Part shown: one piece after another, positions 1 through 58,657 of the stretch
Layout of the letters: each line of letters begins with the position of its first letter
Position numbering within the stretch: the first letter of the stretch is position 1
Source of the DNA: Parcubacteria group bacterium ADurb.Bin115
GTDB taxonomy: Bacteria > Patescibacteriota > Patescibacteriia > Patescibacteriales > UBA12465
DNA length: 58,657 nt
Direction of reading: 5' to 3'
Assembly (NCBI GenBank): GCA_002070735.1
Contig: MWDX01000008.1
Location: 1-58,657 of the forward strand
Translations under genes and position numbers: made by a program
The notes under the pieces: model-generated
Database searches by the model: none
What the model was told of the DNA's origin: nothing
What the model saw: the letters and a program-made list of their open reading frames with translations, nothing else

Positions 1-29
1 AGGTTCGAACCGACATATTTTGGCGAAAA

Positions 30-60
30 TAAAAGAAAAAACGAGGCTTTAACCTCGCTT
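30..60 (-). terminator. Rho-independent terminator of tRNA-Gln
   Basis: Read on the minus strand, a GC-rich 5-bp stem (CGAGG/CCTCG, plus positions 42-46 and 53-57) is followed by a run of six to seven T. It lies 10 bases after the tRNA-Gln 3' end and fits an intrinsic terminator for that tRNA. Confidence 0.75.
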
Positions 61-69
61 AATCTACGT

Positions 70-143
70 TGGCTCGGGGACATGGATTCGAACCATGATT
101 GATGGCTCCAAAGGCCACTGTCCTACCATTAGACGATCCCCGA
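70..143 (-). tRNA. tRNA-Gln (anticodon UUG)
   Basis: The minus strand folds as a complete cloverleaf. The acceptor stem TCGGGGA pairs with TCCCCGA, the T-arm is GGTTCGAATCC-like, and a 5-bp anticodon stem closes the loop CTTTGGA, giving anticodon TTG. The discriminator is G followed by an encoded CCA. The other two tRNAs in the window do not encode CCA. The gene stands alone, with its own terminator downstream and a plausible promoter upstream. Confidence 0.95.
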
Positions 144-153
144 ATATTGGATA

Positions 154-182
154 ATATTAATAAATTATATCAATCTAGTCAA
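154..182 (-). promoter_or_regulatory. Possible sigma70 promoter for tRNA-Gln
   Basis: On the minus strand a -35 TTGACT (plus 177-182) and a weak -10 TAATAT (plus 154-159) are 17 bases apart, about 10 bases before the tRNA 5' end. The -35 is good but the -10 matches only four of six consensus positions. Confidence 0.4.
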
Positions 183-189
183 TAAAGAA

Positions 190-224
190 CAAAAAAGCGC
201 CTTTCTCACCGAACAAGCGCTTTA
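190..224 (-). terminator. Terminator of the ftsEX operon
   Basis: On the minus strand a 7-bp stem (AAAGCGC/GCGCTTT) with a 16-base loop is followed by TTTTTT. It begins 10 bases after the ftsX stop codon, so it should end the transcript carrying the carboxypeptidase, ftsE and ftsX. Confidence 0.8.
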
Positions 225-233
225 GAAATTGAT

Positions 234-1142
234 TTAAACACGAGCGTATTTGCGGACCGCAAAAAAACTGGCAATCAGGGTAATAATAAAAATAACACCG
301 AATTGCGCTCCGAATATCGGCCAAAAATTATACACAAAATAACTGAGCAAATTAACATTATAACCGGCCAAGAAAACCTCCAAATAGGGTTGAAACAAAG
401 TTAGGAAAGGATAGAAAATTATAATCATGATAAAAACGCTCATTAAAGCATAGAAAAAAGCGGAGAAGAAATAAGGCATGTAAATAAAGAAATTAGAAGC
501 TCCAACCAGACGCATAATTTCAATTTCCTTTCTATGCGTATAAACCGCCACACGGATAGAGTTATAAACCACCAAAAGACTGGTAAGAACAAAAATGGCG
601 ATAATGACTAAGCCAATTTCATTAATTCGGTTGGTTATAGCTTGAATTTTAGCCACCACCGCCGTATTATTACTGAAATCGCGAGATTCAATAATATCGG
701 AATCAAGCTGCCTGAGCTTATTAACCAGATTTTCCGTATCATCAAAGTTAGCGGGAGTAATGGCTAAACTGGGCGATAAAGGATTATTTCCTAATTCGCG
801 CAAAGCTTGCAGAATTTCTGGATTATCACGATATTTATTGCGGAAAGAATTCAGAGCTGCCTGCTTAGAAGTATAATTAACAGCCTTAATCTCCGGCATG
901 CTACTTAAACGACTGCGCAAAGCGGCAATATCGCTCTCGGTTGCCTCCGGCTTCAGATAAAGACTAATATCAATTTTTTCCTTCACGGCATTAACCGCAT
1001 TATCACTGACCACTCGGACCGTCAAAAGGGTGTTAATGGAAAAAAGAGCCAATAATAAAATTGTGATTGTAACGATTGACAACCAAATATTACGAACAAT
1101 ATCTTGAAAGCTAAATTTGATGATGCGCAAAAAAGAAAGCAT
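234..1142 (-). CDS. ftsX: Cell division protein FtsX, permease-like subunit of FtsEX
   Basis: Membrane partner of the ATPase FtsE. The family couples ATP hydrolysis in the cytoplasm to activation of cell-wall hydrolases outside during division. The protein has one N-terminal transmembrane helix, an extracellular domain of about 130 residues, and three C-terminal helices, the usual FtsX topology. The end is typical, with a short cytoplasmic basic tail. I chose the ATG at 1142 (302 aa, 13 bases after the ftsE stop). Upstream in-frame starts are an ATG at 1175 and a GTG at 1196, both inside ftsE and adding residues that look unlike a membrane-protein start. None of the three has a good ribosome-binding site, so the start is uncertain by up to 18 codons. 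Confidence 0.93.
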   Translation of the reverse strand: MLSFLRIIKFSFQDIVRNIWLSIVTITILLLALFSINTLLTVRVVSDNAVNAVKEKIDISLYLKPEATESDIAALRSRLSSMPEIKAVNYTSKQAALNSFRNKYRDNPEILQALRELGNNPLSPSLAITPANFDDTENLVNKLRQLDSDIIESRDFSNNTAVVAKIQAITNRINEIGLVIIAIFVLTSLLVVYNSIRVAVYTHRKEIEIMRLVGASNFFIYMPYFFSAFFYALMSVFIMIIIFYPFLTLFQPYLEVFLAGYNVNLLSYFVYNFWPIFGAQFGVIFIITLIASFFAVRKYARV

Positions 1143-1155
1143 AAATAATGATAAT

Positions 1156-1836
1156 TTAGAGCAAATATTTGCCATGAGCCTGATCGCTGACCACACGCCC
1201 CTTATCCATAGTAATCACTCGGCGATTCAAGCGATTGACTATCTCTTTATTGTGTGTGACCAAAATTACCGTTGTTCCAAATTTATTAATTTTTAACAGC
1301 AATTCCATAATCTCCTCAGCATTAATAGCGTCCAGATTACCGGTGGGTTCATCCGCTAAAAGTATCCGCGGCTGATGAACTAAAGCGCGGGCAATTGCCG
1401 CTCTTTGCTGTTCACCTCCGGAAACTTCATGCGGATAACGGTCACCTTTGTCTTCCAGGCCGACAATTTTCAAAACACTAGGCACAATCTTCTTTATTTT
1501 CGCTTGGCTTGAACCGCAAACCTCTAAAGCAAAAGCGACGTTCTCGCGTAAAGTCTTTTTCGGCAAAAGCTTAAAATCTTGAAAAATAACTCCTATTTGA
1601 CGGCGCAAATAAGGAATTTCATGCCGGTTAAGACGAGTGATATCCCAATCACCGATAACCACCTGGCCTTCGTCGGCTCGCTCCTCACCGATAAGAAGCT
1701 TGACTAAGGTCGTCTTGCCGGCACCGGATTGACCGACAACAGAAACAAACTCTCCGGCCTTAATATGGAGATTAACATCGCTTAAAATCTTATTACGACG
1801 AGAATAACTTTTAGAAACATGGAGTAAGCTTATCAT
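1156..1836 (-). CDS. ftsE: Cell division ATP-binding protein FtsE
   Basis: ABC-type ATPase that drives FtsX. Visible motifs are Walker A GQSGAGKT (residues 35-42), the Q-loop in IGVIFQDFKLLP, the signature SGGEQQR (about 139-145), Walker B ILLADEP with the catalytic Glu (about 158-164), and the switch His in VTHN. At 226 residues it has normal FtsE length. It follows the secreted carboxypeptidase by 6 bases and precedes ftsX, so the three are probably co-transcribed. That places a wall hydrolase-like enzyme next to the complex that normally regulates wall hydrolases. Confidence 0.96.
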   Translation of the reverse strand: MISLLHVSKSYSRRNKILSDVNLHIKAGEFVSVVGQSGAGKTTLVKLLIGEERADEGQVVIGDWDITRLNRHEIPYLRRQIGVIFQDFKLLPKKTLRENVAFALEVCGSSQAKIKKIVPSVLKIVGLEDKGDRYPHEVSGGEQQRAAIARALVHQPRILLADEPTGNLDAINAEEIMELLLKINKFGTTVILVTHNKEIVNRLNRRVITMDKGRVVSDQAHGKYLL

Positions 1837-1842
1837 AGAATT

Positions 1843-3462
1843 TTATTGAGATAGCTTTTTCAGACCGTAGTTTATTAGCAATTCATTATCCATAAAATTA
1901 TCAGATTTGCTCTTAGCGCCAAAATTGACAACTATTAAGCGACCGGCAGCAGAATCTACTCTAGTCATCAGGCAATAACCGGCCTCGTCCAAATACCCAG
2001 TCTTAGAACCGATAATTTTATAATTATTATTAAGTAAAAGATTATTGGTATTATTAAGATTATGCCTGACTTTGGTATTAATGGTGGAGAAAGAATAACG
2101 AGCAGTGGTGCTGATTTTTTGTAATAGAGAATTCTTAAAAAGCTCTCTTGTTATTATAGCATAATCAAGAGGAGAACTCACATTGTCGGGAGACAATCCT
2201 GTCGGTTCGACAAAATGAGTATTATTCGCGCCCCAAGATTTAACTTTATCGTTCATCTTTTTAATGAATTCGGAGCGACTTAAACCACTAACTCTCACCA
2301 AACTTTCAACGGCGTTATTAGCGGAACCGACTAAAGCCGAATAAAGTAAATCACCAATGGTCAAAGTATCGCCCTCTTTAACGGTCAGACGAGCCGATTC
2401 CCAGGGTTTACAATACTGATAATTATAATTTTCATCTTGGACGGAATAAGAAACCACTTTATTCAAATCAGGGTTAGTGTCTAAAAATACTTGCGCGGCC
2501 ACTAATTTACTCAGGCTGGCAAGAGGCGAAACACTAGTCGCATTCTTGTCATATAAAATCTTGCCATCACTTTCCCTTAAAACTACAGCCGATTGCGAGC
2601 TTAAATTCAAATCCGAAGAGGCCGCTTGGAGTTTTTGGCTGTCTTCGGGGGCGATAATTTTTTCCGTTTCAATCTTTACATTGATAATACCTGTCTCTAA
2701 AGAAGCAATTTTTTCAAAAGCGCGAGCATCTAAATCGATTACCCGATTAGAAAATAGTGAGCGATCTGGCCCATAGTCGTTCACGGTTACAGAGACAGAC
2801 TTGTTGTTATCTAAATTCGTGACTTTTAAGACAGTGCCTTTTTTGAAATCAGGAGAAGCGGCATAAAGACCTCCTTGGAAGCGATACCAACTAGCTTGAC
2901 CGACAGTTAAAACCTGATCGTTATATAAAACCGCCACTCTAGCAAAGGGAAAATTTATTTTAGCGCTAATTCTGTGGTTGCTAGGATCGTCGCTTGAAGG
3001 CAATGGACGCCATCGGTGTGAAGAGCCATCAAAAAAGAATATCTGTTTATAGTAATTATTCTTCTCTCCGTAGTCGATACTTAAATCTAAAAAAACTTTT
3101 TGATTATAATGTTGGCTGGTAGAAGCAAAATCAAATTGATAGACATGGCCCAAAAGTTCATAATTCCAAGGTAGAGGAAAATCTTCGCCCAAATTATCCA
3201 GCCGCAAAACTGCATTTTTACTTAATGCTTCGGCGGGCACCTTGACGCTAAAAGACTCTAAACGTAATAACCGTTCTTGACCAGCCACTAAATTTTCTTG
3301 TAGCGTTTTTTTATTAAACTCATCGACAGAATCAATAGTATCGGCAGGCGGAGTGATGCCAACATAGGCTTCATAGGCTGAAACTGGAGAAGATTTAAAC
3401 AATAGGAATCCCGCCGCTAAGCTTAGTGATATAAAAATACTGAGGAAATATCTTTTTTTCAT
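1843..3462 (-). CDS. Secreted RlpA-like barrel fused to D-alanyl-D-alanine carboxypeptidase (S11)
   Basis: Predicted secreted wall enzyme of 539 aa. Residues 1-29 are a signal peptide ending SPVSA. Residues about 30-185 form a beta-rich region I cannot name. Residues about 188-265 resemble the RlpA double-psi beta-barrel (ASWY start, later VNDYGP and VIDLDARAF). The C-terminal half is a penicillin-binding-protein-5-like S11 peptidase with all three active-site motifs: SLSK (Ser316, Lys319), SAN (380-382) and KTG (487-489). Family knowledge predicts removal of the terminal D-Ala of peptidoglycan stem peptides. The RlpA barrel in other bacteria binds or cleaves glycan strands lacking stem peptides, but whether this copy is catalytic is unknown. 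It lies directly upstream of ftsE-ftsX and divergent from two tRNAs. Confidence 0.88.
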   Translation of the reverse strand: MKKRYFLSIFISLSLAAGFLLFKSSPVSAYEAYVGITPPADTIDSVDEFNKKTLQENLVAGQERLLRLESFSVKVPAEALSKNAVLRLDNLGEDFPLPWNYELLGHVYQFDFASTSQHYNQKVFLDLSIDYGEKNNYYKQIFFFDGSSHRWRPLPSSDDPSNHRISAKINFPFARVAVLYNDQVLTVGQASWYRFQGGLYAASPDFKKGTVLKVTNLDNNKSVSVTVNDYGPDRSLFSNRVIDLDARAFEKIASLETGIINVKIETEKIIAPEDSQKLQAASSDLNLSSQSAVVLRESDGKILYDKNATSVSPLASLSKLVAAQVFLDTNPDLNKVVSYSVQDENYNYQYCKPWESARLTVKEGDTLTIGDLLYSALVGSANNAVESLVRVSGLSRSEFIKKMNDKVKSWGANNTHFVEPTGLSPDNVSSPLDYAIITRELFKNSLLQKISTTARYSFSTINTKVRHNLNNTNNLLLNNNYKIIGSKTGYLDEAGYCLMTRVDSAAGRLIVVNFGAKSKSDNFMDNELLINYGLKKLSQ

Positions 3463-3488
3463 AAATATTGATGTTAAAACGTTTCGAA

Positions 3489-3518
3489 TTGACTAAGATT
3501 CCGGCTTCTGCTTATAAT
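3489..3518 (+). promoter_or_regulatory. Sigma70 promoter of tRNA-Gly/tRNA-Thr
   Basis: The -35 TTGACT (3489-3494) and -10 TATAAT (3513-3518) are separated by 18 bases. The -10 ends 9 bases before the tRNA-Gly acceptor stem, so transcription should start almost at the mature 5' end. Confidence 0.8.
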
Positions 3519-3527
3519 ATTGAAGCG

Positions 3528-3599
3528 GCGGGTGTCGTATAATGGTTATTATGTGAGCTTCCCAAGCTTAAGACGGCGGTTCGATTCCGCTCACCCGCT
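3528..3599 (+). tRNA. tRNA-Gly (anticodon CCC)
   Basis: Complete cloverleaf. The acceptor GCGGGTG pairs with CACCCGC, a 5-bp anticodon stem encloses TTCCCAA, giving anticodon CCC, and the T-loop is TTCGATT. The discriminator is T and no CCA is encoded, so CCA must be added enzymatically. It is 7 bases before tRNA-Thr and probably shares its transcript. Confidence 0.95.
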
Positions 3600-3606
3600 C
3601 ACACTA

Positions 3607-3679
3607 GCCGAGATAGCTCAATTGGTAGAGCAACGGTATCGTAAACCGTAGGTTATGGGTTCAAGTCCCATTCTCGGCT
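3607..3679 (+). tRNA. tRNA-Thr (anticodon CGU)
   Basis: Complete cloverleaf. The acceptor GCCGAGA pairs with TCTCGGC, the anticodon stem ACGGT/ACCGT encloses ATCGTAA, giving anticodon CGT, and the T-arm contains GTTCAAGTC. No CCA is encoded. This is the second gene of a two-tRNA transcript with the promoter at 3489-3518. Confidence 0.95.
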
Positions 3680-3695
3680 CACACTGTCAACAAAG

Positions 3696-3727
3696 AAAGT
3701 CAGCAATTAGCTGGCTTTTGGTTTTTA
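3696..3727 (+). terminator. Terminator of the tRNA-Gly/Thr transcript
   Basis: The stem GTCAGC/GCTGGC has one G-T pair and a 5-base loop. It is followed by TTTTGGTTTTT, 16 bases after tRNA-Thr. Confidence 0.7.
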
Positions 3728-3733
3728 AATAAA

Positions 3734-4156
3734 TTAATTAGCAAAATAACGCCACCATTTTTGCCAATTAGGAGAATCATCAACTAAAACCGGCGATGAG
3801 ATGGCATTAACCGCTGTATCCTCCTGAATCACCGCCACTATTTCTCCGGGGCGCTTTAAACCCATATTCAATCTTGCCTGTTCTTCTAAAGACTGGTCAG
3901 ACTGCAAATAATCAATCATCTCTTTCAAATCCCTATTTTTTGCTTCAAAATCATCAATTTCTTTCTGAATACCAGCAATTTCTTGCTCAACCAAACGCTT
4001 GCGGCTATAATTTTTAGCCAAAGGTAAAAAAATTAGTAACAAAAAAACCAAGGCAATAATAGCGAAAGTTCTCGGATTAACCAAAAATCTATAAAGAAAG
4101 TTCGTCTCGCGACGACGAGACGCCTTTAAATTGGAAATCATTTTCTGCTTAGTCAT
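3734..4156 (-). CDS. FtsB/DivIC-like septum formation initiator
   Basis: Small bitopic membrane protein of 140 aa with a basic cytoplasmic N-terminus, one transmembrane helix (about residues 32-48), and an extracellular coiled coil (about 52-90) followed by the conserved-looking ARLNMGLKRPGEIV segment. This order is that of the FtsB/DivIC family, which links the early division ring to septal wall synthases. Family members are short and poorly conserved, so the call rests on topology and the post-coil motif. It is the last gene of the minus-strand unit that begins at nrdR, 53 bases after the glycosyltransferase. Confidence 0.75.
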   Translation of the reverse strand: MTKQKMISNLKASRRRETNFLYRFLVNPRTFAIIALVFLLLIFLPLAKNYSRKRLVEQEIAGIQKEIDDFEAKNRDLKEMIDYLQSDQSLEEQARLNMGLKRPGEIVAVIQEDTAVNAISSPVLVDDSPNWQKWWRYFAN

Positions 4157-4209
4157 ATTTTGCTTTTATCATCATAGCAAAAAGATGAGAAAAACGACAG
4201 CTAAAAAAT

Positions 4210-5790
4210 CTAATTACGCGACTTCGGTGTCACCCAAAAACCCATATATTTTCCTCGCAATAAGCGCCACTGAGCATCCAAACAAGGAATAGCGCCGAAA
4301 AAAATAATGGTAAAGGGCACGAATATCCACTCTAAAACCATGCGGACATTTTTAAAAACCGTATATTTGGGTGGGCGTTTCGGTAGAAGCAAGGTAGAAA
4401 TTATCGCCGATAAAACCAAACCAATCATGGCGATGTTCATTAATGATTGCGTGATGGCGGGCAGATTACCGGAAAGAACAGTACTATTGAATCTCGCCCC
4501 ACCCAAAAGCATCGGCATCCAACCGATAACGGCAATGATCAAAGCGTTAGTTGCCCAAGAATGAAAACCGTAAAGTTGGATAAATATATGACTGATAAGC
4601 TTACGGCGGTCTATACGATGCCAACTCTTTATTGTGTTAAATATTAAATAAGGCACATTTTCCGCCCCCCAGGCCCAGCGGCGCTGCTGTTTATACAAGC
4701 TGCGCGCTGTCTGCCAAAAATTACGATCAAAAGTTATGTCCATTGAAACAGGAAAATATAGAGGTTCAACTCGATAATCGCCACCGTAATAAAGCAAACA
4801 ATGCCAAAAAATACGGGAATCCTCGCTCACCATATTGGTTGACCAAAAACCAATATCAACTAAAGCTCTTAACGTCATGGAATGGGAAGAATATGTAACC
4901 AATTGCTCTTCACGTATTTGCATCATCATCTGCCAAAAAGTATTGGAAGAAGCCGCTACCCGAGAGAAAAATGGCGCTTCCCATAAATTATTATGATAGA
5001 CGGGTATTGGCTGATAACTGGCACGATAAGGAGAGGAAACGGTTAAAAACTTATAACTCAAAGCAAAAAAATAACCGGGGCGAACCATTGTATCAATATC
5101 AAAAACACTGACTAAAATATTGTCATAATCAAAATTTTCAACGTCAAGCAATTCCTCTTTAACCCGCTTAATCGCCCAAGCTTGATTAGCGCCCTTGCCT
5201 TTAAGTTCACCCTCAATACCATCAGGATGAAAAGTCACAAAAAAGCGACCAAAACGATGCTTAAATTTTTTCTCAATAGCAATAGCCCGCTCGTGGGCGG
5301 AAGCGCCCGCTCTTTCCTCCATCGCCAAAACTATTATAAATTTTTCCGCCGGAAAATCATCTTGTAAAACAGATTCTAAGGCGCTGGCAATAATATCTTC
5401 ACTCTCATTATAATTAGGGAAGATTAACAAATGCCATAAATCTTGCCAATGTTTTCCCTGTCTGGCTAAAGCGTCTGGAGAAATTTTAGGATCGGAAAAA
5501 TCGCCCCGATTTAAGTCTTCACACCGCGTCCGCCAATTAATAGCCGTGTTCTTTTTTAATTTACGATAAGCCGCTACCAAATAAAGGGCTAGGTAAATAA
5601 CCAGGAGCAACCAGTAAACGTCAAAGGCGATAATAAAAAACGCCACCCATACCGGCTGAAAATAAGAAAATATCAGAAGAATTAATAGAGTCGAAAAAGA
5701 TAACAGACCCGGTAAAATTTCAAAAAAACGATAGAGTCGACGGTCCTTCCCTTGTAAATCAGTAGCTTTACCTATTTTTAAATAATTCAT
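4210..5790 (-). CDS. Membrane glycosyltransferase family 2, cellulose-synthase-like
   Basis: Processive-type GT2 enzyme of 526 aa. Two N-terminal transmembrane helices (about 28-75) precede the cytosolic catalytic domain, with at least four helices at the C-terminus (about 395-515). Catalytic motifs are present in order: the PNYNE nucleotide-sugar start near 125, DID (231-233), an acidic ED pair (323-324) and QQRRW, the QxxRW motif (368-372). Family enzymes polymerise or transfer sugars from nucleotide sugars onto lipid or polysaccharide acceptors at the membrane. The substrate cannot be told from sequence. It follows the exonuclease gene by 2 bases. Confidence 0.85.
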   Translation of the reverse strand: MNYLKIGKATDLQGKDRRLYRFFEILPGLLSFSTLLILLIFSYFQPVWVAFFIIAFDVYWLLLVIYLALYLVAAYRKLKKNTAINWRTRCEDLNRGDFSDPKISPDALARQGKHWQDLWHLLIFPNYNESEDIIASALESVLQDDFPAEKFIIVLAMEERAGASAHERAIAIEKKFKHRFGRFFVTFHPDGIEGELKGKGANQAWAIKRVKEELLDVENFDYDNILVSVFDIDTMVRPGYFFALSYKFLTVSSPYRASYQPIPVYHNNLWEAPFFSRVAASSNTFWQMMMQIREEQLVTYSSHSMTLRALVDIGFWSTNMVSEDSRIFWHCLLYYGGDYRVEPLYFPVSMDITFDRNFWQTARSLYKQQRRWAWGAENVPYLIFNTIKSWHRIDRRKLISHIFIQLYGFHSWATNALIIAVIGWMPMLLGGARFNSTVLSGNLPAITQSLMNIAMIGLVLSAIISTLLLPKRPPKYTVFKNVRMVLEWIFVPFTIIFFGAIPCLDAQWRLLRGKYMGFWVTPKSRN

Positions 5791-5792
5791 AA

Positions 5793-6368
5793 TTAAATAA
5801 GAAAACCTCGTTGCCGCAGTTCAAAAAAGCAACGTGCGCAAGCTAAAACATCGACCATGGCATTATGAGCCTCAGTAAAATCACGGTTAAAAAGATGACG
5901 ATGTAATTCCGACAAATTGGGCCATTTATAGCCTCCGTGACCATCGCTGATACGGCAAATGTCGGCGCCCGCCTTCATCGTACATATTTTTTTTACTTCT
6001 GCCAATTCATTAGGAATCTGATTACGATAGAATTCAGAACCAATAATTTTATCGTCAAAATCAATATTATGGCCCACCAAGGCTTCCGCGCGAGCTATGT
6101 GTTCGGCAAACTCCAATAAAACTTCTTTTAAATCCTTACCTTCAGCGACGGCTTGCGCCTGGCTAATACGATGAATCTTAGTTGCTTCTTCTGGAATAAT
6201 AAAACCATCGGGACGAATAATATAATCATAACGGTCCCAAGCCTTGCCGGCGGCATCAAACCAAGCCCATGACAATTGGACTAAACGTGGCCAATTATCT
6301 AAATCGCTAATTGGCGCTTTATAGTTTTTAGGTAAACCGGTCGTCTCTGTATCAAACACTAAATACAT
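5793..6368 (-). CDS. DnaQ-like DEDDh 3'-5' exonuclease
   Basis: Single-domain exonuclease of the DNA polymerase III epsilon / RNase T superfamily, about 191 aa. Motif ExoI is FDTETTG just after the start, ExoII is HNIDFDDKI, and ExoIII is HNAMVDVLA with the paired His and Asp. Together these are the DEDDh metal ligands. There is no polymerase-binding tail, so it could proofread or trim DNA or RNA ends. I took the ATG at 6368, giving MYLVFDTETTG at the N-terminus. A GGAGG lies 13 bases before it, and the gene overlaps the end of the VirD4-like gene region closely (stop at 6373). A longer form starting at 6398 would overlap that gene. Confidence 0.88.
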   Translation of the reverse strand: MYLVFDTETTGLPKNYKAPISDLDNWPRLVQLSWAWFDAAGKAWDRYDYIIRPDGFIIPEEATKIHRISQAQAVAEGKDLKEVLLEFAEHIARAEALVGHNIDFDDKIIGSEFYRNQIPNELAEVKKICTMKAGADICRISDGHGGYKWPNLSELHRHLFNRDFTEAHNAMVDVLACARCFFELRQRGFLI

Positions 6369-6372
6369 AAAA

Positions 6373-8304
6373 TTATTCTGGCCTCCGAGAAAAATCAATC
6401 AGCTCGTCTTCGGCCATGTCTTGTCCTTCTTCTTGAAAATCATTTTTTTTAATTGGAGGAACTATCTTTTCCGGACGGCCACGGAAATCTACCGGCCGGG
6501 CTTGGCGCAAAGAGGATAAAGACAAAGAGGGGCTAGGGTTAGGAATATTTTTAAAAGCTTGTAACTCTTCTGCTTTAGCTTGACGCCTATTATCCTCCTC
6601 TCTTTTTCTTTCTTGACGCTTCAAACTCAAGCAATCTTTACAAAAAACCGGTCTAATACCATCCGGCACAAACACAGTAGTAGTCTCGGCGCCACAACGC
6701 GAACAAATAGCGTGATAACCTTTCGCTGCCGACGGATTTTTTACTGCTCTTATCCCGAAAACGGGAGCGCTAGATTGAGATGCGCCTGCCTGTTTTATCG
6801 GGGCGACCGCGGTGTTAGTGCCCTGAAAGATCAAACGCTCTTGCAATTTAGGACTTGAAGAAGGAATGGCTTTTCCCCTTTCAATATTTTTTTCTGCTGA
6901 TTGCCTGGCAATCGTAGGTTGATTAATGGCAGACACTCCGGTTTTTGCTTCTAAAGATTTAGGAGACATGGCAAAAAGGGGCGAAGCCGGCGCCACCGGA
7001 CGAATGGGGGTGGAGGGAATATCGTCTTGAGCCTCATGCCAGCGTAAAATTTTCTCTTCGACTTCAGCCCGACTGCTAGCATATTTCTTCCGAGAATAAG
7101 CAATCACTTGATCCACATTATTAGTCTTTTCTTCATCGGAAAGCGGCGGCAATCCTTTAGCGGAAAAAGGAGAAGAGGCAACGCCATCTATCATCAATTT
7201 CAAATACATTTCATATTTAGGCAAATTAACCAAATCTTCTTCGGTAAAAACTGGAGCAAATTCCTTGGCTAATTCCTCAGCATCAGCGGCGCCGACTCGA
7301 AAAGCTATTATCGTACCCACGTTACCAAAAACGGCCGGCTTGACCTTTTCGCTCAACTGTTCAATATACTGATGAGCTAAAATGAGGTTTAAATGATATT
7401 TTCTAGCCTCCGATAAAATATTAGCAAAACTGTCAGTGGAAAAATTCTGAAATTCATCGATATAAAGATAGAAGTCTTTACGTTCTTTCTCGGGCACATC
7501 AACCCGGCTCATTGCCGCCAATTGAATCTTCGTAATCATCATTGCCCCCAAAAGAGCAGAATTATCTTCTCCAATCCTTCCCTTACTTAAATTCATGATT
7601 AAAATTTTTCCTTGGTCCATGATTTCCCGAATATTGAAAGAGGAACGGACTTGACCAATGATATTGCGCATCAGAGAACTGGAAAGAAATTGACCAACCT
7701 TATTCTGAATCGGCGAGACCGCTTCCGAAGCAAACTTATCCGCATAGGAGGCGAACTCCTTTTCCCAGAAGGCCTTAACCACCGGATCTTTTATATTGGC
7801 GACTACGCGCTTACGATAGGATTTATCCGAAAGCATACGCACCACCCCCAAAAGAGTCGAGCCGGGAAAATCTAAAATTGCCAAAATAGTGTTTCTTAAA
7901 ATATACTCCAACCTAGGTCCCCAGGAGTCAGCCCATAATTTCTGAAACACACCTAAAAGACCGGAAGCAACCAAATGACGCAAATGAGGATCAACTTGTT
8001 CCAAGACATTAAAAGCAATGGGGTAGTCAATATCTGAAGGATTAAAATAGACTACGTCTTGAATGCGGTTTGAAGGGATATATTCAATAATTTTTTCCGC
8101 TAAATCGCCGTGGGGATCAACCACGGCCAGACCATGACCGGCACGAATGTCACCGACAATCATATTCTCTTGAATGGTAGACTTGCCCATACCGGTTTTT
8201 CCAATTAAATACATATGCCGACGGCGATCGTCAGTTTTAATTCCAAACTTCTTAAATTGGTTACGGAAAGTCGTTTGTGCAAAAACCGCTATTTCTTGAT
8301 CCAT
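6373..8304 (-). CDS. VirD4/TraG-like DNA-binding ATPase with a C-terminal zinc ribbon
   Basis: AAA+/RecA-type motor of 643 aa. Walker A is GKTGMGKS (35-42) and Walker B is FYLYIDEFQNF with Asp283-Glu284, in the arrangement of type IV secretion coupling proteins and the HerA/TraG group. No N-terminal transmembrane helix is present, unlike true VirD4, so membrane attachment would need a partner. The small membrane protein 20 bases upstream is a candidate. Residues about 430-540 are low-complexity and probably disordered. A four-cysteine ribbon (CSRC ... FCKDC) sits near residues 545-570 before a charged tail. In this lineage such ATPases are often proposed to act in DNA uptake or transfer; that role is inference here. 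Confidence 0.8.
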   Translation of the reverse strand: MDQEIAVFAQTTFRNQFKKFGIKTDDRRRHMYLIGKTGMGKSTIQENMIVGDIRAGHGLAVVDPHGDLAEKIIEYIPSNRIQDVVYFNPSDIDYPIAFNVLEQVDPHLRHLVASGLLGVFQKLWADSWGPRLEYILRNTILAILDFPGSTLLGVVRMLSDKSYRKRVVANIKDPVVKAFWEKEFASYADKFASEAVSPIQNKVGQFLSSSLMRNIIGQVRSSFNIREIMDQGKILIMNLSKGRIGEDNSALLGAMMITKIQLAAMSRVDVPEKERKDFYLYIDEFQNFSTDSFANILSEARKYHLNLILAHQYIEQLSEKVKPAVFGNVGTIIAFRVGAADAEELAKEFAPVFTEEDLVNLPKYEMYLKLMIDGVASSPFSAKGLPPLSDEEKTNNVDQVIAYSRKKYASSRAEVEEKILRWHEAQDDIPSTPIRPVAPASPLFAMSPKSLEAKTGVSAINQPTIARQSAEKNIERGKAIPSSSPKLQERLIFQGTNTAVAPIKQAGASQSSAPVFGIRAVKNPSAAKGYHAICSRCGAETTTVFVPDGIRPVFCKDCLSLKRQERKREEDNRRQAKAEELQAFKNIPNPSPSLSLSSLRQARPVDFRGRPEKIVPPIKKNDFQEEGQDMAEDELIDFSRRPE

Positions 8305-8324
8305 ATAATAAACAAAAGAATAAA

Positions 8325-8606
8325 CTAACTACCTAAACCGCCGCCGATTAAAGATTCATACTGACTCAAAAGGCCTTTAAGAAACGGGGGGAGATATAAA
8401 ATGCCGATAATCAAAGGTATGACAATTAACAAAACTTTTATCCAGCCAAAAATCCTCTGCCACGCCACATAATTATTAATATGCCTGACCATCGCCCTTA
8501 TCTCCTTACTCATTTCCAGATTCTCTTTTAAGAGCAGAGCCAAATCCTCAGTTTTTACAGACTCGCTTGAGGCCAGAGAATCAACTTCCTTTGGTAAGTC
8601 GTCCAT
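8325..8606 (-). CDS. Small membrane protein, unknown function
   Basis: A 93-aa protein, if started at the ATG at 8606, with a predicted amphipathic helical N-terminal half (about 1-55), a tryptophan-containing turn, one strong transmembrane segment (about 55-78) and a Gly-rich tail. I do not recognise a family. An in-frame TTG at 8639 would add 11 residues but overlap nrdG by 29 bases; neither start has a good ribosome-binding site. Its position between nrdG and the VirD4-like ATPase, which lacks its own membrane anchor, suggests it could tether that ATPase. This is inference from context only. Confidence 0.65.
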   Translation of the reverse strand: MDDLPKEVDSLASSESVKTEDLALLLKENLEMSKEIRAMVRHINNYVAWQRIFGWIKVLLIVIPLIIGILYLPPFLKGLLSQYESLIGGGLGS

Positions 8607-8610
8607 AAAC

Positions 8611-9342
8611 TTAAACGCGCGCTCGGCACTCTTTAACAAATTTGGAACCGATAAGCGCTAATTCTTTCAATTCTTTATCTAAAAAAGTATTTTTACCTTC
8701 AAAATCAACATTAACCAGATTAGTGTCTGATTTAAATTTCTGTAAATACCAGCGTTCCGCCCCCTGAATCATTTTTCCCATATCTTCGACATCATTTGCA
8801 TCGTGCAAATCGGGTAATAAGGTGCTGCGAAACTCATAGGGCAGACCGCTAGACATTATTATTTTAACACTTTTTTGCAAATTCTCTAAATTTACCGGGA
8901 CGCCGACAACTTTTTCATACTTTGGCCAAGGAGCTTTAATGTCCATAGCTATATAATCAACTAGTTTTTCCGAGAATAAAGTCTCAAGCATTAAAGAATT
9001 TGTGCCGTTGGTATCAAGTTTAACCAAATATCCCATGGCCTTAATCTTCTTAATAAATGAGGGTAAGTCGGCGTGCAAGGTCGGTTCGCCTCCAGTAATA
9101 ACGACGCCATCTATTTTACCCAATCTCTTTTGTAAAAAAAGAAAAAGGTCGTCCTCCTGAATAAGGGGATAACCTTTATCTTTGTCTTTTTCGTCCGGCG
9201 CCAACTTTTCTGAGCGGGGCCAGACAAGCATAGGGTTATAGCAAAAATGACAACGGAAATTACAGCCTTGGGTAAAAACGATAGCGGCTAAATTATTAGG
9301 ATAATCTAAGAGGCTTAATTTTTCTAAACCACCAATTAACAT
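8611..9342 (-). CDS. nrdG: Anaerobic ribonucleotide reductase activase, radical SAM
   Basis: Radical SAM protein of 243 aa that should generate the glycyl radical of the class III reductase. The cluster motif CNFRCHFC (CxxxCxxC) lies near residues 27-34, followed by the GGEPTLH motif that binds S-adenosylmethionine. It is longer than enterobacterial NrdG (about 155 aa) and resembles the PflA-like 'NrdG2' type. It is co-oriented with nrdD and the separate glycyl-radical peptide, 66 bases downstream of the latter, which supports the substrate assignment. The leader between them folds into a two-part stem-loop. Confidence 0.9.
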   Translation of the reverse strand: MLIGGLEKLSLLDYPNNLAAIVFTQGCNFRCHFCYNPMLVWPRSEKLAPDEKDKDKGYPLIQEDDLFLFLQKRLGKIDGVVITGGEPTLHADLPSFIKKIKAMGYLVKLDTNGTNSLMLETLFSEKLVDYIAMDIKAPWPKYEKVVGVPVNLENLQKSVKIIMSSGLPYEFRSTLLPDLHDANDVEDMGKMIQGAERWYLQKFKSDTNLVNVDFEGKNTFLDKELKELALIGSKFVKECRARV

Positions 9343-9352
9343 ATGGGAAAAC

Positions 9353-9399
9353 CAGAGGATAGCCGGGATTTTAATAACGGCTTTCCCCGCTTCCCTCTG
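9353..9399 (-). other. Stem-loop between the glycyl-radical ORF and nrdG
   Basis: On the minus strand CAGAGG pairs perfectly with CCTCTG (outer stem) and AGCCG with CGGCT (inner stem), closing most of the 66-base spacer. GTTTTCCC follows, so it could be a weak terminator or attenuator, an RNA-stability element or a processing site just ahead of the nrdG start. Confidence 0.5.
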
Positions 9400-9408
9400 A
9401 AAAGTTAA

Positions 9409-9552
9409 TTACTCAGAGCAGGTAATCTTGAAAGTCTTGCGATCCTTATATTCGGAAGTCTTGCCAGGATTATAACTTTTAACTGGGGTCAGCCAGCCGA
9501 CGACACGGCTGTAAACGATGCATTCTTGGCGCTGAGTGGTAATAGGGCTCAT
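9409..9552 (-). CDS. Detached glycyl-radical C-terminal peptide of class III ribonucleotide reductase
   Basis: A 47-aa ORF starting at an ATG. Residues 14-41 match the C-terminal glycyl-radical segment of NrdD: YSRVVGWLTPV with the presumed radical Gly19, then NPGK and EYKDRKTF. In known NrdD proteins this segment continues directly after the CxxC-CxxC zinc site, about 16 residues before the radical glycine. Here the upstream nrdD ORF stops exactly at that zinc site. The two ORFs are in the same reading frame, 90 bases apart, with three in-frame stops between them (TAG, TAA, TAA). Either a separate polypeptide completes the enzyme, as GrcA/YfiD does for pyruvate formate-lyase, or some recoding joins them. 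No Shine-Dalgarno is visible before the ATG. Confidence 0.85.
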   Translation of the reverse strand: MSPITTQRQECIVYSRVVGWLTPVKSYNPGKTSEYKDRKTFKITCSE

Positions 9553-9562
9553 ATAAATTGAG

Positions 9563-9610
9563 ACTTAAGATAAAGCGTATAAAAGCTTAATTAAAACGCT
9601 TTACTTAAGT
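9563..9610 (-). repeat. Long inverted repeat (hairpin) between nrdD and the glycyl-radical ORF
   Basis: The arms at 9563-9578 and 9596-9610 are complementary over 15 base pairs with one bulged base (ACTTAAG..TAAAGCGT against ACGCTTTA.CTTAAGT), with a 17-base AT-rich loop. The RNA hairpin lies within the 90-base gap and contains two of the in-frame stop codons. It is not followed by a T-run, so a simple terminator is unlikely. Confidence 0.75.
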
Positions 9611-9642
9611 ATATTATAAAATAAATTTATAAATAAAACAAA

Positions 9643-11694
9643 CTAACAATCGGAGCAGCGCTCGGCCTGCATATCAGCACTAGTGAAGCCCATTTCTTCA
9701 TCACACTTAGGACAATATTTATGTTCACCGGACAAATATCCATGTTTAGGACAAATAGAAAAAGTCGGGGTGATAGTAAAATAAGGCAAACGGTAATTAT
9801 TAATAATTCTTTGCACTAATTTTTTAGCGGCGTTACCGTCAGGCAGACGTTCGCCTAAATAGCCATGAAGAACAGTGCCGCCGGTATATTTAACCTGCAA
9901 ATCATCCTGCAAATCTAAAGCGGCAAAAATATCATCAGAGAAACCTACCGGTAAATGAGTGGAATTAGTGTAATAAGGAGCGGCGCCGTTTTTCACTGCC
10001 TCAGTATTGGCAAAATGTATATCTGGATAAATTTCCAAATCTTTTTTAGCAAAACGATAAGTAGAGCCCTCACCCGGGGTAGCCTCTAAATTATATAAAT
10101 TATTGGTTTCGTTCTGATAATCCATCAAACGCTCGCGCATGGCATCCATAACTTCTAAAGCGAAGGCATGACCTTCGGGGGTAGTAATATCTTTACCTAA
10201 TAAATTTACCAAAGCCTCATTCATGCCGTTAATACCTATAGTATTGAAATGATTCTGCCAGTAAGCGCCAAAACGAGCCTTAATGTCTGCCAAATAGTGA
10301 GTGGAATAGGGATATAAACCGTCATCGGAAAATTTCTCAATAATCTTGCGCTTTATTTCCAAGCTATCTCTAGCAATATCCATTAATTTATAAACTCTTT
10401 CCAAAAATTCCTCTTTGCTCTTGGCGACATAGCCGATGCGCGCTAAATTTAAAGTAACAACCCCAAGACTGCCGGTTAAAGGATTGGCGCCGAAGAGACC
10501 GCCGCCACGTTTACGTAATTCCCTGTTATCCAAACGTAAGCGGCAACACATTGAACGGGCATCATCCCTGTCCATGTCGGAGTTAACAAAGTTAGAAAAA
10601 TAAGGAATGCCATATTTAGCCGTCATCTCCCAGACCGGTTTCAAGCATTCTCTCTCCCAGTCAAAATTCTTGTCAATGGTATAGGTCGGAATTGGAAAGC
10701 CGAAAACACGCCCAGTAGAATCGCCCTCCAGCATCACCTCCGCAAAAGCCTGGTTGAACATATCCATTTCCGCTTGAAAGTCCTTATATTTTTCCGGCAT
10801 TATCTGCCCACCAATAATAACGTTCTCCTCGCCCACTAATTTAGAAGGAGTTACATCCAAAGTGATGTTGGTAAAAGGAGTCTGGAAACCGACGCGAGTA
10901 GGAACGTTAATGTTAAACATGAACTCCTGCAAGCCCTGCTTAACTTCCTTATAGCTTAAATTATCATAACGAATAAAAGGGGCTAAATAAGTATCAAAAT
11001 TGGCAAAAGCCTGCGCTCCAGCCGCCTCTCCCTGCATGGTATAAAAGAAATTAACAATTTGGCCAAGAGCGCTGCGAAAATGTTTAGCTGGCTTACTTTG
11101 GACCTTTTCAGGAACGCCGCCAAAACCTTTAACTAATAAATCTTTCAAATCCCAGCCGCAGCAATATGGGGCCAACAGGCCTAAATCATGGATATGAATA
11201 TCGCCATTAACATGAGCATCGCGGATTGTCTGGGGATAGAGCTTATTCAACCAATAACGGGCGGAAATAGAGGAAGCGATATAATTATTAAGACCCTGAA
11301 CGGAAAAACTCATGTTACTATTCTCCTTCAAACGCCAATCGGCCTTACCCAAATAATCTTCCATCAATTTTTCATCGGAGGTAGCTTTGTTCAACTCTCT
11401 TAACTGACGATGCTGGTCACGATAAATAATATAAGCCCTAACGGTTTTGATTTGACGATGTTCAATTAAAACCTCTTCCACAATGTCCTGTATTTCTTCA
11501 ACTGCAGGAATGCTATTCTTGTGAAATTTAGCGGCAATCTTTTTTACCACCTCTTCACTAAAACGGGCGGACATTTCTTCATCGTCGATACCCACTGATA
11601 AAGCCGCTTTATAGATAGCGTCTTTAATTTTTTGTTGGCTAAAACCAACAATGTCGCCGGAACGTTTCCGGATTTGGCTGATGATTTCTGACAT
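9643..11694 (-). CDS. nrdD: Anaerobic (class III) ribonucleoside-triphosphate reductase, main body without the glycyl-radical segment
   Basis: Oxygen-sensitive enzyme that reduces ribonucleoside triphosphates to deoxy forms. Residues 3-95 are an ATP-cone allosteric domain. Residues about 100-640 form the ten-stranded barrel core, including the SMCCR segment near 381 and the GGGLFGANPLTGSLGVVTLN region. The C-terminus is a zinc site, C661xxC664 ... C680xxC683, and the ORF ends on that last cysteine. Normal NrdD continues about 40 residues to carry the radical glycine, which here is on the next ORF. Without that peptide this protein should be inactive. It follows nrdR by 90 bases. Confidence 0.93.
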   Translation of the reverse strand: MSEIISQIRKRSGDIVGFSQQKIKDAIYKAALSVGIDDEEMSARFSEEVVKKIAAKFHKNSIPAVEEIQDIVEEVLIEHRQIKTVRAYIIYRDQHRQLRELNKATSDEKLMEDYLGKADWRLKENSNMSFSVQGLNNYIASSISARYWLNKLYPQTIRDAHVNGDIHIHDLGLLAPYCCGWDLKDLLVKGFGGVPEKVQSKPAKHFRSALGQIVNFFYTMQGEAAGAQAFANFDTYLAPFIRYDNLSYKEVKQGLQEFMFNINVPTRVGFQTPFTNITLDVTPSKLVGEENVIIGGQIMPEKYKDFQAEMDMFNQAFAEVMLEGDSTGRVFGFPIPTYTIDKNFDWERECLKPVWEMTAKYGIPYFSNFVNSDMDRDDARSMCCRLRLDNRELRKRGGGLFGANPLTGSLGVVTLNLARIGYVAKSKEEFLERVYKLMDIARDSLEIKRKIIEKFSDDGLYPYSTHYLADIKARFGAYWQNHFNTIGINGMNEALVNLLGKDITTPEGHAFALEVMDAMRERLMDYQNETNNLYNLEATPGEGSTYRFAKKDLEIYPDIHFANTEAVKNGAAPYYTNSTHLPVGFSDDIFAALDLQDDLQVKYTGGTVLHGYLGERLPDGNAAKKLVQRIINNYRLPYFTITPTFSICPKHGYLSGEHKYCPKCDEEMGFTSADMQAERCSDC

Positions 11695-11784
11695 GGGGTT
11701 GAAAACAATCGCGAAATTGAAGATTTAAAACTAATCACCCTAACCTTAAATCTTCAAAGCGCCATCGCCATTCTATTATTTAAT

Positions 11785-12249
11785 TTATTTTTCTTTTTTA
11801 TCTTTAATCAGCTTATTAAGCTCGCGCCTAAATTCGTTGGCATCCTTAAAAGATTCATAAACCGAGGCGTAGCGGATATAAGCGACTTGATCCATCTTTT
11901 TAAGGTGTTTCATTACTATCTGTCCAACTTGTCGGGAAGTAACTTCGCCTTGTCTTAATTTCTGCAAGTCTCTTTCAATGCCATGGATAATCCGTTTAAA
12001 ATTATCTTCCGTTACCGGTCTTTTTTCTAAAGATTTTCTCAAACCGTTCACTAATTTTTCCCGGCTATAGGATTCACGCCGGCCATCTCGCTTAACAATC
12101 ATCAAATCTAAAATTTCAATTTCTTCATAGGTAGAAAAGCGAAAATTACATTTCAGACACTCGCGGCGACGACGGATGGAAAGACCATCGGGGGCCACCC
12201 GAGAATCCACGACCTTAGTATCATTATAATAGCAGACGGGGCATTTCAT
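11785..12249 (-). CDS. nrdR: Transcriptional repressor NrdR
   Basis: Nucleotide-sensing repressor of ribonucleotide reductase genes, 154 aa, normal length. It has an N-terminal zinc ribbon (CPVC at 3-6 and CLKC near 36-39, with RRRREC between) and an ATP cone (about 49-139) like the one in NrdD. It is the first gene of the nrd unit. Two NrdR-box-like palindromes overlap the start of its own transcript, so it should repress itself and nrdD together when dATP is plentiful. Confidence 0.96.
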   Translation of the reverse strand: MKCPVCYYNDTKVVDSRVAPDGLSIRRRRECLKCNFRFSTYEEIEILDLMIVKRDGRRESYSREKLVNGLRKSLEKRPVTEDNFKRIIHGIERDLQKLRQGEVTSRQVGQIVMKHLKKMDQVAYIRYASVYESFKDANEFRRELNKLIKDKKEK

Positions 12250-12261
12250 AAAAAACGATAA

Positions 12262-12309
12262 AAGCTATATTTTGTGGGGCTTTTTCATCATCAACCACTA
12301 AATATTGTA
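12262..12309 (-). promoter_or_regulatory. Pair of NrdR boxes
   Basis: Two sites match the NrdR consensus acaCwAtATaTwGtgt. The distal one (12294-12309) has the minus-strand core CAATATTTAGTG, 11 of 12 positions. The proximal one (12262-12277) has core CAAAATATAG with one mismatch. The invariant C and G keep the correct 8-base separation in both. The sites are 33 bases apart, near the three helical turns usual for paired boxes, and lie just after the -10. Confidence 0.7.
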
Positions 12310-12318
12310 ATTATTTTT

Positions 12319-12347
12319 ATTATAGCAGAATTAAAAACTCTGGTCAA
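12319..12347 (-). promoter_or_regulatory. Sigma70 promoter of the nrdR-nrdD-nrdG unit
   Basis: On the minus strand the -35 is TTGACC (plus 12342-12347), the spacer is 17 bases and the -10 is TATAAT (plus 12319-12324). The predicted start site falls in the distal NrdR box. Confidence 0.82.
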
Positions 12348-12373
12348 AATCAGCCAATATTCATACAAAAATT

Positions 12374-12398
12374 AAAAAAACCGCCCCTTTGCCAGGCG
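12374..12398 (-). terminator. Terminator of the ftsA-ftsZ-glycosyltransferase unit
   Basis: On the minus strand CCGCC pairs with GGCGG around a short loop and is followed by seven T. It lies 55 bases after the glycosyltransferase stop and just upstream of the nrdR promoter. Confidence 0.8.
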
Positions 12399-12452
12399 GC
12401 TTGTGGATAATTATTCAGCCTTTAAACAGAAAATATAAGAAAAAACAAAAGA

Positions 12453-13178
12453 TCACATCCTCTGCAGGCGACTTCTTAATTTAAAGGTCAAAAATAAGAA
12501 CACCCAAGCCTCTTTCCAAACCTTAACTTTGCTACGGCGCTTAATATAGCGATTCTCTGACCAATCAACGGGTATTTCCTGGAGTCGTAAAAGTTTTTTT
12601 TGCGCCAAACAGATAAGCTCAGTATCAAAAAACCAGGCTTTATCTAAAATTAAGGGAGTAATCGATTTCCAGGCTTCTTGACTGACAGCCTTAAAACCAC
12701 ATTGTAAATCAGTAAAACGGTGACCCAACAATTTGCGCGACAGCCTAAGATAGACCTTGGAGCTGATTTCTCGAAACCAAGAACGATTTTTCACTGAAGC
12801 CGGCAACATTCTCGAGCCGAAACAAAGATCGGCCTTATCGCTTAAAAGCGGCGCCAGCAATTGAGGCAAATTAAACAAATCTACGGCCAAATCAATATCC
12901 ATATATACCAAAAAATCGGCCTTACTTTGATCAAAATAAAATTTAATAGCTCTTCCCTTGCCACTTTCTGAAATAATAAAACAGGCCGATTGAGGCCCGT
13001 GTTTATTAACAAAATCTTGAACTAAATCAATAAATTTTTGATTGGAGCCATTGACGATAAAAATCAAGTGCCAATCGTATTCACACATGAATGATTGTAA
13101 AAAACGCCAAATCCGTTCTGCGTTAGCCGAGAAAATTTCTTCTTCATTGTAAACGGGCACGCAAAAATCAATATTCAT
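12453..13178 (-). CDS. Glycosyltransferase family 2, polyprenol-phosphate sugar transferase-like
   Basis: GT2 enzyme of 241 aa resembling dolichyl-phosphate mannose synthase and related transferases. An N-terminal CVPVYNEEE binds the nucleotide sugar, and MDIDLAVD supplies the metal-binding DxD near residue 94. The segment FTDLQCGFKAVS is typical of the polyprenyl-phosphate subgroup. There is no C-terminal transmembrane domain, so it should load a sugar onto a lipid carrier at the inner membrane face. Substrate not predictable. It follows ftsZ by 11 bases and ends the unit. Confidence 0.8.
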   Translation of the reverse strand: MNIDFCVPVYNEEEIFSANAERIWRFLQSFMCEYDWHLIFIVNGSNQKFIDLVQDFVNKHGPQSACFIISESGKGRAIKFYFDQSKADFLVYMDIDLAVDLFNLPQLLAPLLSDKADLCFGSRMLPASVKNRSWFREISSKVYLRLSRKLLGHRFTDLQCGFKAVSQEAWKSITPLILDKAWFFDTELICLAQKKLLRLQEIPVDWSENRYIKRRSKVKVWKEAWVFLFLTFKLRSRLQRM

Positions 13179-13189
13179 GGCCTAAAACA

Positions 13190-14389
13190 TTAATTACTCA
13201 TCTTCTTCCGAATAAAAGCGGGCACACTTAAATCGTCTTCTTCGGTCTTTTCTGGTTCCGACATTTTTTCTTGACGCTTCTCCACTAAAGGCTGTAAAGG
13301 TATATTCTTGATAGTTGGTATTTTTGCCTTCTTGTTCCCCCAGAGAGCGGAAGCAGGTGTTGATTCTTTTTCATTCTCACTCTCAACAAAAGGATTGGGA
13401 GTATAGCTTTTAAGCTCGACTTTTGAACTCTTGCTCTTACCGTCAAAACCGGTAGCCACGACCGTAATCTTTATCTGGTCTTTCATCTTGTCGTCGATAA
13501 CTGCACCAAAAATAATTTTGGCGTCTTCATCGGCGGCGGAAGTAATAACCTTAGCGGCATCACTAACTTCATTCATGCTCAAATCAGGACCGCCGGTAAT
13601 GGTAAAGACAATACCGCGAGCACCATCGATAGACATATCCAATAAATTGGAGTTAATTGCCGCTTTAGCCGCTTCAATTGCCTTATTTTCACCGCTGGCC
13701 TGGCCAATACCCATCAAGGCCGAACCGGCATTAGCCATAACCGCCTTAACATCAGCAAAATCAGCATTAATGACGCCCGGTACGGTAATAATTTCTGCTA
13801 TACCTTGAACTCCTTGACGTAAAACATCATCAGCGATGGCAAAAGCTTCAAGTAAGGAAGTTCTTTTGTCTACCACCTGCAAAAGCTTATCATTAGAAAT
13901 GGTAATGATAGTATCGACTTTATCCGCTAAATCGGCAAAAGCGCGATCAGCAATATTCTTTCTTTGGCCGCCTTCAAAAAGAAAAGGCTTGGTTACCACC
14001 GCTACGGTAAGAGCGCCTAAATCGCGAGCAATTTGGGCTACAATCGGCGAAGCGCCGGAACCGGTACCCCCACCTAAGCCGCAAGTAACAAACACCATAT
14101 CACAACCCTTAAGCGCCTCTCTAATTTCATTCTGCGATTCCTCAGCAGCGCTCTTGCCTAAATCAGGATTCATGCCCGCACCTAAACCTTTAGTAACCGC
14201 CTTACCAATGTGAATTTTCTCGCTAGCCTTATTATAATGCAAAGCTTGGATATCGGTATTAATAGCCACAAACTCCACCCCTCTAATGCCATTTCCAATC
14301 ATCCGGTTGATAGCGCTACCGCCACCGCCGCCGACACCGACAACTTTTATTTTTGCAAATGTTTCTATTTCTGGTTTTACCTCTGCCAT
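13190..14389 (-). CDS. ftsZ: Cell division protein FtsZ
   Basis: Tubulin-like GTPase that forms the division ring. The glycine-rich GTP-binding loop GGGTGSG is at 106-112, preceded by the GVGGGGGSAINRM segment (about 18-30). The synergy loop lies near 200-215 and a variable linker of about 60 residues follows the core. The last residues, SVPAFIRKK, are the conserved tail peptide that binds FtsA and other partners. The protein is 399 aa, normal length. It is 58 bases downstream of ftsA. Confidence 0.98.
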   Translation of the reverse strand: MAEVKPEIETFAKIKVVGVGGGGGSAINRMIGNGIRGVEFVAINTDIQALHYNKASEKIHIGKAVTKGLGAGMNPDLGKSAAEESQNEIREALKGCDMVFVTCGLGGGTGSGASPIVAQIARDLGALTVAVVTKPFLFEGGQRKNIADRAFADLADKVDTIITISNDKLLQVVDKRTSLLEAFAIADDVLRQGVQGIAEIITVPGVINADFADVKAVMANAGSALMGIGQASGENKAIEAAKAAINSNLLDMSIDGARGIVFTITGGPDLSMNEVSDAAKVITSAADEDAKIIFGAVIDDKMKDQIKITVVATGFDGKSKSSKVELKSYTPNPFVESENEKESTPASALWGNKKAKIPTIKNIPLQPLVEKRQEKMSEPEKTEEDDLSVPAFIRKKMSN

Positions 14390-14447
14390 AATTCTGATCG
14401 AATCTCCGCTTACTTTGAATAGGGAAAGCGGCTATTCTTCGTTTAGT

Positions 14448-15704
14448 TTATCTTGGAATAATTTTTTGAAAAATATTTTTTGCCTTACCAAAAATATCGC
14501 CAATATTCTTTCGCAAATTACCTGAGCCTTGACTTGGATATTCATGTGCTCCCCAAAGAACTAAGCCTAAAGCTGGCAAAAATTCAGGGCTCTTCACCTT
14601 ATCAATAACGACGCTGATATTTTTGCTCTGGCCTAAAGCCGCCGGCAAGCGCAATTTACGCTTAGCCGCTTCAATCATGCCGTCAAGTTGAGCGCCGGAA
14701 CCGGTAAAGACTACGCCGGCCGGCAACATTCCTGAACGATCAATTTTTTTTAGTTCTTTATCAACCTTATCAAAAATTTCTTCTACTCTAGCCTCAATAA
14801 TTTCAGCAATATATTTTCTGGAAACCAAACTAATATCATCATTAACCTCTTCCTCTTTAACCAAACGAGTAACATCCACCTCATCATCACTTTCAAAGGC
14901 ATCAGGATTGGCGCTGCCATATTCTAATTTAATCCTTTCCGCTAAATTAATCGGGCAACGCAGACCGAGGGCAATATCATTGGTAATATATTCAGAACCG
15001 ATAGGCAAAACCGCAGCATGCAAAAGATTACGCTCTTCATAAACAGCCAATGAAGTGGTGGAAGAACCGATGTTGATTAAGGCTACGCCCAAATCTTTTT
15101 GTTTAGGGGTCAATACGGCTTCCGCCGCCGCTAAAGGAGAAATAACTAAATCTTCAATTTCTAAACCGGTGCGAAAAATGGCTTTAGTTAAATTTTTAGT
15201 CTGAGTACTTAAACCTTGGATAATTAAGGCTTCAACCTCCAAACGAATACCGCTCATACCGATAGGATCTTTAATATCGATTTGATTATCAACGCTAAAC
15301 TTAATCGGCATGACATGTAAAATTTCATAATTAGCCGGTACGGCCAAAGCTCTAGCCGCTTCAATTGCTCGATTAACATCTGCCTCGCTGATTTCACCAT
15401 CGCTCTTACTAACGGCCACCACTCCTTTGCTGCGCTCACATTTTATATTAGGGTCATTAATCCCTACCCAGACACTGGTAATAGGCACACCAACAATACG
15501 CTCCGCTTTTTCCAGACAAGCGGAGATAGAAGAAGTTGCTTCTTCAATGCTAGTTACTATGCCCTTGCTGACGCCGGCGGTAGGAGAAGAAACGGCACCA
15601 ATAATTTGAATTTCATCACCGGTCGGACCGGAAATCTTCTGTCCAATTACTAAACGGACAGCGGTGGAACCGATATCCAAACCAGCAATAATGTCATTTT
15701 TCAT
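14448..15704 (-). CDS. ftsA: Cell division protein FtsA
   Basis: Actin-fold ATPase that anchors FtsZ to the membrane. Visible phosphate-1 motif is GLDIGSTAVRLVIG at the start, and the phosphate-2 and adenosine segments are INIGSSTTSLAVYE and FTGSGAQLDGM. The 1C (SHS2) domain lies between, and the C-terminus ends in an amphipathic basic helix (FGKAKNIFQKIIPR), the family membrane-targeting sequence. Length of 418 aa is normal. It is directly upstream of ftsZ. Confidence 0.96.
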   Translation of the reverse strand: MKNDIIAGLDIGSTAVRLVIGQKISGPTGDEIQIIGAVSSPTAGVSKGIVTSIEEATSSISACLEKAERIVGVPITSVWVGINDPNIKCERSKGVVAVSKSDGEISEADVNRAIEAARALAVPANYEILHVMPIKFSVDNQIDIKDPIGMSGIRLEVEALIIQGLSTQTKNLTKAIFRTGLEIEDLVISPLAAAEAVLTPKQKDLGVALINIGSSTTSLAVYEERNLLHAAVLPIGSEYITNDIALGLRCPINLAERIKLEYGSANPDAFESDDEVDVTRLVKEEEVNDDISLVSRKYIAEIIEARVEEIFDKVDKELKKIDRSGMLPAGVVFTGSGAQLDGMIEAAKRKLRLPAALGQSKNISVVIDKVKSPEFLPALGLVLWGAHEYPSQGSGNLRKNIGDIFGKAKNIFQKIIPR

Positions 15705-15798
15705 AAATATTGAAAAATAGACGCCGGATTTTAGCTAAAAAATAAACATCCAGCGATTTAAGCCATACTTATTACATTATAATCAATTTTTTAAATCT

Positions 15799-16602
15799 TC
15801 ACAACTGGAAAGACCAATAAGCGGTCAGCAGCGCCGGTCCCCAGGCTAAAGTAATCAACGCCCCTACTGCTAAAAAAACGCCTAAAGGTAATTTAGAGCT
15901 CCATTCCTTCCGTCCGGCAATTATTAAAACCAGACCGACAATAGTGCCTAAAAGATAGGCAGAAAGAATAGCCAGAATAAGTAGACTCCAATCAGGGAAA
16001 AGAGAGGCCAAAAGCAAGCCTAGCCAAATATCGCCTTCACCCAAACCACGGCCGCGCGTTACTAAAAATTGCAAACCAAAGAAAGCCACCGCGCCAGCAA
16101 TGCCGAGAAATAAAACATACCACGAAGCTCCCAATAATAAATTTAAACCAGCAAAAACAAGAGCCGCCGGAATTACCACTGCATTTGACACTAAATAAAA
16201 ACGCAGGTCAAAAACGAATACCACCGTCAACACAAAAACCGCTAGATAATCACGAATTAAAGCTAGCCAAAAATCAAAATTAAAAAACAAACTCAAAGTC
16301 TCTAAATCTACCCAGGCAAAACCGAGGTGTTTAAACCAAAAAAATACAAACAATCCCGCTACAATCACTTCAACCGCCGGATACTGCCAGGAAATAGGTT
16401 GATGACAAAAACGGCAGCGTCCACCCAGGCGCAAGTAGCTAAACAAAGGAATGTTATCGTGCCACCAAAGCTTTTTTAAACAGCGCGGACAATAGGAACG
16501 GCCACTAATCTTTTCTTGACGATAGAGTCGCCACACTAAGCAATTGGCAAAACTGCCAAACGACAATCCCAGGGCAATAATAATTATCAATATTAAAAGC
16601 AT
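15799..16602 (-). CDS. Prepilin peptidase (A24 family), PilD-like
   Basis: Integral membrane aspartic protease that cuts and often N-methylates type IV pilins. The N-terminal domain has the zinc-binding cysteines CPRC (38-41) and CRFC (63-66). Catalytic aspartates are in FDLRF (Asp132) and in the GEGD motif (Asp191). Eight or so transmembrane helices cover the rest of the 267 residues. No pilin or assembly ATPase gene is in the window. It overlaps nothing and starts 15 bases after the O-antigen-ligase-like gene. Confidence 0.92.
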   Translation of the reverse strand: MLLILIIIIALGLSFGSFANCLVWRLYRQEKISGRSYCPRCLKKLWWHDNIPLFSYLRLGGRCRFCHQPISWQYPAVEVIVAGLFVFFWFKHLGFAWVDLETLSLFFNFDFWLALIRDYLAVFVLTVVFVFDLRFYLVSNAVVIPAALVFAGLNLLLGASWYVLFLGIAGAVAFFGLQFLVTRGRGLGEGDIWLGLLLASLFPDWSLLILAILSAYLLGTIVGLVLIIAGRKEWSSKLPLGVFLAVGALITLAWGPALLTAYWSFQL

Positions 16603-16617
16603 ATGAATAAAATCTGG

Positions 16618-18924
16618 CTAAGGTGCCGGCTTTAAATCGGGGTTAAGAATAAGTGCCTGACTATACCAACTAGCCGCTAAGGCCTCTTCACCGAGAAGAT
16701 TATAAACATTTGAAATTGCCAGCGGCCAATAATAAGAACCGGGCTGGCGCCGATAGGCGTGTTCCAACCAAAAAAGAGCAAGATTATATTCTTTTTGGCG
16801 CCCATAAATATCAGCTCTTTTTTGTAAATTAATAAGGTCTTCAGGATAAGCAGAATAAGCTAGACGTAAGGATTCAAGGGCTTGAGTCAACTGGCCGGAG
16901 TTTTCCTGGGCCAAAGCCATCTCCGTATAAATACGGGAAATATAAAAATTTAAATAAGCACGATGGTCATCATTTAGTAAAGAATTATCAGCTGACGGCA
17001 GTAAACGTAGAACATCGCGATATAAAGATAACGCCTCCGAATTTCCACCATTTATTTGCCAACACTGGGCATAATCTCGATAAGACGCCGGACGCTGCGG
17101 ACTGGCAGCGATTAATTCTGCAAATAAGGGAGAAGCTGTTTCCGGCCCCGATAAGAAACATTGCAGACGGGCCGACAACAAACGCTCATTATATCCAGGC
17201 AAAAAAGACTGAGATAAAATACGAGATAATTCATGGCGGAGTAAATACTGTGAATTTAAATCTTCCAAATTGGACCAATCAGACAAAATATACGAAGCCA
17301 AAGAAGTATGATAGTACGATTTTGCCACTGGATTGAGAGCACTTCTATCAAGATAAGATAAAATTACAGAAACGGTAAAATACTCTCGAGCCGGTAAAAG
17401 TCGACGAATCTGCAAAAAGTAATAATCGGCCTGTAAGGCAGACAGACTGAAATAAATCTGGCCTAGAGCCAAAAGGCCAAAAACACCGCCACCGATTTTT
17501 ATCAACCATTCTCCCAAACTTAAGTTAAACGGACGTCTTGTAAAAAAACGAAAATTCTTCTTCGTGCGGGCAAATAAAACACAAGACGAGCCCGTCTTTC
17601 CCAGACTAAGGTTTCCGGCGGACACCAAAGCGGCAATCACCCAAAAATAAAAAATACTGCTAATGTCGGAAATTCCCACCATCAAAGTCAAACTATAAGC
17701 AAGCAAGGCAAAAATCGAGGCTAAGGAAAATTTTTTGCCAACGGACGAGTGATATAACCGCCAACACTGCCAAACCCAAAATATACACAAAAGCATCCAA
17801 AAAAATAAGCCAATAATGCCCGTCTGGATAATAATATCAAGAACACTGTTGTGGGCTTTATCAGTCAACGAATCTACATTCATTAAAACCCCCCATTCAG
17901 GCTGATAATGGGTAATAAAAGCCTCCTCGCCATTTTCCCAACCGACCCCAAACCAAGGATTTTCCTTTATAATCTGGAAAGATGCACGGTAGAAAGAAAA
18001 ACGCAAAGCCAGGCTACCGGAATTAAAATCCGTTAAAGAACTAAAACGGGCGGGCATTAATAAGTAAAAAAAAGTCGAAAAAAACCATAATAAAATCGGG
18101 GCAACCACCAGAGCACGCCAGCGCCAACGTTGCCACGCAAACAACACCAGCAAAATAATAGTAGACACAATTAACGCCAACCAGGCCGCTCGAGAAGCGC
18201 TAACAACTAAACCGGCTAATTGCAAGAGAAACATCAGTAAAGCTAAAAATTTATTTAAAAACCGTTTAGAATCAAAAAAATAATAAGCGGCCATGGCCAA
18301 AGAAAAAAGTAAAAAGGAGCCTAAAAAATTAGGCTGACCCAAGGTACCAATGGCGCGACTATAAAGCTGAGATTCTTGCCAAACCACTAAATCATACCCA
18401 CAAAACTGCAAAAAGGCATAAAGACCGGCAAAAGCGCCGGCAATTGACATTAATAAAGCGCTAAGGCGCACTCCGCGCAGCCAAAAAACAACCCTATTTT
18501 CCGGCCTATAAAAACCACCAAAATAATAAATTATAAAACTATACCAAATAGCCAGCCAAAAATAAAATAAAATACCAGTTTGTCGCAGATATGAACCAAA
18601 CCAAGACTGCCAAGGATTAAGCGACCAGAAAGATAAAACGGATAAAGCCAGCCAAAAAATCCACACCGGTAAAATAGCGCGCCACCAAGATTTTTCCTTG
18701 AAAAATACTTGGCTCTGACCGTTTCTAAAAACTACAAAAAACAAAAAAACTAACAAAGTGAGGGCGGCTAAAATTTGTAACCAAGCGCTCTTTATTAAGA
18801 CAAAAGGACTGGCTATAGGAAAAAAATAAGAAACGCTCAAGGGGACCGCCAATAAAGCCAGCCAATAAAAACTAGGCAAAAAGAATGATAATATTCTCTT
18901 GATATTCAAACTCTTCCTGTCCAT
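16618..18924 (-). CDS. O-antigen ligase/polymerase-like membrane protein with C-terminal TPR region
   Basis: Large 768-aa protein. The first two thirds hold about a dozen transmembrane helices with the Wzy/WaaL-type periplasmic loop motif (GVGWENGEEAF near residue 327, preceded by ASRAAW). The C-terminal 250 residues are helical repeats resembling TPRs (for example EALSLYRDVL, ALESLRLAYSAYP). Family members polymerise or ligate lipid-linked glycans outside the membrane. The TPR tail is common in Gram-positive and CPR members; its partner is unknown. A second O-antigen-ligase-like protein without TPRs is at 50041-51306. Confidence 0.8.
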   Translation of the reverse strand: MDRKSLNIKRILSFFLPSFYWLALLAVPLSVSYFFPIASPFVLIKSAWLQILAALTLLVFLFFVVFRNGQSQVFFKEKSWWRAILPVWIFWLALSVLSFWSLNPWQSWFGSYLRQTGILFYFWLAIWYSFIIYYFGGFYRPENRVVFWLRGVRLSALLMSIAGAFAGLYAFLQFCGYDLVVWQESQLYSRAIGTLGQPNFLGSFLLFSLAMAAYYFFDSKRFLNKFLALLMFLLQLAGLVVSASRAAWLALIVSTIILLVLFAWQRWRWRALVVAPILLWFFSTFFYLLMPARFSSLTDFNSGSLALRFSFYRASFQIIKENPWFGVGWENGEEAFITHYQPEWGVLMNVDSLTDKAHNSVLDIIIQTGIIGLFFWMLLCIFWVWQCWRLYHSSVGKKFSLASIFALLAYSLTLMVGISDISSIFYFWVIAALVSAGNLSLGKTGSSCVLFARTKKNFRFFTRRPFNLSLGEWLIKIGGGVFGLLALGQIYFSLSALQADYYFLQIRRLLPAREYFTVSVILSYLDRSALNPVAKSYYHTSLASYILSDWSNLEDLNSQYLLRHELSRILSQSFLPGYNERLLSARLQCFLSGPETASPLFAELIAASPQRPASYRDYAQCWQINGGNSEALSLYRDVLRLLPSADNSLLNDDHRAYLNFYISRIYTEMALAQENSGQLTQALESLRLAYSAYPEDLINLQKRADIYGRQKEYNLALFWLEHAYRRQPGSYYWPLAISNVYNLLGEEALAASWYSQALILNPDLKPAP

Positions 18925-18957
18925 AAAGCAAATAAATTATCTACTTTTAGTATAACA

Positions 18958-18995
18958 TATAAAAAAACTCCAAACCATTGCGAGCTTGGAGTTTT
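18958..18995. terminator. Strong terminator after secF
   Basis: The perfect 10-bp stem AAAACTCCAA/TTGGAGTTTT (18964-18973 and 18986-18995) has a 12-base loop. On the minus strand it ends in a run of T and lies 17 bases after the secF stop. The symmetrical A/T ends mean it could also work on the plus strand. Confidence 0.85.
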
Positions 18996-19012
18996 GTAAG
19001 TAATAATTAAAT

Positions 19013-19909
19013 TTAGCGTTTCTGTAAGCGCTGCCAAACAACCAAGAGGGGGCTGACCACAAAGATAGAACTGTAAGCGCCACAAAAAATACCAATAATT
19101 AAAGCTAGAACAAATTCACGAATAGAATCGCCGCCAAAGAATAAAACTGCCAATAAAGCCAATAAAGTAGTGATTACCGTGTTAATAGAGCGCACGAGAG
19201 TCTGATTCAAACTAGAATTAACGGTCTCGGCAAAACTGCCGGTACTCTTAGGCAAATTCTCACGGGTTCGATCAAACACGACAATAGTGTCATTAACGCT
19301 ATAACCAAGCACGGTTAAAAGGGCGACAACGAAGGTAGTATTAATTTCTACGCCGTAAAAATGACCGAGCAAAGAAAAAACACCGATAGTAATCAACAAA
19401 TCATGAAAAAGGGCAATAATGGCTGTCAGCCCATATTTCCAAGAAGCTACCGGCTTGGAAACGCGCTGGAAGGCCAAACCGATATAGATAATGATAACGA
19501 TTAAGACAAAAAACATCAACCAAAAGGCTTTACTGCGCAATTCCTGGCCAATTGAAGGGCCAATGGCTTCAAAGCGTACTTCTTCCAAGCCGGCTTGAGC
19601 CTCCGGTAACTGTCTTAAAGCGTTTACAACCGCCTGATGAGTATCTTCATCACTTTCTTGAAAACGAAGAATCATTGAATCTTCAGTTGGCTGGATAATC
19701 AGACTGCTGACTTGGGTGTCATTTAAACCAGCTTGGACCGTAGAAACGGACGGTTGACCGCTGGTAAATTTTACCTCCAATAAGCTACCGCCAGTAAAAT
19801 CAAGACCGAATTTCAACCCCCAAAGGGAAATAAAAATAATGGAGGCAACTACCATAATTCCAGATAGTGACAACCAAAGATTACGATGTTTAATGATTTG
19901 TAAATTCAT
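19013..19909 (-). CDS. secF: Protein translocase subunit SecF
   Basis: Six-helix RND-type membrane subunit that with SecD uses the proton or sodium gradient to pull exported proteins through SecYEG. Residues about 14-32 form the first helix. The conserved GLDFTGGSLLEV follows, then a short extracytoplasmic domain (about 40-125) and five more helices with the motif SVNDTIVVFDRTREN. At 298 aa it has normal length. It follows secD by 41 bases and closes the two-gene unit. Confidence 0.96.
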   Translation of the reverse strand: MNLQIIKHRNLWLSLSGIMVVASIIFISLWGLKFGLDFTGGSLLEVKFTSGQPSVSTVQAGLNDTQVSSLIIQPTEDSMILRFQESDEDTHQAVVNALRQLPEAQAGLEEVRFEAIGPSIGQELRSKAFWLMFFVLIVIIIYIGLAFQRVSKPVASWKYGLTAIIALFHDLLITIGVFSLLGHFYGVEINTTFVVALLTVLGYSVNDTIVVFDRTRENLPKSTGSFAETVNSSLNQTLVRSINTVITTLLALLAVLFFGGDSIREFVLALIIGIFCGAYSSIFVVSPLLVVWQRLQKR

Positions 19910-19950
19910 ATATTCAGACAGAGCGCATAAATAATGCCGCCCCTACTTTA

Positions 19951-21837
19951 TTACTTAGTGCGAGTAAAACCTAACAGCCAGCGATGCTTATCCAACCAAG
20001 AGCTTTTAAACATTTTTAATAAAATATAAGTAATAACAATACTGCTAAACATGGAGATGGAAACACCAATAAACAGAGTGGCGCCAAAACCCTTAACCAG
20101 ACCGGTACCAAACCCCATCAAGATAAAACAAGTCAAAATAGTGGTAATATTACCGTCTCTAATTGAAGGCCAAGCGCGCTTAAAGCCATCATCTAGAGCC
20201 GCCGCCAAAGGTTTACCAGAACGCAATTCCTCTTTCATGCGTTCAAAAATCAACACATTAGCATCAACGGCCATACCGATAGACAAGATGAAACCGGTAA
20301 TACCTGCTAAAGTCAAAGTCACCGGTTGGTTGGCATAAAACACCAAGAAAGCGAGAATGACCAAGAAAAGTAAAGCCGAAAAGACGCCATCAAATATCTT
20401 TAAATGATTAAAGACACTGATGAATAATAGAACCAGCAAGAGAATAAATAATAAGGCCAACCAAATCGGCGTCGACTTAAAGATGGTTAAAACTGTTAAA
20501 ACGTAAATACCTAAAGAAATAACGGACATTAAACCGGGTAAGCGATAGAAAATAATCATAAACAAAGCCACTAAAGTAAACCCAATTAAACCGGCTTTTA
20601 CACTATTACTGATTGATTTCTGACCAAGACTGGCGCCAATGGTCTGCTGACCGATTAAATTAATCGGCACAGGCAAAGCGCCGGTATTTAAACGTTGCAC
20701 CAATAACTTAGCTTCCTGGACGTTAAAATGACCGGAAATAACGGCACGGCCATCGGGGATACGATCGTTAACAGTGGGCACACTGATAGCATAACCGTCT
20801 AAAAAGATGGCCACTGGTTTGCCGATATTACGCTCAGTAATGTCTGCAAACATTTTTCCGCCCTCACTATCAAATTCTAGAGCTACTTCCGGAGAATTAT
20901 CTTGAGGATTAAATTGCAAGGTTGCCCTCTTTAAATTTCTACCTGAAAGTTCAGTATTTTTCCAATTATCACCTAAACTCAGAACGGGTGATTCATCCTG
21001 AAGCGGAAAAGACAACAATTGCGCCGAATATGAAGTAATAACCGGCTCTTGCCCAGATTCATCCTTAAAAGGATTGTCTATTTCTTTCTTGTCAATAAGC
21101 TTAGCAATAATCAAAGACTGCCCTTCATTAATTGGAGAAGCAACAATAGTATTAGGCGCTAGATTTTGCAAAGCCGCCGCTAAAGCTGGCTCATTGTCAG
21201 CGGTAATATCATTTTTTATCTCATTCTTAGCTTGATATTTATCCGCTATTGCCTGCCAATCACTACTTGATTTCCAATCATTTAAAGCAGCCTGGGCTTT
21301 AATTTCCACTTGTTTGTTAAAGGCAACGGCTTCTGCATTAGGTTCGACCGTCGCTGCTTGCGCCTCTGTACTTTGTTCTTTAAATTCCAATAACGGCGTT
21401 TCCCCAATTAACTTAATGGCTTCATTAACATCCTTAATACCCGCTAACTCTACAATAACTCTATAATCACCCTGCAAAGTGCGATTAATCTGGACTATCG
21501 GCTCACTGACGCCAGCGCTGTTAACCCGCCGTTCAATAATGTCCCGCACACCCTCAAGAGAATTGAGACGATCGCCTTCAGCGATATGGGCAACATCGGC
21601 TTCATATACCAATTGTGTCCCCCCTTGTAAATCTAAACCGAGAACAAAGGGACTGTCTGGCGCCTTTGGTAAAACGATAATATTATTGGTGGCATTAGCC
21701 AAAGCCTGAACACCGCGATTATAGTAATTGCCAGCCGCTAATATAAATCCGAGAAAAGCAAAAACTACTACTAATAAAAACAACCAGCGTTGGTGATGGC
21801 GTTTCATAAAATTAGAAAACTTTTGCGTTTGAGACAT
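19951..21837 (-). CDS. secD: Protein translocase subunit SecD
   Basis: Partner of SecF in preprotein export, 628 aa. One N-terminal helix (about 17-35) is followed by the conserved GLDLQGGTQLVYEAD. A large extracytoplasmic P1 domain (about 65-395) contains a linker-like insert near 160-270, and five C-terminal helices carry VDANVLIFERMKEELR. The gene faces away from clpP. With lepB and the giant secreted proteins elsewhere in the window, it indicates substantial Sec export. Confidence 0.96.
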   Translation of the reverse strand: MSQTQKFSNFMKRHHQRWLFLLVVVFAFLGFILAAGNYYNRGVQALANATNNIIVLPKAPDSPFVLGLDLQGGTQLVYEADVAHIAEGDRLNSLEGVRDIIERRVNSAGVSEPIVQINRTLQGDYRVIVELAGIKDVNEAIKLIGETPLLEFKEQSTEAQAATVEPNAEAVAFNKQVEIKAQAALNDWKSSSDWQAIADKYQAKNEIKNDITADNEPALAAALQNLAPNTIVASPINEGQSLIIAKLIDKKEIDNPFKDESGQEPVITSYSAQLLSFPLQDESPVLSLGDNWKNTELSGRNLKRATLQFNPQDNSPEVALEFDSEGGKMFADITERNIGKPVAIFLDGYAISVPTVNDRIPDGRAVISGHFNVQEAKLLVQRLNTGALPVPINLIGQQTIGASLGQKSISNSVKAGLIGFTLVALFMIIFYRLPGLMSVISLGIYVLTVLTIFKSTPIWLALLFILLLVLLFISVFNHLKIFDGVFSALLFLVILAFLVFYANQPVTLTLAGITGFILSIGMAVDANVLIFERMKEELRSGKPLAAALDDGFKRAWPSIRDGNITTILTCFILMGFGTGLVKGFGATLFIGVSISMFSSIVITYILLKMFKSSWLDKHRWLLGFTRTK

Positions 21838-21916
21838 AGATTTTGGTTAATTTATTGCCAAAGATTAGAAACTTTTAAAATCTTAGACTAAAAACACGAA
21901 AAAATCAAGACAAGGC

Positions 21917-21945
21917 TTTACAAAAGAAGATGTCTGCCATATAAT
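21917..21945 (+). promoter_or_regulatory. Sigma70 promoter of clpP
   Basis: The -35 TTTACA (21917-21922), a 17-base spacer and the -10 TATAAT (21940-21945) give a 5' leader of about 30 bases before the clpP ATG. Confidence 0.8.
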
Positions 21946-21980
21946 TTTTAATAATAGCAAAAATAATATAAATTAACTTT

Positions 21981-22562
21981 ATGACCTTAATACCAACCGT
22001 TATTGAAAAAGAAGGACAAGTGGAAAGGGCTTATGACATCTATTCCCGCCTCCTTAAAGACCGCATAATTTTTCTTGGCGAGGAAATCGACGATCATGTG
22101 GCTAATATCGTCATCGCTCAGATGCTCTTCTTGGCAGCCGAGGATAAAGACAAAGATATAAAATTTTACATTAATTCCCCCGGGGGCTCTGTCTCTGCCG
22201 GTTTAGCCATCTATGATACCATGCAATATATAAAATGTCCGGTATCAACTATTTGCGTCGGCCTGGCCGCCTCGATGGCCTCTATTCTCTTAGCGGCTGG
22301 CGCCAAAGGAAAGCGACTGGCTTTACCAAATAGTGAAATTATGATTCATCAAGTAATGGGAGGAGCCGAAGGCCAAGCTTCAGATATTAAAATCAGAGCT
22401 GAGCACATTTTAAAGATAAAAGACAAAATGAATAAAATATTGGCTCAACATACCGGCCAAAAAATAAATATTATTGAAAAGGACAGTGACCGCGATAATT
22501 TTATGAGCGCCGAAGAAGCGAAAAGATACGGTTTGATAGATAAAATAATTTCTAAAGAATAG
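21981..22562 (+). CDS. clpP: ATP-dependent Clp protease proteolytic subunit
   Basis: Serine peptidase that forms a barrel and degrades proteins fed by a Clp ATPase. The Ser-His-Asp triad is visible as [17 protein letters not shown] and the Asp in KDSDRDNF. The N-terminal LIPTVIE segment resembles the axial-loop start. At 193 aa it has normal length and no long propeptide. It is a single-gene transcript, with its own promoter 36 bases upstream and terminator downstream. The ATG has no clear Shine-Dalgarno. Confidence 0.97.
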
Positions 22563-22592
22563 AAACCTCCTCTTAATAACCTCCCCGCATTT

Positions 22593-22626
22593 AAAAAGCC
22601 ACCGCCTGCTTAGGGATGGCTTTTTT
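22593..22626 (+). terminator. Terminator of clpP
   Basis: The stem AAAAGCCA/TGGCTTTT has an internal loop and is followed by TTTTTT, 31 bases after the clpP stop. Confidence 0.8.
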
Positions 22627-22654
22627 ATATAAGATTTCCTGACCTTATAATGAT

Positions 22655-23671
22655 TTAAGGAAACATTAAAACAGCGGCCATCGTCTTAAAAATTTCCAGA
22701 TAAGGCATGGACTCAGTTGATTTAATATAAGAAACCACGAAAATATGAGATCTGTCACGGTCTAAAAAATAAACTATTTGCTGGTCAGCACTAATAATAC
22801 CAATCCCCATATTGCCCTCCAAGAAACGGCTGACATCCAAAGTAGAGGCATCGGAAAACTGACTGCTGTACCAAGCGAGAATGTTATCATAAGGCTGATC
22901 ACTTTCCTCGCGGGCAATTTGAATAAAAGATTGGTCAGGAGCGGCAAATAAAACGGAATTTTGATTGACGATATTAACCGTCCAATTCTGCGGATAAACA
23001 TCAACAAAAAAACCATTCGGATCAACATAAATAGAAAAACCGTTGTCAGACAATTTACCACCGCCGAGAGGATTGTAGCCAGCGATTATTTCTTGTTTGT
23101 CAGGATAAGAATCAGAATCGGAATCAGCTAATTGAGGATTAGTACCCAAAAAAACCTCAGAAACATCGCTAAGACCGTCATTATCAGAATCGACTACGAT
23201 TGGTAACGAGACAATATTGCTATCTTGGCTATCTGGTTCAACACTATTTACCAGCTCTTCTACCACTGGAGCAACCATCGTCTCGGGCACAATTGTGGCT
23301 GTTTGCGCCTTTTCTTCTTCTTCAGCGACGGACGACTCAGTAACTTCAGCCACCGGAGCGGTATTAACGGCAACCGATGGTCGCATTGCCGGCAAAATTA
23401 AAAAATGATAAGCGGCATAAAATAAACCTGCCGCTACTATTAATCCAGCACTAATAATAATTATTCCCGTTGACTGATGCTTATTATCCTTAGGCTTGCC
23501 ACCGTTATCCCCAGCCTGACGATGATTAACACCTTTTTCTTCTTTATCGCCATAACTAGCGCCACTCAAACTAGTAAGCGCTGGCATATTACGAACAATA
23601 AAGTCTTTTTGCAAACGCTCTTGTAATTCCTGGTCATCTTTATTTGGCATTTTTTTATTCTTACTATCCAT
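22655..23671 (-). CDS. Membrane-anchored protein with thrombospondin type 3 calcium-binding repeats
   Basis: A 338-aa protein with a hydrophilic cytoplasmic N-terminus, one transmembrane helix (about 73-93) and an acidic low-complexity linker. Two TSP3-like repeats follow (DSDNDGLSDVSEVFLGTNP and DSDSDSYPDKQEIIAGYNP, about 163-200), then an external domain of about 130 residues (IYVDPNGFFVDVYPQNW onward) that I do not recognise. The Asp-rich loops are expected to bind calcium. It is the last of three co-oriented genes; the first also has TSP3 repeats, suggesting paralogy. Confidence 0.75.
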   Translation of the reverse strand: MDSKNKKMPNKDDQELQERLQKDFIVRNMPALTSLSGASYGDKEEKGVNHRQAGDNGGKPKDNKHQSTGIIIISAGLIVAAGLFYAAYHFLILPAMRPSVAVNTAPVAEVTESSVAEEEEKAQTATIVPETMVAPVVEELVNSVEPDSQDSNIVSLPIVVDSDNDGLSDVSEVFLGTNPQLADSDSDSYPDKQEIIAGYNPLGGGKLSDNGFSIYVDPNGFFVDVYPQNWTVNIVNQNSVLFAAPDQSFIQIAREESDQPYDNILAWYSSQFSDASTLDVSRFLEGNMGIGIISADQQIVYFLDRDRSHIFVVSYIKSTESMPYLEIFKTMAAVLMFP

Positions 23672-23672
23672 A

Positions 23673-23858
23673 TTAATCAGCTAAAAAATAAAAGATAGCA
23701 ACAATCAAAATAGCCAGAGCGACAAAAGGGCTAATCCATTGCCAAGCCCGACCGCGCAAGGGCTTATTTAATACAGGCATAACATGAATGCGTAAATATA
23801 AACGTACACCGCCAACGGTAGAATCTTTTTTATTTAATTTTTGATTAGCAAGAGCCAT
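23673..23858 (-). CDS. Small single-pass membrane protein, unknown
   Basis: A 61-aa protein with a basic N-terminus and one transmembrane helix at its C-terminal end (about 43-60, FVALAILIVAIFYFL). No family recognised. It sits between two TSP3-repeat genes, 24 bases after one and 1 base before the start of the other, which argues for a real, co-translated gene. It could be a membrane partner of the TSP3 proteins; that is inference. Confidence 0.6.
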   Translation of the reverse strand: MALANQKLNKKDSTVGGVRLYLRIHVMPVLNKPLRGRAWQWISPFVALAILIVAIFYFLAD

Positions 23859-23882
23859 AAAATGAGCAGATACGAAGCGGGG

Positions 23883-24566
23883 TTACAGAGCGCCCACACC
23901 TTTAGGGTTATAGCCATTTTTTACTTCATCGCCGTCATGATAACTATCACCGTCGGTATCGGGATTTAAAGGATTGGTGCCGTAAACTCTCAATTCCTCA
24001 TAATCAGATAGACCATCAAAATCGGAATCGATTAGGTTAATGTTGGTGCCCAGAATTGTTTCCTCTGCGTCCGTCAAACTATCGCCATCAGAATCAACCG
24101 GGGCAGTGACTGCCACCGGGGTTTCTGTTGCCGAAATAATATTAGGCGTAACGACTGGAGAAATATCTGACGTGGTAGCGGTAGCGTTTACTTCTGGGCT
24201 TTGCACCTCGGGCATAACTACAGCACCGACACTATTATCGGTTTTTACAATTGGCGCAACATTATTATTTAAAACAGGACTATCTAAAGCTTGATCAGCG
24301 GCATTGCGCGTAATTTTTGCATAAACTAAATAGGCGGCAGCGGCTAAAATTACTAGGGCTAAAATTATAATCAATATAAATTTTATTTTTACCCCGGAAG
24401 AATTATCCCCAGACTTATCTTCTCCCGCAAATGGAGCCGATAAGCCAGCCGATTGAGCTTCAATATTTACTTTTTGTTCGGATGAGCGAACTGTAGATTC
24501 AGTTTCGGCAAAAATATCATCAACAGCATTGCTAGCCGGAACTTGTTTGTTTAAATCGTTAAACAT
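23883..24566 (-). CDS. Membrane-anchored protein with C-terminal TSP3 calcium-binding repeats
   Basis: A 227-aa protein with a cytoplasmic N-terminal 60 residues, a transmembrane helix (about 63-83) and a Thr/Val/Pro-rich external linker. Three Asp-rich TSP3-like units fill about 158-222: DSDGDSLTDAEETILGTN, DSDFDGLSDYEELRVYGTNP and DTDGDSYHDGDEVKNGYNP. The protein ends straight after the repeats, so it seems to be only a tethered calcium-binding stalk. It is the first gene of the three-gene set. Confidence 0.75.
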   Translation of the reverse strand: MFNDLNKQVPASNAVDDIFAETESTVRSSEQKVNIEAQSAGLSAPFAGEDKSGDNSSGVKIKFILIIILALVILAAAAYLVYAKITRNAADQALDSPVLNNNVAPIVKTDNSVGAVVMPEVQSPEVNATATTSDISPVVTPNIISATETPVAVTAPVDSDGDSLTDAEETILGTNINLIDSDFDGLSDYEELRVYGTNPLNPDTDGDSYHDGDEVKNGYNPKGVGAL

Positions 24567-24653
24567 AATTTTCTCATTATTTTTTATAAAAAAACCCTTT
24601 TTATAGAAAAACCCTTGATTATATTATAACTTATAATCTAAAAAAATGCATCC

Positions 24654-24965
24654 CTACTTAAGTTCTGAGGAATTAGAAGGAAATAATGAACCATTATTTA
24701 TAATTTGATCTTGGCTTTCAATAATCTTGTAAGTCATAATTTCGCCGTCGGCATTACGACGTAACACTTGAACTTCTTTATCGACCGGAATAAAAAGGCT
24801 GTTTTTTTCCTCTGCTGTCATTAATACCGGCGCTACCGACTGAGGCTGGACGTCGTTCAACAAAGGGGTCTGTGTTGACGGCTCATCCCGGAAAAAATAC
24901 AGTAAGACAAACACTACTATTAAACAAATAACCGCTCCGATAATTATAATACTATTTTTTTTCAT
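24654..24965 (-). CDS. Small membrane-anchored protein, unknown
   Basis: A 103-aa protein starting at the ATG at 24965. An N-terminal KKNS is followed by a transmembrane helix (about 6-25) and an external 75-residue part rich in Ser, Pro, Asn and Gln. No family recognised. A longer reading frame upstream would start inside the inserted element's left flank and is less likely. Its upstream region ends within about 60 bases of the IS110 transposase, so the insertion may have separated it from its original promoter or upstream partner. Confidence 0.6.
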   Translation of the reverse strand: MKKNSIIIIGAVICLIVVFVLLYFFRDEPSTQTPLLNDVQPQSVAPVLMTAEEKNSLFIPVDKEVQVLRRNADGEIMTYKIIESQDQIINNGSLFPSNSSELK

Positions 24966-25038
24966 AATGCTATAAATTAATATATATAAAAGTGTTAAAC
25001 TAGAAAGATAAAATGTAGCTGGAGAGGAGGTGAAAAAT

Positions 25039-26070
25039 ATGACCACTAGTTATCAAAACTATATTGGAGTTGATTTGCATAAGAAGACGGCCTATATAAC
25101 GGTAATGAACTTGACTGGTAAGATTAAGAAACAAGGGGAAATCTCCACCGATACGGATAAAGTGGCGAAGTTCTTTTCTCGCTATGCCGGCAATAATCTG
25201 GTGGCGGTAGAGTCAACGATGAATTGGCTACCCTTCTATGAGAACCTGGAATCATTGGGCTGCCAGACGGTATTGTCCAATCCCTTGGCCACGAAAGCGA
25301 TTGCTTTCTCGAAAATGAAAAACGATAAGGTGGACTCTCGAATTTTAGCTGATTTGCTTCGGACGAAGATGTTGCCCCTCGCCTATATTCAACCTAGAGA
25401 TATACGGGATCTAAAAGAACTGGTTAGACAACGGATACAATACGTGGAAATGCAAACGAGAATCAAGAACAAAATCCATTCGGTGCTGTTTAAAACTAAC
25501 TCTAAACACGAATATACTAATTTATACGGGGTAGCGGGAATGAACTGGCTCAAGGCCTTGGAACTAAGACCGATTTTTAGAGATGAGCTGAATCGATATC
25601 TTCTCACGCTGGATTATTTAGGGAAACAAATTAAGGAATTATCGGATAATATTGAAAATACGGCCAAAGCGGATTATGACTGTAAACTACTGATGACTAT
25701 TCCGGGTATTAGTTTTTTCTCGGCGCTGGTTATTAAATCAGAAATCGGAGATATATCCAGATTCTCTAGTGCTAATAAATTATGCTCCTATGCTGGTCTC
25801 ATTCCTTCGACTTACGCTTCGGCCGATAAAATCAGACACGGACGGATCACGAAACGGGGTTCAATTTGGCTCCGGAAGACATTGATTAACGCCGTTAGCT
25901 CTAACTGTCGACACGCCAACCGCTTGGCCAGCTTCTACCGAAAACTCAAGAAGAACAAGGGGACGGGGAAAGCCAAGGTGGCGACGGCCAGAAAATTATG
26001 TTCAATTATTTTTGCGATGTTAACTGACCAAACTATCTTTCGGGAATTTGCATCAGTCAAGCAACGATAG
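25039..26070 (+). CDS. IS110-family transposase (DEDD recombinase)
   Basis: A 343-aa enzyme. The N-terminal RuvC-like domain starts IGVDLHKKTAY with the first catalytic Asp. The remaining acidic residues lie near AVESTMNW and in the KMKNDKVDSRILADLL segment. The C-terminal Tnp domain has the helix-hairpin motif TIPGISFFSALVIKSEIGD and SYAGLIPS with the presumed nucleophilic serine. The family inserts by a guide-RNA-directed recombination without duplicating targets. The ATG at 25039 is preceded by GGAGAGGAGG, an unusually strong ribosome-binding site for this window; an in-frame GTG at 25030 overlaps that site and is unlikely. Intact and probably active. Confidence 0.95.
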   Translation: MTTSYQNYIGVDLHKKTAYITVMNLTGKIKKQGEISTDTDKVAKFFSRYAGNNLVAVESTMNWLPFYENLESLGCQTVLSNPLATKAIAFSKMKNDKVDSRILADLLRTKMLPLAYIQPRDIRDLKELVRQRIQYVEMQTRIKNKIHSVLFKTNSKHEYTNLYGVAGMNWLKALELRPIFRDELNRYLLTLDYLGKQIKELSDNIENTAKADYDCKLLMTIPGISFFSALVIKSEIGDISRFSSANKLCSYAGLIPSTYASADKIRHGRITKRGSIWLRKTLINAVSSNCRHANRLASFYRKLKKNKGTGKAKVATARKLCSIIFAMLTDQTIFREFASVKQR

Positions 26071-26243
26071 GATACTCTGCTTAAAGATATGATCCTTTAA
26101 GATCGTTTTCATAATTCAGAGATCCTTATCGTCTCAGCACACTTGAGCCTACTGGTAATAGAGCTCGCATAGGTAACTGATTGAAAATCGTTACGGCGAT
26201 AGTGATACTTATTAAAAGTGTCCTACCGTTGTTTGACTGATGC
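26050..26243 (+). ncRNA. Candidate guide (bridge/seek) RNA region of the IS110 element
   Basis: Positions 26050-26075 are complementary to 26218-26243 at 23 of 26 positions, and two of the three mismatches are G-U compatible. Inside are three more stems: 26065-26079 with 26117-26131 (14 pairs, two bulges), CTTAAAG/CTTTAAG (26080-26086, 26095-26101) and GTAAC.GAT/ATC.GTTAC (26173-26194). The first two pairings share 26065-26075 and exclude each other. Known IS110 elements encode a structured RNA in a non-coding end that pairs with target and donor DNA; the assignment here is inference. Downstream, 26244-26352 holds only an AT-rich spacer with a small CCCC/GGGG hairpin. Confidence 0.5.
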
Positions 26244-26352
26244 CTTAAATATGAATTGTTAATATTTTAACTGGCTCTATTATATTTCCAACCCCTATTT
26301 TATTGGGGGATCTAAAGGGCTTGCTTTAATTTATAGGTACCTTAAAAAATAA

Positions 26353-29300
26353 TTAATTAGAAGCCCCACTATTACCACCTGACATGATAATATAACACGT
26401 AACATAATTATTGACACAAGTTAGAATCTGACTACTAACATTACAACAATATTGATTGATGCCGCAGACAGTGCTATTGCTGCAACACTGCTGGGTGTCA
26501 GGGTTATAGCAATTTAAACCGGTGGTGCCACACTGCAACATCCCATTAGGACAACCGGCGGGAGTATTGGCAACACACGCGCCATCAGGCCAAACATTAG
26601 CTTCCCAATGTTGTCCATCTGGACAGACGCAAGAAGTGCTCTCACACTCATTAGTGCCGTTACAATTATAATAACCACTAGGACAACTAGTAGTGCAAGA
26701 AGTGCCGGAATTACTGTAACACTTAGACGAATATAAGCCACAGTCAAAAGAGTTTTTCGAAAAACATTGATTTCCACATTCATACTGATCAGCCCCACAA
26801 CCGTCGCAGGGTTTCTCACTTTCACAGCCCAAAGCCTCACTATCACAATCATACCAACCTGTTTCGCACTCGCAGCTATCGCCGACTGGCACCAGATGGT
26901 CGCCAGCACAAGTACAGTCTTCGAGACAATAACCACCTATTTCCCAAGGTGTAAGTTGATTATTGCGAATAATCCGCGCTTGACAAATACCATCACCGCA
27001 GTAGCCGCCACCGTTGGGGTCATCAGCGGAAAGATAAATACAATAATATGTATTCATTATCGGGTAAGGCACAGCACTGCCGAGCTTAGTAGTACAGCCA
27101 TACTGTAATGTAGGTGAGGTGCTACCAATCTGCGAACGATCTGAAATAATACCGCTATTGCCGTCGCAATCCTCATGACCATCGTTATAAAATCCTCCCC
27201 GCCCCTCTGAATTTGGAGCCTGACGCACACCATCACCACAATAATTATTGATATTAAGTAAAAATTCTCTTTCGGAAACAGCGCCAAATTCATTTTCCGC
27301 CTTAATCTTAATGGACACAGCCGACGCGGCCGTTGTCGGCGTGCCCTGCAGAGCGTAGGAGGTATTAGCAACCGCCGCCTCTGCGGCTTTAAACCAGGAA
27401 GACAATTTAGAAATAAACCGCCACAAAGAACCTCGCGATGCCTGAATACTCCCTCCGCCAACACCCCCACCGGGTTGCATCACTTCTCCAATACTTAAAC
27501 CGCTGGGCAAAGAACCGACGGCCCTATAAGTGATGGTATGATCGCCTTGTTTGCTAAATCCCAGCCGGCAAGAATAATAAGAACCAACCCTCACCGAAGA
27601 AGCACAATTGAAATCTAAAACCGGCGGATCAATCTTGATATTAATGTTTAATTGTCTGGTGGCGGTATTATTATATTTATCTTTAGCCGTAATGACGTAG
27701 ACAAAAGTAGTATCATGTGTAAATTTATTACTAGTATGAAGATTATACTTAAGGGTGTAATAAACAGTATCGCCGACCTGATGATGACTTTCCGATAAAA
27801 ATGTAGCGTTAGCCGGCGCTAATAAATCATAGGGGCCGGAATTCCAGGTCGCCTTCGTAATAGTATAAGAAATGGGCTGATCTTTATCGCTAAGACTAAA
27901 ATTAATAGTTAAAGGAATGACGGTGCTCGGATAATAATAAATATCGTCTGACTGGATTAAAGGAGCAGTATTAACAATAGTAATCGGCGTGACTGTCGAC
28001 AACACGCCGCCCTGGCCATCGGCAACCGATAAAGACAGATTATAGGTGCCAGGGTTACCGGCCGCCTGCGCATAGATTTTCTTCTGATGAGGATTAGAGG
28101 TATCAAGCATGATGGGAGCGACATTATTCTGGCCATTATTGCGCCAATTAGTCCAAACAGTGGCCGCTGTATTAATAGACCAATCCATCGGATTACCATC
28201 AGGGTCGATTACTTTAATAAATCCATTAAATTCCTGATCTTGCTGTCCTTGCAGGTTGGTCGCGATAAGAACCGGCGCCAAATTATTGCCAGAACCAATA
28301 TAACCGGCGCCACTAGAAACACAACCTGATTCCGCCAGTTGCCCCTCGGTGGTGTTGTAGCCCAAACTCTTTGTTTCCATGGCCGCACAAAGAGTATAAT
28401 TCGAACCATTACTATCCCCGGAATAAACAAAAGCATAGCTGCCGCCTGGTAATTCCAAATTATTATCCTGAGGGTTTGGATCAGCAAAGGCTTTGGTTTC
28501 CTCATTCCAACAGGTTTCACTATTATAACCAGCGCAAGGACCAAGCTTATTAATAGGATCAATTAATGACTGGGGCATTCCTAATTGGGGTAAAAAGAGA
28601 GATTGCCAACTAGGCCAAACGGAAATACTGCTTAAAGGCAAATAGGTGCCAGCGCCAAGAATCGGATACTTGTTATTAATTTTTTTAAAAGCGGACAGAG
28701 ATTCACGCAAATCACCAAGCATACCCAAACGCCTCACATCTCTAGCCACCTTGGCGCGCAAACTATCACAATATAATCCTTGAGTACAGTCGGCGTCGGT
28801 ATAACAAACAGAGTTTTCTTGAGGTCGACAACGTCCGGGCGCTTCGGTTTTACCAAAACAATATTGTCCCTGACTACAATCACTGTCATTTTCACAAAGC
28901 AAAGTGGAAATATAACAATTACCGGCCGTAGTTAAATTGCTGTTAAAGCGCCAGTGGCTAATAATTTGACCCAACACATCCACTGTTTTTAGCTGGGGAT
29001 TCTGATTATAAGAAATCAAATAGATATTGGTATAGATGTTTTTAGTAGCCAAATCAACATTCGCGGCGTTTACATAAACAGTGCGACCGTCGCGGACAGC
29101 ATCATAACCATCAACCAATAAAGCCTGCGGAGAACCAGAAAATCCCTGACTCTTATACCAACGAGCGGCGCTATAATGATTAGGGTTAGGTAATACTCTC
29201 ACCGCAATAACGTCACTGTCCTTGTCATCAATAAAAGTATTATTAATAGTATTATTAATAGTCTGTCCCCCCGGCTCGTCACCGGTAGATTTAGCAGCTT

Positions 29301-29370
29301 GGCCGCAATGAGCCCAAGAGAAAAATAAACCTACAATTATTAAAGCGTAAAAATAGCCTCGCTTGTTCAT
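26353..29370 (-). CDS. Large secreted cysteine-rich protein with Ig-like/cadherin-like domains
   Basis: A 1005-aa exoprotein with a signal peptide (about 1-25, ending GQAA). Near 160-205 are repeated short cysteine units of the type ENDSDCSQGQYCFG and YTDADCTQGLYC. The middle (about 370-580) has Ig-like or dystroglycan-type cadherin-like segments (for example VIDPDGNPMDWSIN and SLSVADGQGG). The last 290 residues are densely cysteine-rich, probably disulfide-bonded, and the end has no sorting signal or helix. Function unknown; adhesion or a surface layer role is plausible. It is the last of three co-oriented giant genes, 10 bases after its neighbour. Confidence 0.8.
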   Translation of the reverse strand: MNKRGYFYALIIVGLFFSWAHCGQAAKSTGDEPGGQTINNTINNTFIDDKDSDVIAVRVLPNPNHYSAARWYKSQGFSGSPQALLVDGYDAVRDGRTVYVNAANVDLATKNIYTNIYLISYNQNPQLKTVDVLGQIISHWRFNSNLTTAGNCYISTLLCENDSDCSQGQYCFGKTEAPGRCRPQENSVCYTDADCTQGLYCDSLRAKVARDVRRLGMLGDLRESLSAFKKINNKYPILGAGTYLPLSSISVWPSWQSLFLPQLGMPQSLIDPINKLGPCAGYNSETCWNEETKAFADPNPQDNNLELPGGSYAFVYSGDSNGSNYTLCAAMETKSLGYNTTEGQLAESGCVSSGAGYIGSGNNLAPVLIATNLQGQQDQEFNGFIKVIDPDGNPMDWSINTAATVWTNWRNNGQNNVAPIMLDTSNPHQKKIYAQAAGNPGTYNLSLSVADGQGGVLSTVTPITIVNTAPLIQSDDIYYYPSTVIPLTINFSLSDKDQPISYTITKATWNSGPYDLLAPANATFLSESHHQVGDTVYYTLKYNLHTSNKFTHDTTFVYVITAKDKYNNTATRQLNINIKIDPPVLDFNCASSVRVGSYYSCRLGFSKQGDHTITYRAVGSLPSGLSIGEVMQPGGGVGGGSIQASRGSLWRFISKLSSWFKAAEAAVANTSYALQGTPTTAASAVSIKIKAENEFGAVSEREFLLNINNYCGDGVRQAPNSEGRGGFYNDGHEDCDGNSGIISDRSQIGSTSPTLQYGCTTKLGSAVPYPIMNTYYCIYLSADDPNGGGYCGDGICQARIIRNNQLTPWEIGGYCLEDCTCAGDHLVPVGDSCECETGWYDCDSEALGCESEKPCDGCGADQYECGNQCFSKNSFDCGLYSSKCYSNSGTSCTTSCPSGYYNCNGTNECESTSCVCPDGQHWEANVWPDGACVANTPAGCPNGMLQCGTTGLNCYNPDTQQCCSNSTVCGINQYCCNVSSQILTCVNNYVTCYIIMSGGNSGASN

Positions 29371-29380
29371 ATAAATTTAT

Positions 29381-32300
29381 TTAGGGCGCGGGGACAACGA
29401 TGGTTATCTGCGCCGATTTATTGCTTTCATTGTTAGAAGAGTCCAAAGCTGACAAAGCAAAATAATGAATACCTTGACTAAATTGCTGCAAATTCAAATC
29501 CATGGTCGTCGCCTGTTTATCGGAATCATAAGATTCGCCATATTGGCCACTGCTAACACCGTGGTAAAGACGATAAAAAGAAGTATCATCCGTATTCGCC
29601 TGCCATACAAAATGTAATCGCTGTCCGTTCACAATAGTAGCCGTCAAGCCCTGAGGAGGTGCGGGCGCTAAAGTATCGGTAATTAACACCGTCTTCTCTT
29701 CAGATAAAGGACTCTCTACTTGGGCCGAGGAAATAGCCGATATACGAAAACGATAATTTTCACCTGCTTGCAATCCTTTTAATAAATAATGACAAGAATA
29801 ATTTTCTCCATTGGCAGGGGTTAGGGGAGTACAAACAGGACCGGGAACGCCAACAATATAAGCATCCCTGGGACTAATATCAACAAAAGACATGTTGCCG
29901 GAAGAGACCGGGGCATAATATAAACGATACTTGCCCATTAAACTGGCATTAGCATTATAAATTACACTGGCGTCGCCATACCACTCTAAGCGAACCGAAT
30001 CGCCGTCTTCCTGATCAATAGCGGCGGTAATCGCGCCAATTTGGGGCGTGGCCTCCTTGAAAAAATATGACTCCTTTAAAATATTCCAAATACAAAAGCC
30101 GTCGCCAACGCCATCATAATTATTATCAGGACCGCAAGTTGTGCCTAAGTTAGAACAAGCGGTTTGCCCCTCACTGCAAATCAAGGAATTACTAGTACCG
30201 CGAATTACAGCCGGATTAATCATTGCCGGCAAATCATCAGCCAGGCCATCAGCGCCGGCATCGCGGCAATAATAAAATTTATAATTATAATTAGAGCAGT
30301 TATTACCAATAGCGCCGACACAAGTATCATACCACGGCGACCAGGCTAAAGTAACCGGATTAACTGCTGGCCAAGGATTTTTACACAGGAAGATAAATAG
30401 AGGCGTCTCAGCTTGCAAGCCGTCCCCCTCTTGATAGATATTACAACAATTATTCACACATTCCGGTTCGGCACAAACACAAGAAGCTGAACTGTTACAA
30501 TTAGGCGCCGAAAATCGATTCATATCAATTTGAGCAGAAAGAATCGTCGAATCATCGGAAACACCGTCTGCGGCCACCACAAAAGCTTGATTATCGGCTA
30601 AGCCGCTAACATAGGCAATGCTGGCAATACTGGGTTTAGCAACCTGCCAAGACCAATCCCAATAATAGCCGGAGCTAGGATGTAAAAGCTGATCATCAGC
30701 GCTATAAGCACCAGCTTTAAATAATTTATCACGGTCATTTTTAGTGTCGAAACTATTACTATTAGGATTGGAGTCGTCTTCATTAAGGTCATTATCGGTA
30801 CTTTGAAAAAGATAAGAAGCCGGTTCGGTAACTACATAGTCAACAGCGCAGATACCGACATTAGCGCCTTGCTGGGGCAAGGTGGTAAATCCGGCAATAT
30901 AAGAATTTTTAAAAGTTAAATTATTAAATTTAATATTTTCGCCTTCAATATAACTGTTCGTCCCCAAATTTAAATATCCGGGGCCATTAAGACCGATTTG
31001 CCATTGGCTTAAAACGCCAGCGTTACTATCCAAAGATTCGTCGCCTTTAACAATTAAATAATAATTAGTAGCCGGAGATAGCAATTTTTTAGGGATAAAT
31101 TCAGCCACGCTGCCATTACCATTATTAATAACCGAAATATTACCTGGAATCGAGCAATAGAGTTTATCAGGCGCCGGCGGATTTAAGGCTAAAACAGGAG
31201 CAGAAGATAAGCCTAATCGATTTAAAATTGACCGGAAAGACGATTTAACTTGAGAGTAAGCTTTAGCTAACCAATTATGGTTGATGGTGTTGACGGTGCT
31301 TACAGAAGCTAAGAAAGTACCAGCCGGACAAACGCCATTACCGTAATCATGCTCTTCTAATAATAAAATATTATCCATCACGCTTCCCACGTCCATTAAC
31401 TGATCAAAAGGCACTCTGATGCTGGCATTGCGACAAACACCGGTAGCGCCATGAGGCGGCACCAACTGGTCGCCTAACACCGAAGGACGATTACGACAAC
31501 AAGCGCTGGCGTCACAGCCTAAAGTATTAGCATTGCCACAATCAACATCCTGACTGCAACCACAGCAAAGACCGCGGTCCTCGCCGGAACAAGGCGTCTG
31601 GTTAGATTGACAAACTAAGCTACCATTGCCAATGCCGGAGCAAGAATCAGGATTACCTACTTGGCAGCAACAAGCGCCACAGTCGCCGGGGAGACCAATA
31701 TTACCGGAACCATTAAGACAAGCGAAAGGAGGAGAACAAAAAGACTGGTTGCAGTCAGTGTTATTAGTCGTTAAGTTGCGACAATCTTTACCTAGACCGC
31801 CAAATGGTGGCTGAGCACAGCCAATACTGCAAGCCGTCTGACTGTTATAAATTCCTATTGGCGAAGGATTGGGGTCACACTGCGCCTCATTAGGAGCCGC
31901 CTGACAATTATAATAGGCGCAATAACCACCAAGCATCTGCGCGCCGCTGGTGCACTTTTGGTCATTAAAGTTAAAACAACAACCGTTGGCCGCCGCACAA
32001 GCAACCAAATCGCCGTCGAATTGCCCACAAAAAGATAAACCGGGACTAGCAGCGCAATTATTAACGCATGCTTCCACGTTCTTAAATAATCCAAAAACCT
32101 TAGGCGTCGAAGAGGCACATAAACTCGGATCACCAGGAGGAGTAGAGGAAGCGTTCTGGCAATCATAATAGGCGCAATAACCGAAATCGGGGCTGGCAGG
32201 ATCGGCACTCACCTCCTGACCATTACCACCCCGGCAAACATCGTCTGCGGGGGAGGCGGTGCCTTTTGAATCAAGACAGCAAGATTGACTATGATTTAAA

Positions 32301-35266
32301 CAAGACTGGACTGATAGGCGACTGCAGTCAACACAAGCTCCAGTCGGCACGGAAATATCACAATATTTACCAGAATGGGCACTACAATTACAAGCTTGAT
32401 CAGATAATAATTGCTCTTCCGGAGAAATAGTACCATTACCATCGCTATCGATCATACAACCAGAACATTGGCCTAAACCAGCTTTATCGTCGCTAGTATC
32501 ACTGCCACAAGTCCCACTACAAGTTAAAGGCAAACAACAATCACGAGCATCCTGACCGATTTCACAACAACAATCGCAACGAGCCGAAGTGTCAGCTAAA
32601 CAAGAAGTGCCATCACAACTGGCGCTACCGGGGCATAACTCGGCACTTACACAACGTCCTTCTTGGCCGATTGGCCGACAATTAAAGTTTGTCGGGCAGA
32701 GAGAACAAGTTGACTCCGTTGAGCTCGTGCTGTCGACACAATGACCGCCATCAAGACGTGTCCAACCATTAGGACAAGAAGAGGCAACGCTTATTTGCCA
32801 ATGAGCTTGACCGCCAAATTGGCTAAAAATCTTACAAGATTGAACAGCGTTAAATGTTTGCTGACCAAGAGTATAACTAATATTAGAATCTAGGGAACAA
32901 GTATTATTATTAATAAAGCATCGATCAGATTGATGATCATAAACACAAGTTCCTTCGCCTAGCTCAGCACAAGCAGGTACAGTCGCGCAGCTGGAATCGC
33001 AAGAACCTAAAACCTTGGTGCCACCGGCATAAGGGGAGCATAAACCCGGAGAATTAGGACAAAAAGCGCCAACCTGGCAAGCCCCCAAGGCCTGAGCCAT
33101 TCCTTGGCAACTATCAAACTCATCATCACCCTCAACCCCGCCAAACTCAGTAGAAAAATTCCATTCAAACACGGAATTAGGAATGTCGACATAACACTCG
33201 GCCAAAGAAGTAGCGCAACGTCCTTGCTTGTAGGTGCCTGCCGGACAACAAGTATCGCCACTACAATCACTATTATCAACGCAAGTACCAATTTCAAAAT
33301 TAACATCATTACCCCATTCACTATTCTTGACCACTTTCACGGCACCGGTCACTGCATTATCAGGCACGCTGGGATTTAATTTCTGAGCTGATTGTTCAAG
33401 ACTAATTTGACCGCTGACCGAACGGTTATAAGAAAAAACAGTTAAAGCATTGCCACCGTTATCGCCAAAATATTCACCCCAAATTTCTACGGGCGTGCCA
33501 ATTTGACCACGCGTAGGAAAAATACGACAAATACTAGTCTTCAAAGAAGAATTAGCATCAACCGTAAAAACATTAGGGTTGGCATTTTGAGAATCAATTT
33601 TATCATCATTAATTTCCATCCTGAGCACATAATTGCCGTCATTGATATCGGCCGGAACTTTCACGATAACTTGATTGTCTTTCCAGACAGAACTAGCGCA
33701 AACCTCGGGAAAATCATAACTGGCCTCCTTGTCCCCAAAAAATACCCGGGAAGATCCACGAGCGCCGCCGAAACCAGAGCCATGGATGGTGACATATTGA
33801 CCGGCACGGCCGCTACTTGGCTCAAAATAACTAATATAAGGACCCTGATTGGGCTCAGCCTGCTTTACAAAACGAACATAATTGCTTTTTTCATTATTAC
33901 CAGCAATACTAGCCACCACAAAACTACTCATCTCGCCCTTATTAACATTAGGAATGGTAGTTGTGCCGGTTAAGCCGGTCGGATTAATAAAATCGGAAGC
34001 CAAACCGCGCACATTTTTATCATAGCTACCAAAATAAGCTTCGCCTCCATACAAATTAACACCGCGATAATTTACCTTTTCACTTAACAACCCAGAGTCC
34101 GGAGTGAGCAAACAAACTCCAGGGCGAACAATGCTGTTAACTACAAAATCTTCAATAATCGGTCCATTATCGTCATTAGTGCTATCACTCTGATTATCAG
34201 CGGTAACAACCCTCACCGCCCCAGTTGTGGCTGTATTCGGGACAACAACGATAATCTGATTATTTGTCCAAGAATCAATACAATCAGGATTTAAAGCAGT
34301 AGGATTAAGGCCGACAGCATCCGTACTAAAAATAACCTTGCTCACTAGGGGGTCATACTGGCCAAAATTAGACCCAGAGATAGTAATGATATTATCAGCC
34401 GTACCGTTAGGCGTGTTTAAATTACAGCCCAAAGAACAATCGGCGTCGGTAGTGCATGACAAATCAACATTCTCATTACAAAAACCACCCGCAGGACTAA
34501 TATTGGTAATCACCGGCGGCCCGTAACAAGTACAAGAGTCCGGGTTGCAGCTTAAATATTCCGCGCATTTATTATTATCCGCTTCGCAGGTTGGAGTATT
34601 AGTATCGGCATCGCAATAGTCTCCCAATTCGCCTTTAGGCAAACATGAGCAAATATCCACATCGCAAAAACTATCAACAGAACAGATTTGATCAGCCGCT
34701 TGGCAGCCACTTAAAGGACTACTGTCACAACTGCTCGGGCCGCCGCCATTATTACAATCAGACCCCAGACATGGCCCCCAAGAACCGTCAATACAACTCA
34801 TAGAGCCACCGCAACCGCAAGACAATAATTGTCCAGAATTACATGATGATCCAGATGAACCATTGCCGTTAGTTGCGCCCGTAAGGCGGCTTAATATAAA
34901 AGAAGCAATACCCCAAGCTGATAAAATTATCACTAAACCAATTACACTGTTTTTTAAAATTTTTTTTGCCTTTTCTATCTTGTCTTCTGCGCCATTGGAT
35001 GTCATCCAAATAAAACCGCCGTAGATAATCAAACCGACAGCCAGCACTCCCAAGACAAGCATGACGATATTAATAACTCTCGCGGCGATTGTCCGCGGAT
35101 CACCCGAACTTAAAACAATATCATTATTAATCTCATTAACACCGACATCAATCTGAGCGTTAGCCAAACCGCTAAAGGTTAAGCTGACACCAAACAAAAA
35201 GAGGAAGACAGCAATCCGAATAATAAATTTCTTATTTTTATTCACAAAAGAAGACTTATTCAGCAT
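29381..35266 (-). CDS. Giant exoprotein: VirB2/TrbC-like pilin module fused to IPT/TIG, cysteine-rich and fibronectin III domains
   Basis: About 1961 aa from the ATG at 35266; an in-frame TTG at 35293 would add 9. Residues 1-38 form a signal-type helix, then IDVGVNEINNDIV and two transmembrane helices around a short cytoplasmic loop (GGFIWMTSNGAEDKIEKAKK). This is the layout of VirB2/TrbC-type pilin subunits. Outside follow several IPT/TIG-like domains (ITNISPAGG, ISYFEPSSGRAGQYVTIHG), a long cysteine-rich region (roughly 690-1200) and Ig-like segments. At the C-terminus are fibronectin type III-like modules (PPQGLTATIVNGQRLHFVWQ). Function unknown; probably anchored by the pilin helices. The next gene upstream has the same pilin start. 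Confidence 0.8.
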   Translation of the reverse strand: MLNKSSFVNKNKKFIIRIAVFLFLFGVSLTFSGLANAQIDVGVNEINNDIVLSSGDPRTIAARVINIVMLVLGVLAVGLIIYGGFIWMTSNGAEDKIEKAKKILKNSVIGLVIILSAWGIASFILSRLTGATNGNGSSGSSCNSGQLLSCGCGGSMSCIDGSWGPCLGSDCNNGGGPSSCDSSPLSGCQAADQICSVDSFCDVDICSCLPKGELGDYCDADTNTPTCEADNNKCAEYLSCNPDSCTCYGPPVITNISPAGGFCNENVDLSCTTDADCSLGCNLNTPNGTADNIITISGSNFGQYDPLVSKVIFSTDAVGLNPTALNPDCIDSWTNNQIIVVVPNTATTGAVRVVTADNQSDSTNDDNGPIIEDFVVNSIVRPGVCLLTPDSGLLSEKVNYRGVNLYGGEAYFGSYDKNVRGLASDFINPTGLTGTTTIPNVNKGEMSSFVVASIAGNNEKSNYVRFVKQAEPNQGPYISYFEPSSGRAGQYVTIHGSGFGGARGSSRVFFGDKEASYDFPEVCASSVWKDNQVIVKVPADINDGNYVLRMEINDDKIDSQNANPNVFTVDANSSLKTSICRIFPTRGQIGTPVEIWGEYFGDNGGNALTVFSYNRSVSGQISLEQSAQKLNPSVPDNAVTGAVKVVKNSEWGNDVNFEIGTCVDNSDCSGDTCCPAGTYKQGRCATSLAECYVDIPNSVFEWNFSTEFGGVEGDDEFDSCQGMAQALGACQVGAFCPNSPGLCSPYAGGTKVLGSCDSSCATVPACAELGEGTCVYDHQSDRCFINNNTCSLDSNISYTLGQQTFNAVQSCKIFSQFGGQAHWQISVASSCPNGWTRLDGGHCVDSTSSTESTCSLCPTNFNCRPIGQEGRCVSAELCPGSASCDGTSCLADTSARCDCCCEIGQDARDCCLPLTCSGTCGSDTSDDKAGLGQCSGCMIDSDGNGTISPEEQLLSDQACNCSAHSGKYCDISVPTGACVDCSRLSVQSCLNHSQSCCLDSKGTASPADDVCRGGNGQEVSADPASPDFGYCAYYDCQNASSTPPGDPSLCASSTPKVFGLFKNVEACVNNCAASPGLSFCGQFDGDLVACAAANGCCFNFNDQKCTSGAQMLGGYCAYYNCQAAPNEAQCDPNPSPIGIYNSQTACSIGCAQPPFGGLGKDCRNLTTNNTDCNQSFCSPPFACLNGSGNIGLPGDCGACCCQVGNPDSCSGIGNGSLVCQSNQTPCSGEDRGLCCGCSQDVDCGNANTLGCDASACCRNRPSVLGDQLVPPHGATGVCRNASIRVPFDQLMDVGSVMDNILLLEEHDYGNGVCPAGTFLASVSTVNTINHNWLAKAYSQVKSSFRSILNRLGLSSAPVLALNPPAPDKLYCSIPGNISVINNGNGSVAEFIPKKLLSPATNYYLIVKGDESLDSNAGVLSQWQIGLNGPGYLNLGTNSYIEGENIKFNNLTFKNSYIAGFTTLPQQGANVGICAVDYVVTEPASYLFQSTDNDLNEDDSNPNSNSFDTKNDRDKLFKAGAYSADDQLLHPSSGYYWDWSWQVAKPSIASIAYVSGLADNQAFVVAADGVSDDSTILSAQIDMNRFSAPNCNSSASCVCAEPECVNNCCNIYQEGDGLQAETPLFIFLCKNPWPAVNPVTLAWSPWYDTCVGAIGNNCSNYNYKFYYCRDAGADGLADDLPAMINPAVIRGTSNSLICSEGQTACSNLGTTCGPDNNYDGVGDGFCIWNILKESYFFKEATPQIGAITAAIDQEDGDSVRLEWYGDASVIYNANASLMGKYRLYYAPVSSGNMSFVDISPRDAYIVGVPGPVCTPLTPANGENYSCHYLLKGLQAGENYRFRISAISSAQVESPLSEEKTVLITDTLAPAPPQGLTATIVNGQRLHFVWQANTDDTSFYRLYHGVSSGQYGESYDSDKQATTMDLNLQQFSQGIHYFALSALDSSNNESNKSAQITIVVPAP

Positions 35267-35340
35267 AAAAGCGTGAAGATAATCAGCGGCCAAAACCGCT
35301 AACGACTTTAAACTTTATTTTATTACTAAACTTTAGCTAA

Positions 35341-38022
35341 TTACTGGCAATTGCCGTCATCCCCCAAAAGGCTAGTCGGCACACCGTAACAACAAGAAGG
35401 ATTATTGGCATCAGCCGCGCAATTAGGGCCGGCACTAGGCTTGAAACAGTTCTGATAAATATCTTTTACCCCCGAACCGACTTGAGACTTATAAGTTACC
35501 GAAGGGCTTAATTCCGTATGCTTCAAGAAAACAAAAGTTAAATCGGGTTCACCGTCAAGCGGAAAAACATCTCGATTCTCCGCCGTCACCCAATAACCCA
35601 CTGGCGAAGGAGAAGAGGTAAAAAGATTAATGAGATGATGCTCTACGTTTTTCTGGCCGTTATTTATCCAAACACTGCCCGTGCGCAGACTGGCGTTCAT
35701 CATTAGGGTATTAAAATTAATTTGAACAGGGGCTTTAGTGTCAGCCTTTAAACTATTATTATCTGGCTTAATGAAAGAAATTTGAGGCGGCGCGGACATT
35801 ATTTGATCATTAATATAAAAAGACCAGCGATATTTATCTTTAAGCTCCAGATTGGCGGGCTCATTTTCGTTATAAAAAGTAATTGGTCCATCCGCAAAAA
35901 CGTCACGATTACCGTCTAAGGAATTAACGGCAGCGTCGACAATGCCATCAAGCTGATCAAGATTAGCCACCGGATAATTTTTGCCGTTAACATCCTGACA
36001 AGTAAGATAATTAAAAAATGGCGCACAGTGGGAAAACGGCTGAAAATTAGCGCAATCCGCATCAGTATTACAAGTCTTTAAATTAGCAGCTACCAGTTCA
36101 ACGGCTAAATGACTATCCGCTGGTAAACAATAAATCTTCTCGCCGCAACTATTTTGTCCGCACTCAACATCAGAAATAAATTCAACTGACTTGTAGGCGT
36201 TGGAGATTAAAAAATTTCCAGAAAGATAATGGCCAACACAAACGTTATCGCTACACTTATAAGAAGCGCAGTCGGCGTCAACGCTACAAGAAGCACCATC
36301 GGTGGCTGTAGCTTCCGCATTGACAACCCGGATATAATCAGCGACTTCATCAGCGGAACCGGAAACAAACATCGGATTAACCGCTTCGTTAAAGTTCACC
36401 TGAATAACCGAATTCATCGGACGGTCATGACGATCTTTTACTTCGCTGACCCTAACCAAATCAGTCCCGCCGCTAAACGCCTGCAAAGAAAGGGCGTCAC
36501 TATTAGTGGTAGATAAATTTATATTATTGCCAGCCGCACCGGCTACTTTAGCGATTAAAATTACCTTATTCCCTTCTAAATCAACATTGACATCGGGATG
36601 ACCGCTTAATTTTACAAAAATATTAAGGGCGATAATATTTAAACCACTACAACCACTAATCGAAATATTATGGTCGTTATTATTTTCAGAAAAGGTAAAG
36701 GTATATATTTCTCCGCCCACAGTAAGTTGGTCGGCTAAAATCTCCGGTTGAATATTTATCTGCCAAGCATTGCCGGCCTCATGACCCTCAACATCGAGTT
36801 GAAAAAATCCAGAGAAAACAATCTGATTGCCGTTCCAATTAGCTACTCCCAATAATTCTTGCCCGGCAAACAACTGGGCTTGATTGTTATCAGGGGTAGT
36901 AACGACGGTCAAGGCAGAAACATTCTGATGAAAATTATCATCAAGAATAGCGCTACCGTTCTGATTACCGGCTATAGGTATTACTCCTAAAATAGAGGGC
37001 GCTTGATAAACCTGAGGACAATTATTGACGGTCACGGCCGCCTGAGCAGCAACGGCGGCAACAGTCTGACTGTAAAAATCCTTTTCATTATCAGGCAAAG
37101 GGAAAATGCCTCCTCTCAGCACCTGAGGAGGAGTTAAATCTAAATTATTACTCACTCGAAAGCCCCACTGAAGCCAATCGGTATTACAAGTTTTAAAGAT
37201 TGAATCACCGCTATCCTTCAAAATACCATTAGTAAATTTAACTTGATAATCAGTATCACCATCAGGGCTGCCCAAGAAGTCATGCGGGGTGATAATTAGA
37301 GTCTGCCGGTCACTGGAAACACTCACGTGTGCTTGATTGACATTAGTATTATCATTTGGACAAGAGGTATCACCACAATTATCACCAAAATCTTGCCGGA
37401 AAATACGAATATGTGTAGGATTGATTAGATTACATGAAGCCTGGTCGCAAGCACAAGCTTCGCCAGCGGCATTCTGGCAAACACTGGTTAAAAGTATTGG
37501 TTCCTTAAAAGTAATGATTATAGAAGTGTTACGAGCCACATCGGTTTGACCATCTTCAGGATAAACACGCTCAACCGTACAAGCCCCTATTGCCCCAGTG
37601 CCAACTAGAGCACTATTGCTGCCCGAATCGCCATTAAAAAAGCCACCGTTACCGGTAGCGCCTAAAAGACGACTCATAATAAAAGAAACAATACCCCAAG
37701 CCGATAAAATTATCACTAAGCCGATAATAGCGTTTTTTAAAGTATTCTTAGCTTTATCAATTTTATCTTCATTACCTCCGCTTGTCATCCAAAGAAAACC
37801 GGCATAGATGATCAAGCCGACCGCAATTACGCCTAAAAACAATAAGGCGATATTAATGATCCTGGCAATGATAATGCGAGGATCAGTATCACTTAAAACA
37901 ATGGCATTGTTAATTTCGTTAATGCCGACATCTAAATTTTGGGCAAAAACAAAATTAACCGAGAATAACCCAGCGCTAATAAGCGCAAAAAATAATAAAA
38001 ACGAAAAAAATCGACGGCGCAT
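35341..38022 (-). CDS. Exoprotein: VirB2/TrbC-like pilin module fused to Ig-like (Big_5-type) domains
   Basis: An 893-aa protein beginning with a signal-type helix. The conserved LDVGINEINNAIVLSDTDPR and two transmembrane helices (about 55-75 and 97-118) surround a short basic loop (GGNEDKIDKAKNTLKNA). This head is nearly the same as in the following 1961-residue protein, so the two are tandem paralogues. Outside are Big_5-like units (VYPEDGQTDVARNTSIIITF, later SFIKPDNNSLKADTKAPVQI), a segment resembling phage or baseplate beta-domains (AGAAGNNINLSTTNSD) and several cysteine pairs. First gene of the three-gene exoprotein set, divergent from rel. Confidence 0.8.
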   Translation of the reverse strand: MRRRFFSFLLFFALISAGLFSVNFVFAQNLDVGINEINNAIVLSDTDPRIIIARIINIALLFLGVIAVGLIIYAGFLWMTSGGNEDKIDKAKNTLKNAIIGLVIILSAWGIVSFIMSRLLGATGNGGFFNGDSGSNSALVGTGAIGACTVERVYPEDGQTDVARNTSIIITFKEPILLTSVCQNAAGEACACDQASCNLINPTHIRIFRQDFGDNCGDTSCPNDNTNVNQAHVSVSSDRQTLIITPHDFLGSPDGDTDYQVKFTNGILKDSGDSIFKTCNTDWLQWGFRVSNNLDLTPPQVLRGGIFPLPDNEKDFYSQTVAAVAAQAAVTVNNCPQVYQAPSILGVIPIAGNQNGSAILDDNFHQNVSALTVVTTPDNNQAQLFAGQELLGVANWNGNQIVFSGFFQLDVEGHEAGNAWQINIQPEILADQLTVGGEIYTFTFSENNNDHNISISGCSGLNIIALNIFVKLSGHPDVNVDLEGNKVILIAKVAGAAGNNINLSTTNSDALSLQAFSGGTDLVRVSEVKDRHDRPMNSVIQVNFNEAVNPMFVSGSADEVADYIRVVNAEATATDGASCSVDADCASYKCSDNVCVGHYLSGNFLISNAYKSVEFISDVECGQNSCGEKIYCLPADSHLAVELVAANLKTCNTDADCANFQPFSHCAPFFNYLTCQDVNGKNYPVANLDQLDGIVDAAVNSLDGNRDVFADGPITFYNENEPANLELKDKYRWSFYINDQIMSAPPQISFIKPDNNSLKADTKAPVQINFNTLMMNASLRTGSVWINNGQKNVEHHLINLFTSSPSPVGYWVTAENRDVFPLDGEPDLTFVFLKHTELSPSVTYKSQVGSGVKDIYQNCFKPSAGPNCAADANNPSCCYGVPTSLLGDDGNCQ

Positions 38023-38050
38023 TTTATTTTAATTGAACCGCCAAGCGTGA

Positions 38051-38085
38051 TATAATTTAAAAGCTTAGCAGTTAAGCTTATTATA
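38051..38085. promoter_or_regulatory. Palindrome between two opposed -10 elements (rel / exoprotein)
   Basis: A plus-strand TATAAT (38051-38056) and a minus-strand TATAAT (plus 38080-38085) face each other. Between them is the perfect 7-bp inverted repeat AAGCTTA/TAAGCTT (38061-38067, 38073-38079) with a 5-base loop. Both transcripts would pass through the palindrome, which could be an operator. The -35 boxes are poor. Confidence 0.4.
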
Positions 38086-38112
38086 ACATAAAAATACAAA
38101 ATTAGAAAAGAC

Positions 38113-39576
38113 ATGACGATTGATCGCATCATCAAAAAATTTGAGGAAAATCATCCCAACGAAGATACCACAAAGCTGCGTTTAGCTTATGATTTTGCGC
38201 TTGAAGCGCACGCAGGACAACTGCGTAAAACCGGCGAACCCTACATCCAACACCCACTACATACAGCCTTTCTCTTAACAGAAATCAAAGCCGACCTACC
38301 AACAATAATTGCCGGGCTAATTCATGATGTTCCCGAAGATACGGATAAGACTATTGAAGATGTTCGAAAAAACTTTGGCGAAGAAGTGGCGACTCTTGTT
38401 GAGGGCGTTACTAAACTGGGAAAAATAAAATACAGGGGAATTGAGCGCTACCGAGAAAATCTAAAAAAGATGTTCTTAGCAATGGCCACTGATATCAGAG
38501 TAATTTTTATTAAATTCTGCGACCGCCTGCATAATTTGCGCACCCTTGAAGGACTGCCTGAGGCTAAACAAAAAAGAATTGCCCAAGAAACCCTGGAAAT
38601 ATATGCACCCATTGCTGGCATGCTTGGCATCTGGCGTTTAAAGTGGCAATTAGAGGACCTCTGCTTCAAATACTTATACCCAGAAAAATTCCAAGAATTA
38701 GAACAGAAATATGAAGTTGAAAAAAAAGCGGAAAGAAACCAATATTTTCAAAAAATTAAGAAAGAACTATTGCCACGATTAGCCGAAACTAATTTAAAAT
38801 ATGATTTAGAAGTTCGTTTCAAACATCTATACAGCATTTATCAAAAAATGCAGCGCAAAGACAGAAAATTCGATGAAATTTATGATGTCTTCGCTTTAAG
38901 AATAATTGTGCCCACTATTGATGATTGCTATAAAGTTCTCGGCATAATCCATACTATCTGGAGACCAAAGCCTAACCGTTTCAAAGATTATATCGCCGTC
39001 CCCAAGCCTAACGGCTATCGTTCTTTACATACTACGATTTTTGGACCGGAAGGCAAGGCGGTTGAATTTCAAATCAGAACCCAAGAAATGCACGAAGAGT
39101 CATTATACGGTTTAGCCGCCCATTGGTATTATAAAGCTAAAAACCAAAACGAATTACAACCTCATTGGGTTAAAGAAATTGTTGACATCCAAAAAGAAAT
39201 TTCCGACACCAGTGAATTAATAAAAAATATCAAATTAAATATTTTTAATGACCGCATCTTTGTGTTTTCGCCAAAAGGCGATGTTTTTGAATTACCGGAA
39301 TATTCCACTCCCATAGATTTTGCATATGCCGTCCATACTAATATAGGCAACCAAGCTACCGGCGCGATTATTAATGATCGCTTGGCTAAGCTTGACCAAG
39401 AATTAAAAAACGGCGATTTAGTGGAAATAATCACCGATAAAGGGCGGCAATATCCTAATCGTGATTGGCTAAAATTTGTCAAAACAAAAAGAGCGCGTGA
39501 CTGTATCAAGCAATTTGCCAAAAAAAGTCCGATTGAAAATTTTAAGCGTTTTCTCCCAAGCAGAAAAAAAGAATAA
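38113..39576 (+). CDS. Short RelA/SpoT-type (p)ppGpp hydrolase/synthetase with TGS domain
   Basis: A 487-aa stringent-response enzyme. The HD hydrolase domain (about 20-180) keeps its metal and catalytic residues: Arg38, His47, His71-Asp72, the EDT at 75-77 and Asp137 in KFCDRLHN. The synthetase domain (about 215-345) has RFKDYIAVPKPNGYRSLHT with the RxKD form typical of bifunctional enzymes. A TGS domain (about 385-445) follows and the protein ends there. The helical, zinc-finger and ACT regions of full-length Rel (about 720-750 aa) are missing, so ribosome sensing must differ or be absent. Both activities appear intact. Confidence 0.92.
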   Translation: MTIDRIIKKFEENHPNEDTTKLRLAYDFALEAHAGQLRKTGEPYIQHPLHTAFLLTEIKADLPTIIAGLIHDVPEDTDKTIEDVRKNFGEEVATLVEGVTKLGKIKYRGIERYRENLKKMFLAMATDIRVIFIKFCDRLHNLRTLEGLPEAKQKRIAQETLEIYAPIAGMLGIWRLKWQLEDLCFKYLYPEKFQELEQKYEVEKKAERNQYFQKIKKELLPRLAETNLKYDLEVRFKHLYSIYQKMQRKDRKFDEIYDVFALRIIVPTIDDCYKVLGIIHTIWRPKPNRFKDYIAVPKPNGYRSLHTTIFGPEGKAVEFQIRTQEMHEESLYGLAAHWYYKAKNQNELQPHWVKEIVDIQKEISDTSELIKNIKLNIFNDRIFVFSPKGDVFELPEYSTPIDFAYAVHTNIGNQATGAIINDRLAKLDQELKNGDLVEIITDKGRQYPNRDWLKFVKTKRARDCIKQFAKKSPIENFKRFLPSRKKE

Positions 39577-39633
39577 AACCGCAGACAATAATATTAATGA
39601 TCTCAATGGTCCCCTTCCCGCGCTTACTGGCAG

Positions 39634-39648
39634 CCCCTGCGGGGTTTT
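39634..39648 (+). terminator. Terminator downstream of rel
   Basis: The short GC stem CCCC-TGC-GGGG is followed by TTTT, 58 bases after the rel stop. A stronger hairpin follows at 39659. Confidence 0.5.
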
Positions 39649-39658
39649 CTGCCCTTTT

Positions 39659-39690
39659 AAAAAATCGCCCACTAAACAGGGCGATTTTTA
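39659..39690. terminator. Bidirectional terminator between rel and rpsU
   Basis: The perfect stem AAAATCGCCC/GGGCGATTTT is flanked by A and T runs on both strands. It lies between the convergent rel (+) and rpsU (-) genes and should stop transcription from both. Confidence 0.85.
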
Positions 39691-39696
39691 TAAATA

Positions 39697-39927
39697 TTAT
39701 CTGTTCTGAGTTTCTTCTAATTTACCGATCTTACGTAAATATTCTTTTTTACGCTGGGTCTTGATACTGATTAAAGCATATTTCTTCTGTTGTCTTTTAG
39801 TCTTCTTGGGTTCCAAGTGTTGTTTGGAACGTGCTTTCTCCAGGCGTTTACTATTTTTTAAGCCTTTCTTGAATTTACGCAAGAAACTCTCAAAACTTTC
39901 GCCAGGTTTTCTTTTAAAATCAGCCAT
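39697..39927 (-). CDS. rpsU: Small ribosomal subunit protein bS21
   Basis: A 76-aa protein with the bS21 signature RKPGESFESFLRKFKKGL near the N-terminus, then a basic helical tail (KKYALISIKTQRKKEYLRK). bS21 sits near the anti-Shine-Dalgarno region of 16S rRNA and helps initiation. The tail is slightly longer than in E. coli (71 aa). Its start overlaps the end of hisS by 8 bases, so it is probably co-translated with it. Confidence 0.88.
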   Translation of the reverse strand: MADFKRKPGESFESFLRKFKKGLKNSKRLEKARSKQHLEPKKTKRQQKKYALISIKTQRKKEYLRKIGKLEETQNR

Positions 39928-41275
39928 AAATTACACCTTCCTTTCTATTTACTTTTTTTTCTAACCTATCTTTTATCTTCTTAAAGGCCACGGTTTCTTG
40001 GACTCCAGACTCCATGTCTCTTAACATAATAGTTTCATCCATTACTTCTTTTTTACCTAAAATCAAGCTTATCTTTGCATTTAAACGAACCGCTTCTTCC
40101 ATTTGATTTTTTAGACTGTCAGTGGAAAAAGACTGACGAACATTGAATCCGGCCCGACGTAATTCCTCAAAAAGTATCAAAGATTTAATCTTCGCCTGAT
40201 CTCCAAGTTGGGCAAGGAATATTACCTCCTCTTTAAAGTTGGGTAGAGTTAAGCGATCTTTTACCTTGGCTACCAGTCTTTCCAAACCAATAGCCAGGCC
40301 AACAGAAGGTGTCGGTCGACCGCCCAGGCTTTCAACTAAAGTATCATAACGGCCGCCTCCAGCTAAAGCTAATTTACTAGAAGCAACCCCTTCATCATTA
40401 AGAGGCCAAAACTCAAAGACCGTATCATTATAATAACTGAGGCCGCGCACCAGGTAAGGGTTAAAATTATAAGGGATACCGAGCTCGTCTAAATATTCAA
40501 GCACTTTAGCAAAATGATTCCGACTTTCATCGGATAAACAATCGGCAATCTGAGGCGCTTCATGTAATAAATTCTGACAAGCCTCTTCTTTGCAATCCAA
40601 TAAAGCCATCATGTTATTGCCTAAATATTTCTTACAATTATTACAGAGCTTGGAACGGCGACCACGTTCCTTATAAAAACTATTAAGCTTGCTGATGTAT
40701 TCTTTGCGGCAATCGGCTTTACCTAAACTGTTGATTTGAATCTGAAAACTAGCTTGTAAATCTTGAAAAAAATTATAAGCAGCGGTAATCAATAGAGCCT
40801 CGGCCATCGGCTTGTCTTCGCCGATAACCTCAAGATTAAACTGAGTTGACTCGCGATAACGACCAGTTTGCATTTTTTCTTTTCTAAAGACTGAACCAAT
40901 AGAATAAAGACGGACAGGCTGAGGGAGTTCAGAAAAATTATTTTCAATATAAGCTCTTAAAATTCCTTGGGTAAGTTCTGGACGCAAAGCGCCATTTTCT
41001 CCTTTTTCGCAGTCGAGTGTATACAGTTCTTTGTTATTGTGCCTGGTCGATTTTTTATATAAATCAGCGCTCTCAATAATCGGAGTCTTGATGGCATTAA
41101 AACTATAAAGCTCAGCTAAAGCTGCGGCCTTATTGGAAACAGCGCTAAAATAACGGAATTCTGAAGGCACAATATCCTTCATGCCTAAAAGGCGAGGAAT
41201 GGCTTTTGCACTTCTTCTTTCTAAAGCTTTTTTAAAAATCGGCATGTTTTTAGCGTTTACCTTCTGTCGAGACAT
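39920..41275 (-). CDS. hisS: Histidine-tRNA ligase
   Basis: Class II aminoacyl-tRNA synthetase, 451 aa. Motif 1 is in the GMKDIVPSE region. Motif 2 is FRKEKMQTGRYREFTQF-like (here RYRESTQF). The histidine-specific signatures are GLSYYNDTVFEFW and GGGRYD, and motif 3 is GLAIGLERL. The C-terminal anticodon domain follows (about 350-445). A cysteine-containing insert (LCNNCKKYL) lies near 215. Co-oriented with lepB upstream and rpsU downstream. Confidence 0.96.
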   Translation of the reverse strand: MSRQKVNAKNMPIFKKALERRSAKAIPRLLGMKDIVPSEFRYFSAVSNKAAALAELYSFNAIKTPIIESADLYKKSTRHNNKELYTLDCEKGENGALRPELTQGILRAYIENNFSELPQPVRLYSIGSVFRKEKMQTGRYRESTQFNLEVIGEDKPMAEALLITAAYNFFQDLQASFQIQINSLGKADCRKEYISKLNSFYKERGRRSKLCNNCKKYLGNNMMALLDCKEEACQNLLHEAPQIADCLSDESRNHFAKVLEYLDELGIPYNFNPYLVRGLSYYNDTVFEFWPLNDEGVASSKLALAGGGRYDTLVESLGGRPTPSVGLAIGLERLVAKVKDRLTLPNFKEEVIFLAQLGDQAKIKSLILFEELRRAGFNVRQSFSTDSLKNQMEEAVRLNAKISLILGKKEVMDETIMLRDMESGVQETVAFKKIKDRLEKKVNRKEGVIYG

Positions 41276-41289
41276 AGAAAAAATAATAA

Positions 41290-41862
41290 TTATTTAGAAT
41301 CACTGTAATCTACCGGCTGATTAAAAATAGCTATCCGGCTGAAAGGCCAGCCGCGCAAGAACACTCTCCCGGTAATAAAACTGCGATTAACCGCACCGAA
41401 ACTGCGCGAATCTTTGGAGGCGGTACGATTGTCGCCCAAGACGAAATACTCATCTGCACCCAAGCTAATCTTATCATCGCTATTGGAGTAGGTCGGCGTC
41501 CCTTTGTCTAAATACGGCTCTGACAAAACCAAACCTCCAGGATATTGATCGTTATAAATAATTACTTGCGAGTCTTTAATCTGCACACTTTCCCCAGGCA
41601 AACCAATGACTCTTTTTATAAAATATTCCTGAGGATTCAGGGGATAGCGGAAAACAATAACCTCGCCTCTAGCGATCGGACGAAAACGATAGCTGATTTC
41701 ATCAATTATCAGGTATTCATGATCTTGAAAACTTGATTCCATCGACATTCCTTTTACATAAAAAGGCTGAATAAGGAAATAACGCACCGGAATAATGATA
41801 GCTAAAGAAATTGCTACCACCTTAACTGCTTCAAAAAATAAAATGAGTATTTTCTTAAACAT
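41290..41862 (-). CDS. lepB: Signal peptidase I
   Basis: Membrane serine protease that removes signal peptides from Sec-exported proteins. One N-terminal helix (about 10-32) is followed by the catalytic Ser40 in KGMSMES and the general-base Lys83 in YFIKRVIGLPGE. The later box VLGDNRTASKDSRSFG is also present. It is 190 aa, a compact Gram-positive-like form. It should process the giant exoproteins and SecD-dependent cargo in this window. Fourteen bases upstream of hisS. Confidence 0.94.
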   Translation of the reverse strand: MFKKILILFFEAVKVVAISLAIIIPVRYFLIQPFYVKGMSMESSFQDHEYLIIDEISYRFRPIARGEVIVFRYPLNPQEYFIKRVIGLPGESVQIKDSQVIIYNDQYPGGLVLSEPYLDKGTPTYSNSDDKISLGADEYFVLGDNRTASKDSRSFGAVNRSFITGRVFLRGWPFSRIAIFNQPVDYSDSK

Positions 41863-41871
41863 AATGAAAAA

Positions 41872-41922
41872 TTGCTAACAAGCGCCGCCATATTCCTAAT
41901 AAATAAGGCTGACGGTTAGCAA
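41872..41922 (-). other. Inverted repeat between queA and lepB
   Basis: The 8-bp arms TTGCTAAC/GTTAGCAA (41872-41879, 41915-41922) enclose a 35-base loop. On the minus strand the second arm is followed by TTTTT, so it could terminate queA read-through or sit in the lepB leader. A weak promoter (TTGCTT, 17 bases, TATGCT) lies just upstream on the minus strand. Confidence 0.4.
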
Positions 41923-41979
41923 CGCTTAGAGAGCATATCACAAAAAAGTAAAAAAAGCAAATCGATTAAATTTCAATTA

Positions 41980-43044
41980 TTAGCCAATAAACATCGCGTC
42001 ACCATAACTGTAAAAACGATAATTTTCCTGAATGGCTTGGCGATATGCCTCCATAACGGCCTTCTGTCCGGCAAAAGCGGAAACAAGCATCAAAAGACTA
42101 GATTTAGGTAGATGAAAATTGGTAATTAAGGCATCAGTTAAAATAAACTGATAGCCAGGATAAATGAAAATATTGGTCCATCCTTGATACGTCTCTCCCA
42201 AAGATAATCTTCCCCGACTAATTTCTTGCCCATAAGACTCCAGAACACGACAGCTAGTGGTTCCAACCGCCACTATTCTCCGCTTTTGCTTTTTGGCCGC
42301 CACCAATACTTTAGTGGCCTCAGCACTGATAGACATAAACTCGGAGTGCATTTGATGCTTGGTTATATCCGTTTCTTTCACGGCGGCAAATGTGCCCAAG
42401 CCGACATGCAGAGTTACCGGCACTATATTAACCCCTTGTTGCCGTAATTTTGCGAGCATTCTGTTAGTGAAATGCAGACCGGCCGTTGGCGCCGCCACTG
42501 AGCCCTTATGATTATCTTGAGCATAAACAGTTTGATAACGAAGACGGTCTAACTTCTGCCGACCACTCCCTTGAATATATGGGGGTAAAGGCACCTGACC
42601 AATCTGGTCAAGTAAATGCCAAAATTCTTGCCCGCTTTTACTAAAAAATACTAACCACGTGCCGTCTCCTTGATCTTTTTCTAAAACCGCCCATAGTCCG
42701 TGACTAAAGATAATTTTTAAATTTGGATGAACACGCCCGCCAACCAAACACTCCCAACGTCCATCTTTAATAAATTTATGTAAAAAAATTTCCACTTGGC
42801 CACCGCTACCGTCCTTACGACCCATTAAACGCGCCGGAAAAACCTTTGAATCATTAATGACCAAAACATCTCCCGGTTGCAACTCATCTTTTAAATCGTC
42901 AAAACGGCGATGACGAATGTTACCGTTGAAACGGCCTAAACACAAAAGCCGAGCATGGTCGCGCGGCTTGATTGGGGTTTGAGCGATGAGATGCTTAGGT
43001 AAATTATAATTAAAATCTTCTAAAGACAAATTGATGCTTTTCAT
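41980..43044 (-). CDS. queA: tRNA preQ1(34) S-adenosylmethionine ribosyltransferase-isomerase
   Basis: Penultimate enzyme of queuosine synthesis, adding a ribosyl group from S-adenosylmethionine to preQ1 at tRNA position 34. Family segments visible are [20 protein letters not shown] near the start, [27 protein letters not shown] and [11 protein letters not shown]. The C-terminal [18 protein letters not shown] closes the protein. At 354 aa it has normal length. The start overlaps the ruvB end by 4 bases. No other queuosine genes are in the window, so preQ1 may be salvaged or made elsewhere. Confidence 0.96.
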
Positions 43045-44057
43045 AAAAGACCGCCGTCAGAAAGATTTCGACCCAGATGAGTATAGGCAGCGGCTGTCGC
43101 TAACCGACCGCGTGGCGAACGATTAAGGAATCCCAACTGCAAAAGATAGGGTTCGTAGATATTTTCCAAAGTATCAGCTTCTTCGCCGGTAGCAGCGGCT
43201 AAAGTGTTAAGACCAACCGGTCCGCCCTTAAACTTATCAATCAAAACTTGTAAAATTTTACGATCAACCGCATCTAGACCTAAATAATCAACCGCCAATA
43301 AAGCAAAAGCTTGATCGCAGGCTTCAAGACTGATTTCTCCCTGATTTTTCACCTGGCAATAATCGCGCACCCTTTTGAGCAGACGATTAGCAATACGGGG
43401 CGTACGCCGAGAACGGCCGGCAATAGCGGTGGCGGCTGATGGCGGCAAATCGATTGCTAAAATATGGGCACTTCTAACGATAATTTTTTCCATTTCTGTT
43501 GGCAGATAAAAATCTAAATGATAGGAAAGTCCGAAACGATCGCGCAAAGGAGCAGATAAAAGGCTGGCTAAAGTCGTAGCGCCGATGATAGTGAAGCGAG
43601 GCAAATCAAGCCTTAAAGTCCGCGCGCTCGGTCCTTTACCCATAATAATATCTAAAGCATAATCCTCCATCGCCGGATATAATATTTCTTCAACTGTTTT
43701 GGGTAAACGATGAATTTCATCAATAAACAGAATATCTCCTTCTTCTAAATTACTTAGAATTGCCGCCAAATCACCACTTTTTTCAATTGCCGGGCCGGAA
43801 GTAACGCGAATATTGGCTCCCATCTCATTGGCAATCACATGAGCCAAAGTAGTTTTCCCTAATCCAGGGGCGCCGTACAATAAAATATGTTCCACCGGTT
43901 CTTTCCTTTGCTTGGCGGCCGAAAGGGCAATTTCCAGATTAGCCTTAATCCTTTCTTGCCCAATGTATTCACGCAAAAAACGCGGCCGCAACGACTTGTC
44001 TAAAACGGCTTCTTCGGTTGTTTCCTGCGGATTAAGCAGGCGCTCTTCAGACATCAT
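43041..44057 (-). CDS. ruvB: Holliday junction branch migration helicase RuvB
   Basis: AAA+ motor that drives Holliday junction branch migration with RuvA. Walker A is GAPGLGKTT, Walker B is [10 protein letters not shown], sensor 1 lies in [12 protein letters not shown], and the arginine finger is in [11 protein letters not shown]-terminal winged helix follows (FLNRSPRGR near residues 310-320). At 338 aa it has normal length. Two adjacent ATG codons (44057, 44054) could both serve. Between the SanA-like gene and queA. Confidence 0.97.
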
Positions 44058-44065
44058 AAATTTAA

Positions 44066-44743
44066 TTATAATTTATCCCAAGTTTGTCGGCCATCACCCT
44101 CAAGGTCAAAAATATCACCGCTAAAACGTGGCTCTGATCCCAGGTTTATATCTAGCCAAGCCTTAATTTTGGCCAGCCATTCGCGCTGTTCCATTTGCTT
44201 GATATTTTGATAAAAGCGCTTATCCGCCCGACAGCCATAGGCATCGAGATTAAGGCGTTTGGCAATATACAGAGAACGGTAAAGATGAAAATCTTGAGTG
44301 GAAATTAAAAAAGATTGAACCTGAAAAAGCTTTTTAGCTCGGTAAATACTATCATAGGTATCAAGGCCAGCATGATCCAAAAAAATATCAGCTGGCAAAA
44401 CCCCCTTAGCCAACAGATAATCTTTACCGGCATTCACTTCGTCATAAAGAGGGTGACCATGGTCACCGCTCACCAAAATTTTGCGCACCAAGCCAGCTTG
44501 ATATAATTCAAAAGCCGTTTCCAGGCGGTCAGCAAAAACAGGACTAACCTGATTATTTTCATAGACAGCGGCGCCTAAAACTAAAACAACCGGCCTTTGT
44601 CCTTTAATATCATGCAAGCAATCGTCAACTATGTAATTACCGAAAGAATTAACGCGCTGTTGCACTAACCACAGCGACCAAACACCAAAAATCAAAAAAT
44701 ATAATAGCCAGCGCCAGTGGAAAGATTTACCTATCCTTATCAT
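44066..44743 (-). CDS. SanA/YdcF-like DUF218 membrane protein
   Basis: A 225-aa protein with an N-terminal transmembrane helix (about 10-27) and an external DUF218 domain. Recognisable family motifs are [25 protein letters not shown], quoted here only as its family start VLVLGAAV, then ILVSGDHG and the helix-start [10 protein letters not shown]. Relatives affect envelope permeability or wall integrity (SanA, vancomycin exclusion), but the biochemical activity is not known. It is 8 bases upstream of ruvB. Confidence 0.82.
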
Positions 44744-44763
44744 AGATATGAATATTAATTAAA

Positions 44764-47727
44764 CTATCTCTGACAAAATTCGCAAATATTCTTAAAATCA
44801 CAATGTTTACACATTTCTGAGGGTTGCGGCGGAAACTTTCGTGCCTTAATCGCTTCAATTTGGAGTTTTATTTCTTCTCTTAATTTTTCCTTTTCCGCCT
44901 CTTTGGGAAGAAAAGAGAGAGAACTGCCGTCTTCAACATAATAATATCTTAGAGACAAAACTTTAATTTGTAAAACCTCCTCCAAAAACAAGTGATATAA
45001 AATCAACTGACGCTTGCTATCCCAATCTAATTTATTCTTAGGGCTACCCGTCTTATAATCAATAATTTCAACCCCGCCATCAAGTTTATCGACGCGATCA
45101 ATCGTCCCCTTTAAAGTTTCACCGCCTATTTTAAAAGCAAAGCTTTTTTCCAAAAAAAGAGGAGAAGGGACGGTGGCGTCGCAAAAAACATTATAAAAAG
45201 CGCGAATCGCTTGCTTGGCCTTCTTCTTATATTCTTCGCGTTGAGCGGCGCTTTCATAACCATCTTCCAACCAATAATCGGCTAAAATTTTCTCCAAACG
45301 TTTTAAACTTAAAATATCGGGGTCAATATTAGTCTCGCCAAAAAGACTGACCTGAGGACCGTTACTTAAAGGCTTTAAAAAATCATAAAAAACATTATGC
45401 ATCACCCGGCCAAAAATCAAGCTGGGTTTATCCGCCGGCGCCGGTACCTTCAAGATAAAAGCAAATTTATATTGCAAAGGACAAGTTTTATAAGCGGCTA
45501 ATTGGGAAAAAGAGAAGCGTTTGGGCAGGTTCTCCGGCTTTAATTCCGTTGATATTGAAGTCTTGCCGCTCAGCGATAAATCTCGCCATAATTCATTTTT
45601 ATTCCCTCCCCGTAGAACTGGAATCGGAACTAAGCCGGCCTCCTCGATAAATTGCGAAACTTTCTTTGCTCTGACGCCACCATAATCTTTAGCGCTGCTT
45701 AGATATAATTCCTGCTTAGCTCTGGTCATAGCCACATAAAAAAGCCTTCTCTCTTCTTCTATATGAGCATCTTTGCTGTCGGTTAAAGGTTCTTTAATGA
45801 TTGCCTCGGGCAAAGCGATTTTGTCGTTGCGATTGATGGTCGGAAATTTCTTATCCGCCAGATTAACCACGAAGACATAAGGGAATTCTAAACCTTTAGC
45901 GGCATGAACCGTCATTACTTTTACCGTGTCTGCATCGTCAAAATCTAGACGCAAAGCGCCACTTTCACCTGATTCAAGCTCCAATTCCATCGCGGCCATA
46001 AAATCAGGCAAACGAGTTTCCGGGGCATTTTCCTCAAAACGCTTAATTTTCTGATAAAACTGATTGAGATAGGAAAAAATTTCCTGGTCACGGTCAATAT
46101 CTAAGCCCTTTACCAACCCAGACTCTTCAATAAATTTTAAAAAGATTAAGCTGGGCAGAGAGCTACTAATCAGCGCCGAATGTTTTTCAATTAGTTTCAT
46201 TAAAAATTTAATCGGCGGCACCGCTTCCGGGCTAAGATCGCGAACCGCTTCAACTTTCTGCAAAGTCTCGAATAAAGACCAGGCCTTACGGCGGGCAAAG
46301 CGATTAAGATTAATGATATCGGCATGAGAAATTTTAAAAGGCTCTAAATTTAAAACCCTAAATAAAGCGGATGACTCATGATAATTATCCAAAAGACGCA
46401 AATACGCCAAGCAGTCGAGAATAATCGGCTTATAATACAAACCGCGCAAAGACACAAACTGATTAGGAATGCCGCGGCGGCTCAATTCTTTCACAAACAA
46501 ATCAGCGGTATCATTAGAACGGGCCAAAATGGCAAAATCGGACCAAGCCGCGCCGGCATTAGTTTTTTCCTGACGTTGATAAATAGCTAATATCCTTTCG
46601 GCGACGAAAGACAGTTCCTCTTCTTGGCTTTCCAAAAAATAAAAAGCCGGTGGCAATCCTTTTAAGGCCTCCTTGCCCTGAGCACGCAAAGATTTATTTA
46701 TCGCCAACCTGTCTTCCAGGCGATTAGGGTCGTTATGGCGAATAAAATTATGGGAAATATCAAGGATATCTTGGCGAGAACGATAATTGTCGGTCAAAAT
46801 AATTTCTACGGCCTCCGGAAAATCATCTTTAAATTGCATAATATTAGCTAAAGAAGCGCCGCGAAAACGATAAATTGCCTGGTCATCGTCACCTACTGCC
46901 ATCAGATTATTCGCGGGGGCAGCCAGAAGTTTTACTAATTCATATTGTGCCCAATTTGTGTCTTGAAACTCATCCACCATGATATAAGTGAATTGCCGGC
47001 GGTAATATTTCAATATGTTCGGACGCTGATGGAATAATTTAAGTGTATAAAGTATCAAATCTCCAAAATCTAAGCAGCTATTATCGAGCAACAATTTATT
47101 ATAGGTCTGATAAGCACCCGCTAGTTCACGATAACGTCCAGCCTCCATGCTAAGATCATCATCCTCAGCGCCCTTTCCGGGAGCGCCAGAAAGAGCCTGA
47201 TCGCCGGCTGCCAGCAAACCGTTGGCATACTCTAAATATTCATCAGGAGTAATATTTTCATCTTTTAAACGAGAAAAATGCTTTAATAATTCGGTAATAA
47301 ATTTAGTGGGATTGCCCAAAGGACGATAATAGTCCAAAGCAAATAATGCAAAATTTTGCTTTAACATCATCCATTGCTCGGTGGCGCTTAAAACACGAAA
47401 ATCTGAAGGCAAACCAATGTCTAAAGCGTGTTCTCTTAAAATTCTTTCACAAAAGCCATGGAAAGTGTTAATCCATAAATCTAGATAACCATAAGGGAGA
47501 ATACGGTCAGCGCGCTCTTCCATTTCTTGAGCCGCTTTCTCGGTGAAAGTAAGGAGCAACACCCGATCGCTATCTAATTTGTCATTCAATAAAATATCGG
47601 CGAGACGATTTACTAAAACTGTAGTCTTACCAGTACCAGCGCCAGCTACCACCAATAAAGGACCCTGGCGATGTTTTATCGCTCGTTCCTGTTCGCTATT
47701 GGGTTTTGATTCAAAATAAGTGGTCAT
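44764..47727 (-). CDS. UvrD/PcrA-like helicase fused to a RecB-type iron-sulfur nuclease
   Basis: A 987-aa superfamily 1A helicase. Motif I is AGAGTGKTT (about 29-37), motif II is MVDEFQDTNW, motif III GDDDQAIYRFRGA, motif V VMTVHAAKGLEFPYVF and motif VI VAMTRAK. The C-terminal 240 residues are a PD-(D/E)XK nuclease with Asp877, Asp890 and Lys892 (EIIDYKTG). Four cysteines, Cys749 and C973xxC976x5C982 (plus Cys985), are placed as in AddB/Cas4-like iron-sulfur nucleases. It probably resects or repairs double-strand breaks, perhaps replacing RecBCD/AddAB. Five bases downstream of the M16 peptidase gene. Confidence 0.9.
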   Translation of the reverse strand: MTTYFESKPNSEQERAIKHRQGPLLVVAGAGTGKTTVLVNRLADILLNDKLDSDRVLLLTFTEKAAQEMEERADRILPYGYLDLWINTFHGFCERILREHALDIGLPSDFRVLSATEQWMMLKQNFALFALDYYRPLGNPTKFITELLKHFSRLKDENITPDEYLEYANGLLAAGDQALSGAPGKGAEDDDLSMEAGRYRELAGAYQTYNKLLLDNSCLDFGDLILYTLKLFHQRPNILKYYRRQFTYIMVDEFQDTNWAQYELVKLLAAPANNLMAVGDDDQAIYRFRGASLANIMQFKDDFPEAVEIILTDNYRSRQDILDISHNFIRHNDPNRLEDRLAINKSLRAQGKEALKGLPPAFYFLESQEEELSFVAERILAIYQRQEKTNAGAAWSDFAILARSNDTADLFVKELSRRGIPNQFVSLRGLYYKPIILDCLAYLRLLDNYHESSALFRVLNLEPFKISHADIINLNRFARRKAWSLFETLQKVEAVRDLSPEAVPPIKFLMKLIEKHSALISSSLPSLIFLKFIEESGLVKGLDIDRDQEIFSYLNQFYQKIKRFEENAPETRLPDFMAAMELELESGESGALRLDFDDADTVKVMTVHAAKGLEFPYVFVVNLADKKFPTINRNDKIALPEAIIKEPLTDSKDAHIEEERRLFYVAMTRAKQELYLSSAKDYGGVRAKKVSQFIEEAGLVPIPVLRGGNKNELWRDLSLSGKTSISTELKPENLPKRFSFSQLAAYKTCPLQYKFAFILKVPAPADKPSLIFGRVMHNVFYDFLKPLSNGPQVSLFGETNIDPDILSLKRLEKILADYWLEDGYESAAQREEYKKKAKQAIRAFYNVFCDATVPSPLFLEKSFAFKIGGETLKGTIDRVDKLDGGVEIIDYKTGSPKNKLDWDSKRQLILYHLFLEEVLQIKVLSLRYYYVEDGSSLSFLPKEAEKEKLREEIKLQIEAIKARKFPPQPSEMCKHCDFKNICEFCQR

Positions 47728-47732
47728 AAATC

Positions 47733-49007
47733 TTATAATTTCAAAGCAGCTTGCAAATTCTTCTTTTCCGAGCTAGAAATCTGGCCGATAATCGCCAGAT
47801 TCAAACCGTTATTTTTTACAATCATCCTCGCTGCTTGCCTAATATCACTAACCTTTAGAGAACGTAATTTTTTCTCCACTTCATCCGGATCACTTAAGTG
47901 TTCACGCAAAACCGCTTGACGCCCGTACCAACTGGCAACCTCATCGCTAGCTTCAAGCCGCATCAATAATCGTCCAGAGACAACATCTTTGGCCCGAGCT
48001 AACTCTTCTGTGGAAACATCTTCAGAAGCTATCCGGCGATATTCTGAAAGAATAATTTTTACCGCTTCTTCCGTCTGCCCTTTGGGTACACCCGCCTGCG
48101 TACTTAAATAACCAGAATCGGAATAAAATTCGGCTGTTGTTTTAACATAATAGGCTAAACCGGAACGTTCGCGCAGAGAAATAAATAAGCGCGAGCTCAT
48201 TGAACCGCCTAAAATAACACTCAGAAGTTTTAAGGCCAATTCTTGAGAATGTCCGACCGGCACTGTTCTCAGAGCCAGAGCCAAATTAATCTGATCAGTT
48301 TTCTTGTTTACTATTTTTAAAAGCGGCTGCTCTTGTTTTTCCTTTACAGCAATCTTATTCCGCCAAGTATTAATTGGAAATATGCCAAAAATCTTGGCGG
48401 CCGCCGCCTTATCGGCCGGACGAATGGAACCACTTAAAATCACAAAAATACTATGCGCTCCATATTGACGGCGAAAATAACGTAAGAAATCTGATCGCTT
48501 AAAAGCACGAATATTTTTCTTGGTGCCAATGGTATCCCGGCCAGCAGGAGTGTCGCCATATAAACAAGATTCTAAGACATCCTCGACATGCATTATCGGA
48601 TTATCTTCATACATATTTAATTCCTCAATAATAACACCCTTCTCACGCTCTATCTCGACAGCGTCAAACTTAGAATTACTAAGCATATCTCCCAGTATTT
48701 CCAAAGCCTGACCTAATTTACCGGCAGCCGTCTTCACATAATAGCCGGTATATTCCTTTGAAGTAAAAGCATTATACTCACCGCCGAGCGCGTCTAATTC
48801 AGCCGATAAAGACAAAGTATCGGGACGCTTATCCGTGCCCTTAAAAAACATGTGCTCCAAGAAATGAGATAGACCGCTTTCTTCTTTTTTTTCATATTTG
48901 GATCCGGTCTTGACCATTACTAAAGCGGTGGCAGTCTTTGCTCCAACTATTGGTGCTAATATTAACGGAATTTTATTTGACAAAAGTATTTTTCGATGTT
49001 TAGACAT
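47733..49007 (-). CDS. M16 family zinc metallopeptidase
   Basis: A 424-aa processing-peptidase-like protein with the inverted zinc motif HFLEH (48-52) and the distal zinc glutamate in KGVIIEELNMYEDNP. The second, inactive-type M16 domain includes the RSGLAYYV substrate loop. There is no signal peptide, so it is probably cytosolic. Family members of this size degrade peptides or process small proteins; the substrate is unknown. Divergent from radC and upstream of the helicase-nuclease. Confidence 0.92.
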   Translation of the reverse strand: MSKHRKILLSNKIPLILAPIVGAKTATALVMVKTGSKYEKKEESGLSHFLEHMFFKGTDKRPDTLSLSAELDALGGEYNAFTSKEYTGYYVKTAAGKLGQALEILGDMLSNSKFDAVEIEREKGVIIEELNMYEDNPIMHVEDVLESCLYGDTPAGRDTIGTKKNIRAFKRSDFLRYFRRQYGAHSIFVILSGSIRPADKAAAAKIFGIFPINTWRNKIAVKEKQEQPLLKIVNKKTDQINLALALRTVPVGHSQELALKLLSVILGGSMSSRLFISLRERSGLAYYVKTTAEFYSDSGYLSTQAGVPKGQTEEAVKIILSEYRRIASEDVSTEELARAKDVVSGRLLMRLEASDEVASWYGRQAVLREHLSDPDEVEKKLRSLKVSDIRQAARMIVKNNGLNLAIIGQISSSEKKNLQAALKL

Positions 49008-49085
49008 ATAAATAATTATATTTTAAATTTAACACATCTCTGATATAATGAAAAGCGAAGTCAAAATCTTTAATTTCTTAATGAT

Positions 49086-49802
49086 ATGCCCTACCGCCTA
49101 CAAAAAAATATTAACCAGATCGGACACGGCCGTGCTTATGAAATAAAGCGCATCCGCGATATGGCAGAAGGAGAAAAACCGCGGGAAAAAATGATAAAAA
49201 ACGGCGTCGGCGCCCTCAGCCTAGCCGAACTCTTAGCGGTTGTTCTCGGCGTCGGCACTAAACGGGAAGAAGTTTTTTCCATGTCCTCAAGGCTTTTGCG
49301 TGAATATGGAGAAAAAGCGATTGCGGCCCAGAAAGATCCTATAGCCATCGTGAAAGAATTAAAAATGCCAGAAGCAAAGGCCTGCCAAATTGTCGCCTGC
49401 TTTGAACTCGGTCGGCGCTTATTTCAAAAAAAACCAGGTGGATTGATTACTATACGCAACGCTGCTCAGGCTTTTGCCTATCTTAAAGATATGGGCGCTT
49501 TAAAAAAAGAACAATTCCGCGGCCTTTATCTCAACAACCACTACCAACTAATTCATGATGAGATTATTTCCATCGGCACCATTGACGCCTCTTTGGTGCA
49601 GGCGCGCGAAGTTTTTCGCCCAGCCTTGGAATATAGTGCCAGCGCCATTATTATCGCCCACAACCATCCCTCCGGTGTTTTAAAATCCAGCCGTGAGGAC
49701 GCGGAAATAACCAACAACCTCTTAGCGGCTGGTAATATTTTAGATATTGAAATTCTTGACCATCTAATTATCGGCAATAACAAATACATCAGCATCATCT
49801 AA
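49086..49802 (+). CDS. radC: RadC-like JAB/MPN-domain protein
   Basis: A 238-aa protein of the RadC family, with a helix-hairpin-helix region (about 35-110, LSLAELLAVVLG) and a JAB metalloprotease-like domain containing HNHPSG and the downstream Asp (SREDAEIT). The family role in repair is doubtful; relatives are linked to recombination or mobile DNA. A plus-strand TATAAT at 49044-49049 could be its -10, though no good -35 is seen. Its TAA overlaps the ATG of the next gene (TAATG), so the pair is translationally coupled. Confidence 0.93.
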   Translation: MPYRLQKNINQIGHGRAYEIKRIRDMAEGEKPREKMIKNGVGALSLAELLAVVLGVGTKREEVFSMSSRLLREYGEKAIAAQKDPIAIVKELKMPEAKACQIVACFELGRRLFQKKPGGLITIRNAAQAFAYLKDMGALKKEQFRGLYLNNHYQLIHDEIISIGTIDASLVQAREVFRPALEYSASAIIIAHNHPSGVLKSSREDAEITNNLLAAGNILDIEILDHLIIGNNKYISII

Positions 49803-50104
49803 TGAATAAAAAGATCAACAATTATAAATTGCGAGCAAATAAACGCCTATTGAAAGATGCGAGCAGCGTCAAGTTTCACGTTGACAATAATGATTATTTC
49901 GGAACGGCGGCAACTCTGATTTCTCTGATTGAAAAAAGATTAGATTCGGAAATTAAAAAAACACCTATTAAAGAACGCCAGTTACTGAAAAAAGCTTTCC
50001 GCGACTTAATAGATGATCTCCTTCTCCTGCAGACAAATTATCATATTAAGGCAAATAGACTTAAAACCCAAAAAACAGACAAGGGTAAACTAAAAAGCCA
50101 ATGA
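49802..50104 (+). CDS. Small helical protein coupled to radC, unknown
   Basis: A 100-aa, highly charged and mostly helical protein (pI clearly basic). No family recognised; length and composition resemble small HEPN-like proteins, but the Rx4-6H motif is not clear. It begins inside the radC stop codon. Its last 64 bases overlap the 3' end of the convergent O-antigen-ligase-like gene on the other strand. The stop-start coupling argues that it is real; the antisense overlap means its C-terminus is constrained. Confidence 0.6.
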   Translation: MNKKINNYKLRANKRLLKDASSVKFHVDNNDYFGTAATLISLIEKRLDSEIKKTPIKERQLLKKAFRDLIDDLLLLQTNYHIKANRLKTQKTDKGKLKSQ

Positions 50105-51306
50105 TCAAATAAGCTTAAAAATAACACAGTCGCAAATAAGCCGAGAAATAAATGCTCCCGGCTTTTTTTATAAACAGCCAGCCAGATAAAAATCCAAGCA
50201 CCGACAAAGATAAAACCACCCTCAGTCGCCGCCAAAAGCCAATAATTATGAGCCGGCTGATATTTCCAAACAGTGTCCAGTCGACCGTAATCAGGGGAAC
50301 GCTGATAATCAAAAAAGGTTGAAACCCCTAAGCCGACGCCAAAAAATGGATGCGCCCTAAAATCTTGCCAAGCGCGTTTATTAAACTCCGCCCGTTCATT
50401 AAGGGAAATGGTTTCCAAGCGGCTACTAAGATTAGCGCGCGACCATAATAAATCAGCATATTGCCAAGCAAAAAGCGAGGACAACAAAAAAGAAAAAGCC
50501 ATCCAGACAATTAGCGGGCGACGAAAAAATGACCACGCATGACGATATTCCCAAGCCATGAACAATAAACCTACCAATAAAGCAAGGAAAGCGGCTCTGG
50601 AAAAAGAAACAAGCAGAGCGCCTAGAAAAAGAAATGAAAGGGCCAGTAATAATGGTCTATATTTAGAAATATCAGCGCGCAGAGAAAGATATAGAGAAAG
50701 TAAAACGCCAATAGCCATTAAGCCACCGAAAATATTAGGATGATCGCTGGCACCATAAGCTCTCAGCCAACGTCCATCAACGGTTTCTATCACTGCCGCT
50801 CCCAAATCACCGGCATGATGTACGGCCATACCCAGCCAAGAGTTGGCCAAAGAAAGCTGAGTAAAAAACTGAGTCAACCCGATTAAAGCCTGCACGGCCA
50901 GAGAAAACAGAACCAGGCCGATAAAATAACGGCGCCAAGACGGGGGGGAGAGACGCAGGCAATAGAAAAATAAAAAAGCCAAAAACAATAAAAAGAAACG
51001 GAATAAAGAAAGGGTGGGCAAAGGAGAAAAACCAGCAGACACAAAAGCGGCAAACAAAAGAACTAAAACTGCCAACCACAAAGAACTTTCTTTTTCTAAA
51101 ACATCCTTCAAATCGGCTCGGCGCAGATGGCCGGATAAAATAAAAAAAATAATAAAGAAAAAAACAAAAATAGAAGCCGCAAAAAAAGAGACTTCCCAAT
51201 AATTACTGGGGGCGGGCAGCCAAATTAATTTTGTCTGCCAAGGCAAAAACAAAGCGCTGGCCAGTAAAAAAATAAAACTTAAATTTTCTGCCAATTTATT
51301 AAACAT
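50041..51306 (-). CDS. O-antigen ligase/polymerase-like membrane protein
   Basis: A 421-aa membrane protein with about ten to twelve helices. It has the Wzy/WaaL-type external loop (AYGASDHPNIFGG near residue 183, VSFSRAAF, and FFGVGLGVSTFF). Such proteins join lipid-linked glycans to an acceptor or to each other. Unlike the 768-residue relative at 16618, it has no TPR tail. Start overlaps the nucleotidyltransferase gene by 8 bases; the 3' end overlaps the convergent small gene by 64 bases. Confidence 0.8.
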   Translation of the reverse strand: MFNKLAENLSFIFLLASALFLPWQTKLIWLPAPSNYWEVSFFAASIFVFFFIIFFILSGHLRRADLKDVLEKESSLWLAVLVLLFAAFVSAGFSPLPTLSLFRFFLLFLAFLFFYCLRLSPPSWRRYFIGLVLFSLAVQALIGLTQFFTQLSLANSWLGMAVHHAGDLGAAVIETVDGRWLRAYGASDHPNIFGGLMAIGVLLSLYLSLRADISKYRPLLLALSFLFLGALLVSFSRAAFLALLVGLLFMAWEYRHAWSFFRRPLIVWMAFSFLLSSLFAWQYADLLWSRANLSSRLETISLNERAEFNKRAWQDFRAHPFFGVGLGVSTFFDYQRSPDYGRLDTVWKYQPAHNYWLLAATEGGFIFVGAWIFIWLAVYKKSREHLFLGLFATVLFLSLFDHWLFSLPLSVFWVLSLFALI

Positions 51307-52243
51307 TAAATAAACGGCGCAAGCGCTCTTGATAGCGCCGAGTAAATTCTTGGCGCCTATCTACTAAATATAGTTTTAAGATTCCCGGCTTGATAATCAC
51401 TCTAGAATCCAAATTAGCTTTATCCTTAAGAGCGGCTGGCATTATTCTCAACTGAAAACGTCTGGCGACACTCTCCAAATAATCGCAAAATTTCTGCCAA
51501 AACTTTAAAACTAAACGAGTTTTTAGCCAATAACGGGGAGACTCGCGATAAGATTGATTATTGACGACAAAATCGCCGTTAGGCAGATACTTTTTTAACC
51601 AAGCGTTAGCTTGCATTAATTGGTGGTGATAGGCGCCAGCATCATATAAAGGATAAAGACCGGCCAGCCAGAAATGAAAATAATAATCATCAGCACCGTC
51701 AGCCATGGGACTTAAATCCAAATGTCCGCTATCCACATAGAAGCTAAGACAAATCTTATCGCGTTTTTTTTGGGGCGTCGGCCGTTGGCGCAACAGCTTC
51801 ATCAAACCGGCACAAAAAAAACGTGTAATCCAAATACGATTTTCTTTGGAAATAATAAAAAGATCGATATCACTGCCATCACGCAAATTATGACGACCGA
51901 TAAGATTACTTAAAGCGACAAATTCAACGGTCGGTAATAAACGAAATAAACGTACGGCTCGACGGGCTATTTTTAACTTACGATTAGTATAATGGTAACG
52001 TTGTTTACGCACAGTAACCAGGGTATCCTGCCCCGGTAAATAGTAAAAACCTTGGCTTCCGCCCAAATAAGAACGCGCCAGTAAAAATTTAGCCGCTGTT
52101 TCAGTCTCAGCAAACTTAGCCTCTACACTCAAATAACGCCAAATTTCATAAGCGGTTAAGGGATAAGAAAACATGTCAAAAAACACAACAATCTTCAAAA
52201 TCGCTTCTTCTAGTTCTGTTAAATCCTCAAACTTGCCGGCCAT
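51299..52243 (-). CDS. Winged-helix and nucleotidyltransferase-fold protein
   Basis: A 314-aa protein. The N-terminal 95 residues look like a winged helix (EEAILKIVVFFDMFSYPLTAYEIWRYL). They are followed by a minimal nucleotidyltransferase core with GSDIDLF (the GSxxDxD motif, about 118-124). Later acidic residues (YVDSGHLDLS) could supply the third metal ligand. The rest is helical and unassigned. Substrate unknown; context is a glycan polymerase and rmuC. Start region is preceded by rmuC 5 bases upstream. Confidence 0.7.
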   Translation of the reverse strand: MAGKFEDLTELEEAILKIVVFFDMFSYPLTAYEIWRYLSVEAKFAETETAAKFLLARSYLGGSQGFYYLPGQDTLVTVRKQRYHYTNRKLKIARRAVRLFRLLPTVEFVALSNLIGRHNLRDGSDIDLFIISKENRIWITRFFCAGLMKLLRQRPTPQKKRDKICLSFYVDSGHLDLSPMADGADDYYFHFWLAGLYPLYDAGAYHHQLMQANAWLKKYLPNGDFVVNNQSYRESPRYWLKTRLVLKFWQKFCDYLESVARRFQLRIMPAALKDKANLDSRVIIKPGILKLYLVDRRQEFTRRYQERLRRLFNV

Positions 52244-52248
52244 AGATT

Positions 52249-53370
52249 TTATTTAGGGCGCTCAATCTTTAAAGGCTCAATATTGCTTTCTCCTCCAGTA
52301 ATTTTAATCACATCCTTATCAATCTTTTTAAACTCATGATAAGCGTCATTATAATGGTTGACGGTGGTCGACAGGCTGCCACCAAGCTTGCGTAGGAATT
52401 CATCATAGCTGAGCATATGTTTACCCAGCTTTTCAATATTAGCTTTTATCTCTTTCGCTTTCTCCTCAATCTGCATCGCCTTCAAGCCTTGCAAAACTGT
52501 TTGTAAATAAGCCAAAAAAGAAGTGGGGGAGACAATAATAACCTTTTTGTCGCGGAAAGCGTATTCAATTAAGTCGCGAGTATTAATCTTGACCGTGCCC
52601 ACGGAATTAACTAAGAGATCATAATATATCGCTTCCGAAGGAATAAACATAAAAGCAAATTCCAGAGTGCCGCGTTCAGGTAAAACATATTTAGCGGTTT
52701 CATCAATACGATTCTTTAAATCCTGCTTGAATTGCGCCTCAATTTTTTTGCGCGCTTCTGGGTCACTAGTGTTAAGCAGGCGTTCGTAATTTTCCAAAGA
52801 AAACTTAGCATCAATAGGAACCATCTTATCTTTGACAAAGACGACCGCGTCCACAATTAAATCTTTGCCAGTCTTCTCATTCTTTCCCAAAGGATATTGC
52901 AGCGCATAAGAATTCGGCGGCAAAACATTCTTTAAAGTTTCTTCTAAATAATACTCGCCCAAGACACCCCGCTGTTTCGGATTCTTCAAAATATCTTGTA
53001 AATTTTGCAACTGTGAGGAAAAATTAATTACTTGTTTATTAGTCTCATCCAACTTGGCTAGTTTTTCGGTAACATCGGCAATTAATTTAGCCGATTGCCC
53101 GGTAATATTTTGGATTACCCTGGTTGTCTGCTCAAATTGTCCCTGACTGGCGCGATGAGTTTCACTGAGCTTTTTATCTAATTCTTGGCGCATTTCTGTG
53201 TTCTGAGCGGCTAATTGCGACAATTTTTCTGATTGCTGGGCCAAACGCTCAAGCAGCGCCAGCGACTGAGCATCGTTAATTGGCGTTTTTTTCTTCAATA
53301 AAAGTAAAATTACGAAGATTAATCCAGCTAAAATTAAAGCAAAAATTGAAATTAAGATAGTGTTATCCAT
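52249..53370 (-). CDS. rmuC: DNA recombination protein RmuC
   Basis: A 373-aa protein with an N-terminal membrane helix (about 5-25), a long coiled coil (about 35-130) and the RmuC PD-(D/E)XK-like core. Visible core segments are RGVLGEYYLEETLKNVLP, IVDAVVFVKDKMVPIDAKFSLENY and FMFIPSEAIYYDLL. Family members limit DNA inversions and act in recombination. I took the ATG at 53370, giving MDNTILISIF; the longer frame from 53406 adds residues before the membrane helix without support. Confidence 0.92.
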   Translation of the reverse strand: MDNTILISIFALILAGLIFVILLLLKKKTPINDAQSLALLERLAQQSEKLSQLAAQNTEMRQELDKKLSETHRASQGQFEQTTRVIQNITGQSAKLIADVTEKLAKLDETNKQVINFSSQLQNLQDILKNPKQRGVLGEYYLEETLKNVLPPNSYALQYPLGKNEKTGKDLIVDAVVFVKDKMVPIDAKFSLENYERLLNTSDPEARKKIEAQFKQDLKNRIDETAKYVLPERGTLEFAFMFIPSEAIYYDLLVNSVGTVKINTRDLIEYAFRDKKVIIVSPTSFLAYLQTVLQGLKAMQIEEKAKEIKANIEKLGKHMLSYDEFLRKLGGSLSTTVNHYNDAYHEFKKIDKDVIKITGGESNIEPLKIERPK

Positions 53371-53405
53371 ATGTTTATAATTATAGCCCAGTTTTATGTT
53401 TTTCA

Positions 53406-53435
53406 CAAAAAACTGTCTTATAAAGACAGCTTTTT
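53406..53435 (-). terminator. Terminator of the gyrA operon
   Basis: On the minus strand CTGTCTT-type arms (AGCTGTCTT/AAGACAGTT) close a 4-base loop and are followed by TTTTTT, 56 bases after the gyrA stop and before rmuC. Confidence 0.8.
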
Positions 53436-53490
53436 AAGGGGATAATTCTCTCTACTTAAAATTAAAAGAGTATTGCCACGTAAACAGTAA

Positions 53491-56019
53491 TTAAATCCAA
53501 GTAACACCCGATACCCTATCCTCATCGTCCTTAAAGCGCATAATACGCACCCCTTGGGTATCACGACCAAGAGTGCTTACTGTCTTAAAAGGAGTTCTAA
53601 TTACTTGGCCATTATTGGAAATAATAATTAAATCACGGTTCTCCATCACATCGGCATTAACTAAGAAAGCATTGGTAATATCACCAGTCTTATCAGTCAC
53701 TTTCGCTGTCTTAATACCACTACCACCGCGTCTCTGAACTTTATATAAGGATAAATCGGTACGCTTCCCATAACCCTTAGCCATAATAATCAGAATCTGA
53801 TAATGGCGCTTCTTGTCTTTGTCGGTTTTAGCCACTCCCATGCCGACGACAGCGTCATCTTTATGTAATCTGATTCCATAAACACCGGTAGCATTACGGC
53901 CCATATCACGAACGTCAGTTTCCTTAAAACGAATTGCTTGCCCTTTAGCGGTAATAAGCTGAATATGATCGCTGCCGGAAGTCGGCTTTGCCCAAATCAA
54001 ACGATCATCTTCCTTAATTTTAATGGCAATCAGACCGCTACGACGGACATTATTAAAAGCGGATAATTCAACTTTCTTTACCAACCCCTTCTCGGTGGCA
54101 AAGAATAAATATTTACTACCGAAAATCTTATCAAGCGGCAGCACGGAAGTTACTTGTTCGCCGCTGGTCAACTGTAAAAAATTAACGATTGAATTACCCT
54201 TGGCAACCCGAGAAGCTTGAGGAATTTCATACGCCTTCAACTGGAAAGCCCGACCGCGAGTAGTAAAGAATAAAATATCGCTGTGAGTAAAAGTGGTAAA
54301 CATAAATTCAACCGTATCTTCCTCCTTAGTAGTTAAACCCATAACACCCTTGCCGCCACGAGCCTGTACCTTAAAAGTATCCGGCTCCAAACGCTTGATA
54401 TAGCCGTCGCGCGTCATCATAACCATTGTTTCTTCATTCGGCACTAAATCTTCCAAACTAAATTCCTTGACGCCATGAACCACAACAGCGGTCCGGCGAG
54501 GATTATCAAATTTATCGGCCACAGCCGTAATCTCCTCTTTAATGATGCCCCGAATCTTCGCCACGGACTTCAAAATACTTTCCAATTCTTTAATAAGTTT
54601 CTGCTTTTCTTTTCCTTCCTGCTCAATCTTCAAACGTTCAAGATTGGCCAAACTCTGCAGTTTCATTTCCAAAATAGCAATAGCCTGACGCTCAGATAAT
54701 TTAAACTTCTTAATCAAATTAGCTTTCGCCACTTCTTTATCTTTAGATGCCTTAATCGTCTTAATCACCTCGTCTATATTTTTTAAAGCTATCAGTAAAC
54801 CTTCCAAAATGTGCGAACGGTCTTTGGCTTTATTCAATTCAAATTGAGTGCGACGACGCACAACTTCTTCCCGATGTTTGATATACTCTTCTAAAATCAT
54901 CTTCAAAGTTAAAACTTTGGGCTGGATGCCGTCAACTAAAGCCAACATGTTCACATGAAAACTAGTCTGCAAAGCAGTGTGTTTGTACAGAGCATTCAGG
55001 ATTTTCTTGGGATAGGCATCCTTCTTTAATTCCGCCACAATACGGACGCCGTCCTTATCCGATTCGTCGCGCAAGGCCTTAATGCCGTCAAGCTTTTTCT
55101 CTTTCACTAAATCGGCAATCTTTTCCACTAAATCAGCTTTATTAACTTGATAAGGTATTTCCGAAATTACAATTTGAAAACTGCCGCCTTTCTGTTCTTC
55201 TATTTCCGCTTTGCCGCGGATAACAATACTGCCTTTACCGGTGGCGTAAGCCGCCAAAATATCTTTTTGATTATAAATAATACCGCCGGTAGGAAAATCA
55301 GGACCTTTGATAAATTGCATCAAGTCCTCAATACTCGCTTCGGGGTTATCAAGCAAATGACAAATCGCCTGCGTTAATTCGCCAAGATTGTGCGGCGGAA
55401 TATTAGTGGACATGCCAACGGCAATACCCATCGTACCGTTTAATAAAAGAGCGGGTAATTTCGCCGGCAGCACACGCGGCTCTTTTTGAGAACCGTCATA
55501 ATTAGGAATAAAGTCAACTGTATCTTTATCAATATCAAACAACATTTCCTCGGCAATGCCGGCCAATTTAGCTTCGGTGTAACGCATAGCGGCGGCGCTA
55601 TCGCCGTCCATGGAACCGAAATTTCCTTGCCCCCTGACCAAAGGATAGCGCATTGCAAAATCCTGAGCCAGGCGCACCATTGATTCATAAACAGCGCTGT
55701 CGCCATGGGGATGATATTTACCCAAAACTTCACCGACTACTGTGGCTGATTTTCTAAATTTTCCATTTGCCCTTAAACCGATATTCCACATCGCATACAA
55801 AATGCGGCGATGGACCGGCTTCAAACCGTCGCGTACGTCTGGCAAAGCTCGAGAGACAATAACACTCATCGCGTACTCGAGATAAGAGCGGCTCATTTCC
55901 TCAACCAAAGGTTGGTCCTGGATTAAACCGAAATCGGTCTGGCGCCGTCCGTTAGGTAAAATGGTATTGTTATTACTTTCCTCTTTTCCAATTTTTACAT
56001 CTTTGTTTTCTTTTTTCAT
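53491..56019 (-). CDS. gyrA: DNA gyrase subunit A
   Basis: Breakage-reunion subunit of the supercoiling topoisomerase, about 842 aa. The N-terminal [17 protein letters not shown] and [20 protein letters not shown] are followed by the active-site Tyr in [10 protein letters not shown]. The C-terminal beta-pinwheel carries a GyrA-box variant (QRRGGSG) and repeated blades (QARGGKG). The ATG at 56019 is preferred: it lies 1 base after the stop of the upstream membrane-protein gene; an in-frame GTG at 56049 would overlap it. About 20 residues precede the usual start region. Confidence 0.96.
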
Positions 56020-56020
56020 A

Positions 56021-56554
56021 TCAATATGCAATTTGCGTAATATTTTCACAGCCCGGCGGAATCACGCAAGGTTTAGCCTCGCCAATACTGGGCATACAAT
56101 CGATAAATTCCGGGCAAGAAGATGAAGCTAATTCCGGAAGACGCTTTTGCAGACCGGAGATAAGCTCTTCCGGGGTGATAGTAGCCCTTGATTTGTCTGT
56201 AATATTTTCTTCCACTATCGGCGCAGTTTCTGAAGCAGCTACCTGCTCTTCTAAATTAGCATTCATTTTCTCTAAAAAATCCTGACTGACTGCGGGCGTA
56301 TTAGAAGCTACCGAGGTTTTATCTACCATCTCATTTCTAATAATATCAATAGTTTGGTTAAGGTCAGCTTGCCAAGCGGCGGTGTCAGCATCAATAGTCT
56401 GCCCCACACTAATAGTAGTATTATTAAAAGAATGAACCAAAGTAAAGAGCCAAAAACTAAGAATAAGCACGGAAAAAACCCAGACGCCCACCTTTAAGAA
56501 AAAACGCTTCTTTTTTTCCTCGGCCACTTGATTATTTTTTTCCTGCTTAGACAT
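56021..56554 (-). CDS. Membrane-anchored protein with short cysteine-rich C-terminus, unknown
   Basis: A 177-aa protein with a basic cytoplasmic N-terminus, one transmembrane helix (about 22-43), a long hydrophilic external helix-rich stalk and a terminal segment with four cysteines ([16 protein letters not shown] then [11 protein letters not shown]). The cysteines could form two disulfides. No family recognised. It lies between ndk and gyrA, almost abutting gyrA, so it is transcribed with housekeeping genes. Confidence 0.65.
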
Positions 56555-56562
56555 ATATTTAA

Positions 56563-57168
56563 TTATTCCTTAATGCCGTCTAAATTAACATCATATAAAA
56601 TCTGTTCGGCAATTAGGTGATATTCTAAAATTTCTTCCGGTTTAAACCAAAGGTTAATTTCTCTCACTGCCTCAGACACTTCATCGGAGCAATGCACTAA
56701 ATTACGCACCGCCCTTTCATCACGATTGGAAAGCTCATAGGAATCAAGAGTCAGGTCGCCACGAATGGTGCCGACATCGGAAGTGGTCGGCTCAGTACCG
56801 CCGACGATTTTTTTGACAACCGCCACCGCCTGATTGCCCTCCCAAATCATCGGCGCAATTGGCCCGCAGCTCATAAATTTTACCAGAGCGCGAATAATAT
56901 CTTTGCCATATTCAATCGGCTCTTTCTCTATCGGCATACCTAAATCTTGGCGATTCTTAACGGTCAATTCGCCTTTTTTCTGGAACCAAGCATCGTCTTT
57001 ATTATAATGCTTCCACAAAACTTCTTCTTGTGCCATTATCAGCTTCAAAGCTACAAGTTTCAAGCCGGCGGCTTCAAAACGCTTAATAGATTCACCAATT
57101 AAACCGCGCTGGATGGCATCCGGTTTCAGAATAACCAAAGTTCTTTCTTTCTTAGGATGAGTAATCAT
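56563..57168 (-). CDS. ndk: Nucleoside diphosphate kinase, elongated form
   Basis: Transfers the gamma-phosphate between nucleoside triphosphates. The N-terminal ERTLVILKPDAIQRGLIGE and MIWEGNQAV are typical. The catalytic His159 is in NLVHCSD, matching NxxHgSD. It is 201 aa against about 140 for usual bacterial NDK, because of an insert of about 35 residues after the Kpn-region (about 50-90, HYNKDDAWFQKKGELTVK) and a C-terminal extension of about 30. All visible catalytic segments remain. First partner downstream of the MBL-fold gene; might channel dNDPs with the class III reductase, but that is inference. Confidence 0.9.
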   Translation of the reverse strand: MITHPKKERTLVILKPDAIQRGLIGESIKRFEAAGLKLVALKLIMAQEEVLWKHYNKDDAWFQKKGELTVKNRQDLGMPIEKEPIEYGKDIIRALVKFMSCGPIAPMIWEGNQAVAVVKKIVGGTEPTTSDVGTIRGDLTLDSYELSNRDERAVRNLVHCSDEVSEAVREINLWFKPEEILEYHLIAEQILYDVNLDGIKE

Positions 57169-57203
57169 AGGAATTAATAATTAAGAATTATAAAAATTTG
57201 GAA

Positions 57204-57851
57204 TTAATATTTTAGTATCACAAGCTCCATGTCTTCCACCGGCAAATCTTTCTTGCTGATTTTTAATTTTTCTTCATAAGAAGGAGATAACCCGATTTCT
57301 TTGATAAATTTATCAACCCCGTCCAAACCCTCTATCTTTAATTCATCGGTTTGATAATGCATCGGCACAATAATCCGCGGTTCAATCTGGGCAATCACTT
57401 CCACCGCTTTCTTCGCGTCTAAAGTATATTTACCACCCACCGGAATCAACAAAATATCCGTTCCGGCAAGTTTCTCTAACTGTCCGCTATCTAAAGGCTG
57501 GCCTAAATCGCCCAGATGGACCACAGAAATATCATCAATTTCCAAACGAAAAATTAAATTATTGCCGCGCTCCGCACCCTGAACGTCGTCATGAAAAGAA
57601 TCAATGCCCTCAATCAAGACATTCTTAATGTCATATTCGCCAGCGCAATTAATCACAAAAGGATTACCGCGCAAAGCGGCCACGTTATTATGGTCTTCAT
57701 GATTATGGGAAATAGTCACGATATCGGCTTCACAGTTAGGTAATTTTAAGCCAAACTGTTTACCGAAAGGATCGGTAACCACGGTGACGCCGCCAGAACC
57801 GATTTTGTCTTGCAGTTTAAAACAAGAATGTCCGAGCCAAGTAAGAATCAT
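57204..57851 (-). CDS. Metallo-beta-lactamase-fold hydrolase, UlaG-like
   Basis: A 215-aa metal-dependent hydrolase. It begins TWLGHSCFKLQ, with the typical ISHNHEDHNN metal motif (HxHxDH), then FVINCAGEYDI, VVHLGDLGQP and IIVPMHYQTDE supplying later ligands. The overall form is the UlaG / YtkL-type subgroup. Substrate unknown; family members cleave cyclic phosphodiesters or lactones. First gene of the operon that continues to ndk, a membrane protein and gyrA, with a strong promoter about 100 bases upstream. Confidence 0.9.
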   Translation of the reverse strand: MILTWLGHSCFKLQDKIGSGGVTVVTDPFGKQFGLKLPNCEADIVTISHNHEDHNNVAALRGNPFVINCAGEYDIKNVLIEGIDSFHDDVQGAERGNNLIFRLEIDDISVVHLGDLGQPLDSGQLEKLAGTDILLIPVGGKYTLDAKKAVEVIAQIEPRIIVPMHYQTDELKIEGLDGVDKFIKEIGLSPSYEEKLKISKKDLPVEDMELVILKY

Positions 57852-57954
57852 ATAAATAGTGCTTAAAAATAAGAATCGCGAACAATTTTAGAGGCTAAAA
57901 TAAAAATAATTTATTGATAAATACAATAAAAATAGGCCCTCTCAGCTTATTTTT

Positions 57955-57983
57955 ATTATATCAGAGCCAAAGCCTCAGGTCAA
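57955..57983 (-). promoter_or_regulatory. Sigma70 promoter of the MBL-ndk-gyrA operon
   Basis: On the minus strand the -35 is TTGACC (plus 57978-57983), the spacer is 17 bases and the -10 is TATAAT (plus 57955-57960). The roughly 100-base leader contains an AT-rich inverted repeat (about 57926-57957) that may fold or only reflect base composition. Confidence 0.85.
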
Positions 57984-58013
57984 TTTAAGCCTAAAAATTG
58001 GGCATAAATCAAT

Positions 58014-58044
58014 AAAAAAACCGGCTCTCTAAGAAGAAAGCCGG
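58014..58044 (-). terminator. Terminator of the gene at the window edge
   Basis: On the minus strand CCGGCT pairs with AGCCGG around a 12-base loop, followed by seven T, 23 bases after the stop of the 58068-58649 gene. Confidence 0.85.
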
Positions 58045-58067
58045 AATAAATGTACAAAACAAATATT

Positions 58068-58649
58068 TTAATTGCCTGTAACCCCGTAGGCATTGCCGAG
58101 AGGGTTAAGGTTTAAACGAACCACTGGGGTTCCCTTAGTTACGACTAGTTCGAATACGGCCCTCACCTTAACTCCCGCTTCGTTAATATAAACGAAGCTG
58201 AAGTTATTAAAACCCTGGTTCAACCTTACCGCCTTACTTCTTCGGTTCGGCGGAATAGGATCAATGTCTAAACCATCAGGCACCATAGAATATGGTGTCG
58301 GGTTGAAAAACACAACCTTGGCCACATCCCGCTGTAAATTACGAAGGTGACTCTCTCTTAAAACAAAATATTCCTGCCCCTGGGTAACGATACCCTGAAC
58401 AGGGGATTGCCAGAGATTCTTACCGGTACTAGATGCCGGGGGATCGGCATCATACAGAATTTTCATTGAAATGATGCCAGGACCGGTAATAATCGGCTCA
58501 GTTCGTTCATTTGGCGCCAAGGCAGCGCCGTAGAAGTCTCCCTCAAAAACTAAAATTGACTTTTGGGTTGAGTCAATTAGAGTTAAGGGAAATTTCTTCA
58601 CCTCTAAAACTCCAGAAACCTCTGGAATTTTGGGCGAAAACCCTGGCAT
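58068..58649 (-). CDS. Protein of unknown function, possibly incomplete at the window edge
   Basis: A 193-aa, mostly beta-predicted protein rich in Pro, Val and Asn. There is no signal peptide, transmembrane helix or recognisable catalytic motif. An ATG at 58649 is the only clear start in view, but no in-frame stop precedes it in the remaining 8 bases, so it may begin outside the window. It has its own terminator and is followed by the promoter of the MBL-ndk-gyrA operon. A tail-fibre-like or secreted beta-structural role is possible but not supported by any motif. Confidence 0.6.
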   Translation of the reverse strand: MPGFSPKIPEVSGVLEVKKFPLTLIDSTQKSILVFEGDFYGAALAPNERTEPIITGPGIISMKILYDADPPASSTGKNLWQSPVQGIVTQGQEYFVLRESHLRNLQRDVAKVVFFNPTPYSMVPDGLDIDPIPPNRRSKAVRLNQGFNNFSFVYINEAGVKVRAVFELVVTKGTPVVRLNLNPLGNAYGVTGN

Positions 58650-58657
58650 AGTACTAG

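Follow-up and report, generated by a model that had tools for sequence, protein, structure and literature searches.

We identify positions 26050-26243 of the window (the whole 58,657-nt stretch analysed here) as a candidate guide RNA, a seekRNA or bridge RNA, of an IS1111-type IS110 element, a reading to which we give a probability of about 0.93. The preliminary description of this DNA had suggested such an RNA from position and folding, and the element ends, the covariation of the fold and the matches between loops and DNA now lend it strong support. RNA-guided elements of the IS1111 kind are already known, and the present one is a well-supported new member; noteworthy in it are the overlap of the RNA with the transposase gene (tnp) and the location of the targets, mostly at start codons. 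The RNA-guided IS1111 kind is thereby extended to Patescibacteria-type (CPR) genomes, in the form of compact elements in which guide RNA and transposase gene overlap. The features of the element are collected in Table 1.

Table 1. Features of the element and of its predicted guide RNA. Positions are those of the window; in sequences a slash marks the element boundary; LE and RE are the left and right ends.
Feature	Positions	Strand	Basis or remark
IS1111-type element	24967-26337	+	1371 bp without core; LE and RE boundaries conserved in relatives, orthologous empty site (G384)
Left core TA	24965-24966	+	CATA/ATG in 12/12 readable flanks; within TATG start codon context of adjoining minus-strand gene
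Right core TA	26338-26339	+	TTTATAGG/TA unchanged in 5 close relatives
Left subterminal inverted repeat CTATAAATTAA	24970-24980	+	11 bp; direct reading, conserved
Right subterminal inverted repeat TTAATTTATAG	26326-26336	+	11 bp; direct reading, conserved
-10-like TATAAA, predicted circle-junction promoter	24971-24976	+	joining the ends via one TA puts it 17 bp from the -35-like hexamer of the RE
-35-like TTGCTT, predicted circle-junction promoter	26321-26326	+	TTG unchanged in 5 relatives; TTGACT in L004
IS110-family transposase, 343 aa, DEDD plus Ser domain	25039-26070	+	NF033542 254 bits, PF01548, PF02371
P1 stem, 5' strand	26050-26065	+	77/80 cells paired; 6 two-sided columns (hand count), 5/15 pairs in covariation test
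P1 stem, 3' strand	26228-26243	+	as for P1 5' strand
Inner long arm, 5' strand (alternative pairing), holds stop codon	26066-26075	+	partner strand 26218-26227; sequence invariant, two-sided changes absent
Inner long arm, 3' strand; also P4 3' strand	26218-26227	+	constrained folds and hand comparison
P2 target-loop stem, 5' strand	26065-26079	+	all cells paired (100%), a single two-sided change
P2 target-loop stem, 3' strand	26117-26131	+	covariation test
P2a apical hairpin, target loop	26091-26104	+	two two-sided changes
P3 hairpin, separating the donor guides	26144-26167	+	one two-sided change
P4 3' hairpin (CGATAG... with ...CTACC)	26197-26227	+	minimum free energy in L005 and L006; upper part co-changes in relatives
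Target guide, 5' strand	26080-26089	+	weak match to right flank (reverse complement)
Target guide, 3' strand TTTTCATA	26106-26113	+	equals left flank 24959-24966 up to the core
Donor guide, left end (CAGCACA)	26135-26141	+	compared by eye with LE reverse complement AGCATTA
Donor guide, right end CATAGGTA	26168-26175	+	equals RE end ATAGG-TA

The transposase places the element in the IS110 family, with a DEDD/RuvC domain and a Transposase_20 domain carrying the putative catalytic Ser. Residues D12, E58, D96, D99 and S261 are invariant in six relatives and are, as assigned by motif, the putative catalytic residues. The GL-P----S(T)G motif that IS1111 members have in the C-terminal domain can be recognized as GLIPSTYASA, whose SA ending is a slight departure from published IS1111 members, in which it ends in SG or TG and occasionally in TA (PMC11187229); L005, L006 and L009 have SG. 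Just one IS110-family transposase gene was found in the 758-kb genome. Relatives at 63-75% identity occur in Falkowbacteria, Moraniibacteriota and Doudnabacteria, a second and more distant subgroup occurs in other genomes (L009 at 41%), and the plasmid IS110/IS1111 members that we compared share about 23-40% identity. Protein scans of viral contigs returned nothing close to this transposase, and the 10 matches from a stem-motif scan of viral contigs all lacked a neighbouring transposase in tblastn.

Alignment of the relatives sets the ends of the element at ...CA-TA/ATGCTATAAATTAA on the left and TTAATTTATAGG/TA-... on the right. The reconstructed empty site, TTAATTATTTT-TTAAGGT-ATGAAAAA, has the same length as the uninterrupted ortholog TTAATTATTTT-CATATAT-ATGAAAAA of a congeneric genome (G384), and this exact equality indicates that insertion was scarless around the TA, that is, without duplication at a short core, as in the IS110 family. 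Two further traits are those of the IS1111 group: the inverted repeats are subterminal and, with 11 bp at each end, within its range of 7-17 bp, and the non-coding sequence amounts to 267 nt 3' of the tnp stop (26071-26337) versus 72 nt 5' of the start (24967-25038). The preliminary description had named two findings that would speak against a guide RNA, namely ends that exclude 26071-26243 and a lack of covariation among related elements. Neither was encountered: the ends, fixed by means of other copies and the empty site, enclose the flagged region, and the relatives do covary.

The long arm that had been described at the end of tnp, including the stop codon and pairing with 26218-26243, is present. 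In its 26-nt register 25 of 26 positions are paired, two of them as G-U wobbles, with one A-C mismatch, and the pairing of 26050-26076 with 26217-26243 (27 nt) is 89% Watson-Crick. The long arm does not arise by chance: within 25950-26500 the top ungapped inverted repeat scores 18, while 300 dinucleotide shuffles average 8.9 and reach 13 at most. The 221-nt RNA folds with -69.3 kcal/mol (z -5.6, 0/200 shuffles). The competing stem likewise exists, as 26064-26079 with 26117-26132, and has 26065-26075 in common with the long arm. Only about 10 bp (26066-26075 with 26218-26227) are mutually exclusive; with its outer 15-16 bp the long arm can form alongside the second stem.

Covariation was assessed on five close RNA sequences only. 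Across these, P1 (outer), P2, P2a and P3 together have 98.4% of their cells paired and two-sided changes at 9 pairs, compared with 2.5 in shuffles (0/500), a signal that is lost when the alignment is slid by 1 to 3 columns. The RNA thus has a conserved fold with covariation, as bridge RNAs and seekRNAs do. P1 (outer) covaries despite the coding role of its 5' strand: 26050-26067, within P1, are the last six sense codons of tnp, which read A-S-V-K-Q-R here and V-P-V-K-E-R in L005. An Rfam search with the guide RNA returned no matching family.

The loops of this fold match the DNA on which the element would act. The preliminary description had proposed comparing them with the flanks; the left flank is matched by TTTTCATA, the right flank only weakly, and both element ends are matched as well. 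The guide for the right flank lies 5' of that for the left flank, which is the IS1111 order. Moreover, the guides change together with the DNA across the relatives, visibly so for those that match the ends and more weakly for those that match the target. In 9/9 elements the right-end guide, which reads ATAGGTA, ATCGATA or ATCGGTA, agrees with the right end of the same element (permutation p 0.0017), and by eye the left-end guide AGCA(C/T) tracks the left end, with AGC/GCT here and ATC/GAT in L072. For the right target, a guide matches its own flank at 5.11 of 8 positions versus 4.01 for the flanks of others, most clearly at the core-aligned offset; the permutation p is 0.0025 overall (range 0.003-0.03) and 10/120 and 3/24 within subgroups, for a match that is short. 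The left target guide hardly varies, so that its comparison with the flank (p 0.06-0.11) amounts to essentially a single independent change; in L006, guide and flank both read GTGTA. All these p values apply to guide positions placed by eye before permutation and to relatives that are not independent of each other.

The position of the RNA relative to the gene deserves attention. The stop codon (26068-26070) lies in P2 and falls inside the RNA in 5/5 close relatives. The overlap goes further in four distant relatives, whose stop is placed within the target hairpin, either in its apical loop (L071, L072, L009) or in its guide (L045); for L009 the stop was located from the sequence, the fold computed being left out as it covers a stretch upstream of the guide. 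Part of the transposase C-terminus of these distant relatives is therefore encoded by guide RNA sequence. Translation to the end of tnp and processing to a guide RNA are hardly compatible in one transcript at one time, and competition of translation with guide-RNA formation is plausible from this layout. The overlap could represent either regulation or compaction. An active feedback, in which a ribosome terminating at 26068-26070 would hold the guide unfolded, high translation would thereby curb guide formation and transposase bound to the RNA would stop translation, is a guess that we hold to be doubtful. The retention of the stop codon within the RNA in all five close relatives, and within the target hairpin or guide in all four distant ones, speaks for it, as does the precedent of TnpB, whose guide is made from its own mRNA (PMC10278001). 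Compaction by itself, however, would produce the same overlap. Nor is the overlap general: in IS5075, the known IS1111 member that we compared in this respect (plasmid copy L074), a target-like stretch recognized by eye lies about 100 nt downstream of the stop, without overlapping tnp.

The preliminary description had further proposed that the region carries two long pairings that exclude each other. In terms of base pairing and energy this holds: forbidding one or the other gives -68.4 and -68.1 kcal/mol, only 0.3 kcal/mol apart in this element. The ten exclusive pairs, however, are without two-sided changes while the remaining fold has them. The 5' strand of this inner arm never varies. Three relatives (L004-L006) lose a pair through changes in its 3' strand, but these changes fit hairpin P4, which was compared by hand because it is misaligned in alignment A4. 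Therefore, the most likely working fold would consist of P1 (outer), P2, P3 and P4. A switch between two folds is physically possible, but has no evolutionary support on five sequences. If functional, it would exchange P1-inner for P2-outer/P4 as a migrating four-way junction, for instance between an inactive precursor and the active guide. Besides the nearly equal energies, the retention of both CGATAG copies (the second being TGATAG in L004) and of both partner strands in the five close relatives favours such an exchange, and the exclusive alternative fold is the lower in energy in L003. L005 and L006, by contrast, energetically favour the P2/P4 fold, and distant relatives form the target hairpin without a long arm. 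We thus regard a functional switch as improbable.

The insertion sites are mostly at start codons. Among 12 readable sites, 10 lie precisely at the initiating ATG of an ORF that spans at least 100 aa; the genes, named by their protein starts, include two pth-like genes and one frr-like gene. The remaining two sites (L003 and L052, the latter in a TTCATAA repeat) are not at starts. Insertions lie mostly at start codons because the guide reads TATGAA. This is a common start-codon context in the genomes concerned and provides numerous sites at which coding sequence is spared. An evolved strategy beyond this motif, for example recognition of the translation start region, would appear attractive when the 10/12 are held against all TATGAA matches, 23% of which are starts (P about 2e-5). 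Outside coding interiors, however, 52-58% of TATGAA-type motifs are starts and P rises to 0.03-0.06, and the two exceptions also weigh against it. Given these shares, the motif together with selection against damage explains most of the start-codon siting, and we see little likelihood of an additional evolved strategy. A literature search for a statement on start codons in IS900 found none.

The most far-reaching reading would combine these ideas: the same stretch would be guide and message, a conserved strand exchange set by ribosomes at the stop codon would decide between protein and guide, and the transposon would be self-limiting and aimed at start codons. We hold this combination to be a long shot. 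Least credible of all is a mere transcription terminator or mRNA-stabilizing structure at the 3' end of tnp, since a strong fold directly at the stop codon would suit it but the internal loops match the flank and both ends and co-change with them, and the terminator was rejected for want of a T-run after the arms.

Returning to the guide RNA, the transposition cycle might proceed as follows. Excision would join the element ends into a circle, and the junction would create a promoter (predicted as TTGCTT, 17 bp, TATAAA) from which a single transcript carrying both tnp and the RNA could be made. The DEDD transposase would bind the guide RNA, whose target loop would read TTTTCA-TA plus the right flank and whose donor multiloop would read both element ends, and recombination at the TA would insert the circle without a scar. 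In the opposite sense the target loop would read TATGAA, which would place insertions mostly just 5' of start codons, with the ATG kept. Since the RNA starts inside the coding end of tnp, a transcript would probably serve in just one capacity at any one time, message or guide. The overlap makes such sharing of a transcript directly testable.

Guide RNAs of this kind have been described for the IS1111 members ISEc11, ISPa11 and ISKpn4, which have a seekRNA (Siddiquee et al., 2024, PMC11187229). A promoter forms at the circle junction in the IS1111 group (PMC11187229), the RNA resides in the right end and the donor guides lie in a multiloop (PMC11208160). The present element shares with these three members subterminal inverted repeats, a DEDD transposase some 340 aa long, a 3' non-coding region, the lack of a target duplication and an RNA in which the top-strand match is 5' of the bottom-strand match; the predicted junction promoter would be a further likeness. 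It differs from them in its distant protein, in an RNA that starts within the coding end of tnp, in a long outer stem around the target and donor loops, and in its target TATGAA, mostly at start codons. With the bridge RNA of IS621 (Durrant et al., 2024, PMC11208160) it has in common paired guides for target and donor around a dinucleotide core, whereas the IS110 group, including IS621, has a left-end RNA with reversed guide order and, in IS621, a CT core, rather than a right-end RNA and a TA core (PMC11208160). IS5075 and IS4321, of the IS1111 group, likewise have an IS110-family transposase and a downstream non-coding region, but by eye show none of the overlap between RNA and tnp seen here. 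Finally, the TnpB omegaRNA (IS200/IS605) derives from the message of the protein's own gene (PMC10278001); protein, RNA and reaction are different there, and the layout alone is alike.

Several minor observations were made along the way. A small CCCC/GGGG inverted repeat at 26290-26310 in the right end is absent from the four close relatives. Elsewhere in the window, 45688-45786 on the minus strand matches Rfam RF03531 (n00280) above the gathering score; this family is an sRNA annotated inside a helicase gene, and the match is likely conserved coding sequence. At G000:C4:6400-6476 (L002, near 1501-1577) a left end of the same element stands by itself (96% over 77 bp). It stops at the tnp start position, immediately 5' of where a peptidyl-tRNA-hydrolase-like gene has its ATG, and is probably a truncated element copy; a host repeat, considered for the 57-bp repeat in that contig, is less fitting given the CATA/ATG start boundary and the end at the tnp start. 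L045 and L046 (G735:C5 and G447:C53) are identical in element and printed flanks while their genomes are assigned to different families, which reflects either recent transfer or a mis-binned contig. In Falkowbacteria, the L003 copy sits between inverted copies of GGGACTGTCGCCGAATGC (about 1853-1871 and in the right flank past the element), perhaps an older mobile element or an intergenic repeat. Further element pieces were noted in L051, L052 and L054 (G746:C38, G170:C29 and G170:C59), two of them at contig ends, with more than one IS110 subtype per genome.
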